Of a DNA stretch of 64,000 nt, positions 1 through 64,000 are shown piece after piece (position 1 is the first letter of the stretch; each line of letters begins with the position of its first letter). The notes under the pieces were generated by a model. The model saw nothing but the letters and a program-made list of their open reading frames with translations, searched no databases and was not told the origin of the DNA. The position numbers and the translations under genes are program-made. Source of the DNA: Petrosia ficiformis (taxonomy: Eukaryota; Porifera; Demospongiae; Haplosclerida; Petrosiidae); contig OX345647.1 of the NCBI GenBank assembly GCA_947044365.1, positions 6,049,114 through 6,113,113 on the forward strand, written 5' to 3'.

Positions 1-1
1 A

Positions 2-790
2 TGTATAGTATGTAATGATATATGCATATCTACTAGCCTTGGTCCTCATATAGCCAGTCAGAAACACATCAATGCTGAAACTGACTGGAGGAAAGTCGGT
101 CAACCAATTCCCAAGTTTAAAAGAATGTTTGTAGAAGTGGCCCATGAACCTGACATGAAAGTAGTAAACAATTATTGTAAAGTGTGTGATATACATACAG
201 CAGACGAAGTTACATTATTTAATCATTGTAATAGTCGTAAACATGCTTGGAATGTGTTAAAAACTAAAAGCAGTGAATGTGAAGATAAAACATTTTTCTG
301 TGATGTTTGTGGAGTGACATGTGTGAGTAACGAGGAGCTCAAAGCTCACTTCTTACTAGAAGAGCATGTTAGTAATGTCACTAAAAAAGCAATGCAGATA
401 GCTGCAGCTAATCCATTACCTGGAATTTCTCCAAAAGCTGGTGGTATATTACCAACACCTGTTCTACCAAAAATAATGAAAGCATTTGTAGTTCGTCAGT
501 CAAATATAAAAAATGCTACACCAAAAGTGTCACTATCTAATGCACAAGAGTACAATACTACGAGTCCTCAAACTACAGGAAATGTACATGCCTCCACAGT
601 CCCTCGAATTATGGCTATTCCTGTAAATACATCTACGGCCAGTACTCCTACAGTTTATAATAACTATCAACACCCAAGCAGTCAACAGCCACAACCTGTA
701 ACATATAATACTGTTTATTATCAACCTACAGTGTCGTCAGCACAGCCACCACAAGTTGTTGGATACTATATGCCACAATATTACAAATAA
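2..790 (+). CDS. C2H2 (U1/JAZ-type) zinc-finger protein, 5' truncated by window edge
   Basis: The reading frame is open from base 2 to the TAA ending at 790, so the gene starts left of the window; the first in-window Met at 125 is probably internal. Three long-linker zinc fingers are visible: one encoded around 2-80 (C-x2-C ... H-x5-H), one starting YCKVCD (C-x2-C-x12-H-x5-H) and one starting FCDVCG with the same spacing. This spacing is typical of U1-like/JAZ fingers, a class that often binds double-stranded RNA. The C-terminal half is low complexity, rich in Pro, Gln, Ser, Thr and Tyr, and ends in YYMPQYYK. The segment FVEVAHEPD resembles FVEVSLSEKD in the next gene, so the two look like tandem duplicates. 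RNA binding is inferred from finger type only. Confidence 0.8.
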   Translation, partial: CIVCNDICISTSLGPHIASQKHINAETDWRKVGQPIPKFKRMFVEVAHEPDMKVVNNYCKVCDIHTADEVTLFNHCNSRKHAWNVLKTKSSECEDKTFFCDVCGVTCVSNEELKAHFLLEEHVSNVTKKAMQIAAANPLPGISPKAGGILPTPVLPKIMKAFVVRQSNIKNATPKVSLSNAQEYNTTSPQTTGNVHASTVPRIMAIPVNTSTASTPTVYNNYQHPSSQQPQPVTYNTVYYQPTVSSAQPPQVVGYYMPQYYK

Positions 791-865
791 TCTCACATGC
801 AATTAATTATAAAAAATATTAATAGTTATTATTATAATTATGGGTGGGTCATCTTTAAGAATAAA

Positions 866-2410
866 ATGGCTGATTGGAGGTTGCCTTTTTCGCACGTGGA
901 CAATAACAGTCGAATTAGGAGAGCCAGAAGTAGAAGTCCTCAAAGAGAAAGAATATGGCCTGTTCAACGAGGATATGATAGAGAATATCCTTCAACTTCA
1001 TGGAGTTCGGGAGAGTCTTGGGATTATAATCAATGGAGACAACATGACTCACACTATTATCATGATGAAATTTATTACCCTGCTAGAGAATCTTATTATC
1101 CTGAAGAGAGTGAGCCGTTTTCATATGACAGAAGAGGATGGTACCCTCAACATTCTCGATTTTCAGAATATTCTCCAGGATTCTTTCAAAATGATGATGT
1201 ACCAAGACAAGCTCGACGACTTCCAAATGACATTTCTAGACAGTTGAGACGACCTCAAGATGAGACAGTTAGAGGACGACTTCCTGATGACATTCCAAGA
1301 CCGATTAGACAACTCCCTGGTGGAATTACATGGCGACAAAATTCTGATGGCATTTCACAACATGTTAAACGACCCCCTGACTACATTACACAGCAGGTTA
1401 AACGACCCCCAAACTATATTTCACAACAAGTTAAACGACCCCCTGACTACATTACACAACAGGTTAAACGACCCCCTGAAAACATTACACAGCAGGTTAA
1501 ACGACCCCCTGACAACATTCCACAACAGGTTAAACGAGTTCCTGACGACATTCCTCCTACTAGCTTGGTATCTTCTACTATAACAACTGCAAAACCATTT
1601 GAAGAAGCTGAAACTCTACCAGTTGAGGCTTTGAAGAAAAAGGAAGAAGGATTGCCTTTTGCGGAGAATAGTAATATTATTTCTGTTACATCACGTATGC
1701 GTTGCTCTTTATGTAATATTACAACCACAAGTGTAGCTCATTTAGAAAGTCATTATAAAGGCATAAAGCATCTAAAAATGGTGAGGAAAAAAGGAAATGG
1801 TGGCACTTCTGAAACTAGTGATAAAATGGTCAAAATAATGGTATGTAGTGTTTGTGGTCAGCATAGCAAATCAGATGATTTGAACATAGAATCACATGTT
1901 GAGACAGAGAGACACAAGACTGGTCTTGAGAGAAGTGTTAAACGCCATCGAAGTATTCCTGAAATGCAAGAATTGTTTGTGGAGGTTTCATTGAGTGAAA
2001 AAGATGTAGATATAGTCCTGGAATTGGAGAAGAATCCAGAGGGATATTATTGTGAGGTATGTGATATTACAATGAGAGCATATGAAGGATATCAACAACA
2101 TGTTAAAGGTCAGAAACATCACAAGCTTCTTCGTAAAGTGCTGAATTGTCAAGATGATGATGTGGAAACTCATTATTGTGATGTATGTGATATATATATT
2201 AACACAAGAGACTCGTATCAGCGTCATTTGGAAGGTCAAAAGCATAAGAAGTTGCTACGTAACAAAGATCATGAGATGGCTAGTGGATTGTATTGTGATA
2301 CATGTCGTATAGTATGTACCTCGTATGTAGATCTTGAATCACATTGCAAAGGAAAACAACACCAACAAAAATTACAAAAACAGAAACAATTTCTTTCTAA
2401 CATTTCATAA
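866..2410 (+). CDS. Five-finger C2H2 (U1/JAZ-type) protein with proline-rich repeats
   Basis: A single-exon frame of 514 aa. I chose the ATG at 866 (MADWRLPF) rather than the upstream in-frame ATG at 797, because the 23 residues between are Asn/Tyr-rich and look like translated leader. The N-terminus has an Arg/Ser-rich stretch (RRARSRSPQRER) like splicing-related proteins. Residues about 120-230 carry seven or more imperfect 11-residue repeats of the form VKRPPDYITQQ. Five zinc fingers with C-x2-C and H-x5-H spacing follow, starting RCSLCN, VCSVCG, YCEVCD, YCDVCD and YCDTCR. Fingers three and four end in the shared motif GQKHxKLLR. The stop is only 20 bp from the convergent TRIC gene. A role in RNA binding or processing is inferred from finger type and the RS-like start. 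Confidence 0.8.
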   Translation: MADWRLPFSHVDNNSRIRRARSRSPQRERIWPVQRGYDREYPSTSWSSGESWDYNQWRQHDSHYYHDEIYYPARESYYPEESEPFSYDRRGWYPQHSRFSEYSPGFFQNDDVPRQARRLPNDISRQLRRPQDETVRGRLPDDIPRPIRQLPGGITWRQNSDGISQHVKRPPDYITQQVKRPPNYISQQVKRPPDYITQQVKRPPENITQQVKRPPDNIPQQVKRVPDDIPPTSLVSSTITTAKPFEEAETLPVEALKKKEEGLPFAENSNIISVTSRMRCSLCNITTTSVAHLESHYKGIKHLKMVRKKGNGGTSETSDKMVKIMVCSVCGQHSKSDDLNIESHVETERHKTGLERSVKRHRSIPEMQELFVEVSLSEKDVDIVLELEKNPEGYYCEVCDITMRAYEGYQQHVKGQKHHKLLRKVLNCQDDDVETHYCDVCDIYINTRDSYQRHLEGQKHKKLLRNKDHEMASGLYCDTCRIVCTSYVDLESHCKGKQHQQKLQKQKQFLSNIS

Positions 2411-2430
2411 CACACTAATTGTAATCTTTA

Positions 2431-3447
2431 CTACTCAAGTTTTTCCTTTTCAATTGAACACGTTACTATGGACCAGATTTTTTCTTGTGGTCTTTTCAAA
2501 GGATCGGAATTTGTCTTGTACCAAATATCATATAGTTTTAATGTACATAGTATAATTGATCCTATTAATATACATTCATTTGTTGTGATGCTAAACATTC
2601 CAGTATTGTAAATCACAGCATACATCATCCCAAGCAGAAATCCTCCTTTAGTAGTGCTGTTAATGATATTTAATAATTATAATTAACAGGGGTTATACTC
2701 ACAATGATAATTCTAATAGTTCATATTGTTTTTCTGGTAAACCAGTTAATATTCGATAAAAACAAATACTCCATTTTTTTCCTGTACCTATATATACTGG
2801 TATAACAGAAATTGATAATGTGAAAATGGAATACTACCTTTAAACATTCCTGTAAGCGCAAGAGGTAGAAATGAATTAGGATACACTTCACCACCCAACA
2901 ATACACCACTCATTATAATACGAGAACGTCTAATTTCTTCTAATAGATTCAAAATCAACTACTATACAATTATTAATCATGTGATGTGTCATGTGATCAC
3001 ATACTATACCTTCACTGGTGTTTTATTGGATAATTTATAAAGGAAATCATTTGGACTGAAATGTACTAAATACCTATCGATAGTACGTACTGAATGATAA
3101 TTATATTACATGTAATATTACCATATTAGTACTCCACTCCATACTGCTCTTTCATCAAGAACAGAATTAAGAACTGGTAGTCCCAACATAATACTGGTGA
3201 TGATAGTACCAGATCCTGATATTAACACACACAAACAACATGATGCTATCGGATGATCAACTGCAAATTTTCTTCCTTCTAAAAGTTGATTATTACTAAG
3301 GTGATTAAAGAAATAAATACTTATTTAACCTGGTTCATTGCGTAATGCTACAGCTGTTAGTAAGTAATGTACACACACAAGAAATGGCCAACTGGGTAGT
3401 ATAGAAAGAGTGTCTGCAACATCTTTTATAATTCCTGTGATATCCAT
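2431..3447 (-). CDS. TMEM38: TRIC-type trimeric intracellular cation channel (TMEM38 family)
   Basis: A multi-exon gene read on the minus strand from ATG 3447 to TAG 2431. Exon 1 encodes MDITGIIKDVADTLSILPSW and then a membrane segment ending ALRNEPG, matching the first helix and the conserved EPG turn of TMEM38. Later pieces encode HPIASCCLCVLISGSG, YLVHFSPNDFLYK, the charged helix LLEEIRRSRIIMSGVLLGGE, and a last helix containing GGFLLGMMYAVIYNTG. The order and spacing match TRIC channels, K+ channels of the ER/SR that balance charge during Ca2+ release. The Lys/Glu-rich tail (EKEKLE) fits the family. Short introns separate about five exons; the exact junctions near 2640-2830 and 2960-3110 are my least certain calls. 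Its promoter is shared with WDR36. Confidence 0.75.
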
Positions 3448-3629
3448 TATTCTGAAATAGAAAAATCACTCAAATATAACTATTTTCATTCTCTCTCTTT
3501 CTTTACCTTTAATCAGTGACTGGTCAGCCTATTTCCTTTGTTGTGAACATGTTGACATACAACAAAGGAACGAGTAATAAATTTTAACCCTTTATGAACA
3601 GAGATATTAACCACGTGGTATTAATAACT
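3448..3629. promoter_or_regulatory. Divergent promoter between TRIC and WDR36 genes
   Basis: The 182-bp gap between the head-to-head start codons of the TRIC channel gene and WDR36 must hold both promoters and 5' UTRs. It contains a pyrimidine-rich run (TTCTCTCTCTTTCTTT) and the inverted pair CCTTTGTTGTgaac / acaACAAAGG near 3535-3568. No TATA box is obvious. Confidence 0.4.
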
Positions 3630-6600
3630 ATGTCTAAGATATTTTCTCCATTTAGAGCTGTTGGTTTTTGTTGTAACAGTGTACCACTATCTCTCAGTGT
3701 TAGAGGAAGCACTGCTCTAATAGCTACTGCTGTAGGGAAAGCTTTTCATGTTTATAATGTGAGTTGTATTATTAATAATATACTTAATGATGAATTCTCA
3801 TTTTACAGTGTGCAAAAATCCATCTTCTTTTTGTCAGTGAGTTAGATGAGATATTTGATAAAGTTATTGAAATTACAGTTCACAGGTCCTCCACAAGAGG
3901 ACAGTATAGTATATCTTATTCAAGACAGACTCACCACTTACATTGCTGTTGGTAAAAGTGTAAAATGTTTCAAGCGAGGGAAACAAGTTTGGTGTCTGGA
4001 GGGTCATAGTGGGTTTGTACATACTCTGTTATTAGTTGGTCAACATCTAATAGCTATTGATGATAGAAATTCTTTCAAAGTTTGGGACAGAAAGGCTAAA
4101 GGTTAGTATTGTATTTATACAGAATTATAATTATTATTGTTTATATTAGAACTATACACTGAACTACACTTCAATAGTGATTCATTTGAAATATCATGTA
4201 TTGTACATCCCAGTACATATCTCAATAAAGTGTTAATAGGTAGTAAACAAGGACCTTTACAATTGTGGAATATAAGAAATGGGTATGTAAAACTACATTA
4301 TGTAATTATATATGATAAGTGAAATTCATCCAGGAAGCTTATCTATACATTCAATGGTTGGAATTCATCTGTTCTTGTATTAGTACAGTCACCAGCATTA
4401 GATGTTATTGGTATTGGTCTTCACAATGGAAATATTATATTACACAATATACGATATGATAATACATTAATGAGTTTTGTACAGGAATGGGGACCTGTAA
4501 TAAACATGTCATTTAGAACAGGTATACACACATACAACAGATATAGAGAATATTAGTACTGCTTTAATTTGATAGATGGAGTTAATAGTTTAGTTACGAG
4601 TAGTACTAAGGGACATATTGCAGTTTGGAACTTGGATGAACAAAAACTAGACAGTGTATTACATGATGCTCATAGTGGTTCAGTTAATGGACTCTCATTT
4701 CTTCCTCAACAACCAACAATGCTAACATCTAGTTTAGATAATTCCATTAAGGTAATAGTTAGTGATCACATGATTATAATGACCACACCCTCCATATAAT
4801 TATATAGATGTGGATATTTGACCAATCTGATGGTAGTGCAAGGTTATTGAAACATCGACAAGGCCATAGTGCTCCACCAACTATTATCAGATTTAATGGA
4901 AATTTGAGTATACTAAGTGCAGGTATATTAATTATTAATATTGGGTGTGATACTTATTAATTAATATTAAAGGACTTGACAATGCTTTACGAGTAATGAT
5001 GTTACACAGTGACTCTGTATCGTGTGAATTATCACAAGGTAACGAAGTGTTAAATCACATGATTATGATGTGTTGCTTGTATCATGTGACTATTATTCAT
5101 TAACTGTCTAGGTCATGTGACTAGTTTATCTAACAAGAGAAATTTAAGTGTTGATATGTTGAAAGTTCCAGCTATAATAGACTTTTCATTTGGTATGGAA
5201 TAAATCAAATTATTATTAATTATTAATAATTATAATAGGACTAACTCGATTTAATGAGTGGGATTGTGTTGTGTCTTGTCACCATGGTAACCGCATTGCT
5301 CACACATGGAATCTTTCAAATTTCACTATTGGTAAACATAATCTCAAGTCACATCACAATGGAGCTAAACCACTTGTAATTAATATAATATTATTAATGT
5401 ATTTAATATTATATATTATATTATAGTGTTGTTGTATTAGTGGATGTGGTAACTTTGTATTACTTGGTATGACAACAGGACATATTGAAATATTTAATAT
5501 GCAGTCTGGTTTGTATCGTGGTCAGTTAAATACAAGTATGTTGAATTATTATTAATGTAATGGTATTAGTCTATGTATATATTATAGCACATACAGGACC
5601 TGTTAGGGGTGTCGCTATTAACTCAATTAATACACATGTATATACAGGTGGAAGTGATGGATTAATAAAGGTTAGTGACATTAATTAATTAATGGAGTAA
5701 TTATTATTAATTAATAAAGGTGTGGTCATTTCATGATCGAAAGTATTTACGTTCTATTTCTGTGAGTTATCCTGTATCAAAAATGTGTTATCACAGAGAT
5801 AGGTAATTATATTCATTATTTAATCCATTTTTATTAACTTGTTTCTTACAGTTCTCTTCTTGCTGTAGCTTTAGATTCTTTTCTAGTGTTAATATTAGAC
5901 ATGGAAACGTGTAGAGTTGTAAGAAGATTCAAAGGTCATTATAAGAGGATTACCGACATGGTTTGTACTTACTATCTATTTATTAATAATATTAATTATT
6001 ATTAATATTAGGTTTTCAGTTCAGATAGTAGGTGGTTAATAACATGCTCAATGGACTGTGTTGTTAGAACATGGGATATTCCAAGTGGTCATTTAATAGA
6101 CTGTTTTCTGTTAGAAGCTCCACCCACTAGTATTTCATTATCATCAAATGGAGAGTATATGGCATGTAGTATAGTTGATGATTTAGGAATATATATCTGG
6201 TAATGTATAATTTATATATAACACTTTTGTATTAATGATTATTTTAACTGTAGGTCTAACAAAAGTGTTTATTCAAATGTATCGTTACATCCTATATCAC
6301 CATCTTTCATACCTCAAATTCATTTACCATCCACTGGAGAAGATGAACCAGAGGAAGAGGAAGAGGAGTGTGATGACCAGACTACTATACTACAACCTTT
6401 AGAGACTGGACTACTGACATTATCTTCTTTACCAAAATCTCACTGGAGTAATCTACTGAATTTAGATACTATTAAAGTAATAAATTAATTATTATATTTA
6501 TTTTATATTTTATAAATCTATTTTACTTAGGAGCGTAATAAACCAAAAGAACCTGTTAAACCAGTTAAACCGGCTCCATTCTTCCTACCAACACTTCCTG

Positions 6601-7321
6601 GACCTGAAATAAAGTTTGTTCAGTCCGAGGAGAATATGATACCGACACAGGAGGTATTTATGTAATATATACTCGTGTTTTAATTACACAGTATGTAACA
6701 GTATGTATTGGATAATAATATACTATTTATATAGCCTTGTAGTAAAGTATTTGACATGAGGAAATTGATGTCTGCTAGTGCATTTCATAAAGTGTTATTG
6801 GAATGTGATATGACACAAGATTGTAAGTTATCATTATGATACTTATGATAGATTATTGTATGGTTTCTGTTAGTTATCGGAGTTTCTTCTCTTCTTAAAA
6901 CTATGGGACCTTCAGAGATTGACAGGGAAATACAACTAATGGACGACAATTTATTATCTGTATTTCTTCAGTTTTTATTGAGTCGTTTTAAAACTAATGA
7001 TGATTTTGAATTAAATGAGACTTATCTTCATTTAGTTCTGAAGGTAAGCAACTATATGATATTCTGTTTTAGGGGTTGTGTATTCATATAAGAAGTCATG
7101 AAATAATGCTATAAGTGTTTGGAATCTGTAATATAGCTATCTTTATATGAAATAATGATCGTTTTTTCATTATCCAGTATCATAAAACTGGTTTGTACAA
7201 GAACAGAGAATTAATTGAAGAAATACAGGATCATCATGTACAATGTTGTAAACTAGTACAATATAAAATAGACTATTGTCTCTGTTTACTCAGTTTTTGT
7301 AAAAATGCTTCAGTTTATTAA
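3630..7321 (+). CDS. WDR36: WDR36/UTP21, small-subunit processome WD40 protein
   Basis: About 14 small exons with short introns encode a WD40 protein that follows WDR36/UTP21 from end to end. It opens with FSPFRAVGFCCNSVPLSLSV. Later signatures are LHPSTYLNKVLIGS-like (IVHPSTYLNKVLIGSKQG), NIRYDNTLMSFVQEWGP, GHIAVWNLDEQKLD, RQGHSAPPTIIRF, and SDSRWLITCSMDCVVRTWDI followed by GHLIDCFLLEAPPTS. The Utp21 C-terminal domain follows, with HWSNLLNLDTIK, NKPKEPVKPVKPAPFFLPTLPG and MGPSEIDREI. Yeast Utp21 acts in the nucleolus in the U3 snoRNP processome for 18S rRNA maturation. I prefer the ATG at 3630 (MSKIF) over 3594 because family similarity begins there; the 12-residue extension is possible. The gene ends 49 bp before Wntless, on the same strand. 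Confidence 0.9.
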
Positions 7322-7370
7322 ACCTTAATGATATTCATGATACAGTGAAACTATTGAAGTGTATGAATTT

Positions 7371-9439
7371 ATGAAAATGAAGTTCGTTGTTGTTTGTGTT
7401 GCTGTAATTCTATCCTGGATTACTCTTACTATAATTGGGTCTTTAGGTAAATTATAAGTTTATTTATTATCTATTTTTAAATTTATATCTTTTGATAGGA
7501 CCTCCAGTAACTGTGTTTGAAGAATTTTCATTCAAAAAATGTCTTGTTAGTAAAAGTGATCATATCACAACTGGAGATATGATTAATATTACTACTTGTA
7601 AATATCATGGAATGGAAATTAATGAGGTTATGATTGACAAGTTACAAGCTATATCTTCCTATGATGTGATATATTATGTCTCACTTCCTGTTAAACGTTT
7701 TGAGCGTCGTATGTCAAGATCATTTCAGTATCTTATTGGAGATATAGATGTGTCCCTTCGGAGTCAGTATATTCAACAATTGATAAGTAAGTGTATTAAT
7801 TAATTGTAGTGAGACGATTGTTAGATATTATTTATAGAATACAATAAGAATTATTTGAAATATGAAATTTCAATTGGTTATCGAAATAATGATGAAAGTC
7901 ATTGGAATAGATTTGCTATTGGGAACAGTAGTCGAATATTAGAGTGTGGACAAAATGAATGGGTAAGTTACTAATATTAAACATCATTATTAAATTATAT
8001 CTAATTATTTAGGGAACATATAATTGTGAACATTTCACATTGTTTGAATTATGGAGTAGTCATTATGATCATTATCTTATTAATATAAGAATACCATATC
8101 TTCCATTAACAGATATATTTAATGAATTTAGAGGAATTTCTGCTATAAAGGAAATCAACCTTATTGTATGTAATGATTAATTAATGATTAATTAATGATT
8201 AATTAATGATTTCATATTGTAGGAGATTCATCAACACCCTGAATTTACTAAATGGTGGTTTATAATGAAATGTTTATTCTTTCCTTTATCTTTATGTGTG
8301 TTGTGGTTTGTTACAAACAGAAAGAATATACAACACAAGTAAATAATTATGTCTAATAAATATATTAATTATATTATTTCACAGGTCTCTACTGTTTCTA
8401 GTGTATTGTATTGTATTCCTAAACAGTATGTTGTCATATCAAAACACACTATGCTATATAAATGTAACTATTTATTATAGTACCAGTTGAAGTGTTGACT
8501 CTGTGGTTCAATCTACCATGGATGACTGTATTTAATGATTTTCGACATGGACTATTAATTGCTGGACTTTTCTTTTTCTGGACGCTATTTATTGGACATT
8601 TAGTAAGTTAATAAATAATAGTCATGTGATTATTGTTAATAATAGGGTAATGAACATGAGTCTTCACCTAAATTGAGTCACTACTGGTTCCAGTTACTTC
8701 TTGCCACCATTACATGCCTGTTTTTCTTTATCTACGAATTTTGTGAAAGGTATACGAATATCTCATGAATATATTCATAATTATATCATTTTTGTCATTC
8801 ACAGGGGTATACAAGTATTCATGCCATTTTATAGTATTTGGGGAACAGAATTTGGGAAATTCCTTGCTGTATCATTAATACATTATTAGTCGTTAAAATA
8901 CAATTAACTTTTCCTTAATGTTACAATGCACAGTACACATTTATCACCATAGCAACCACATCAGGCATTCTATATACTATGTGTTTGATATCAATGGTTG
9001 TTAAGATTGGTTTGGTCATGCGAACAAGACAAGATGATACTCCAGTTATGTCAGCTGGATTGTATCAGAAGACACGAGTATGTATATATTATTATCGTGT
9101 TTTATGATATTGTACTACATGTTTCGTGTAGGAAAGATTTTCAGAATTATGGAAGTTTGTACTCCTCACAGTAATAGTTGCCATTATCAGTGTTTTAGGA
9201 TACTTGTTACCTGTAGAAATATTTCTGCTTCATTGGATTCATGGCAAACAACTCTCCTTATATGGTATGTGAATGGGCAGTAGTATTAACCAACTGTTTA
9301 CATAACACTGTATAATCCCTTAGGAGCCCTTCTAATAGGTAACTATGGTCTATGGAATACATATGTATTGAGTATAGGAGTGGTATATTCTGACATTCGA
9401 TCAATTGTTAAGTTACTAAATAAACATTCTCAGAAATAA
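7371..9439 (+). CDS. WLS: Wntless (Wnt secretion sorting receptor)
   Basis: About nine exons encode a multipass membrane protein. It starts MKMKFVVVCVAVILSW, a signal-anchor helix, then a large lumenal domain (GPPVTVFEEFSFKKC onward), then seven further hydrophobic segments. Strong Wntless landmarks are VEVLTLWFNLPWMTVFNDFR, CERGIQVFMPFYSIWGTE and GNYGLWNTYVLSIGVVYS near the C-terminus. Wntless carries lipid-modified Wnt from the ER/Golgi to the cell surface and is animal-specific, which helps place the genome. The C-terminal tail (KLLNKHSQK) is short and lacks the long cytosolic tail of vertebrate proteins. ATGs at 7371 and 7377 are both possible starts. It is convergent with the ADAMTS gene, 93 bp apart, with AATAAATAAA after the stop. 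Confidence 0.88.
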
Positions 9440-9532
9440 AAAAGAAAACGTGATATGATAAATAACAATAATAAATAAAAGTTGTCATAATACAATTATT
9501 TTTTGATAAAGTGATTTGAACGGTAATTAATT

Positions 9533-12500
9533 TTAACTGCAGGATTTACAGCATTTCGTTTTATAGTATTGGTACATACAACCTCCCACTTGAGCTATAG
9601 TAGGACATATTGTGTCACTATCTACACAAGCTGAAATAAATATAAGTTAAACTAATGGAAAGGAATTAATGATATACTTACAAACATTAATGCATTCAAC
9701 AGTACAACTGCGTGTTTCATTAGGTAATGTATGTACAGAACAGTATCCATTGTTAACTGTGGTTCCGTTTATATGTTGGCAAGATAAACCAGATCGCACT
9801 TGTTTACCAGTTCCACAATCTGTATCACACTATAGAAGAGCATTATATCTTCATTTGGCTGTATAATTACCTATACATACCTTTGACCATTGTGTAACCC
9901 AATGGTATTTATCACATGACTCCATTTTACATGATAAAGTTGTTGGTATTTCAGTGTCACACATTTCATTTGATACTGCTGAATCTACTAAAAAATCCAT
10001 ACAAGTGATATTTCTTGTTTTCTTTCCCTCTCCACACAAAACAGAACAGTCACTCCATTCAGTAGTCTTCCATTTATACATTGAGCGGTTAGTAGGAGCC
10101 AGGAATGAGTAATGGATAGGTACTACAGTCTGTTCTTTCATATATACCTGTAAATTAATGAGGTGGTTGGTACGCCATGATAGGTTTAATAATAACTGAC
10201 TTGTATTTTCACATCTGAGTGTGTTGGACCAGATGAGTGAAGATATTGTGTGTGATAATGTGTTTCTCCATAGTACCACCACACACCTGATAAATATGTG
10301 TGTGATCCAGGGACTAATGATGTATTAACATGTATAGTGTTTCCATTGTCTTTGGCAACTATTTGTAAGAAAATAATTAATTATGAGGAGTTTGGTTATA
10401 GATAGCTTACTAATGGAATTATTTGATTGAGTCACTTCTTCAATCTTAATATCTATTGAACCTTTAGGTATTGTAATGATATCAACATTATCTGTGTAGG
10501 AGGGAAGTACAAGTCACAATCCATGTTTATAGTATAATTACCTGCAGTAGTTTTTGTGGGTGCATCAGTGCCAGTAATGGGAATACAACTGCTATTATCA
10601 CCACATAGCACTTTACAACTATCTTCAAATATCAGTGTATCTAATTGGTTATCACAACCAATCTAAATGTTGATATATAGCAGTAGTATAGGAGTGACCA
10701 GTGTCATATTACCTTAATACAATTTCCATTGATACAAACACCAGGTATAGTATTACTAGTTAAACATGAAGTTCCATCTTTCACAGGATCTTCTAAAATA
10801 TAAAATCTATCACTTCCTTCTCTCGTGCAATATAGTTTACAAGGATCAAGTTTAAACTTCACTATCTTGTCTATAGTTGAATAATTTACATAATTACATT
10901 ATAAATTGTTAAAATGTTACATACCTTGATTAACACTTGACCATTTGTAATTATGTACACTTCTGAGAGGACCTAAATATGCACACCTTTCATCACGATA
11001 ATCAGTTGTATTTTGAGAACATTCAACATTATTACAAGTCTGGTAGCGTCGTTTGGCACCTACACAGTAATTACCGCCATATTGTGGACTTCAGATAAAG
11101 AAGACACCAAGTAATGTATTTAATATTCTATATAACACTTACATGGGAGCATTACATTCCCTATCACTATACTGTATTCCAGTACCACATGTCATAGAAC
11201 ATTGACTCCATGGACCCCATTCACCCCATTCTCCGTGTACCACTTCTGAAATCACAGTTTCATTCTCACAATGACCTTTGTAACATACTCCATTACTCAA
11301 ATCAGAAAGGATGCAAGGTGAACCAGAAGCAGGAGGTGAATGTTGACTCAGATTACATACACTGTCCTCTGAACTACACCAAAGTACACTACAATTCTAA
11401 AAATCAATCCAATTATTCTATAATATATTACATGACAATTATTACTGACTGTTTTTTCACATGATTTTGTATTGTCTCCAAACAACAGTACACACTGATT
11501 ATCCAGAGAGTATTCTGTTCCTAACAGAGGAACCATTGTGGAATATGCTGTAGTATTAGGTTTGTTATTTAAACAGGAACTTTGTGATGATCTATTCAAT
11601 ATTGAATCAACAAACTATTATGTATCAATGTCACTTACCTCAAGAAATCTTGTAGTTGCTGACGGCTACATTCAGACCACAAGTGTGGATTATCAGTCTC
11701 TTGAAAACTAGCAGCCATAAGATAGTAATCTGATTCACATGCTACATTATTATCACCATCATGATAAATTCCAAGACTAAAATATGATTAATAATAATTG
11801 AGTAGTTTAGTTTAATTCTGCAAGTATATATATACCTGTGACCAATTTCATGAGTGATAGTAAATGCAGTTGATAATCCAGTATCACGTACAATTACACA
11901 GCTTTTTGATGATTTACACATACCTCCATAGTTAGTTAGTCCTGTGTGTTAGTAATTATAATAGTTGTTAAGAGTATATAGTTCTTATTGTTCAAACCTA
12001 ATATCCCACAGTCATTTTCAGATTCACATATTATATGTCTGGTTACTAGAACAGCAATATCATGATTATGTACCTCTTTCTCTTGCCATTTACAGAAACT
12101 ATCTTTTAAACTAATTGCACTATCTCCAGCAGAGACGTGAAGCTATTGAATAAATTATTATAAATGATGAATAGAATAGGACATGTAATTCTTACTTCAT
12201 TTGAGTGAAATATAGTTATGTTAACAAGTGCAACATTAATCAAACTACCAGTTGATGGATCTCTAAACAGATGTGATACCTATGTAATATCAACATTGAA
12301 CAGAAATATCACCCACTCAATAGATAGTTTGTAAACACAACTAATTGTATTTTAAGAGTTTAAAATACAAAACTACTAACTGTGCTCATCAGATCCAACA
12401 AGTAAGGTACTAGTCCATTTTCATGATAATTGCTCATGTGTTCATCAGCTACAATAGCTACTTCTATTGTATTCTCTGATATAATGTGCTCATGTCTCTT

Positions 12501-13143
12501 GGAACGTATTGCTGCAATGAATTGATAATCTTCCAATATAATATTTATTATCATTATACCTGTAAAATCTTTTGTGCTACTAATATGTTGTAAAATATGT
12601 TTCCACTGTCCATTTATAATCAGGTCATTTTTCATAGTTCTGTCAGGATGTATTCTATACGTCTGTGTACCAACAGTCAACAGACCACTCTGTGAAATGA
12701 GTAATATAATAGTATGTTAACAATAATTATGATCTCACCATTCCATCACACAGTGAAAATGTTGTCCAGCCAACCACACTACTATTATCACCTGCCTTGT
12801 GTACACTACCAGTGTAGATACAATCTGCAGGAATATTTTGAAGAGAATTCTGTCTACCTTTTTCAACATATGCTATCGTTAGATCTTTGATAATCATCGG
12901 ATCAATTGTCAGGTTCATCAGAATTTGCTCATCATTAATGAAGAGGGAAAACAGTTTATTCTCAACATCATCATGTATAATTTCCTCAGGATAAACATCA
13001 CTAGTTTGATAATCTGTTCATTGAAGATCAATGAATAAAATAATAAATAGAATATACTTACCTTCTCTGTATATACTTAATGGTGCTTGGGAACTGGTAG
13101 CCCATATACACACAAATATTAATATAGTTACTTCTCTACTCAT
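9533..13143 (-). CDS. ADAMTS-type secreted metalloprotease
   Basis: A many-exon minus-strand gene. It starts MSREVTILIFVCIWATSSQA, a clear signal peptide, followed by a propeptide. The reprolysin domain ends with the zinc site HEIGHSLGIYHD (about 11830-11900) and the Met-turn YYLMAAS. Then come a disintegrin-like segment, a central thrombospondin-1 repeat (GEWGPWSQCSMTCGTG, near 11180-11225), the ADAMTS Cys-rich module (DPCKLYCTREGSDRFYILED ... GVCINGNC), a spacer, further TSP1 repeats (EWSDCSVLCGEGKKTRNITC), and a C-terminal PLAC module (CVDSDTICP ... CCKSCS) at the stop. This full domain order identifies ADAMTS. All three zinc histidines and the catalytic Glu are present, so it should be active on extracellular matrix. 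The specific ADAMTS subtype is not resolved. Confidence 0.88.
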
Positions 13144-14171
13144 TGCTTCAATCATTAGTCCAGACTTGGGGTTTATGCACTAGCTATACAATACAACACA
13201 TTTTATAAGTTAGCTATGTGGTACTTGTTTGGCTTCATCTGACGTTTTATTAGTGAATTATGATATATATTATTGTATTACTACAGCAATGGTTAATGAT
13301 TATTCAATTATTTATGGATAAGTTTCATTTTTAATGGATGGTACTATTACAACAGTACAGAGTGCTAGTCCAGACCAACAGGAATGATTGTCGCTGTGAG
13401 GGAGGAAAAGTAATATTAACATCCCACACCCTAACACCCTTCTAAAAAAACATTTAGGGATATAATTCCATATAAGGAAGATGACTATAGTGTATCAGTC
13501 TTTAGGCGTCAACCACATTATGTAGTAGTATGTAGGTTGTACCATAACTACATTACAACTATGTGGTCCTGTAAAATGTGAATAGTAATAATATTATAAA
13601 CACTTCATTAACTGATTGAGATAGAATTATAAAACAATAATAATATTATATTGAGTATATTCAGAATATTGACTGATGATGAAGACATAAACACTCCCAC
13701 TAGTGATATAAATAAACATGCTTGTATGTAAACAACAGATGGATTGACCTGCTGTTTGGCCAAATAATAATGAATGCCTGCCAACACATCAAAACCACAA
13801 AAATGATTCCAGATAATTAAATAGCGACATCATGTAGTCTGGATAAAAGTAATTTCAATGTATATAGTAATCACAATGAAGCCTACCAGGCCCAGCATTA
13901 CCCATACTAAATATCTGGTCAAACTACCAGGCCCAGTATTACCCATACTAAATGTCTGGTCAAACTACCAGGCCCAGCATTACCCAAACTAAATGGTCAA
14001 ACTACCAGGCCCAGTATTACCTATAAACCAGGCCCTGTATCACCCAGCTGTCTGGTCAAACTATCAGGCCCAATATTACTCATACTGATTATTTGAGGTC
14101 TTGAACTTATATAAATTCAATAATCACACAAAACAGCAAATAATTAATAATAATCATAATAATAATAACTG
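13144..14171. other. Intergenic region between ADAMTS and P450 genes
   Basis: About 1 kb without a supportable gene. It must contain the ADAMTS promoter (upstream of 13143) and the P450 3' UTR. The only structure seen is the tandem repeat at 13883-14086, listed separately. Confidence 0.5.
13883..14086. repeat. 43-bp tandem repeat (five degenerate copies)
   Basis: Copies share the core ACTACCAGGCCCAGTATTAC followed by CCATACTAAATgTCTGGTCAA. The first two copies are nearly identical; the last three have lost segments. No coding potential is seen. Confidence 0.85.
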
Positions 14172-16769
<2,598 letters not shown>

Positions 16770-16875
16770 GGTGAAAGCAGATCTGGTTCCGGCTAGACGC
16801 TCACGTATGGGTGCGGGTGTGGCCTGGACTCGACGAGACTAATAAATAGCACGTGTTGTAAACTTGTAATAAAAC
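16770..16875. promoter_or_regulatory. Divergent promoter between P450 and EXOSC10
   Basis: Only 106 bp separate the two start codons. It contains an E-box (CACGTG, in AGCACGTGTTG) about 25 bp before the EXOSC10 start and a CACGTATGGGTGCGGGTGTGG stretch. No TATA box is apparent. Shared control is inferred from distance only. Confidence 0.45.
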
Positions 16876-19800
16876 ATGGATTCATTTTTCCTGTCAAATT
16901 ACTCAAATCTGGAAGAATATTCTAAAGTTAGTATTTAAGAATATTATAATAAATGTTATTAGTTTATATTACAGGATCTGTTAAAGGAAGCTGTGAAGAC
17001 TACTAAAAAGAGTAGTTCATTACCACTATCTGGTGACGAGTTTGAGTATTATTCTAGTTTCACTGGGTTTAAAATATTTTCATCAAGAGTAGGTTCTAGA
17101 ATTAACAAACTGTAAGAGTAATATTATTCAATTGATCAATAATTTATCTATCCTTCCCTTTAGAATTGGTAAATTACTTCGATTTGAACAGGTTCCAGTC
17201 ACATGGTTGTCATGTGATCATGATGTTCAGTCTACTAGAGAAGAGATAGAAGAACAGTTTGAAGTGTTAGTGGAAGCAAATGACATTTTACTGGAGAAAG
17301 TAGTGAATAACAGATAATAATAATTAATAAACATTTATTATTATTATTATGTTAAGGGTACTCTATTAGATGAAACTTCCAATCCAAAACAAAAAGAAAT
17401 GCCAGATGTTCCCACAAGTCAAGTTGGAGAGACTCAAATAGCCTCATGGAATAAGAAAAAGGTTTGAATAGATTGTATGTAATTACATATAATGTTGAGT
17501 ATCATATTCCAGGATGTATTTAATACTCAACACTTAAAGAGTACAAACATTCCTAGACCTCAAGCAAAGTTCAAAGATATGATAGACAATAGTTCATCCC
17601 AGTTCATTCCTATACTGTATAGTAAACCTAATCAAATAGAATCATTACCTGAAGGTAGTAATACATTGTTCATTTGTACTTTTAGAATAGCATCGCGTTT
17701 TTTTTTAGTGTTTCATAAACTGCAGGCACCAACTTCTTTACAAGCCCTAATTGAGAATGCAAAAGAGTGGACTAAATCAAATGAAAGGTAAGTTTTTATT
17801 TGTGTACAATAATTATTGTTATGTGTTTTATTGTATGTAGGTGTGTACATCCTTATCTTTATGAAATACAACAGTTTGAACCACCACCAAACCAACTTAC
17901 AATCATAGAGCCGCAGGTATAATATTATTACTTATGATATAGTGTTTCATAATAGACAAATAGATGGCTAATAGCCTTGAAGACACTCCATTAATAATGA
18001 TAAGTAGTTTTGAGCAACTACAAGAATTAGTTACCGAACTTCTAACTGTCAGTGAAATTGCTGTTGATTTAGAGGTAATTTTAGTAAATTTATTACATTA
18101 AATTAGTATTGTTTTGTGATAGGCTCACTCGTATAGGTCATTTCAAGGCTTTGTATGTCTCATGCAAGTGTCAACAAGAAAGTCTGACTATATTATTGAT
18201 ACTTTAGAATTGAGACAACACATGCAATGTTTGAATGTAGTGTTCACCAATCCTAATATTGTCAAAGTAATGTTCATTGATTTCTATTGTTTTGTTATTG
18301 TAATTATACTAATAGGTAATGCATGGAGCTGACTGGGATATAACATGGCTACAAAGAGATTTTGGTATATATGTTGTAAATCTGTTTGATACTGGTCAAG
18401 CCAGTCGTGTTTTGGATCTACCACGATATTCTTTAGCTTTCTTATTAAACTTTTGTTGTAGTATTCAAGTTGATAAACAATATCAATTAGCTGACTGGAG
18501 AATAAGGTGAGATGAGATTAGTAATATTATAATAGATTATAAATGTATTTCTATTTAGACCACTTCCTCCAGATATGGTGAAGTATGCTCGTGAAGATAC
18601 TCATTATCTATTATATATTTATGACAGAATGAGAAATGAACTCCTTCGCAGAAGTAATAGTCAGAATAATGTATTATATAGTGTTATGAATAGGAGTAAA
18701 GAAATATGTATGAAGATATATGATAAACCAATATACAAGAAAAATGATTATTTGAAGTTATGCAAGAAGTTTAGAAAACCCCTGAATGCTCAACAGGTGT
18801 GTTATTATAATTATAGAATTTTGTTGACTTGTTTCCTTTAGCTTCATTGTTTAAATCTTTTGTATGAATGGAGAGATCATTTAGCTAGACAAGAAGATGA
18901 GAGTGTAGGATATGTATTACCTAATCACATGCTATTTCAGGTATTGTATATGTGCTACTATCATTATAAAGTATTAAAGGCTTTCTAGATATCTGAAAAT
19001 CTTCCTCGTGAGCCACAAGGTATATTGGCATGTTGTAATCCTGTGCCAACTCTATTGAGACAACAGTTAAATGAAGTGCATAGGCTTATACAAAGAGCTA
19101 GAGAATTTTCGGACACTGTATGATGAGATTTAATTGTTTTGTTGTTTTATTATTAATTTATTGTAGCATCAGAGTACGTCACAACACTCTATGGATGTTA
19201 GTTCAGGTAAACAATACTTTAATATTTATTAATAAATATTATAACACATGAATAGAGATATATGAAAGTACTATGGAATCATTTCATTTCTCTGATATAA
19301 AACAAACACCATCTGGTCCTCCTGTTGTTGCAGCAACACCAACAGTGCTTGCAATTGGGGTTGGTATATATTTTATTTATAATAAAATTGTTATTACAAT
19401 AATAATTATAGGATGTTTGTAAATACACCCCTCAACACATTAAATCAAATCTTGACAGATCACAAATGAAGTTTACAAATTTAATATCAATGGTGTGTGT
19501 AGTTAATATTGGTTTGTATACAACTAATAATAGTGTATCGCAATATTAGTTTATGCCTGTTCATTCTATTTCTGGTGATGACCTTACAAAAAGAACAAAA
19601 GTTTCAAAACCAATGAGGTAATTAATGAAAACTCTTTAATTAACTTGTTATTACTTTATAATTAGTTCAGTAGTGCTAGCAATAGATGATACATCACATG
19701 ATCATGATGTGGTTCTTTCAACAAAACCTCAGAAGAGAAAGATGTCTCTACGAGACAAGGTATATATATCCTGTTAGTAATAATAATAATGAATTACAAA

Positions 19801-20104
19801 ACAGGTAGAAGAAAAATCAAAGAAACCATGTCCTCCATCAGATGATAAATTTACACCATTTGAATACAGTGCTGTTGAATTCTCGTCAGTAACCAATAGT
19901 AAGTAAAGGCATTTTAGTACTCGTATTTCAACTAGTACTTGTTAAGGTCCAAAGTGTGGGATCAAAATATTTTCTCAGAGTGACAGTACTGACATGAAGT
20001 CATCTCAGAGGTCAAAAGTGAAGTTGAAGTCTAACAAATCTAGTACTTCCACAAGGAAACAATGGAACAGACAAAGTCAACAAAATTGGCCAAAGAAAGA
20101 CTAA
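16876..20104 (+). CDS. EXOSC10: EXOSC10/Rrp6, nuclear exosome 3'-5' exoribonuclease
   Basis: About 16 exons separated by short introns. The N-terminus ([20 protein letters not shown] ... IGKLLRFEQ) fits the PMC2NT domain that binds the C1D/Rrp47 cofactor. The DEDDy exonuclease core is complete: [15 protein letters not shown] (first Asp and Glu), [20 protein letters not shown] (second Asp), and [14 protein letters not shown] (catalytic Tyr and final Asp). An HRDC domain follows ([20 protein letters not shown], then [14 protein letters not shown]). The C-terminus is Lys/Ser-rich with [14 protein letters not shown] basic patches, consistent with a nuclear/nucleolar lasso. It processes 5.8S rRNA and snoRNAs and degrades aberrant nuclear RNA. 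The stop is 53 bp from the convergent ATP synthase gene. Confidence 0.9.
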
Positions 20105-20157
20105 TAATGATAACACTATATATAATGATAATTATAATATTAATGTTTCTAAGTTCT

Positions 20158-20850
20158 TCAACTCTCAAGTGCTTTAACCAGTGCTTCATAAAGGTCTAAA
20201 CCAATCTGAGCTTCTGCCTTTGATTGTTCGTTACTTGCTGATGCAAGTTGTTGTTGACTTGCTTCAAGTCCTTGACGAGCAGTCTAGTTTATACAAAAAT
20301 GTTATGATATATATATATAGACTAATTATAAACCTGAAGGTCTAGTTCTTCCAGTGGAAATGCTTCTTCTGCTAGTATTTGGACTGAACTGTCACTATTA
20401 ACAGTAACTGATCCACTACTTACTAAATGTAATATAAATTGTGATCCAATTAAAAAAAAAGTATATATATATATTATAAATATATATATAGTAAATATAA
20501 CAGATCAACATTTATATATATATATTTAGTTTTATTACTTACCAAAAAATTTAGTTATCTTATCAGATTCATACACGTTGACTACACCAGGCTTTAATAC
20601 TGCTATTGAGGGCACATGATTTGGCAAAATACCAAAACTACCTGTTGTTGAAGGAACATCAACTTGCTTTACAAGTACATCACTGTACAAAGCCTGCAAT
20701 GTATATTATTATTGACATTACATGTGGGAAATTCCATACTTTATTTGGAGAAGCAAATGTCAAAGGGAGGCCTTCTCCATTAGAATATGCCCTTCTTGCA
20801 TGGGACCATATTTTGCTTCTCAGAATACCACCCAAGAGTCTAGCAGCCAT
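20158..20850 (-). CDS. ATP5F1D: Mitochondrial ATP synthase subunit delta (bacterial epsilon homologue)
   Basis: Three or four exons on the minus strand. The start MAARLLGGILRSKIWSHARR is Arg-rich with no acidic residue, a mitochondrial targeting peptide. The mature part follows the F1 delta/epsilon family: LPLTFASPNK, then VKQVDVPSTTGSFGILPNHV, VAVLKPGVVNVYE-like (SIAVLKPGVVNVYESDKITK), SGSVTVNSDSSVQILAEEAF, and a C-terminal helical pair ending EALVKALES. This subunit sits in the central stalk of F1Fo and couples rotation to catalysis. An intron near 20440-20540 is rich in TATA dinucleotides. The gene shares a 74-bp bidirectional promoter with CENP-C that carries an NRF1-like palindrome, suitable for a respiratory gene. 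Confidence 0.88.
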
Positions 20851-20867
20851 TTTAAACTATGATCACT

Positions 20868-20885
20868 TCTGCGCATGCGCAGAAA
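20868..20885. promoter_or_regulatory. Palindromic NRF1-type site in a bidirectional promoter
   Basis: TTCTGCGCATGCGCAGAA is an 18-bp perfect palindrome containing TGCGCATGCGCA, the established binding site of NRF1. It lies 18 bp upstream of the ATP synthase delta start and 40 bp upstream of the CENP-C start, in a gap of only 74 bp. In animals NRF1 controls many respiratory-chain and cell-cycle genes, matching both partners. Binding in this organism is inferred. Confidence 0.75.
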
Positions 20886-20924
20886 TATAAGCTTGATTTG
20901 AATAATTTCATAGGCGGCAACAAA

Positions 20925-23106
20925 ATGACTGGGAAGGGAGGGTATGTTGGTAATGTTGCACTATTGTATGGGTGAGTGAAATTGTGAAAATATATCTTTA
21001 AATTACATGTTAATTATGTAATTATTCAGGGTTGACTGTGGGGAACGAAAGTCCTTGACTGGAGTTGATGATACGCTAAAAGATTACTTTGACATTCAAA
21101 AGGAATATGACGATGGTAGAAATATTATTGTGTATAATGATATAATGTATATCAATAATATTTTTAATGTATTGTATATTCACTCATAGATTCTGAGTGT
21201 GTTGATGATATTGAACAAGAGTTTTTGAAGGTTATTCAGAGAGCACATCAATCTGTTAGGTGATATGATAAGTTATGATTTACTCAAATTTTCAGCCGCA
21301 TTTAGGAATGAAAGTGAGTTACACAAGTCTTTACATAAAGAAGAGGAATTTGAAACCGTGGAAGTCAATACCAATGAAAAAGATGTTGGTAAATACTTAA
21401 CAGAAATAAATAATAAAAAATAGTAATTATTGTGAAGTTACTCTCATATGACACAGATTTACAGGACATGTCACCAGAGGACCTTACCGTACCAGATGAA
21501 GTACCTCCTACTAGGTATATATATAGCAACTTACTATATAATTATGTACACATAATTTATCTACTGAATTAGGTTAAATTTCAGTAACTGCACAAACTTG
21601 GATGATTCATCTCATGAGGATGACAATGAACTATGTCACCAAACATTATTAGCTGAGAATGGTAATGAATCACTTGACAACTCATTGATTGAAAAAGATG
21701 ATTCAACTAGATTTGTTGGGCTAACACGTCTCACACAACTTGATTTAACACACAATTGTGATGATTCTAATGATCAAACAAAGATTATAGAAGGACTTCC
21801 TGTTAATTTATCAGACACTGCCTTTTCTATACGTTCATGTATTTCAGAAAAGACACAAAGTAAACAGAAGAAAAAGAGAAAATTGCAACACAATTACGAG
21901 AAATATGATGATTCTCATGATGAAACTGAGATTATAGAAAGCCCTCCTGTTAATATAACAGACACTGCTGTTTCTGTACTGTCACAAGTTTCAGACACTT
22001 CAGAGAAAATGAAAAAGTCTTCTAGTAAGCAAAAGAGAAGGAGAAAATTATTATGTCCACCAGCTATTAAGAAACATTATAGTAAAAATAAATCCAGTGT
22101 TGTTAGAGAATATGAAGTAAAGCTTCATGATTATACCGATGAGGATAGTGATGAAGGTATAGTATGTATTTATAATAATAGTGTTTTTATATTGGTATTT
22201 ATACTATAGACTATATTGTTGAAATGGGAGGAAGGAAATATCATCGTATACCTGTGGAAAAACGTACTGAATTTACACCTGGTGTGAGGAGGAGTAAACG
22301 CACAAGAATACAGACACTTGATCCTACTCAATATATACAATATGATCATTACTGGGGAAAGACTCCAATGAAAAGGCTAGGTAATTAGTACATGGTTATT
22401 AATGGTGTATATTATTATGTTGGCAGGAGCTGAAGCTCAGTACATAATGAAACCAGTAGAAGTAAAACAAACAAAATCAGTGAAACAAAGGCTTGTTACT
22501 GAACAAGTAATGTATTTTTTGTAATAAATAATAATTTAATTTAAATTTCCACAGGAAGAACATTTCATTCCATTGCAAGATTCCGTTAGTGGAGACACTA
22601 TTGATCATAGAATTGGTATGCTCATAGTGATTATGATAATTTATAATTACACATTGTCCCATAGCTATTCCTTTATCATTGACCACACCTACTAATGTCA
22701 GAGGTGAAGATATATCTCCTGGAGATGATGTCATCATTCATAAATTTATGGCAGAGAAAAAATTCAATAGTGGTTATATATCTTTTAAAAGATTTTCTGA
22801 AAAGTCCAGATCACGTACTGGAAATAACTACATGGTGAGTTCATCAGTGACAAAAATTAATATAATGTTCTTTCTGGATATACATACAGACATTCTTTGT
22901 AATCAAAGGAAAACTTGTTGTTATTATTAATGGTCACGAGATACCAGTTTCAGCAAATACTTTCGTTAATATTCCTCCAAGTTAGTTGGTTCACACAATG
23001 AACATTATAAATATAATAATTAATCATTTCAGATACAGTTTACAGCATCACGAACACAACAAAGACACAAGCAGATGTATTCTATACTATCCTTAAGAGT
23101 ATTTAG
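20925..23106 (+). CDS. CENPC: CENP-C (inner kinetochore protein)
   Basis: About ten exons, from ATG 20925 to TAG 23106, give a protein of roughly 570 aa. Most of it is acidic and low complexity with basic clusters (QKKKRKLQ, KQKRRRKLL). The decisive parts are the CENP-C motif, GVRRSKRTRIQTLDPTQYI followed by the aromatic DHYWGKTP, which in the family contacts the CENP-A nucleosome, and a C-terminal cupin fold (SPGDDVIIHKF ... KGKLVVIINGHEIPVSANTF ... IPPNTVYSITNTTKTQADVF) like the Mif2/CENP-C dimerisation domain. Two related copies of a segment (DSNDQTKIIEGLPVNLSDTA and DSHDETEIIESPPVNITDTA) lie in the linker. The rapidly evolving linker and conserved motif plus cupin are typical. The stop is 63 bp from the convergent MED31 stop. 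Confidence 0.88.
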
Positions 23107-23169
23107 TGATATTATTGGTCTGCATTTTGAGTTACTATGATTTAGTATTGTTGCTACAAGTTACACATA

Positions 23170-23684
23170 TCATTTCATATCCATGCTTGTTGTCTGTTGA
23201 AATTGTTCTCTTTTCTTGGTATATAAATGCCAGTGTAGTAATTGTTGTTCATCAGTAAATTTGCAACAAGCAGCATTAACAAGTTCTCTTCTAAATTGTT
23301 CATATTGAAGAAGTTCCAGGAAGTGGAGACATTGTGGATATCTGAATAGTTCATAATTATACTAATTACTAACATGCACACATTATACACTCAACTTCAA
23401 AAAGGCTGCATATTCTTGTTGTTTCCAGTACTGAAGATAGTGTAAATAGTTTATAAAATTCTTGTCCTTTAAGAACCCTCTCTGAGCTAAAACTAAAGTA
23501 TACATAATTATGTATGTATAATAATAACTATTATCTAGTCTTACAATTAAGATAATGTGGATTTGACAAACATTGCACAAATTCTAGTTCAATTTGAAAT
23601 CTAATTTTCTCCTGATCTTCTGATTCTCCTATTCAAAAAGAAAGACTTATTATAATTATACTAAAAAAACTCATTACCAGTCAT
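23170..23684 (-). CDS. MED31: Mediator subunit 31 (SOH1)
   Basis: Three or more exons on the minus strand. The first coding exon is only 7 nt (ATGACTG, 23684-23678). The protein follows MED31 closely: RFQIELEFVQCLSNPHYLNF, LAQRGFLKDKNFINYLHYLQ, YWKQQEYAAFLKYPQCLHFL, ELLQYEQFRRELVNAACCKF and a short tail ending TTSMDMK. MED31 is among the most conserved Mediator subunits and sits between the middle and head modules. The gene is 54 bp from the divergent NIPSNAP gene, and its short C-terminus ends near the CENP-C stop. Confidence 0.92.
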
Positions 23685-23738
23685 AGTATAAGTAGATCAC
23701 ATGATCAAAAAAATAAACAGCCACTCCCAGAAATAGAA

Positions 23739-24971
23739 ATGTCTGTGATTATGAGGAGAGTACTACCAGGAGCCAGACTAAGAAGTTCCAAGACTTGTCT
23801 CCATTTGAGTAGGAGCTTATTTGGCTCACCTAAACAATGGAAGAAGGAATCACAGAGTAAAGTATTAGGTGATGTCTCATCTCAGGTGTTCGAATTACAA
23901 GGTTTTATTATTTTGTAGTTTAGTTATATTAATTGTGTCACTTTGTTGACCATTGTAATAAATAATTATGTTTATAACAATGCAGTACATACTGTGAAGC
24001 CAGAATACACAGAGCAATATCTCCAAACGGCGTAAGTTATTTCATTTGTAAAATAATAATTTACTGTTTTTAATAGTGAGGAGAATATGATGTCAGTATC
24101 TAGCAGAAGTGATATACCTCTTGAACTGGTTGGAAGTTGGACAACTGAGATTGGATCAAATTTAGATCAGTCAAGTTAGCAGATTTCTTGTGCTTATAAT
24201 TTAAATAACTTACTGTGATATGTTTAGTTCATTTATGGAGATATAAAGGAGGCTACTCTACAATGGATGAAGTGCTAGGCAAACTAAAGAATGATAAAGT
24301 AATGTACATGCTCCTATAATTTCATTGAAGTTATGTTTCTTTCTTGTGTAGTTGTGGGAGAAATATCAATATGATTTAAAACAGCAGATAACAGCACGCA
24401 GTAATCAAGTGCTGGTTGCTTTTACTTTCTGGGATCCTACAGCACTTGAGCTGAAGTCTCCACGAGGGTTGTACGAGTTAAGGACATATACTCTGAAGGT
24501 TAGGCTGATATTGACGTATATTTACTCTATTGTATTTTATACTAGCCTGGAGGACTGATTGAATGGGGACACATGTGGTAAGTACAGTTACACACATTTT
24601 ACATTAAAATACGCAATATATGTAGGATGCAAGGAATTAAATATCGTAAGAAAGAAGAAGCAGTTGGGGGTTGGTTTTCTCAAATTGGTGAAATGCATGT
24701 TGTACATCACTTGTGGGGTAGGATGTTCAATTACTTTTTATCCCGTGTAGTTGATGATATTTTTTTGCAGCTTATAAAAATCATGTTGATCGCCATGAAA
24801 CACGTCAAGCTGCTTGGGAAATGCCAGGATGGGATGAGTGTGTTCTACGAACTGGTAAGTAGTTTATTGTCTCTTTATAAAGTTTTGTCATTCATTTTAA
24901 TTCTAGTTCCACTAATACGTCACATGGAAGCTAGAATAATGACACCAACAGTATTTTCTCCTTTGCAGTAA
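23739..24971 (+). CDS. NIPSNAP-family mitochondrial protein
   Basis: About seven exons, ATG 23739 to TAA 24971, about 275 aa. The start MSVIMRRVLPGARLRSSKTC is Arg-rich and looks like a mitochondrial presequence. Two ferredoxin-like NIPSNAP domains follow. The first includes FELQVHTVKPEYTEQYLQTA, ELVGSWTTEIGSNLDQSIHL and WRYKGGYSTMDEVLGKLKND. The second includes PRGLYELRTYTLKPGGLIEW, GEMHVVHHLWAYKNHVDRHE and RQAAWEMPGWDECVLRTVPL, ending MEARIMTPTVFSPLQ. These are the characteristic blocks of NIPSNAP1/2. In mammals these proteins label damaged mitochondria for mitophagy. Which paralogue is ancestral is not resolvable here. Confidence 0.9.
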
Positions 24972-25339
24972 CACTAAAATGATAAATTATATAATATTAT
25001 ATAACTCTATAATAATAAATAATTATTAATAATAATCATTAATTATAATTAGCCACGCCCACGAGGCTGGTAATGTACTATGTGGCCATTGTACAAACTG
25101 TGTTTATATTATGAAGTAAGTTAATTTGATATTGATTTCTCTTGTCTGTTTAACATGTAAATTTACAATAGAGCTTATGCTATATATAGCATGAGAAAAT
25201 ATTCTGAAGATCTTACTGAATTACAAAATGGCAGCTGTATATAGAATCATCAGAGTCCAGACATCGAATGGCACTGCATCAAATAAGGGTAATTGTGTAG
25301 TATTTGTAACAACATATCATTATGTTTTTCATTTGCTAG

Positions 25340-26054
25340 AGAGTGAATCTTTCCCACCATATCGACAACCAAAACATGCATGCTGTTTGTGCTACATGAA
25401 CTAAGAATAAGAAGAGTGAAGCTTATAGTCGATAAAGAAGAAAGGAATATATGGATGGGCTTGAAAAAAGAGTTGACAAATCTGCTGCAGCAAATATAAA
25501 GAAGACATTAGCATCTGAAAATAAGTTAGTTCTTTTGTTTGTGTTAATAACAGTTATTATTATTAACAAATGAATGTTGTTTTTGTACATTGTTATTGAT
25601 ACAATGAAGGGAGTTACAAGCCTTTGTCTCAAAATATAATCCTTCTAAACTGCAGGCTGGTAGCTTTATGATGGTAAGTAACTACAGTTGTTTATTTAAA
25701 ATAATTATATATATTTGCATTAATTTCAGATCTTAATTCTCTCCTTCTCTTTGGTAACCGTTCCTCACTTTTACAAACCTCACATACAACCATCTTACTC
25801 TGCATTTAGTAAGTTGCTGGAAATAGGTATTCTTGTGACTAATAGCTTATATGTAGGATACCATTACATGGCTTAACACTTTGGTTCTTTAGATATAATA
25901 TATACTGGTTATTTGTGATTATTTGTACTTAGGTCATTCCCGATCTTTACTAGATATATTGGCGGATGAATTTGGAGAAGATGGCGGTATTATTGGTATT
26001 GACAGTCAAACTCCATTCCACCACTACCTTGGAAATATCGGAGTCCTGCTGTAA
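25340..26054 (+). pseudogene. CREB3/OASIS-like membrane bZIP gene, broken by two in-frame stops
   Basis: The frame TKNKKSEAYSR then stop then RRKEYMDGLEKRVDKSAAAN matches the basic region and zipper start of CREB3-family factors (consensus NKxSAxxSRxRKKEY). The TAA at 25433-25435 and a TGA about 35 nt upstream interrupt it. The rest is well kept: KTLASENKELQAFVSKYNPS (zipper) spliced to a hydrophobic segment (MMILILSFSLVTVPHF), then a lumenal tail with GHSRSLLDILADEFGEDGG, whose RSLL fits an S1P-type RxxL site, ending at TAA 26052-26054. Such proteins are ER-anchored stress factors released by S1P/S2P cleavage. A cryptic acceptor (AAAG just after the stop) could bypass both stops but would remove the DNA-binding region. 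No convincing 5' coding exon was found. Confidence 0.6.
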
Positions 26055-26660
26055 AATTCTGGAATATATCCAGTAGTCAAGACAATCTATTATTAACTGA
26101 TAATAACAGATAGTTATAGCTTCTTTTATACACAACAATTATTCAATACTTGCTATTATAAATGTATTGTTCCTATAATATTATTTTCATCATTAATTTT
26201 ACTCGGTACAGTATAACGCTAATTTAATTAATTGTGTGCGCATGCGTATAATTTAAATTTCTCAAGCAACAAAGGAAGCATGAAGACAAGATGGAGATGA
26301 GGTAAATGTGAATTGAAGAACTATTTGTGAGCAATCCTATAGCCTTTAAATATTAAATACCAGGTCTACAGATTGCTGGGACTGATGATTGCTTCTTTTT
26401 GTCATGGAATATATCCGAATATTTATGATATTTATTTTCATGTATTTCTTTAGTGCAACAAAACATGGAGAAGAGGAATAAGATTACTGGAACCTTAAAA
26501 GACATTGTTTTAGGTGAGTTTTATGTTATCATTGTTCATTCATACAGCGTGGCAAAGAAATGTTGAATTGCTGTACTAATCTAGTATTGCTAGACCTTGT
26601 TATAGTTACTAGTACTGTTATTGTGTAAAGTGTATTTATTAATTTATATTTCTATATTTT
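26055..26660. other. Intergenic AT-rich stretch
   Basis: No gene is supported. One NRF1-like half-palindrome (TGCGCATGCGTA) occurs near 26237-26248, about 40 bp upstream of an ATG (26280) that is followed by only a few codons. Confidence 0.4.
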
Positions 26661-27890
26661 TTGTATTGAGCTTCGGTATTTATTAGCTGTTGGATGTCAG
26701 ATTATAGGACAGTAATTTAGTGATATATTTTTAATCCTTTGTGTTTTTAATTACTAATATTTAAATGATATTATATTTCTGCTATTTTATATTTCTTAGA
26801 AGTTAACAAGAAATATTCAACTGGTGAGTAAATTTCCAATCTACAATGTATAATAATGTATTACTGTAGAGTTAAATCTCTTTGGAATATATATTACTAA
26901 ATACTATCTTATTCTTTGTATTGAATTTCAGACATCATGAGCTGTTAACGGCAGATTATAGGACAGTAATTTAGGAGTGTATTTTCAGAGTAGATTTAAC
27001 CCAATCTACCTGTAATTTAATCTACAGTAAATACCAATATTGAAAAATTATTATAATATATATTAACTTTTTTCATATGCTGAGCTACTGAAAGCGAAAA
27101 GATAACCACTTTCAACAGGTGAGTAAATTCCTAATCTACAATGTATAATAATGTATTACCGTAGAGTTAAATCTCTTTGGAATATATACATTTCTAAATA
27201 CTATCTTATTCTTTGTATTGAATTTCAGACACCATGAGCTGTTAACGGCAGATTATAGGACAGTAATTTAGGAATGTATTTTCAGAGTAGATTTAACCCA
27301 ATATACCTGTAATTTAATCTACAGTAAATACCAATATTGAATAATTATTATAATATATATTATCTTTTTTCATATACTGAGCTACTGAAAGCAAAAAGTA
27401 CAAAAAGATAACTACTTTCAAGAGGTGAGTAAATTCTTAATCTACAATGTATAATAATGTATTACTGTAGAGTTAAATCTCTTTGGAATATATATTACTA
27501 AATACTATCTTATTCTTTGTATTGAATTTCAGACACCATGAGCTGTTAACGGCAGATTATAGGACAGTAATTTAGGAATGTATTTTCAGAGTAGATTTAA
27601 CCCAATATACCTGTAATTTAATCTACAGTAAATACCAATATTGAATAATTATTATAATAATTATATATTATCTTTTTTCATATGCTGAGCTACTGAAAGC
27701 GAAAAGATAACCACTTTCAACAGGTGAGTAAATTCCTAATCTACAATGTATAATAATGTAATACTGTACAGTTAAATCTCTTTGAAATACATATATATTT
27801 CTAAATATTTATCTTATGTTCTTGTATTGAATTTCAGACACCATGAGCTGTTGATGGACAGTAATTTAGAAATGTATTTTCTTAATACAA
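26660..27890. repeat. About 300-bp tandem repeat with exon-like splice signals
   Basis: Four units start with the donor-like AGGTGAGTAAATTCC near 26822, 27118, 27423 and 27721, giving periods of about 295-305 bp. Each contains an acceptor-like TGTATTGAATTTCAG followed by the exon-like ACACCATGAGCTGTTAACGG and CAGATTATAGGACAGTAATT. A degenerate leader copy of the last block lies near 26690 and a trailing one near 28222. No unit has a continuous reading frame. Confidence 0.85.
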
Positions 27891-28007
27891 CTGTACTGTA
27901 GTTTAATTCATTTTGTATACTTTGTGTTTGGAAATTCTTATAACAATAATTTTTAGGACAATGTGACAAATTTTTGTATTGAGATTAATAATTTTTAAGC
28001 AGCAAAT

Positions 28008-28226
28008 ATGGCACTGACTTGGAGAGTTTGTAGGAAGTATTTGAATGAAGTATTTGATATCAAGAATGAAGAAGAGTTTAAAACTAAAGTTTTAGAGTCC
28101 AAGAAACCTGTGTTGACTTCCATGATCTGATGTGGCCATGTTTAGCCCAATTTTAACTGATATAGTGGATGGGAGATATGGAAATATGGATTTAACTGAA
28201 GTGAATATTGATAATAATGAATTTCA
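28008..28226 (+). pseudogene. Thioredoxin pseudogene (mitochondrial Trx-like)
   Basis: From ATG 28008 the frame encodes MALTWRVCRKYLNEVFDIKN then EEEFKTKVLESKKPVL, which fits the first strand and helix of a thioredoxin. The active-site region follows, but the expected Trp codon is a stop (TGA) and single-base losses shift the frame through the CGPC and Pro-Ile segment. Beyond it, a shifted frame still reads GNMDLTEVNIDNN, matching the thioredoxin block around the central VDID strand. The copy therefore lost function through at least one nonsense change and two small deletions. It appears to lack introns in this stretch, so it may be a retrocopy or an exon fragment. Confidence 0.6.
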
Positions 28227-28389
28227 GACACAATGAGCTGTTGTGATGGCAGATTGTAGGACAGTAATTTAATGATATAAATTATTTTCATACAACTGTA
28301 TTTTAGGTGAGTTATGTTATTCTTCATTGATACATCGTGGCAAAGAAATGCCTAGACCTTCTTACAGTTACTAGTACTTGTTATGATTC

Positions 28390-30040
28390 TAAAGTATTTT
28401 GGATTGAAAATGTTGTTTGTAGGAACCATCAGCATTTTAGTACTCTCTTGAAATTCACTTTGAACCATGAACTATAGCCTTTGTACTTGCAAAATCAATC
28501 ATTTTAGATTGAGCCGAAAAAGTTCCTTAAGTTAGATAATGAATTAATGATGTCCTTAATATGTTTCCAAAGTGGTTTTGTTCAATAATATTATGTGTTA
28601 GAACCGTGAGCATTTTAATATTATTGTACAGAAAATCGAATTTTTACCCTGAACTATAGCCTTTGTACTGATTTTTCATTGCAAAATGAATCATTTGAGA
28701 TTGAGCGGAAACTGTTCCTAAAGTTAGATAATGATGTCCTTAATGGGTTTCCAAAGAGGTTTTGATCAATAATATTGTGGGTGAGAACCGTGAGCATTTT
28801 AATATTCTATGAAAATTTGAATTTTTATCCTGAACTATATATATATAGCCTTTGTACTGATTTTTCATTGCAAAATCGATCCTTTCAGATTGAGCCGAAA
28901 CTGTTCCTAGAGTTAGATAATGATGTCCTTAATAGGTTTCCAAACAGGTTTTGATCAATAATATCGTGGGTGAGAACCGTGAGCATTTTAATATTCTATC
29001 AACATTTGAATTTTTACCCTGAACTATAGCCTTTGTACTGATTTTTCATTGCAAAATCAATCATTTGAGATTGAGTTGAAACTGTTCCTGGAGTTAGATA
29101 ATGATGTCCTTAATAGGTTTCCAAAGTGGTTTTGATCACTAATATTATGTGTTAGAACCGTCAGCATTTTAATATTCTATCAAAATTTGAGCCTTTGTAT
29201 TGCAAAATCGATCCTTTTAGATTGAGCCGAAACTGTTCCTAGAGTTAGATAGTGATGTCCTTAATAGGTTTCCAATGAGGTTTTGATCAATAATATTGTG
29301 GGTGAGAACCGTGAGCATTTTAATATTTTATCAAAATTTGAATTTTTACCCTGAACTATAGCCTTTGTACTGATTTTTGATTGCAAAATCGATCCTTTCA
29401 GATTGAGCCGAAACTGTTCCTAGAGTTAGATAATGATGTTTTTAATATGTTTCCAAAGTGGTTTTGATCAATAATATTATGTGTTAGAACCGTGAGCATT
29501 TTAATATTCAATGAAAATTTGAATTTTTACCCTGAACTATAGCCTTTGTACTGATTTTTCATTGCAAAGTCAAACCTTTCAGATTGAGCCGAAACTGATC
29601 CTAGAGTTAGATAATGATGTCCTTAATAGGTTTCCAAAGTGGTTTTGATCAATATTATGTGTTAGAACTGTGAGCATTTTAATATTCTATCAAAATTTGA
29701 ATTTTTACCCTGAACTATAGCCTTTGTACTGATTTTTCATTGCAAAATCAAACCTTTCAGATTGAGCCGAAACTGTTCCGAGAGTTAGATAATGATGTCC
29801 TTAATGGGTTTCCAAAGTGGTTTTGATCAATAATATTGTGTATTAGAACCGTGAGCATTTTAATATTCTTCACATGCTACACTTGTGGGTTTAGATATTG
29901 ACCTATGAATCTCATTAATAATGTATGTCAGTGGGTGACACCAGTTATGCTCTCCACGTGTTGCAGTCTCTATATGTTGTTTGTAGGAACCATGAGCGTT
30001 TTAGTATTCTCTTGAAATCCACTTTGAACCATGAACTGTA
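28390..30040. repeat. AT-rich tandem repeat family A (about 183-bp units)
   Basis: About eight or nine units. Landmarks in order are GAACCGTGAGCATTTTAATA, CCTGAACTATAGCCTTTGTA, CTGATTTTTCATTGCAAAAT, GATTGAGCCGAAACTGTTCC and TAATGATGTCCTTAATAGGT. Units begin near 28430, 28612, 28795, 28981, 29163, 29309, 29492, 29671 and 29849; one is shortened. Related to family B by the shared CTATAGCCTTTG and CTGTTCCTAGAGTTAGATA blocks. No open frames of note. Confidence 0.9.
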
Positions 30041-30042
30041 AA

Positions 30043-31460
30043 CCAGTATGGATTTTTCGATTAGGTACTATAGTTTCAGATTACTCTAGTACCATGAGAA
30101 TTTACTGTCCAGTGATGTTAGTATTGTAAGTATAACTAATATTCCTTTTGTTTATTATCTATTTCTTTCCAATGTCCCTCATCCAAATATATTTATTATT
30201 AATTTTTATTGTTATTATAATTCTGTTATTTTTACTTGATTGGCACAATAATCTTTGCTATTCTATCTCAAATCTCTACAGGTAACATGTTAAAAGTTTC
30301 TTCTACTCATTAAGTTACATAATTATAGTTTGCAATTCCAAATTTCAATCGCATCATCTGGTATATAGGTGTGGCATACCATTTACAGCCCCGTTAATGC
30401 AACTTGGAAGTTCAGCAAGCTAATAGCACAACATTAGACATGCTATTATGTTATTGGTTCATCTAACTGGCATATTAAGGGTCATGTTGTAATAAGATCT
30501 CTTATGCAATTACATTATACTTATTGTCTCTATAATAATGAATATTACAAATCATTAATAAAAGATGTTTCTTGTTAATTAAAAAGTGTGCAAAATACAA
30601 CAGTGATCAATTGTGCTTTGCACTTTGGCATTTAGATCTAGTTACCAAGTTTATTGAATAAATCAATGCAAAAAAAAAGAAGTACCAAAATAGCCTGAGG
30701 TCATTTGGAGTCACTGCCAGATCATTTGATGGGGAGGAACAGTTGCCGGTATCCCAGTCCCCCCTCGAAAGAGGACCATACACGAAGTACGTAACAACTG
30801 ACCTTGAGATCTAGGATCTCGTCAAACATCACTAACAATGACAGACTCACCCCGGTCCTACCATAGACAACGAGGTGAACAGCCACAGCCCAGCTGACCA
30901 GGCTAATACTATCAGGTTGCATGTCCTTTTATATTGCTAGAACTTCTTCACGTGCTGCACTTGTGAGTTTAGGCTTTGATCTATGAATCTCATTGACTAT
31001 TATGTTATAATTAAGTGGGCGTAACCAGTTATGGCACTCCACGTGTTGCAGATTGTTCAACTCCATTGCTGTATCTGGCTCTAAATCAAGTATTTTAACG
31101 ATGGTCTAGAGATTCACACTGTTGTATTGGAGTATTATGTTGGGATATCATATGGCCAAAGTAAATCTTTAGTAGTATGTACAGATTGTGTATATGAGGA
31201 CAATTGTTGTTGTGGTGTTTATGTCGATCTATTCATTTCTGAAGTTAGTTAATGATGTCTTTACTGTGTTTACAAAGTGACTTTGGTCAATAATATTATC
31301 TGTTAGATCTGTGAGCATTTACATCTTCTGAATGTTTACACTGAACTATAAAAAGAATAGCCTTGGTACTGATTTTTCATACTATAATTGAACTATAATT
31401 ACTTCTTTGTTTAATAGAAAATTCATTTTCTCGAAAGTGTTCCTATAGTTAGTTACACAG
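30043..31460. repeat. 1.4-kb segment, copy 1 of a long direct duplication
   Basis: This segment recurs at about 35234-36650 with very few differences (small indels and substitutions), about 5.19-5.2 kb away. It interrupts the tandem arrays and has a GC-rich core at 30720-30920. The minus-strand open frame of 66 codons in that core (30722-30922) is identical in both copies but has no recognisable domain. Confidence 0.9.
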
Positions 31461-31469
31461 TGATGTCGT

Positions 31470-34400
31470 TATGATTCAACAGTATTTTTGATCAAAAATG
31501 TTGTTTGTCAGTACCATGAACGTTTCAGTATACTCTTGAAATTCACTTTGAACCACGAACTATAGCCTTTGGTACTTAATTTTTGACTGGAAAAGAATTG
31601 TTCTAATACTCTTCCTAGAGTTTGATGGTGATGTCGTTGTTATGATTCTGGAGTGTTTTTGATCAAAAATGTTGCTTGCAGGAACCATGAACGTTTTAGT
31701 ATTCTGTTGAAATTCACTTTGAACCATGAACTATAGCCTTTGGTACATAATTTTTGACTGTAGAAACATTTCCCTAAAACTGTTCCTAGAGTTTCATAAT
31801 GATGTCCTTATTATGATTCTGCAGTGTTTTTGATCAAAAATGTTGCTTGTAGGAACCATGAGCGTTTTAGTATTGTCTTGAAATTCACTTTGATCCATGA
31901 ACTATAGCCTTTGGTACTTAATTTTTGACTAGAAAAAGTTTTTTCTAAAACTGTTCCTAGAGTTAGATAGTGATGTCCTTGTTATGATTCTAGAGTATTT
32001 TTCATCAAAAATGTTGTTAGTAGGAACAATGAACGTTTTACTATTCTGTTGAAATTCACTTTGAACCATAAACTATAGCCTTTGGTACTTAATTTTTGAC
32101 TGGAAAAACATTTCCCTAAAACTGTTCCTAGAGTTTCGTAATGATGTCCTTATTATGATTCTGCAGTGTTTTTGATCAAAAATGTTGCTTGTAGGAACCA
32201 TGAGCGTTTTAGTATTGTCTTGAAATTCATTTTGAACCATGAACTATAGCCTTTGGTACTTAATTTTTGACTGGAAAAAAGTTTTCCTAAAACTGTTCCC
32301 AGAGTTCCATAATGATGTCCTTATTATGATTCTGCAGTGTTTTTGATCAAAAATGTTGCTTGTAGGAACCATGAGCGTTTTAGTATTGTCTTGAAATTCA
32401 CTTTGATCCATGAACTATAGCCTTTGGTACTTAATTTTTGATTGAAAGAAAGTTTTCCTAAAACTGTTCCTAGAGTTAGATAGTGATGTCCTTGTTATGA
32501 ATTGTTGATCAAAAATGTTGTTTGTATGAACAATGAGCGTTTTAGTATTGTCTTGAAATTCACTTTGAACCATAAACTATAGCCTTTGGTACTTAATTTT
32601 TGACTGGAAAAACATTTCCCTAAAACTGTTTTTAGAGTTAGATAGTGATGTCCTTGTTATGATTCTACTGTATTTTTGATCAAAAATGTTGTTTGTAGGA
32701 ACAATGAGCGTTTTAGTATTGTCTTCAAATTCACTTTGAACCATGAATTTACTTAATTTTTGACTGGAAAAACATTTTCCTAAAACTGTTCCTAGAGTTT
32801 CGTAATGATGTCCTTATTATGATTCTGCAGTGTTTTTGATCAAAAATGTTGCTTGTAGGAACCATGAGCATTTTAGTATTGTCTTGAAATTCACTTTGAT
32901 CCATGAACTATAGCCTTTGGTACTTGATTTTTGACAGGAAACATTTTTTTCTCAAACTGTTCCTAGAGTTAGATAGTGATGTCCTTGTTATGATTCTACA
33001 GTAGTTTTGATCAAAAATGCTGTTTGTAGGAACCATGAGCAATTTAGTGTTATCTTGAAACAATGAACTATAGCCTTTGGTACTTAATTTTTGATTGAAA
33101 GAAGGTTTTCCTAAAACTGTTCCTAGAGTTAGATAGTGATGTCCTTGTTATGATTCTACAGTATTTTTGATCAAAAATGTTGTTTGTAGGAACAATGAGC
33201 GTTTTACTATTGTCTTGAAATTCACTTTGAACCATGAACTATAGCCTTTGGTACTTAATTTTTGACTGGAAAAACATTTTCCTAAAACTGTTCCTAGAGT
33301 TTCGTAATGATGTCCTTATTATGATTCTGCAGTGTTTTTGATCACAAATGTTGCTTGTAGGAACCATGAGCGTTTTAGTATTGTCTTGAAATTCACTTTG
33401 AACCATGAACTATAGCCTTTGGTACTTAATTTTTGACTGGAAAAACATTTTCCTAAAACTGTTCCTAGAGTTCCATAATGATGTGTTTATAATGATTCTG
33501 CAGTGTTTTTGATCAAAAATGTTGTTTGTAGGAACCATGAGCGTTTTACTATTCTCTTGAAATTCACTTTGAACCATAAACTATAGCCTTTGGTACTTAA
33601 TTTTTGACTGGAAAAAGTTTTTTCTAAAACTGTTCCTAGAGTTAGATAGTGATGTCCTTGTTATGATTCTACAGTATTTTTCATCAAAAATGTTGTTGTA
33701 GGAACAATGAACGTTTTACTATTCTGTTGAAATTCACTATGAACCATGAACTATAGCCTTTGGTACTTAATTTTTGACTGGAAAAACATTTCCCTAAAAC
33801 TGTTCCTAGAGTTTCGTAATGATGTCCTTATTATGATTCTGCAGTGTTTTTGATCAAAAATGTTGCTTGTAGGAACCAGGAGCGTTTTAGTATTCTGTTG
33901 AAATTCACTTTGAACCATGAACTATAGCCTTTGGTACATAATTTTTGACTGGAAAAAAGTTTTCCTATAACTGTTCCTAGAGTTAGATAGTGATGTCGTT
34001 GTTATGATTCTACAGTATTTTTGATCAAAAATGTTGTTTGCTGGAACCATGAGCGTTTTAGTATTCTGTTGAAATTCACTTTGAACCATGAACTATAGCC
34101 TTTGGTCTTAATTTTTGACTGGAAAAAAGTTTTCCTATAACTGTTCCTAGACTTTCATAATGATGTCCTTATTATGATTCTGCAGTGTTTTTGATCAAAA
34201 ATGTTGCTTGTAGGAACCATGAGTGATTTAAAATTCACTTTAAACCATGAACTATAGCCTTTGGTACTTAATTTTTGACTAGAAAAAAGTTTTCCGAAAA
34301 CTGTTCCTAGACTTTCATAATGATGTCCTTATTATGATTCTGCAGTGTTTTTGATCAAAAATGTTGCTTGTAGGAACCATGAGTGATTTAAAATTCACTT

Positions 34401-35230
34401 TAAACCATGAACTATAGCCTTTGGTACTTAATTTTTGACTAGAAAAAAGTTTTCCGAAAACTGTTCCTAGACTTTCATAATGATGTCCTTATTATGATTC
34501 TGCAGTGTTTTTGATCAAAAATGTTGCTTGTAGGAACCATGAGTGATTTAAAATTCACTTTGAAACATGAACTATTATAGCCTTTGGTACTTAATTTTTG
34601 ACTGGAAAAAAGTTTTCCTAAAACTGTTCCCAGAGTTCCATAATGATGTCCTTATTATGATTCTGCAGTGTTTTTGATCAAAAATGTTGCTTGTAGGAAC
34701 CATGAGTGATTTAAAATTCACTTTGAAACATGAACTATAGCCTTTGGTACTTAATTTTTGACTGGAAAAAAGTTTTCCTAAAACTGTTCCCAGAGTTCCA
34801 TAATGATGTCCTTATTATGATTCTGCAGTGTTTTTGATCAAAAATGTTGCTTGTAGGAACCATGAGCGTTTTACTATTCTCTTGAAATTCACTTTGAACC
34901 ATAAACTATAGCCTTTGGTACTTAATTTTTGACTGGAAAAAAGTTTTCCTAAAACTGTTCCCAGAGTTCCATAATGATGTCCTTATTATGATTCTGCAGT
35001 GTTTTTGATCAAAAATGTTGCTTGTAGGAACCATGAGTGATTTAAAATTCACTTTGAAACATGAACTATAGCCTTTGGTACTTAATTTTTGACTGGAAAA
35101 AAGTTTTCCTAAAACTGTTCCCAGAGTTCCATAATGATGTCCTTATTATGATTCTGCAGTGTTTTTGATCAAAAATGTTGCTTGTAGGAACCATGAGCGT
35201 TTTAGAATTCTGTTGAAATTTGCTTTGAAC
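31470..35230. repeat. AT-rich tandem repeat family B (160-175-bp units), main block
   Basis: About 22 units, marked by GCCTTTGGTACTTAATTTTT. Each unit also has GAACCATGAGCGTTTTAGTA, AAACTGTTCCTAGAGTT, TGATGTCCTTATTATGATTC and the perfect palindrome TTTTTGATCAAAAA. Units at 34201, 34361 and 34521 are exactly 160 bp apart and nearly identical, showing recent homogenisation. No genes are present. Confidence 0.92.
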
Positions 35231-35233
35231 CAT

Positions 35234-36650
35234 GAACTGTAAACCAGTATGGATTTTTCGATTAGGTACTATAGTTTCAGATTACTCAAGTACTATGAGA
35301 ATTTACTGTCCAGTGATGTTAGTATCGTAAGTATAAGTAATATTCCATTTATTTGTTATCTATTTCTTTCCAATGTCCCTCATCCAAATATATTTATTAT
35401 TAATTTTTGTTATTATTATAATTCTGTTATTTTTACTTGATTGGCATAATAATCTTTGCTATTCTATCTCAAATCTCTGCAGGTAACATGTTAAAAGTTT
35501 CTTCTACTCATTAAGTTACATAATTATAGTTGGTAATTCCAAATTTCAATCGCATCATCTGGTATATAGGTGTGGCATACCATTTACAGCCCTGTTAATG
35601 CAACTTGGAAGTTCAGCAAGCTAATAGCACAACATTAGACATGCTATTATGTTATTGGTTCATCTAACTGGCATATTAAGGGTCATGTTGTAATAAGATC
35701 TCTTATGCAATACATTATAGTTATTGTCTCTATAATAATGAATATTACAAATCATTAATAAAAGATGTTTCTTGTTAATTAAAAAGTGTGCAAAATACAA
35801 CAGTGATCAATTGTGCTTTGCACTTTGGCATTTAGATCTAGTTACCAAGTTTATTGAATAAATCAATGCAAAAAAAAAGAAGTACCAAAATAGCCTGAGG
35901 TCATTTGGAGTCACTGCCAGATCATTTGATGGGGAGGAACAGTTGCCGGTATCCCAGTCCCCCCTCGAAAGAGGACCATACACGAAGTACGTAACAACTG
36001 ACCTTGAGATCTAGGATCTCGTCAAACATCACTAACAATGACAGACTCACCCCGGTCCTACCATAGACAACGAGGTGAACAGCCACAGCCCAGCTGACCA
36101 GGCTAATACTATCAGGTTGCATGTCCTTTTATATTGCTAGAACTTCTTCACGTGCTGCACTTGTGAGTTTAGGCTTTGATCTATGAATCTCATTGACTAT
36201 TATGTTATAATTAAGTGGGCGTAACCAGTTATGGCACTCCACGTGTTGCAGATTGTTCAACTCCATTGCTGTATCTGGCTCTAAATCAAGTATTTTAACG
36301 ATGGTCTAGAGATTCATACTGTTGTGTTAGAGTATCATGTTGGGATATCATATGGCCAAAGTAAATCTTTAGTAGTATGTACAGATTGTGTATATGAGGA
36401 GAATTCATTTCTGAAGTTAGTTAATGATGTCTTTACTGTGTTTACAAAGTGACTTTGGTCAATAACATTATCTGTGAGATCTGTGAGCATTTACATCTTC
36501 TGAACGTTTACACTGAACTATAAAAAGAATAGCCTTGGTACCGATTTTTCATATTATAGTTGAACTATAATTACTTATTCTTTTAATAGAAAATTCATTT
36601 TCTCGAAAGTGTTCCTATAGTTAGTTACACAGTGATGTCCTTGTTATGAT
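35234..36650. repeat. 1.4-kb segment, copy 2 of the long direct duplication
   Basis: Near-identical to 30043-31460, including the GC-rich core (35920-36120) with the identical 66-codon minus-strand frame. Copy 2 lacks about 30 bp present near 31200-31240 in copy 1. Confidence 0.9.
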
Positions 36651-37670
36651 TCTACAGTAGTTTTGATCAAAAATGCTGTTTGTAAAAACCATGAGCAATT
36701 TAGTGTTCTCTTGAAACCATGAATTATAGCCTTTGGTACTTAATTTTTAATTGGAAAAAATTTTTCCTAAAACTGTTCCTAGAGTTAGATAGTGATGTCC
36801 TTGTTATGATTCTACAGTATTGTTGATCAAAAATGTTGTTTTTAGGAACCATGAGCGTTTTAGTATTCTGTTGAAATTCACTTTGAACCATGGAACTATA
36901 GCCTTTGGTACTTAATTTTTGACTGGAAAAATTTTTTTCTAAAACTGTTCCTAGAGTTAGATAGTGATGTCCTTGTTATGATTCTACAGTATTGTTGATC
37001 AAAAATGTTGTTTTTAGGAACCACGAGCGTTTTAGTATTCTGTTGAAATTCACTTTGAACCATGAACTATAGCCTTTGGTACTTAATTTTTGACTAGAAA
37101 AACATTTTCCTAAAACTGTTCCTAGAGTTCCATAATGATGTGTTTATAATGATTCTGCAGTGTTTTTGATAAAAAATGTTGCTTGTAGGAACCATGAGCG
37201 TTTTACTATTCTCTTGAAATTCACTTTGAACCATAAACTATAGCCTTTGGTACTTAATTTTTGACTGGAATAAGTTTTTTCTAAAACTGTTCCTAGAGTT
37301 AGATAGTGATGTCCTTGTTATGATTCTACAGTATTGTTGATCAAAAATGTTGTTTTTAGGAACCATGAGCGTTTTAGTATTCTCTTGAAATTCACTTTGA
37401 ACCATGAACTATAGCCTTTGGTACTTAATTTTTGACTGGAAAAACATTTCCCAAAACCTGTTCCTAGAGTTAGATAGTGATGTCCTTGTTATGATTCTAC
37501 AGTATTTTTCATCAAAAATGTTGTTTGTAGGAACGATGAGCGTTTTAGTATTCTGTTGAAATATCCTTTGGTACTTAATTTTTGACTAGAAAAACATTTT
37601 CTTAAAACTGTTCCTAGAGTTTCGTAATGATGTCCTTATTATGATTCTGCAGTGTTTTTGATCAAAGTGT
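36640..37670. repeat. Family B tandem repeats, distal block
   Basis: Six more units of the GCCTTTGGTACTTAATTTTT family (near 36727, 36902, 37072, 37244, 37415, 37567). The last unit is cut off right after GTGTTTTTGATCAAA at about 37666, where the GC-richer satellite begins. Confidence 0.9.
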
Positions 37671-40600
37671 GTGCAGCCAACTTGTCTGAAGGGAAGATGG
37701 CACACAAGGAAGCCAACATCTCTGGATGGATGATGCACTGTACCTACGAGACCCAATGGTCTAAACAACACTTGTGCAGTCAACACAAGCACCTGTGCAT
37801 CCAACATCTCTGAAGGGAGGATGGTACTAAAATACAGTGTGTTAGCAGCAAATCTCTCCCAACACATCAAACCAACCGATAGACACTGAGTACCTTGTGC
37901 ACCAACCGATAGGCACACAAATACCTGTGCATCCAACATTTCTGATGGGAAGATGGTACTAACATGCACAACTCTCCCAGCAGAACTTCCTACACTTCAA
38001 CCCAACTGATAGGCATACTAATACCTTTGCATCCAACATCCGCAGAACTTCCAACACTTCAACCCAACTAATTGGCACACTAGTACCTTTGCATCCAACA
38101 TCCGCAGAACTTCCAACACTTCAACCCAACCGATAGGTACACAAGTACCTATTCATCCAACATCCGCAGAACTTCCAACAATTCAACCCAACTGATTGGC
38201 ACACTAGTACCTGTGCAGCCAACATCTCCGAAGAAAAGAAAATACTTACACACAAGTGTAAACACAACTTGCCCGACACAACTCCCAACATACTTTGACA
38301 GACTATATGAACAACAATTTAGTCTGAACTGACACCCCTATAATATAGCACTACCTCCACCTGTGACAACAGTGTTTACAACAAGACCAACTGGGCACAC
38401 AAGGAAGCCAACATCTCTGGATGGATGATAGTACCTACACCCAACAGTCTAAACACTCTCCCTCCAGAACTTCCAACACTTCAAACCAACCGATACGCAC
38501 ACCAAGTACCTGTGCAGCCAACATTTCTCAAGGGAAGATGGTACTAACATATATACAGTGTGTTAGCAGCAAATCTCTCCCAACACATCAAACCAACCTA
38601 TAGACACTGGAGTACCTGTGCATCCAACATCCTCATAAGTTCCAACCCTTCAACCCAATCGATAGGTACACAAGTACCTATTCATCCAACATCCGCAGAA
38701 CATCCAACAATTCAACCCAACTGATTGGCACACTAGTACCTGTGCAGCCAACTTCTCCGAAGGGAAGAGAATACTTACACACAAGTGTAAACACAACTTC
38801 CCCAACTCAACTCCCAACATACTCTGACAGACTATATGAACAACAATTTAGTCTGAACCTACACCTCTATAATATAGTACTACCTCCACTTGTGACAACT
38901 GTGTTTACAACAAAACCAGCCGGTGGGCACACAAGGAAGCCAGCATCTCTGGATGGATGATAGTTCAACACACAACGGTCTAAACAACGCTCTCCCTCCA
39001 GAACTTCCAACACTTCAAACCAACCGATATGCAGGCACACAAGTACTTGTCCAAAGGGAAGACGGCACACAAGGAAGCCAACATCTCTGGATGGATAATA
39101 GTACCTACACCCACCCAATTGTCTACACAACACTTCCAACACTTCAAACCAATCGATACGCACACCAAGTACCTGTGCAGCCAACATCTGCAGAACTTCC
39201 AACACTTCAACCCAAACGATATGTACACAAGTACCCGTGCATCCAACACTTCAACCCAACCGATAGGCAGGCACAAAAGTACCTGTGTGGCTAACATGCG
39301 CAGAACTTCGAACACTTCATCCCAACCGATAGGCAGGCACAAAAGTACCTGTGTGGCCAATATGAGCAGAACTTCGAACACTTCATCCCAACCGATAGGC
39401 ACACAAGTACCTGTGCATCCAACATCTGCAGAACTTCCAACACTTCAACCCAACCGATAGGCAGGCACACAAGTACCTGTGTGGCCAACATGCGCAGAAC
39501 TTCCAACAAATTCAACCCATTCAATAGGTACACAAGTACCTGTGCATCCAACATCCGCAGAACTTCCAACACTTCAACCCAACCGATAGGCAGGCACACA
39601 AGTACCTGTCTGGCCAACTTCTCCGAAGAGAAGAGAATACTTACACACAAGTGTAAACACAACTTGCCCGAATACTTACACACAAGTGTAAACACAACTT
39701 GCCCAACTCAACTCCCAACATACTCTGACAGACTATATGAACAACAATTTAGTCTGAACCTACACCTCTATAATATAGTACTACCTCCACTTGTGACAAC
39801 TGTGTTTACAACAAAACCAACCGGTGGGCACACAAGGAAGCCAGCATCTCTGGATGGATGATAGTCCGACACACAACGGTCTAAACAACGCTCTCCCTCC
39901 AGAACTTCCAACATATGCAGGCACACAAGTAGTACCTGTGCAGCCAACTTGTTTGAAGGGAACACGGCACACAAGGAAGCCAACATCTCTGGATGGATAA
40001 TAGTACCTACACCCACCCAATTGTCTAAACAACACTCCCCCTCCAGAACTTCCAACACTTCAAACCAATCGATACGCACACCAAGTACCTGTGCAGCCAA
40101 CTTTTCTGAAGGGAAGATGGTACTAACATACAGTGTGTTAGCACAACTCTCCCAGCAGAACTTCCAAGCACACAAGTACCTGCGCATCCAACATCTCTGA
40201 AGGGAAGATGGCACTAACATACAGTGTGTTAGCAAAACTCTTCCAACACATCAAACCAACCGATAGACACTGGAGTACCTGTGCAGCCAACATTTCTGAA
40301 GGGAAGATCGTACTAACATATATATACAGTGTGTTAGCAGCAAATCTCTCCCAACACTTCAACCCAACCGATAGGCAGGCACACAAGTACCTGTGTGGCC
40401 AACATGCACAGAACTTCCAACACTTCAACCCAATCGATAGGTACACAAGTCCCTGTGCATTCAACATCCGCAGAACTTCCAACACTTCAACCCAACCGAT
40501 AGGTACACAAGTATCTGTGCATCCAACTTCCGCAGAACTTCCAGCACTTCAACACAACCAATAGGCAGGCACAGAAGTACCTGGGTGGCCAACTTGTCTG

Positions 40601-43600
40601 AAAGATGGTATAGCATACTGTGTGTAGCACAACTCTTCCATCCAGCAGCAGAACTTTGAACACTTCATCCCAACCGACAGGCACACAAGTACCTGTGCAT
40701 CCAACATCTGCAGAACTTCCAACACTTCAACCCAACCGATAGGTACACAAGTACCTGTGCATCCAACACTTCAACCCAACCGATAGGCAGGCACAAAAGT
40801 ACCTGTGTGGCCAACATGCGCAGAACTTCGAACACTTCATCCCAACCGATAGGCACACAAGTACCTGTGCATTCAACATCCGCAGAACTTCCAACACTTC
40901 AACCCAACCGATAGGCAGGCACACAAGTACCTGTGTGGCCAACATGCGCAGAACTTCCAACACTTCATCCCAACCGATAGGCACACAATTATCTGGGCAA
41001 TCCAACATCCGCAGAACTTCCAACTCTTCAACCCAACCGATAGGCAGGCACAAAAGTACCTGAACCTACACCTCTATAATATAGGGCTACCTCCACTTGT
41101 GACAACTGTGTTTACAACAAAACCAACCGGTGTGCACACAAGGAAGCCAGCATCTCTGGATGGATGATAGTCCGACACACAACGGTCTAAACGCTCTCCC
41201 TCCAGAAGTTCCAACACTTCAAACCAACCGATAGGCAGGCACACAAGTAGTACCTGTGCAGCCAACTCGTCTGAAGGGAACACGGCACACAAGGAAGCCA
41301 ACATCTCTGGATGGATAATAGTACCTACACCCACCCAATTGTCTAAACAACACTCCCCCTCCAGAACTTCCAACACTTCAAACCAATCGATACGCACACC
41401 AAGTACCTGTGCAGCCAAATTTTCTGAAGGGAAGATGGTACTAACATACAGTGTGTTAGCACAACTCTCCCAGCAGAACTTCCTAGACTTCAACCCAACC
41501 GATAGGCACACAAGTACCTGCGCATCCAACATCTCTGAAGGGAAGATGGCACTAACATACAGTGTGTTAGCAAAACTCTTCCAACACATCAAACCAACCG
41601 ATAGACACTGGAGTACCTGTGCAGCCAACATTTCTGAAGGGAAGATCGTACTAACATATATATACAGTGTGTTAGCAGCAAATCTCTCCCAACACATCAA
41701 ACCAACCTATAGACTATAGACACTGGAGTACCTGTGCATCCAACATTCGCAGAACTTCTAACACTTCAACCCAACCGATAGGCAGGCACACAAGTACCTG
41801 TGTGGCCAACATGCACAGAAATTTCAACACTTCAACCCAATTGATAGGCAGGCACACAAGTACCTGTGTGGCCAACATGCGCAGAACTTCCAAAACTTCA
41901 ACCCAATCTATAGGTACACAAGTCCCTGTGCATCCAACATCCGCAGAACGTCGAACACTTCAACCCAACCGATAGGCAGGCACACAAGTACCTGTGTGGC
42001 CAACATGCACAGAACTTCGAACACTTCATCCCATCCAATAGGCACACAAGTACCTGTGCATCCAACATCCGCCGAACTTCCAACTCTTCAACCCAACCGA
42101 TAGGCAGGCACAAAAGTACCTGTCTGGCCAACTTCTCCAAAGAGAAGAGAATACTTACACACAAGTGTAAACACAACTTGCTCAACACAACTCCCAACAT
42201 ACTCTGACAGACTATATGAACAACAATTTAGTCTTAACCTACACCTCTATAATATAGTACTACCTCCACTTGTGACAACTGTGTTTACAACAAAACCAAC
42301 CGGTAGGCATACAAGGAAGCCAACATCTCTGGATGGATCATAGTCCGACACACAACGGTCTAAACAACGCTCTCCCTCCAGAACTTCCAACACTTCAAAC
42401 CAACCGATAGGCAGGCACACAAGTAGTACCTGTGCAGCCAACTTGTCTGAAGGGAAGATGGTACACAAGGAAGCCAACATCTCTGGATGGATAATAGTAC
42501 CTACACCCACCCAATTGTCTAAACAACACTCCCCCTCCAGAACTTCCAACACTTCAAACCAATCGATACGCACACTAAGTACCTGTGTAGCCAACTTGTC
42601 TGAGGGAAGATGGTACTAACATACAGTGTGTTAGCACAACTCTCCCGGCAGAACTTCCTACACTTCAACCCAACCGATAGGCACACAAGTACCTGTGCAT
42701 CCAACATCTCTGAAGGGAAGATGGCACTAACATACAGTGTGTTAGCACAACTCTCCCAACACATCAAACCAACCGATAGACACTGGATTACCTGTGCAGC
42801 CAACATTTCTGAAGGGAAGATGGTACTAACATACAGTGTGTTAGCAGCAAACCTCTCCCAACACATCAAACCAACCGATAGACACTGGAGTACCTGTGCA
42901 TCCAACATCCTTGGAAGTTCCAACACTTCAACCCAACTGATAGGCACACAAGTACCTGTGCATCCAACATCCACAGGACTTCCAACACTTCAACCCAACT
43001 GATAGGCACACAAGTACCTGTGCATGCAACATCCGTAGAACTTCCAACATTTCAACCCAACCGATTGGCACACTAGTTCCTGTGCATCCAACATGCGTAG
43101 AACTTCCAACACTTCAACCCAACCGATTGGCACACTGGTACCTGTGCATCCAACATCCGTAGAACCTTCCAACACTTCAACCCAACCGATTGGCACACTA
43201 GTCCCTGTGCATCCAACATCCGTAGAACTTCCAACACTTCAACCCAACTGATAGGCACACAACTACCTGTGCATCCAACATCCGCAGAACTTCCAACACT
43301 TCAACCCAACCGATTGGCACACTAGTACCTGTGCATCCAACATCCGTAGACCTTCCAACACTTCAACCCAACCGATAGGCGCACAAGAACCTGTACAGCC
43401 AACATCTCCGAAGGGAAGAATACTTACACACAAGTGGAAACACAACTTGCACAACACAACTCCCAACATACTCTGACAGACTATATGAACAACAATTTAG
43501 TCTGAACCTACACCTCTATAATATAGTACTACCTCCACTTGTGACAACTGTGTTTACAACAAAACCAACCGGTGGGCACACAATAAAGCCAACATCTCTG

Positions 43601-44213
43601 GATGGATGATAGTTTGACACACAACGGTCTAAACAACGCTCTCCCTCCAGAACTTCCAACACTTCAAACCAACCGATAGGCAGGCACACAAGTACCTGGG
43701 TGGCCAACTTGTGTGAAAGATGGTATAGCATACTGTGTGTTAGCACAACTCTTCCAACAGCAGAATTTCCAACACTTCAACCTAACCGATAGGTACACTG
43801 CATCCAACATTTCTGAAGGGAAGATGGCACTAACATACAGTGAGTTAGCAGCAAATCTCTCCCAACACATCAAACCAACCGATAGACACTGGAGTACCTG
43901 TACAGCCAACATTTCTGAAGGGGAGATGGTACTCACACATAGTGTGCGCACCACTCTTAGCAGAACTTCCAACCCTTCAACCCATCTGATAGGCAGTCAC
44001 ACAAGTACCTGGGTGGCCAACTTGTGTGAAAGATGGTATAGCATACTGTGTGTTAGCACAACTCTTCCAACAGCAGAATTTCCAGCACTTCAACCTAACT
44101 CATAGGCAGGCACACAAGTACCTGTGCATCCAACATCCGTAGAACTTCCAACACTTCAAACCAACCGATTGTCACACAAGCACCTGTGCAGCCAACATCT
44201 CTGAAGGGAAGAA
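37667..44213. repeat. GC-richer satellite with higher-order repeats (about 62-bp base unit)
   Basis: The base unit carries ACAAGTACCTGTGCATCCAA then CATCCGCAGAACTTCCAACA and CTTCAACCCAACCGATAGGC, in many variants. A longer block beginning CACCTCTATAATATAGTACT and running through CTTGTGACAACTGTGTTTAC recurs near 38335, 38868, 39768, 41071, 42245 and 43513, dividing the array into higher-order units of roughly 0.5-1.3 kb. Several clean ORFs on both strands (up to 208 codons) arise from the repeat and are not supported as genes. Base composition is clearly richer in C and A than the flanks. Confidence 0.93.
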
Positions 44214-44516
44214 AATTCTATCATAATTTGACTTTTTACCCTGAACTATAGCCTTTGTACTGATTTTTCATTGAAAAATGAATTATTTGAGATTGAGCCG
44301 AAACTGTTCCTAGAGTTGGATAATGATGTCCTTAATATGTTTCCAAAGTTGTTTTGTTCAATAATATTATGTGTTTGAACCGTGAGCGTTTTAATATTCT
44401 ATCAAAATTTGAATTTTTACCCTGAACTATAGCCTTTGTACTGATTTTTCATTGCAAAATGTATCATTTCAGATTGAGCAGTAACTGTTCCTAGAGTTAG
44501 ATAATAATGTCCTTTG
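44213..44516. repeat. Family A repeats resuming after the satellite
   Basis: Nearly two units of the 183-bp family (CCTGAACTATAGCCTTTGTA at 44241 and 44421). The satellite therefore lies within, or replaced part of, a family A/B array. Confidence 0.88.
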
Positions 44517-44649
44517 GCTTGTAAAATTGTGTGGTTATTTTTGAAGATGAGATTGTTATAATTAAAAATTGCTAAGGAAATGCTGATAAGCCTTCTTGTC
44601 TCAGAAATATTGATTGAACCCATATTACTGCACTTGTAATTCAAACTAT

Positions 44650-45010
44650 GATAGTAACTTTAACACTTTCTTAACGCACTCTTAACACGATTACAATACA
44701 GTTTTTGCACATCTTTAACATTTTTAACGCAATTTTAACGCAATGTGAATTCAACTACAACACACTTTTTAACATAGTTATTCTTAATGCGATTGTAATG
44801 CATTTTTAACGCATCTTAATGCAATTGTAACGCAATTTATAATGCATTGTTAATGCGCTTATAACGTAATTACATTGCAATTACAGTGCATTGTTAAAAC
44901 TTTCCTAACTCATTCCTAACACAATTATATCGCAATTTCATTTTCATTATATTGTGTTTATGAGGCAATTAAAACGCAAATTATAATGCTATTTAAAGCA
45001 ATGTTAATGG
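44650..45010. repeat. Degenerate short-period array (TTAACGCA-like)
   Basis: Repeated TTTTAACGCA, TTAATGCAATT and TTATAACGTAATT words, with a period near 10-20 bp. There is no reading frame. It may be a decayed minisatellite. Confidence 0.7.
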
Positions 45011-45033
45011 CAGGTTAGTAAAACATCAAGTAT

Positions 45034-45602
45034 GGGGTTAGGGGGTGTGGCTTAGGGTCTAGGGTTAAGGGTGGGGTTAGGGGGTGTGGCTTAGGGTCTA
45101 GGGTCAAGGGTGGGGTTAGGGGGTGTGGCTTAGGGTCAAGGGTGGGGTTAGGGGGTGTGGCTTAGGGTCTAGGGTCAAGGGTGGGGTTAGGGGGTGTGGC
45201 TTAGAATCTAGGGTCAAGGGTGGGGTTAGGGGGTGTGGCTTAGGATCTAGGGTCAAGGGTGGGGTTAGGGGGTGTGACTTAGGGTCTAGGGTCAAGGGTG
45301 GGGTTAGGGGGTGTGGCTTAGGGTCTAGGGTCAAGGGTGGGGTTAGGGGGTGTGGCTTAGGGTCTAGGGTCAAGGGTGGGGTTAGGGGGTGTGGCTTAGG
45401 GTCTAGGGTCAAGGGTGGGGTTAGGGGGTGTGGCTTAGGATCTAGGGTCAAGGGTGGGGTTAGGGGGTGTGGCTTAGGGTCTAGGGTCAAGGGTGGGGTT
45501 AGGGGGTGTGGCTTAGAATCTAGGGTCAAGGGTGGGGTTAGGGGGTGTGGCTTAGGGTCTAGGGTCAAGGGTGGGGTTAGGGGGTGTGGCTTAGGGTCTA
45601 GC
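45034..45602. repeat. 39-bp telomere-like minisatellite
   Basis: About 15 units of GGTGTGGCTTAGGGTCTAGG followed by GTCAAGGGTGGGGTTAGGG. It contains TTAGGG and near-TTAGGG words and strong G/C strand asymmetry. Because 39 is a multiple of three, both strands stay open (213 codons on plus, 208 on minus); neither is supported as a gene. Confidence 0.93.
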
Positions 45603-45770
45603 CCTGAGAATATGTCCCTATCCATGTCCCTTGGCCCATTTCGGGGACATATTATGTCCTTTTGCCTGAAAATGCAGGGACATACTGAAAATTCGAGGGA
45701 CATACCGTTATGTCCCTTGTGTTGTGATAAACCATGTAACATGTCCCTAAAAGTAATAATATAATGTATG
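45603..45770. repeat. Cluster 1 of GGGACATA/TATGTCCC motifs
   Basis: Within 170 bp there are about nine copies of TATGTCC(C) or its complement, in both orientations. It starts exactly where the 39-bp minisatellite stops and lies downstream (3') of the minus-strand SET-recombinase gene. Confidence 0.75.
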
Positions 45771-45889
45771 TCCTTTAGCGTTTACTAAATTTATAACCGT
45801 GTGGTTAAATCAACTTATTAATATATTCTTTTATGTTTTGTGTGTTGTTTATGGTTGCCTTTTTTATCATAAACTTTTTAATTGGCTGT

Positions 45890-45985
45890 ATAGAACCGCT
45901 TGGTGGGGCAGTGGATTGCTCTGTTTTAATGTAACTTTTCTCCATGTATGCTCATCTCGCTTGCCTATTAAAGTAGGTTAGAAGG
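45890..45985 (-). pseudogene. Diverged copy of the recombinase gene's last intron/exon boundary
   Basis: AGTGGATTGCTCTG and the following bases up to CTCATCTCGCTTGCCTATTAAAG resemble 46758-46830, where AGTGGATTGCTCTG marks the start of the last exon and CATCTCACTTACCTGTTAGC the end of the preceding one on the minus strand. It appears to be a decayed partial duplicate of the 3' part of the adjacent gene. Only about 90 bp are convincing. Confidence 0.35.
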
Positions 45986-46589
45986 CATTTATTGGTCACC
46001 AAGTATTTGGCAATTTTAAGTCTCCCTAGTAATTTGGAAGTTACTAATAAGTATGTCCCCCTTTTTTTGTTCAGGACTACAATTCATTTATTAACTGTGA
46101 TGTTTCAAGTACTTACTAAGTTAGTTTTGGCTGATTACTTGATTATTAATATATTGTTGAAAGGTGAGTATTGTTTTGGATTAAGTTAGACTTTCATATA
46201 GTTTGTATTCACTGTCATAGTTTTTTCATTACATAATCCATGTATGATTAATGCACTACTACTCCTTTACAATGTTATTAATTCTATTTTTTAAATAACA
46301 AGAAATAAACATACTTTTTGATATAACACTGATAGTAATGAAATCATGATATTTACCCATGGTATATTGATAGCATAAATGATTAGTGAATAATTATATA
46401 CTGAAATGGGTAAATGAAAAGAACTAAAATAAATAAATAAAGGGGTACATTATGTTAATAGTATATAACTAAGTAATATATAACTAAATGGATAAATGAT
46501 AGAAATGAAGTGATACATTATGTTAATAATATATAACTAAATGAGTGGAATGACTCATGATAGTAATGAAAAGAATACTTAAAGATTAC

Positions 46590-49522
46590 TTATTTAGACG
46601 TATTTAATGCACGGACTTTGTCTTGTACCTGTTTTGTTGTTTTGTCACAGGTGTAGTTGTTAAGAAAGGTGCGACATTTAGCCAAAGTAGGCGTAGATTT
46701 CTTTGACAACTCGTCTTTAAAAAATACTTCAATGGCTTCTAAATAACCACTTGGAAGTGGAGTGGATTGCTCTGTGTCAAAGAATGTGTAATTTTTTATT
46801 ATGTGTACACATCTCACTTACCTGTTAGCATTTGCATCGATTTAAATGCACTCAGAGATTGTTTCCCTCCTTTCCGAACACGATAATATAATTCTGATGT
46901 TGCAGAACTGTGGGACATCTGTCGAGACATTGCCTCCATTTCAGGGTTTGATAGCACTGCTCTTCCTGTTACAGCTCCAGCTTTTCGAACAGCTGTCAAG
47001 GATGGAATTCTTGTTAATCCAACTTCAATAGCGTATGCTCTTATAATGTGTGAATAGTTGTTTCTAAAGGATAGGCCATTTGCCCTAAGAAGGGCAATGT
47101 CACACTCTGCTGATGTAGCAATGTTTGGTCGTATTTCCTCGATGTAGTGATTGAAAATTGCAGAATCATCAAGAGATAAATATAAAACAGCTGGACCGTA
47201 TGTTTTAGCAGTCTTGTGATTGCTAACTATAATTTTTAGCATTGTATCTTCATCTTCCCCAACATATGTGGCTTCTGCCACTTCTTTAAGAGTCATGTTT
47301 ATAGCTGGACCTGCTCTTTGGAAATTTTTGTATCCAAAGCAGATAAATAAATATGTTGCGATAAAATTTATGTCCTCATCTGAGGACTTTCCTCTGTTTA
47401 CTATGGTCTCTACTTTAGTTTTTGCAATCTTTGAATGTATCAACTCTTTCAAAGCCTGCATATCATCATCGGTTGTGTCGACTTCACGTGCTGCCTTATC
47501 CCTTGTGTGTGTGATTTTTGCAGTTCGGAAACCTGCTTTCCAAAGACCTACTCTCTCGATTGTTTTCATCGCAGCATCACTGGTTTTGTACTTGGGAACA
47601 TCTCTCATTAAGTATCTGAGAGCAGTTTGTACCCTGTCCAATTTTGTGACAAGGCCATCAGGTCCTATGGCAGTTTTCTGGAGCTTCTCCACATACTGCT
47701 TGAGACGATCCGTGTCGAGAAGATTGTCCCATTTTAACTGTGTCGAGTCGGCAAATGCCAAATATTTCGACACATCTGTGCAAATCTGTCTAGCTTCAAC
47801 GGAGGATTTGCTGCCTCCGTCGAAGCTAGTCAGATTTTTGTAGAATGCTGCCAGTTCTTTTGTATTGTCGATGTCATAAAACTCATAACTGCGGGTTGAC
47901 CCCTTTTTTTTTTGAGCCGTGGGCACCACAATATTTTTATCGACATGTTGACTAATTTGGAAGCTTTGCTGGATGGTTAGTTGCAACGGATTTCTTTTCA
48001 TTTCACCTCTCTTTGCAACTCCTGCTTTCTTTGCTTTTGCTAATAGCTCTTTTCGGGTTGTAGTATCAGTTATTGAATGAACAGATGTTAGATGATTCGA
48101 TAGTTTTTTCAAGGCTTGTGCTTTACATCCTTCTACAGGACAGTGATAGTATTTTCTATATTTTTCAAAGTTACCTAAAGTACGGATTGATAATTTAACT
48201 CTTTCAGAGACCAGAGTGCAAAACTATGCAGGAAAATGGCTTAAATTTAAGAACAAAAATATGCCAACCCGGACCACATCAATGATAGACTGTAACACCA
48301 TGGCTATTGTGATAGCTCAAGAACAAACCATCCATGAAAGGTTAATTGAATGTAACATAATTAACTATAACCTACCTAACTGCTGTATAGTATCTTCCTC
48401 ATCCTCTTTCTCTTCAATGTCTACTTCAGTGTCTGCTTCACCTACTTTATTAGTTTGATAGTACAATATATCATAAATGCAGAGATTTACCTTTTGATTG
48501 TAACCATGGCATTTCACTTGTTGTTATGCCATAATCCCATTCTAATTCTTCATCTTCTTGTACATCCTGAATTGAGTAAATTCCAAGTCTAGATTTACCT
48601 CGGATGGTGATGGGACTGTAGATTCTTGCATTTGGATTACGACTATGGTTCATGTACAAACCATACTGATTGTAACGTCTGGTGGCATCATAAAATAAGG
48701 TCTTTCTCCCAACTTTGAAGGAAATGCTTCCAGAGGTTTCATTGTTTTTTTCATATTCTTTCAATCTTTTGTCATATTGTAATTGATTATATACCCCAGT
48801 TGTTTTATATTCGCATAGAAATGTGTGCGATGGTATAGGTTTTAAGGCAAATATGCCTCTCCCTTTACTTGTCCCCGTATCTCTAACTTCTATTGGTGCA
48901 TTGAGGTCTCTTGTGAGACCATCAATGACCTTTTCTTTTATAGTTTGGTGTTTCCTATATTAATGCATTCTAGAGTTTGTGTTACTAAAAAAGTAACTAA
49001 CCATATTCTTGTTGACTTCCTCAGTGATGTCTTTCCTTCTTCTTCACTGGAAACTGAAGAAAATGAGTTCATATTTGCTTAAAAGTCTATATCAATCTTA
49101 CAATCTTCCACACTCTCTGAAATGTCTTGAATCGAACCTACTTGTACAAGTAACATAAATTAACCTTAAAGCATATGTCATTTTACCTTCATCTGTAATA
49201 TCTTGTACTGACTCATCATCACTTGAACCTAACAGGTACATAAACTCAAACTAAATTGTATTGACAACACTTACATTCTAAATGAAGAGATGTTTCTTCT
49301 GTACAGCCTGAATTACTGTATTCTTCAGATGTTGACTTCTTGTCACTTGAATCTAACAATCAAATAAAATAAATTAATTTGTTAAAAATACTTACTTTCT
49401 AGATTCAAAAACTCAGGTAAACCTCCAACACTATATTTCTCGCAGGAAAGTGAAGATTTTGTTTTCTTCAAAACAAAGTCTTCAATGTCGGAATCACTGT
49501 CCAAGAGTCTCCTTTTGGACAT
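46590..49522 (-). CDS. SET (KMT5A-like) - C2H2 - tyrosine recombinase fusion protein, Crypton-like
   Basis: Nine exons on the minus strand: 49522-49396, 49352-49275, 49228-49187, 49137-49102, 49053-49002, 48954-48491, 48444-48376, 48174-46822 and 46771-46590. All junctions are GT/AG, the sum is 2403 nt and the frame is kept, giving 800 aa. Residues 1-110 are acidic and Ser-rich. Residues about 130-260 are a SET domain: SKGRGIFALKPIPSHTFLCE, DATRRYNQYGLYMNHSRNPN (canonical NHS) and DEELEWDYG, with the post-SET region WLQSKG like KMT5A/SET8. An acidic linker leads to a C2H2 finger (HCPVEGC ... HLTSVH). Then comes a tyrosine recombinase: Arg in KNFQRAGPAINM, Lys in SNHKTAKTYGPA, RxxR-type TAVRKAG (Thr where His is usual), and MSHSSATSELYY with His and Tyr. 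A transposon protein or a domesticated one; function is inferred. Confidence 0.8.
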
Positions 49523-50515
49523 GATGAACTCTGGATTACTCTATTGTGAGATATGAAGTGAACTAAATTTCATTATTTTACATTAAAATAACTTGTTAAT
49601 ACAAGTAGTATGAACTTTTTAAATTACGCCATTTTGTTTCACAACTCTGTCCACTTGTGACAAGTTAAGTAGTTATTCCACTGACCAATTATCAAAACAA
49701 AGACTCAAGTACTCTTTATTTTATAGCTCACTTTACTATAAAACAGACCTTTGTAAAAATGGCTACCTTACAATTAGTCAATTAGTAATACTATATAATT
49801 ACAGAAAATGGTGTTTAGTTTAAATATTAAAGAATAATGTACATATAATAGTACAATTACCAGTTAATTGTAGTTCAGAAGTTGAAAAATTCAGCAAACT
49901 TGATAGAAATCCAAAGAAATATTTTGAAGGTGTGGCATTTAAATGGAGGCTAAAATCAAATAAAGGAAGTGAAGGTATTGGAATAAAATTAGAATGCAAT
50001 AAATGGTATTTCATGTAATTTAAAATAATTTGATGCAATTGCAAAGTAGTGAATGCAAATTAGGGTAATTCAACGGAATTTGAAAATAAGGGAATGCAAA
50101 AAGTATTTCATTGTAATTCAAAAAAGTGAATTCAAGTAATTTTGACTAAGTAGAATTAGAAAATAATTGAACCTAAATTAAAGGTATTTGATGGTAATTG
50201 ATTGCAAGCAGTTACAGTTACATGATACTTCAATCAAATTAGCCAATTCTTAACAATTGAAAGTGTTTGAATGTAATTTGAAGAGAACTGAATATAATTA
50301 GAAGCTAAACAGAGGAAATTGAAGGTATCCCAATGGATTTTGAATTCAGTGAAGTAATTTAATTTAATTCAGTGTAATTTGCATTTTAAGTGTGATGCAA
50401 TGTAATTTGGCTGTATTTGAATGTAATAATTGAAAGTAATTGAAGGTCTTCAATTGTACCAAATCATTGAATGTAATTGAATGCAATTTGATGTAATTGA
50501 ATGTAATCACATCTG
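49523..50515. repeat. Non-coding region with degenerate TGAATGTAAT-type repeats
   Basis: Upstream of the minus-strand fusion gene, so it should include that gene's promoter. From about 49900 to 50515 words such as TTGAATGTAATT, TTGATGTAATTGAATG and GTAATTGAAAG recur at short spacing. The style resembles the TTAACGCA array at 44.65-45.0 kb on the other side of the gene. No open frame is supported. Confidence 0.6.
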
Positions 50516-50529
50516 AAGTATGCATACTT

Positions 50530-52080
50530 TAATTTTCTTGTGGGACATATGTGATTTCTCAAGAATGGTACTTTTTACTATGGCAGGACAACACTATTGG
50601 AATTCTCATCCCCGATGAACTCCATTGCATCATTCATTATGTGAAGGGACATATATGTCCCTATGTCCCTTTCAGAAATGAAAAAGTTTCAGAATGTTTC
50701 TATTATTGTACTGAGGAGACATCCTTTCAGGGTTAACTCCTATAGAACAATTGAAGCTATACAAATTTTCGAAGTTATATTTTTAAAATTATGTCCCTGA
50801 AATATGTCCCTTTCATTATTGTAGTAGTATGAAAATGCCCTATATAGTGCATCACTTGTAGGATGAAATTCCTACCTGTTGTGTATGGGTATGGTTTCCC
50901 AAACTTAATTTGTTTGGGGGAGGGACATATAAATTATGTCCCTATTTAGGGTTTATGGTGGGACGGAATGTACTCTCCCTGGGGTTTCACCACAGAAAAT
51001 TATAGAGAGCTCTGAAGCTTGTAAGTTGTGCAGGGCACATTTATATTGCAGGGACATATGTCCCCCTTAGGGATTTTCTCCAAATTTGGTAGGTGCAGTT
51101 GGTATTAGGAGTAGATTAAAAGGTGTGAATATTTTCTTCCAGGGTCAATGGAAAATAGGAATACCCCAAAATTCAAAAATATGAAAATTTTTTTTTCAAT
51201 GAAAATTGAAGAGTAGGAGGAGACAAGCAACATATTAAAATACCAGGCTTGTTGGAGCTTTCCTTAACGAAGTACCCCAAACAGGGACATATTTTAGGGA
51301 CATATTCCAGGGTTCTAGAATGGAGGAAGGAAGGGAAGATTAAACTATCAGGGTGTGGTTAGTAGAGATGGAGTAGCACAACTACACTGTAAATTTAAAT
51401 GCAGATCATTATGAAAATTGAGGGACATATGTCCCTTTGGGGGATTTTACAATAAGCAGTGCAATGGAATGTACTCCCACTAGAGTTTCATTACAAAAAT
51501 GTATAGAAAGTTTGGAAGCTTGTAAAGGGTTCAGGGCAAAATATTTCTGAAGGGACATATGTCCCTGTTAGGGATTTTCCCCAAATTTTGTGGGTGGAGT
51601 TGGTATTGGGGGTAGAATACATTGTAAGAAGATTTTCTTCCAGGGTCAATGGGAAGTATGGAAACCCCAAAGTTCAAAAATATGAAAAATTGTTTTTCAA
51701 TGAAAATTAAAGAATAGGAGGAGACAAGCAACACATTAAAATACCAGGCTTGTTGGACCTTTCCTTAATGGGAAACCCCAAACAGGGACATATTTTAGGG
51801 ACATATTTCAGGGTTCAGGAATGAAAGTAGGTAGAGAAGATTGCACTATCAGGGTGTGGTTAGTGGAAATGGAGTAGCACAACGCCATTACTAAATTTGC
51901 GGCAAGCATATTTGAAATTTGAGGGACATATGTCCCTTTGGGGGAAATCAACCAGATATACCAGGGAAATGAGGGAAGGTGGACAAATGTACAGGTGAAA
52001 TTTCAAGCCCTGAAATTGCCAAAAAAGTGTCCAGGGCACAAATTTTCTATCGAGGGACATAAAAGGGACATATTTTGAAT
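50530..52080. repeat. Cluster 2 of GGGACATATGTCCC palindromes
   Basis: About 25 GGGACATA or TATGTCCC words, several as full palindromes (AGGGACATATGTCCCT near 51421, 51551 and 51922). Two diverged tandem copies about 500 bp long are visible: 51040-51340 and 51540-51840 share TAGGGATTTTCTCCAAAT-type text, TTCTTCCAGGGTCAATGG and CAGGCTTGTTGGA. Open frames here are short and repeat-derived. Confidence 0.75.
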
Positions 52081-53203
52081 TTTTTCTAGTTCTACAGTTT
52101 AGGCCAGGGTTTCACTAGGGTACTTGGGGTTTGGAATGTACATGTCTAGTGTAGTGTATTCCCCAACTCATGAAGCCATACAAAATACCTTTCCTGTATA
52201 AGGCAAAAAATAATTTTCGAAAAATGACGAAGTTAAAACAACAATAACTCAAAAAGTAAGTACTGGTTTGAAAAAGTAAAAGCATTTTTGAAATGAGCAT
52301 AAAAAGAGCTTTCTAACGGTATATTTATCAATGGGTTTTGAACTAATTTAAAGTGTTTAGTCTTAAAGTGTACCTTATTCAAACTGCCCCTATTCCGCGG
52401 TCTTTGCGCGGATTAATAGGGTATTTGGGGTTCAGTGAGATAAAAGATTGGGCTTTCATTCAGTGTTGGTTGCATGTTTATAGCATCTTCACAAGCGGAG
52501 ATATTAATCGACAAACTTGAACTTATAAAAAAATTTCCATATACTTTATGTTTGAAGCTTAATAACTCCAACATCTAAAGGTCTATTGACTTGATTTTTG
52601 GAACTGAGAAAGGTCTATTTTTCTTCTAGAGATTGGCAGTGACTAGAAGTTTTAAAACCTTTTATTTTTTGAGTTATTTGAAGTTAAATGAGGTACGGTT
52701 AACACCGGAAATGGGCGGGTCAGTGCAAAGTTTAGGCATTCAAATTAATGCTCACGTGACGTAGATTACGAATCCGTTGAGACCTGGATTTGGGGAAATT
52801 TTTCTTCTCAGGTATATAGGGTTTAGGGTTTAGGGTTTAGGGACATAACATCTTCACGCAAAAAAATGGTCTTCACACACACAAAAACATTCTGTGACAG
52901 TGACAGTTAACTGAATGGAAAAGCTCACCCAAAACTAATAGTTGTATTCCTGGCTGAAAACTTGAGAAAATAAAAATTTGAATGACATCGCATCCTTCTT
53001 GACAACATCAAAAAGTGCATGATATGACTGGTGGGTTCTAAAGTGCAATGACATCGCATCCATCTTGTCAACATCAAAAAGTGCAGGTACATGACTCATG
53101 GGTTCTAAGAAAGCATGAGGTCAGAACAGTTCAACATAAATACAGGGGAAGGACAGAGCAGAGTGAGAGAGAAAAAAATGTGAAGAATACTGTGTGTGTG
53201 ATA
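52081..53203. other. Upstream region of recombinase gene 2
   Basis: No gene is seen. It has a (TTTAGGG)3-4 run at about 52826-52851, immediately followed by GGGACATAAC, and a 66-bp direct repeat (52981-53046 and 53047-53113, beginning AATGACATCGCATCC) about 90 bp before the start codon at 53204. The latter could be promoter or recombination sites. Confidence 0.55.
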
Positions 53204-55683
53204 ATGTCTGACTTACCAGATGAACCCGTCGATGTTGTAGTCCACAAACAGATTTTCCAAGGCATAAGGAGAGACGACATACACCTCATACCTTGTGGAG
53301 AGCTGATCAAAAGGTTCAAGTTGCTGGAACTATATGACAACAGTACCTTGAGTCGCAGGAGAATGAAGATGGGCATTGTCACATGCCTAGCACTGCCAGC
53401 AGAAATTTCAATTCTGAGAAAAGAAAAGATCATATCGTCAAGCACTAACAGGTGCATACTGATGGACAAAAACAGTGCAGAAAGATACATTGAAGCCATT
53501 CTCAAAAGCAGAGGGGTATCTGTTGACAGCTTGCAACAAAATGTAACGAAAGAACCCCTCCACACTGCTCCTGATCACACAACAGAAAACATGGACACAA
53601 CTGGTACTGATATTGAGCAGGCAGACATCGTATCCGAGGGCAATTCACTCCGGGAAGACCAAAGCCTTGCAGTTGAAGTCATTTCGGACTCAGAGACCGT
53701 CACACATTCGTCTCCCATCCAAAAACATCCACCAGGACCACACATTGTGATCAGCGAAGACGACGGAAGTCACACTGCAATTAATGATATGGAAGTAGTG
53801 CCTTGGATTTCTGATGTAGAAACTTCAACTAAACAAGCATCTACAAAAGGCAGCACGAGAGGCCGCAAGGGTACTCCTCCATTGCCCGAGGACCTCATGA
53901 AAGAGATCGAAGGACTGGACACTTTCTATGCAGCTCCTTTCAATCACGAGAGGAAAGGAAAGCCTCTGAGTAGTATAACGTTAAACAAAACCAAAGAACA
54001 GATACTCTGTGAGCTTTGAATTTTTTTTAGCATTTTTTTTAGAATTTTAGAAGCCTGTTGTATAACCCCCACATTAATATCCTTCTTTCTCTATTCCTTT
54101 CCAAAGATTTTTTTGAGTACTGCAAAAGAACGGAGGAAACGTTACAATTTGGCCTCGTTCTGGACAAAGCCTTGCTAGACAAATTCCTGCTATTCATGAG
54201 AGAGGAAAAAAACTCCACTCCGGGAACACTGTGTTGTTACTGTCAGGCACTCGTACGTGCAGTAAAATATGCCGACAAAGAAGAGAAAACAACACAGTTA
54301 CAAAATCTCCACAGGTACATCAGTGTCTTCCAAAAGGAGGCAGAGCTCAACAGAGATAAGTCCTGGGAGGAACTAAAAGCCAAAGGACGTTGGCTATCGT
54401 GGTAAGTATTTGTTTGTTGTTTTTTTTTTTTAGTCTGACAATCAGACTTCTGATGGGGCAATTCAGATACATGTGTTGTTATACAGCCATTCTGTTTTCG
54501 TGTAGGAAGGAAGTCTTGGAGGTCCTCGCACAGTTGAACGATGACTACAACTCGTCCACTGATTGGGAGAGGATCAAACTTTCCCGATCACTTCTTGTTG
54601 TGTTAGTGTACACGGCCATTCCTCCGGGACGTGGAAGGGAATACAGAGAATTGCACTTCAAGATTCACGAGAGTGAAATAACGGGACCTTACGAAAGCAG
54701 ATTGCACAAAAACATTTTGCACTTTTCACCTTACGAGGGGAAGGCCATAATGTACATTACCGATCACAAGACAGGACATTCAACTGGACCACAAATGATC
54801 TCTTGTCCTGATGACAGCTACTTCATGAACGTCCTGTCAGACTACCTCTTACGCTATCGCAACAAGATACCAAACAGTTCGAAATCAACCATTCTCTTTC
54901 TGGTGAGTTCCACGCACGTACATGTACATGTGTGACTGTCAACTATTTGTCTGATTTGTCGTGAGTGACACTCGCCTTGTTTCTCTCTCTCTCTCTCTCT
55001 CTCTCTAGGATGATAACGGTGGATGCTATGATTCCAAGAATTGGACTAAATACATTCAATCAATATTCTACAAGTACACGGGAGTTGGTGGAGTATCAAT
55101 ACATGCATTGCGATCGTCGTTTGTCACATTTGCCGGCAACGAATCGACGGAAGCAGTGATGGAAAGTATTGCCGTGGCAATGCGACACTCTAGAAGATAT
55201 CAGCAGGACATCTACGACAAGAGGACCATCAACGAAAGAGTGAAACCAGGTGTCCACTTTGCTTCAAAACAAGTCCTGCAAGCACTACGTCGTCCACCGC
55301 CAGCCATAGATGTAACATCACCAAAGAAAATGTGCAAAAGCTTAGAGGATATCAGTGACGAGGACTCAGATGATCCAACAAGCTCAAATGTCGTCGTTCC
55401 CGGAGAAAGTGTTGCCATGATTGCCAACGATTCAACTGAGAGATGTCCAAAGTTAATTTTTGCAAAAGTCCTTGAGATAAATGCCACAACAAAAACGGCA
55501 CTATTAAACGAATTAGTGGAGACATTTCCCGGATACTATCGTCTCAAGATCGCTTCAAACAGGTGGGAAGAAAAACTCTCTTGTTTGATTACAGGTATTG
55601 ACTTGGTGTACTCACGTGAGCACAGGGCATATGAACTCAGGACTCCTCTTGACGATATCACCCAAATACAAACACTCCAGTGA
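53204..55683 (+). CDS. Crypton-like tyrosine recombinase, four exons
   Basis: Exons 53204-54008, 54107-54401, 54506-54902 and 55009-55683 join with GT/AG introns into 2172 nt, 723 aa, with the frame preserved. I chose MSDLPDEP at 53204; an in-frame ATG at 53048 adds repeat-derived sequence. Exon 1 is a variable DNA-binding-like region (FQGIRRDDIHLIPCGELIKR) with a Ser/Thr-rich tail. Exon 2 has a SAM-like core-binding fold (DKALLDKFLLFMREEKNSTP ... YCQALVRAVKYADKEE). Exons 3-4 hold the catalytic domain: Arg in PPGRGREYRELHF, Lys in TDHKTGHSTGP, HxxR in SIHALRSSF, His in AMRHSRRYQQ and nucleophile Tyr in QDIYDKR. All residues are present, so it may be active. The HKTxxxxGP motif is shared with the fusion gene. 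The C-terminal 150 aa are of unknown function. Confidence 0.82.
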
Positions 55684-55694
55684 ACCTGCATTAA

Positions 55695-55840
55695 ATGTAA
55701 CATATATATATATATATATATATATTAATGCTAAATAATTATTTTAATCTTGGTTTTCATATCATTATTATAACTATGATCATAATAATTATTGACAATT
55801 AATTAATTATAATAAATATATATATTTAATAATTATATAT

Positions 55841-55890
<50 letters not shown>

Positions 55891-55901
55891 ATATATATAT
55901 A

Positions 55902-55943
<42 letters not shown>

Positions 55944-56012
55944 TGTCATCACTATAACGATTATTTTATTATCGTAATTATTGTATATATATATTATATA
56001 TAATTATATAAT

Positions 56013-56043
<31 letters not shown>

Positions 56044-56492
56044 ATTATTATAATTATCACATACCTCATTATTACTTACAACGATTCAGACAACCCGCGA
56101 CGCTGGTTCTCTCCATTTACACTGGGTCTAAATTTCACTGAAGCTAGTGCTATTGTAGGGTTTCCCCTACAGACTACTCAGATTCAACTTCTGGATGAAG
56201 CAACTTTTAGCATAGAGCTCACGTGATGTGTTAAATCTAGGCCCAGCATTTCAATTAAACGTGGTGTAAATTTTTCTATGACATGGATACGAGCATGGAG
56301 AGCTTCAAGCGTGTCATTGAAGGTACATGTAAATGTGTATGATAAATGCTTCAATAGTTACTAGTTCATATGTGTATATATATATATATATATAATGTAA
56401 TTGCATATAAAAAGTATATACATATATATATATATAATTATGGAGTACTCTATTTGTGTAGTACCAACAGTGATGCATTTCTGTAGTATATA

Positions 56493-56531
<39 letters not shown>

Positions 56532-56570
56532 TAATTATATATATAATTATAATTATATATATTATGGAAT
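55695..56570. repeat. AT-dinucleotide microsatellites flanking exon 1 of the SET gene
   Basis: Runs of (TA)n at 55703-55725, 55820-55940, 55987-56042, 56375-56395, 56415-56436 and 56485-56565. They fall between the recombinase gene 2 stop and exon 1 of the next gene and inside its first intron. Small ORFs here are TA-repeat translations. Confidence 0.85.
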
Positions 56571-59487
56571 ACCTTTTCTAGCTACTAATTATATACATAC
56601 ATGTATACTATAATATAGAGTTTTGTATAAGATGCATTAATTACTATTTTAGCACCTGACAATCATTACCACTGCAACATGTATAATTATATATATATAT
56701 ATAACAGTTTCTCATAATACAGAGTGAAAATTATAGATAATTATTGTAGCTAAGTAAAATTGTATATCTCATGTCACAATTCATCATTCAGTTTTCATTT
56801 GTTATTCATTCTTTACCCCAGAATATCCACAACGAAATGCTTCTCAAATATTTCCATTATTAATAAAGATTCTGGAATTATCGAGTACTCTACCGGTTGA
56901 CCATGAATTCATGTGTCATCTTGTAGAAAATTTGTCTGCTAGTGTACAAGTATTAAGAGGTGAGCCTAACACTAGCAATGGAAGTAGAACTGGTACAAGT
57001 AGCTCCACCAGCATCATACCCTCTTCCGTGAGAAAGTCAATGCCTAGCTCTGTGCCTGTACCATCAAATTCTAGGTCTGCATTGTCTAACTCAGCATTAC
57101 CTACGACTAGTCGTAGGAGAGCACGTGATGATGGGGAAGAGGGTTCTAGTGGGCATTCTAATCGGCCAAAGCGTCGTAGAATGAGAAGTGATGCCATTTC
57201 AAATGCTGGTGGACAGTCTACACGTACCACTAGGTCTGTTGACAGTGACATTTGTGCAATTAAGAATGTCACCATTCCATCTACATGGAAACCCGAATGT
57301 CCAGAAAAAAAGGGACATCTTTTGATAAGGGTGACAGAATGTGCTTCTGAAAACTCTGATATTCCAGGAGCTGTTGGAATTAAACACGACCTTCCAGCTG
57401 TGACTAACCCGACAAACGTCACTGCTGTTAGGGAAGAATTGGATAAGCTATACAATGCTGCTTCATCCAAAGTGGTTCGGTATTCTATGCTAAAAAATCA
57501 GTGTGACGTACAATGTTACTATGGCATAGGTAGAGTCATGAATGAGTTGATAAACAAGTCTGCACATCTACACAGTTTTATCAACAGGGCTAAATACGGA
57601 GAATCATATCAACCACACCCTACAGACCCCAATTTATTACAGTTGTGCAGTAAGCCAACAACTGTAGTAAGTATTGCAGAGGGTGACGTTAGCATTCTCG
57701 ATAAGCTGGCAGGACACTGCATGAAACGCAGGAAAACAGATGTACTGAGTTCACTGGGCGGGTGTGTAACACCTGACTGTCAACTCTGTCCCACGCTGAA
57801 GCGTAGATGGGAACAAACTGGTGTACTTCGGTACCACACCGAAGAGACATGCCAGTCTGGTAATGTAGCCATGTGTGCGGCATCAATGAAGTACAAGAAC
57901 ACTAGCAAGTCTTCGCTTCATGAATGTCTATTATTTGCTCGATTGTGTCCTCCCACCACCAAGCTTGCCAAAGGTGTTTGTGGTATTCCAGCTAGTGTCA
58001 TTGTAAAAGATCTGGTAGATCTGTGCAGGCTTGGGACACAGAGTGACCGAATGTACCTGTGTCGTGATATGGACTTTGTAATAAACGGTGGAAATGATGC
58101 TCTCAGTGCCATCCATTTTGTGGATGGGGACTCAGGGTTTATTGTGACAGACAAATTTGCAGATCTGCAAAAGTATAGCCAATATGGCAGTGCAGTGCAT
58201 TTCACAAATGGTGTTTCTGAAACATGGATTCCATTTCGTGAAGCATTTCACGATGCTGTTGAAATATCCCATAAATTTGTGGTGTCAGAGCATCCTTCAT
58301 GTAGGCACCCAATTAGTCATGACCTCGGCAGCGTAGGACACTGGAGTGCAATGGCTACACTCCACTCAGCTAAAAAGGTGTACGTACATGTAGTGGACGA
58401 CAAAAGCATTCATCTACCTGACGGTCGTCTCATTGTTACAATCATTGTCCAAAGAGAGAATGATCTGTGGGAGCCTTTAGCCTTGCAGGTTATCAGAAAT
58501 GGTGTGTCCTTCTTGACAGAAGAAGGACGCAAGGAAGCACCAAGTGAGTACAAAGTTGCTGAGGTGTTTGCAGAAAAAAATGGGAAAGGCTTGTATGCCA
58601 TTCCAAAACACCTCCTCGAGTTTACTGATGAGCCTTTAAATGACAAGAAACAAATAGAAATGTGTAAGTTTACCCAATGCCTAAAAGCAAATCATGCTAC
58701 AAAATGTAGATTTGCTGACTGTATGCCATGGAAACTTCGTAGTTTACATTTGGATTTTAATCAGAAACAACTGATTGTCTGTCATAATAGCCAGCAGTTG
58801 CATGTGACTAGATCTAAAGCCAACATTCACCAGTCCATGGTGTTTGTGGCTGAAAGTACCATTCCTAATGCAGGATGTGGTCTTTTCTTAAGACCACATA
58901 GTACTGAAATGTACTTCAGAGCTAGGGATACTCTCTGCTTGTACAGCAGAGAGACCCTGACAGAAGAGCAGATTCAAAATATTTCCAATCCAGATTACAT
59001 ACTAGATGTACGTGACTCAATGTTTGTAGATGCAAGTGTGTTTCATGGGTGGAATTTGGGTCGGTTTGTTAATCAAGGTGGTTTACTTGAAGGGCTTAAA
59101 CAGTTAGCAACTGACTTTGCCCTGGGACATTTTCAGCTCGATTCTGCTGAGAAAGTTGCTGAAAGTTTTTGCAATGTTATTTATTCACAGAAGGGAAACA
59201 CAGTTGTGATAAATGTGAAGGGCAGAGTCCATTGTAACACTAACAACACTGCAAAAGAGCTTTTTGTTAACTATGGTCTGCATAATTACTGGATGAATTA
59301 TATATCAGGGAAAGACAGTGCTTCAATGGATCTGGAGAGTAGAGACGAATTGTCTCAGCTTGTGAGATTCATTGTTGCCACTAATAAACGTAGTGGTCAT
59401 TTGGAGCTTAAACACGCTTATAGTGATGCTCAGGTAGAACAACTTGTTCATATGTGTCCAAGTGTCTGCCCTGTGCAATGTACATGA
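56283..59487 (+). CDS. Large protein with divergent C-terminal SET domain, paired with recombinase gene 2
   Basis: Exon 1 (56283-56322, MDTSMESFKRVIE) joins in frame to exon 2 (56822-59487), giving 901 aa. The long uninterrupted exon could be read from an ATG at 56911, but the frame is open back to a good acceptor (TTTACCCCAG), supporting the two-exon model. The N-terminal third is Ser/Arg-rich with a nuclear-signal-like stretch (RPKRRRMR). A Cys-rich part follows (CVTPDCQLCP ... EETCQSGNVAMC). The last 200 aa fit a SET domain: STIPNAGCGLFLRP, ILDVRDSMFVDASVFHGWNL, GRFVNQGG where active enzymes have xFxNHS, and AKELFVNYGLHNYW. The altered NHS motif makes methyltransferase activity doubtful. 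The middle 300 aa are unrecognised. A 127-bp triplicate lies just after the stop. Confidence 0.7.
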
Positions 59488-59492
59488 ATTCA

Positions 59493-59875
59493 CTCCCAGA
59501 CCAATTCATACTGGTCATATGCTTATAGAAGCACGGTATTGTGCATACCTGTTTCACGCTTTCAATTTGTTTCCAAACAGGAAACATGATCCCTGTCCCA
59601 TCTGGTGACAGTGGATTATCTCCCAGACCAATTCATACTGGTCATATGCTTATAGAAGCACGGTATTGTGCATACCTGTTTCACGCTTTCAATTTGTTTC
59701 CAAACAGGAAACATGATCCCTGTCCCATCTGGTGACAGTGGATTATCTCCCAGACCAATTCATACTGGTCATATGCTTATAGAAGCACGGTATTGTGCAT
59801 ACCTGTTTCACGCTTTCAATTTGTTTCCAAACAGGAAACATGATCCCTGTCCCATCTGGTGACAGTGGATTATCG
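59493..59875. repeat. 127-bp tandem triplicate
   Basis: Three near-perfect copies of a 127-bp unit beginning CCCAGACCAATTCATACTGG and ending GGTGACAGTGGATTAT. Each contains the inverted pair GTTTCCAAACAGGAAAC. It starts just 6 bp after the SET gene stop, so it is probably 3' UTR or an element end. Identical 64-codon frames in two units are artefacts. Confidence 0.92.
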
Positions 59876-59962
59876 CTTTTTTGGCCTAGCGTAAGGGACG
59901 CCTCCTCGTGGTCTAGGCTGGTAACTTCTACTTGTAATGTAGAAGGCTAAAGGTCCCTTGAA
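59876..59962. other. Possible structured RNA or DNA hairpins after the triplicate
   Basis: Two hairpins are predicted by eye. One pairs GCCTAG with CTAGGC around ACGCCTCCTCGTGG. The second pairs CTTCTAC with GTAGAAG over a 7-nt loop. AAGGGACG and GGTCCCTT bracket them, which could add an outer stem. Function unknown. Confidence 0.4.
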
Positions 59963-61142
59963 GATTTCTGAAAGAAATATAGTCAAAAACAGTTAGTTAA
60001 TCTACATGTAGACTTGAAAATTATGTTCACTCTACTTACATACAATTGTAGACACACAGATGTCACAGCAAGGTTGTACGTCAGAGCTGAAGGACTGTGT
60101 GGAGCTCAGATGAAGAAAGAGTTTATCAAGTGTCATATGATCCAGGCTGTTAACAATTATTATAACTTTATTTTTTGTTCTACACAAAACAACAATTGTA
60201 CTTACATACATGTATCGATAAGGTATGCATCATAATTAATGGAGTAATGTAATTAAGAAATGTTATTTTAATTTTGTACTTCACTTAGTCATTTAAATGT
60301 TTGTAAGCTAATCATAATTATGGATTGTATCTTGTTTGTAAAGAAACTATTTTTGAGTGATAAACATCTAGTATAGTGACATATCCAATAAATGTTTTAA
60401 CCAATTCTACATTTAAGTGGGAATTATGAGATGATAACATATCAAATAATCAATCAAGCTACATAGGCATGTTTAATGGGTTTAGATGTGAATGTCTGAA
60501 CACACTCTGAGTGAGCAAATGCTATTAACAACCTTTTACATATGTTGAGTGTAATATTACATTAAAACAGGAAGAAATGGGTGTAACTAAAAATCCATCC
60601 GCTGTAGCTAAAACGAATCTGAACACAACAACTCAATTAACAATACTGAAAGTTGTGTTGGCTCTGTAGTTTTCTATCTGTTGCAATGTTAATCAGTCTG
60701 TTGTACAAAATGTTTAATTTTGTCTGTAGGCGTTCACGTGAGCTCCACCCTAACTTACATGTAAATACATGCCTTCCATCAATGCCACAATACAAAACTA
60801 TTACCCACAAAAATAGATAGAAAAAAATAGCTAGAATGGTTAGTAGAGCTATTTGGAGGCGGCTTCCTGTATCAAAACCCCAATGATTGCAGCAAAAACC
60901 CATAAGGACATATGTCCCTTGATTTTTCCATGTTTACATTGCCATTTTTGATCACTGGGGTGCCAGCTTGATGTTTGTGGAATACATATATGCAATGCAT
61001 TCTACCATTTATCTATTTTTGAAATTAAAGAAAGAGACATATTTCAGGGACATAGATTCTATATAGATGTTACAATACACATATAGGGCAAGGGCAGCCA
61101 CTCCCCTCTTTCAGACAGTTTTGGCGGGCTGATGGATATTGG
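59963..61142. other. Region without a supported gene
   Basis: AT-rich. Two GGGACATA-type words near 60903-60918 (AGGACATATGTCCCTT) and one near 61034-61045 form the third motif cluster. The minus-strand open frame at 60637-60903 has a hydrophobic stretch but no recognisable family and is not called. Confidence 0.4.
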
Positions 61143-63465
61143 AATTGCCTTGTTTAAACCCTCTGATCTCCTATCTGGAAGATCTTTCAGGGTTAATGTA
61201 ACCAGTTTAACTGGTTGTAACCAACCTCACCTGAGGTTGTAAAGGCAATACAGACAACGGCAGGTCTCTTACACTCACTGGTCTTGACTGACCTTACAGA
61301 GTGAAAGCAATCTCTTGATGAGATTGTAGAGACAATTGTGGTATTGTCCCTTTATGCTCTTTGATATTTGTCATTCAGAGCAACAGCAACCATTTTAGGT
61401 TGTAAGGGACATTGTTATGGTGGTGCAGGTCAGCCATTTTGAAGTTCTTGGTATTTACAACCACCAGTGTAATAGTAGATATGTCAAGGATTGGAGTTCA
61501 TCTTGGTAAGTTTTGAATAAAGTGAGGGGGATGTACTGTATGTTGTGAGAACATTTGATTGTAATCTACGTAATTGCCTTGTTTAAACCCTCTGATCTCA
61601 AGATCTTTCAGGGTTAATGTAACCAGTTTAACTGGTTGTAAAGGCAATACAGACAACGGCAGGTCTCTTACACTCACTGGTCTTGACTGACCTTACAGAG
61701 TGAAAGCAATCTCTTGATGAGATTGTAGAGACAATTGTGGTATTGTCCCTTTATGCTCTTTGATATTTGTCATTCAGAGCAACAGCAACCATTTTAGGTT
61801 GTAAGGGACATTGTTATGGTGGTGCAGGTCAGCCATTTTGAAGTTCTTGGTATTTACAACCACCAGTGTAATAGTAGATATGTCAAGGATTGGAGTTCAT
61901 CTTGGTAAGTTTTGAATAAAGTGAGGGGGATGTACTGTATGTTGTGAGAACATTTGATTGTAATCTACATAATTGCCTTGTTTAAACCCTCTGATCTCAA
62001 GATCTTTCAGGGTTAATGTAACCAGTTTAACTGGTTGTAAAGGCAATACAGACAACGGCAGGTCTCTTACACTCACTGGTCTTGACTGACCTTACAGAGT
62101 GAAAGCAATCTCTTGATGAGAATTGTAGAGGCATTGTTCCTTTATGCTCTTTGATATTTGTCATTCAGAGCAACAGCAACCATTTTAGATTGTAAGGGAC
62201 ATTGTTTTGGTGGTGCATGTCAGCCATTTTAAAGTTCTTGTTTCAGTAAGTCACATGTTTACCCACTGTAATAGGAGCTGTAATAGATATGTCAAAGAAT
62301 GAAGTTCATTTTGGATAATTCTACTTAAAGTGAGGGTGATGTACTGTATGTTGTGAGAACATTTGATTATAAGCCACGTAATTGCCTTGTTTAAACCCTC
62401 TGATCTCAAGATCTTTCAGGGTTAATGTAACCAGTTTAACTGGTTGTAACATACCTCATCTGAGGTTGTAAAGGCAATACAGAGCACAGCAGGTCTCTTA
62501 CACTCACTGGTCTTGATTGACCTTACAGAGTGAAAGCAATCTCTTGATGAGAATTGTAGAGGCATTGTTCCTTTATGCTCTTTGATATTTGTCATTCAGA
62601 GCAACAGCAACCATTTTAGATTGTAAGGGACATTGTTTTGGTGGTGCATGTCAGCCATTTTAAAGTTCTTGTTTCAGTAAGTCACATGTTTACCTACTGT
62701 AATAGGAGCTGTAATAGATATGTCAAAGAATGAAGTTCATTTTGGATAATTCTACTTAAAGTGAGGGTGATGTACTGTATGTTGTGAGAACATTTGATTA
62801 TAAGCCACGTAATTGCCTTGTTTAAACCCTCTGATCTCAAGATCTTTCAGGGTTAATGTAACCAGTTTAACTGGTTGTAACATACCTCATCTGAGGTTGT
62901 AAAGGCAATACAGAGCACAGCAGGTCTCTTACACTCACTGGTCTTGATTGACCTTACAGAGTGAAAGCAATCTCTTGATGAGAATTGTAGAGGCATTGTT
63001 CCTTTATGCTCTTTGATATTTGTCATTCAGAGCAACAGCAACCATTTTAGATTGTAAGGGACATTGTTTTGGTGGTGCATGTCAGCCATTTTAAAGTTCT
63101 TGTTTCAGTAAGTCACATGTTTACCCATTGTAATAGGAGCTGTAATAGATATGTCAAAGAATGAAGTTCATTTTGGATAATTCTACTTAAAGTGAGGGTG
63201 ATGTACTGTATGTTGTGAGAACATTTGATTATAAGCCACGTAATTGCCTTGTTTAAACCCTCTGATCTCAAGATCTTTCAGGGTTAATGTAACCAGTTTA
63301 ACTGGTTGTAACATACCTCATCTGAGGTTGTAAAGGCAATACAGAGCACAGCAGGTCTCTTACACTCACTGGTCTTGATTGACCTTACAGAGTGAAAACA
63401 ATCTCTCGATGGGGATTGTAGAGACAATTGTGGTATTGTCCCTTTAATATCTGTCATTTAGAGCG
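61143..63465. repeat. Six-copy tandem repeat of 399-431 bp
   Basis: Units begin with AATTGCCTTGTTTAAACCCT at 61143, 61572, 61971, 62380, 62811 and 63242 (periods 429, 399, 409, 431, 431). Each has the inverted pair AACCAGTTTAACTGGTT and, in most copies, ACCTCATCTGAGGTTG. Two subfamilies exist: copies 2-3 lack the second hairpin, copies 4-6 have it and are nearly identical. Words AAGGGACATTGTT and TTGTCCCTTT echo the GGGACAT motif of the neighbouring element. No gene is supported. Confidence 0.92.
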
Positions 63466-63548
63466 ACAGTATGTTTTTTAGGTTTTAACCATATTTATAG
63501 ATATTTTCACTGAGATATATGCTGTGTTGTACAATATTCATAGCCAAG

Positions 63549-63911
63549 ATGCCACCAAATTATGTCTCTAGAGAAGTGAATCAACAGATGACTCACCAAT
63601 ATGAATATCATTTAGAAGAAACCAGAGAAATTTTTCAACAGGTGAGTCAGCATTATTTAACCACAATTTTTTTAAACCAGTATCATAGCAATTATAGCAC
63701 TTAATGTTTGACAACCACATATTATTGTTGTGAAGTATATTTAAATTTGAAGAAACCTTTAATATACAATACACAAGTATGAATATATAATACGTATTAT
63801 ACTTTTTAGTGTGTGACTCCATTAGTAATAATTGTAGGGAAACATGATGTATTCATGAATGAAATGTTAACTCTCTCTCTTTTTTTTTGTAAACAGAAGC
63901 TGTGTTATTAG
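63549..63911 (+). CDS. Possible small spliced gene or 5' exon of a gene beyond the window
   Basis: An ATG at 63549 opens 31 codons (MPPNYVSREVNQQMTHQYEY ...) ending in CAG before a perfect donor (GTGAGT at 63642). A strong acceptor (pyrimidine tract then AACAG, 63896) would continue the frame for five codons to TAG at 63911, giving a 35-aa product. Other acceptors further right are possible outside the window. No domain is recognised. Confidence 0.25.
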
Positions 63912-64000
63912 TTAACAATACAAACAAAAGAACTAACTTACTATTATATATAATATTTGCATATTTATACCTATTTTTTTAATTCTTGTACTTTCTCACA

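Follow-up and report, generated by a model that had tools for sequence, protein, structure and literature searches.

Element A and Its Predicted Gene

The window analyzed, the final 64 kb of contig C12 in a genome of 191 Mb, contains a predicted minus-strand gene (49522..46590) that lies within a repeated unit, here called element A. Telomere-type and satellite repeats flank this element, and a second recombinase element, T2, adjoins it (Table 1). The gene is predicted to consist of nine exons with GT/AG at every border and a single open frame. The first-pass annotation had described these nine exons and the retained frame, both of which were found again, but its coding length of 2403 nt was replaced by 2400 nt, giving a product of 799 aa; the value of 2403 nt matches an alternative AG 3 bases upstream for exon 7.

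Table 1. Features of the window, and family C copies elsewhere in the genome.
Feature	Position	Strand	Basis or remark
Element A, this copy, 7,218 bp (left end 52816, right end 45599)	45599..52816	-	right/left junctions
Left (telomere-side) end, TATACCTGAGAA, joined to CCCTA of telomere-type repeat	52805..52816	-	junctions
Right (centromere-side) end, TTCTCAGGGCTA	45599..45610	-	same in 25/25 copies
Short TTTAGGG telomere-type tract, telomere side of element A	52817..52842	+	
39-bp telomere-like satellite, centromere side of element A	45026..45601	+	
Exon 1 (ATG start)	49396..49522	-	exon model with GT/AG borders
Exon 2	49275..49352	-	exon model
Exon 3	49187..49228	-	exon model
Exon 4	49102..49137	-	exon model
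Exon 5	49002..49053	-	exon model
Exon 6, SET domain	48491..48954	-	Pfam PF00856, E 3.8e-17; solved SET domains
Exon 7, acidic linker	48376..48441	-	exon model
Exon 8, C2H2 motif and tyrosine recombinase (YR)	46822..48174	-	exon model; structure-model matches
C2H2-type motif C-x4-C-x10-H-x4-H in exon 8	48077..48142	-	coordinates computed from residue numbers
Exon 8 part matching Cre/Xer recombinases	46850..47863	-	predicted model, residues 105-442
Exon 9, C-terminal tail and stop	46590..46771	-	exon model
T2, second recombinase element, probably cut by contig end	52843..64000	+	subtelomeric copies of exon piece
Family C copies	L077 C10:23500-32749; L090 C10:6863400-6869135		one adjoins terminal telomere repeats

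The splice sites and the uninterrupted frame were kept in all 25 full copies of the gene in the genome. Three diverged families of relatives (C16, C4, and C1), with SET parts 57–62% and recombinase parts about 40–53% identical, were detected in the same genome, and the order SET followed by YR was common to all four families. The acceptor of the recombinase exon fell at the same residue and in phase 1 in each of the four (proteins about 40–63% identical, borders read by eye), and the SET exon ended in phase 1 in each (also by eye, a small in-between exon in C4 being provisional). Since the phase-1 intron before the recombinase exon is conserved, one spliced gene is favored over chance. The joining of the SET domain, the C2H2 finger and the recombinase in a single predicted gene, as first proposed from the window, is therefore supported by the conserved phase in diverged families and by the intact copies. 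The SET exon and the recombinase exon are each a long open frame alone and their joining is predicted from DNA, so that they might be two separate genes side by side in the element; the shared acceptor residue and phases in four families make this improbable.

When element A was compared with family B, found on C16, pN and pS were 0.25 and 0.78 in the SET part, and 0.30 and 0.81 in the YR part, synonymous change being saturated in both. The low pN against saturated pS indicates that purifying selection acted on both parts.

The SET Domain

An HMM search of the product matched the SET exon to Pfam SET (PF00856) at E 3.8e-17, upholding the earlier assignment to this domain. The KMT5A-like type that had also been claimed was not established. 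A four-row profile of the element SETs gave about equal matches to the solved structures of SETD2 (E 3.2e-13) and KMT5A (E 1.3e-12), and the single element A sequence gave 3.1e-10 and 7.6e-8, respectively. The closest enzyme may be either SETD2 or KMT5A, and an H4K20 label would be premature. Most or all of the four aligned families retain the core motifs KGRG, NH, and DYG, the C1 copy having KGRR, and for this reason the domain is predicted to be an active lysine methyltransferase. No host KMT5A was identified among the SET matches in this genome; one candidate, a 34% match on C7, was rejected as reading by eye like an NSD-type gene.

In the C1 relatives (e.g., L029 and L030), the recombinase part carries stops, and the SET frame was open in five copies, four of them with recombinase stops. 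Another use may have preserved the SET part in C1, but pN and pS between two copies were both about 0.01.

The C2H2 Motif and the Recombinase

The Cys12, Cys17, His28, and His33 residues of the C2H2 motif were invariant in the three-row alignment A1, and the finger likely adds DNA binding, either to telomere DNA or to the element ends. The predicted model of the recombinase matched Cre (E 2.4e-5) and Xer, pointing to a Cre/Xer fold; it superposed loosely on Cre (TM-score 0.33–0.39 by model length, rmsd ~8 to 10), and its confidence was lowest, at a pLDDT of about 40, in the C-terminal part, where the catalytic His and Tyr lie. Candidate catalytic residues for the Arg, Lys, Arg, His, and Tyr landmarks reported earlier were located by motif at R575, K609, T682xxR685, H710, and Y718 or Y719 of the product. 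The usual first His of HxxR is replaced in element A by Thr (TAVR), a change also found in P0002, P0009, and P0011; of the 10 other rows, these three are the ones long enough to cover that part.

Neither DUF3504 nor a catalytic phage-integrase domain of Pfam was matched by 11 family members at E up to 1, and one member gave a weak SAM-like match (E 0.055). Pfam alone does not recognize the element A recombinase. The mobile or domesticated recombinase of the first-pass annotation, which had named Cryptons as carriers of tyrosine recombinases, is kept as what looks like a recombinase-encoding mobile element; membership in the Cryptons was not established, no Crypton-type Pfam match having appeared in the 11 members. 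The recombinase profile yielded 17 rows from the 7,998 protein database candidates scored. Eight were 99–100% identical to A or, in the case of P0002, showed full identity with the C16 copy across 530 residues; P0008 was 86% identical and eight others 37–57%. One scan each of viral contigs and of genome contigs, with records of this genome possibly excluded, returned no relative. P0001 is a metagenome protein in which a bacterial-looking start is joined to the unaltered recombinase, and it looks like a chimeric assembly.

Copies, Placement and Ends of Element A

The boundaries of element A were established from 25 right junctions and from 17 left junctions read in telomere repeats. Direct tandem copies elsewhere had a period of 8,218 bp; the element ranges from 7.2 to 8.2 kb, and the window copy is shorter because of fewer units in a 501-bp internal repeat (50965–51945). 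The exon-8 frame gave 75 matching stretches in the genome, 25 of which were full copies that are nearly identical, counts of this kind being lower bounds. None of the 25 full copies lay farther than about 87 kb from a contig end, and together they occupied 15 ends; the zone so defined represents about 2.6% of the genome (with a placeholder value for the size of C2). Every one of the 25 was on the plus strand at left contig ends and on the minus strand at right ends, so that the gene always points to the centromere side. Over 4,125 aligned bases, the 25 copies had 24 variable sites and a mean of 2.35 differences per pair, a near-identity that homologous exchange between subtelomeric ends could also explain. 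The run of adjoining perfect telomere units varied from 0 to 26 among copies.

In the direction of the gene, the right end reads TTCTCAGGG and then CTA in 25/25 copies. Beyond it, at least three perfect telomere units were found in 13 copies; four continued into the 39-bp satellite, either directly or after a single perfect unit, and eight ran into the left end of the next copy. The 25 left ends near contig ends, counted as 24 exact pattern matches and one variant on C14, followed the ...CCCTA of a telomere tract in 17 cases and formed tandem junctions in the other eight; three of the 27 left-end pattern matches were inside C1, with unrelated flanks. All 18 places matched in a pattern search for the right end plus CTANANCC were near contig ends, and a lone end on C14 was among them.

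At the tandem junction, TTCTCAGG-GCTATATA-CCTGAGAA, a perfect 8-bp inverted repeat surrounds an 8-bp spacer, and this end-to-end junction looks like a YR crossover site. The available part of Kojima and Jurka (PMC3212892) describes recombinase sites as inverted repeats of 11–13 bp around 6–8 bp. The sequence shared by both ends and the target was limited to CTA (3 bp).

Outside the gene, the frame scan of the window copy (up to base 52000, and with a 120-aa threshold beyond) detected no frame of more than 83 aa apart from satellite frames over the right end and antisense frames of 207 and 102 aa, and it gave no reverse transcriptase. The heptamer GGGACAT occurred 31 times on both strands in 45599–52816, compared with four times in window positions 1–44000, and was often palindromic. 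These are possibly arm sites of the recombinase, their number being partly raised by the 501-bp internal repeat.

The Telomere Repeat and Related Families

At the right end of C10, about 1.77 kb of terminal CCCTAAA adjoins a copy of family C, which is separated from element A by about 170 bp of repeat. The terminal repeat TTTAGGG is genuine in this genome. Among the 20 contig ends read, C10 was the one with terminal telomere repeats, and one other begins with N; most junctions therefore lie in short inner tracts. In the accessible part of TeloBase (PMC10767889), TTAGGG is the repeat listed for chordates as well as for other major groups of animals; the terminal repeats found here (C10 right end, L090) are TTTAGGG in an animal. 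That the genome belongs to an animal is indicated by its Wnt genes, with 11 matching stretches here and none in any of 14 control genomes.

Two other families showed the same placement. In family B, whose recombinase is 53% identical to that of A, the left junction was CCCTA|GATACCTG and the right one AGAAGGCCTA|AACCC. The ends of family C were CCCTA|GAGACCTGACC or CCCTA|TAGACCTGACC on the left and TAGTCAGGCCTA|AACCC on the right. Families A, B, and C use the same repeat point, with eight bases between AGG and CCTG once the ends are joined. Clear inverted arms were seen in A and C, whereas those of B were weak. Family C is a 3.6-kb relative with no frame of 100 aa or more (L090 copy) and is likely a non-autonomous partner of element A. 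In 13 kb around the C4 relative, nothing but a short TTTAGGGTTTAG piece was found, 2.1 kb downstream and in the opposite direction, and no telomere unit was present in the 3.5-kb loci read for two chromosome-internal relatives on C1. Exact placement in the telomere repeat is seen in families A, B, and C, and may not extend to the whole clade.

A short TTTAGGGTTTAG tract was also observed at C4:63148 (L075+L028+L076, offset 9648), flanked by GTGAGTTGGTTGCAAG, which resembles a T2 end, and, on the other strand, by ACATATATGAGGGCTAAACCC, which resembles the right end of A; this could be a decayed junction. Decayed relatives were observed inside the 63-Mb C1 (e.g., L029 and L030, places at 24–35 Mb). 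This contig is far longer than the others of seen size, and the relatives in its interior might mark old chromosome ends fused into it.

The Neighboring Element T2 and Other Features

T2 adjoins element A in the opposite orientation, with pieces at 54360–54935 and 55009–55683 (HALR, MRHSRRYQQDIY). The second piece was present in 28 full-length copies among 44 matching stretches (lower bounds), and all 28 were near contig ends and oriented opposite to A. The start TTTAGGG|ACATAACATC was read in all 12 loci fetched for T2. In three of these, the preceding sequence ended in ...GGTTGCATG, which presumably is the opposite end of another T2 copy, and the number of repeats between varied. BLASTP gave no usable match between the recombinase piece of T2 and the recombinase of A. 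With T2 next to A, at least two different recombinase elements form nested layers at these chromosome ends.

For a 909-aa frame in T2 (56758–59487), whose C-terminus appeared SET-like by eye, the SET reading was dropped, as neither Pfam, solved structures nor a model (mean pLDDT 34.6) supported it. Elsewhere in the window (791–2410), a 539-aa frame contains four zf-met type zinc fingers and an in-frame 33-bp repeat. The presence of telomerase in the genome is suggested by a match to the telomerase RNA-binding domain that is weak, just over the cut-off, and has two stops in frame.

Comparison With Known Systems

The Y' elements of yeast form subtelomeric tandem blocks with telomere repeat between them and carry a helicase gene, with no recombinase and no site-specific ends; element A resembles them in its subtelomeric tandem blocks, but has a recombinase and site-specific ends. 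SETMAR, a single domesticated primate gene, is a fusion of SET to a Mariner DDE transposase. The element A product likewise combines SET with a transposition enzyme, which in this case is a tyrosine recombinase. The transposases of HarbingerS and MuDR are also of the DDE type.

Transposon-borne SET histone methyltransferase genes are known from these last two groups, HarbingerS and MuDR having taken up SET genes in an oomycete (cited in the part of PMC12730594 available). They differ from element A in their transposase types, and that part of the article describes no telomere targeting. A likeness in domains and target was found in crustacean endogenous nimaviruses. According to the accessible text of PMC10871703, their insertion target is the TAACC telomere repeat, and they have in common a recombinase family, typically with C2H2. 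Its authors find no close relation of these recombinases to Cryptons and DIRS. In neither system were all key catalytic residues found, with five of seven in the nimaviral YRs and the first His replaced in element A. The nimaviral YRs, however, reside in viral genomes of hundreds of kb, whereas element A is an 8.2-kb unit with a single gene and a SET domain, located in TTTAGGG repeats.

Cryptons, proposed to move as circles (PMC3212892, as available), are recombinase-only DNA elements like element A, and CryptonV, cited as microsatellite-specific in the consulted part of PMC8869645, resembles it in repeat-specific insertion. The Crypton termini share direct repeats of 4 or 6 bp, whereas the ends of element A share only CTA. 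Element A further differs in the inverted arms at its joined ends, in TxxR at the position of HxxR, and in its SET and C2H2 domains. The Terminons of rotifers (PMC6431247, seen in part) are telomeric Penelope-like retroelements that also live at telomere repeats, in head-to-tail arrays and with extra genes. Both these and the TRAS-type telomeric retrotransposons (cited in the part of PMC8869645 consulted) are reverse-transcriptase elements, in contrast to the DNA recombinase of element A.

The first-pass annotation knew of no described SET-recombinase fusion, and in a full-text literature search covering few subscription papers neither a SET-recombinase element nor a compact telomere-targeting recombinase transposon was recognized; no such element is described in the available parts of PMC12506042, PMC9406493, PMC7599744, and PMC10767889. 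From the sources as available, telomere-targeting C2H2-YRs (nimaviruses) and SET genes in transposons were already known, and none of these sources showed SET combined with YR.

Proposed Mechanism and Alternative Explanations

The explanation that accounts best for these data, and which is considered quite probable from the sequence evidence, is that the gene is the one gene of a likely mobile telomere-targeting YR transposon of about 8.2 kb, which has its own SET domain and would insert via a circle at CCCTA|AA. The recombinase would join or copy the element ends as a circle carrying the joined-end sequence TTCTCAGGGCTATATACCTGAGAA. This circle would then recombine with the repeat, inserting at the CTA in CCCTAAA. 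As judged from the junctions, the recombinase would recognize the inverted arms TTCTCAGG and CCTGAGAA and exchange strands around the shared CTA. The CTA in CCCTAAA is not symmetrical and would set a single orientation, which is the reason proposed for the one orientation of the copies. No excised circle or empty site was found among the loci read.

An unlikely alternative is a Y'-like subtelomeric block, that is, an old immobile insertion copied between ends by homologous recombination in the telomere and satellite repeats. Such copying would fit the 25/25 full copies being subtelomeric, near identical and often tandem, as well as the arrays on C5 and C6, where telomere repeats lie between neighboring copies as crossing over would leave them. 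By contrast, eight of the 25 right junctions are end to end with no telomere repeat, and these direct tandem junctions fit the junction of a circle and are not expected from exchange between telomere tracts. The similar end geometry of families B and C at the same repeat point, and the frames intact in 25/25 copies, also speak against it.

That the locus is instead a domesticated host gene, maintaining or capping telomeres by recombination, is very unlikely. Intact copies at 15 ends and the sharing of these ends by two recombinase elements, A and T2, with no usable similarity would agree with such a function, but the interior of C1 has decayed relatives that resemble relics of transposons, one end has about 1.77 kb of plain telomere repeat, and the genome contains the telomerase RNA-binding domain match mentioned above, weak and interrupted as it is. 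Even less credit is given to a fragment of an endogenous large DNA virus. The telomere-inserting nimaviruses, whose published recombinases also typically have a C2H2 domain (PMC10871703, in the part available), would be an example; against this, element A repeats as a unit of 8.2 kb that ends precisely on either side, the window copy has no other long frame (bar the antisense frames and the satellite frames over the right end), and majanivirus genomes were published at 278 to 401 kb, as far as the accessible text goes.

For the SET domain of the proposed transposon, methylation of histones at the landing site would enable the recombinase to work and would keep the element expressed in silent end chromatin. 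This role, opening the site and sustaining expression, is put forward tentatively; escape from silencing alone, or a non-histone protein target, would be alternatives. The first-pass annotation's suggestion that the SET domain might mark insertion or excision sites or evade silencing likewise stays a conjecture.

Implications

Beyond the gene described in the first-pass annotation, the main point is an element found at one exact position of the telomere repeat in 25 near-identical copies. As a likely compact transposon with exact ends and a crossover-like junction, it allows the targeting rule to be tested directly. If one protein does combine a histone methyltransferase with an integrase, this would be a natural coupling of insertion to chromatin writing. 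It is conceivable, if somewhat doubtful, that SET opens telomere chromatin for insertion and that layers of A, B, C, and T2 are the standard building material of the ends. Together with T2, element A would represent animal chromosome ends built from nested recombinase elements.
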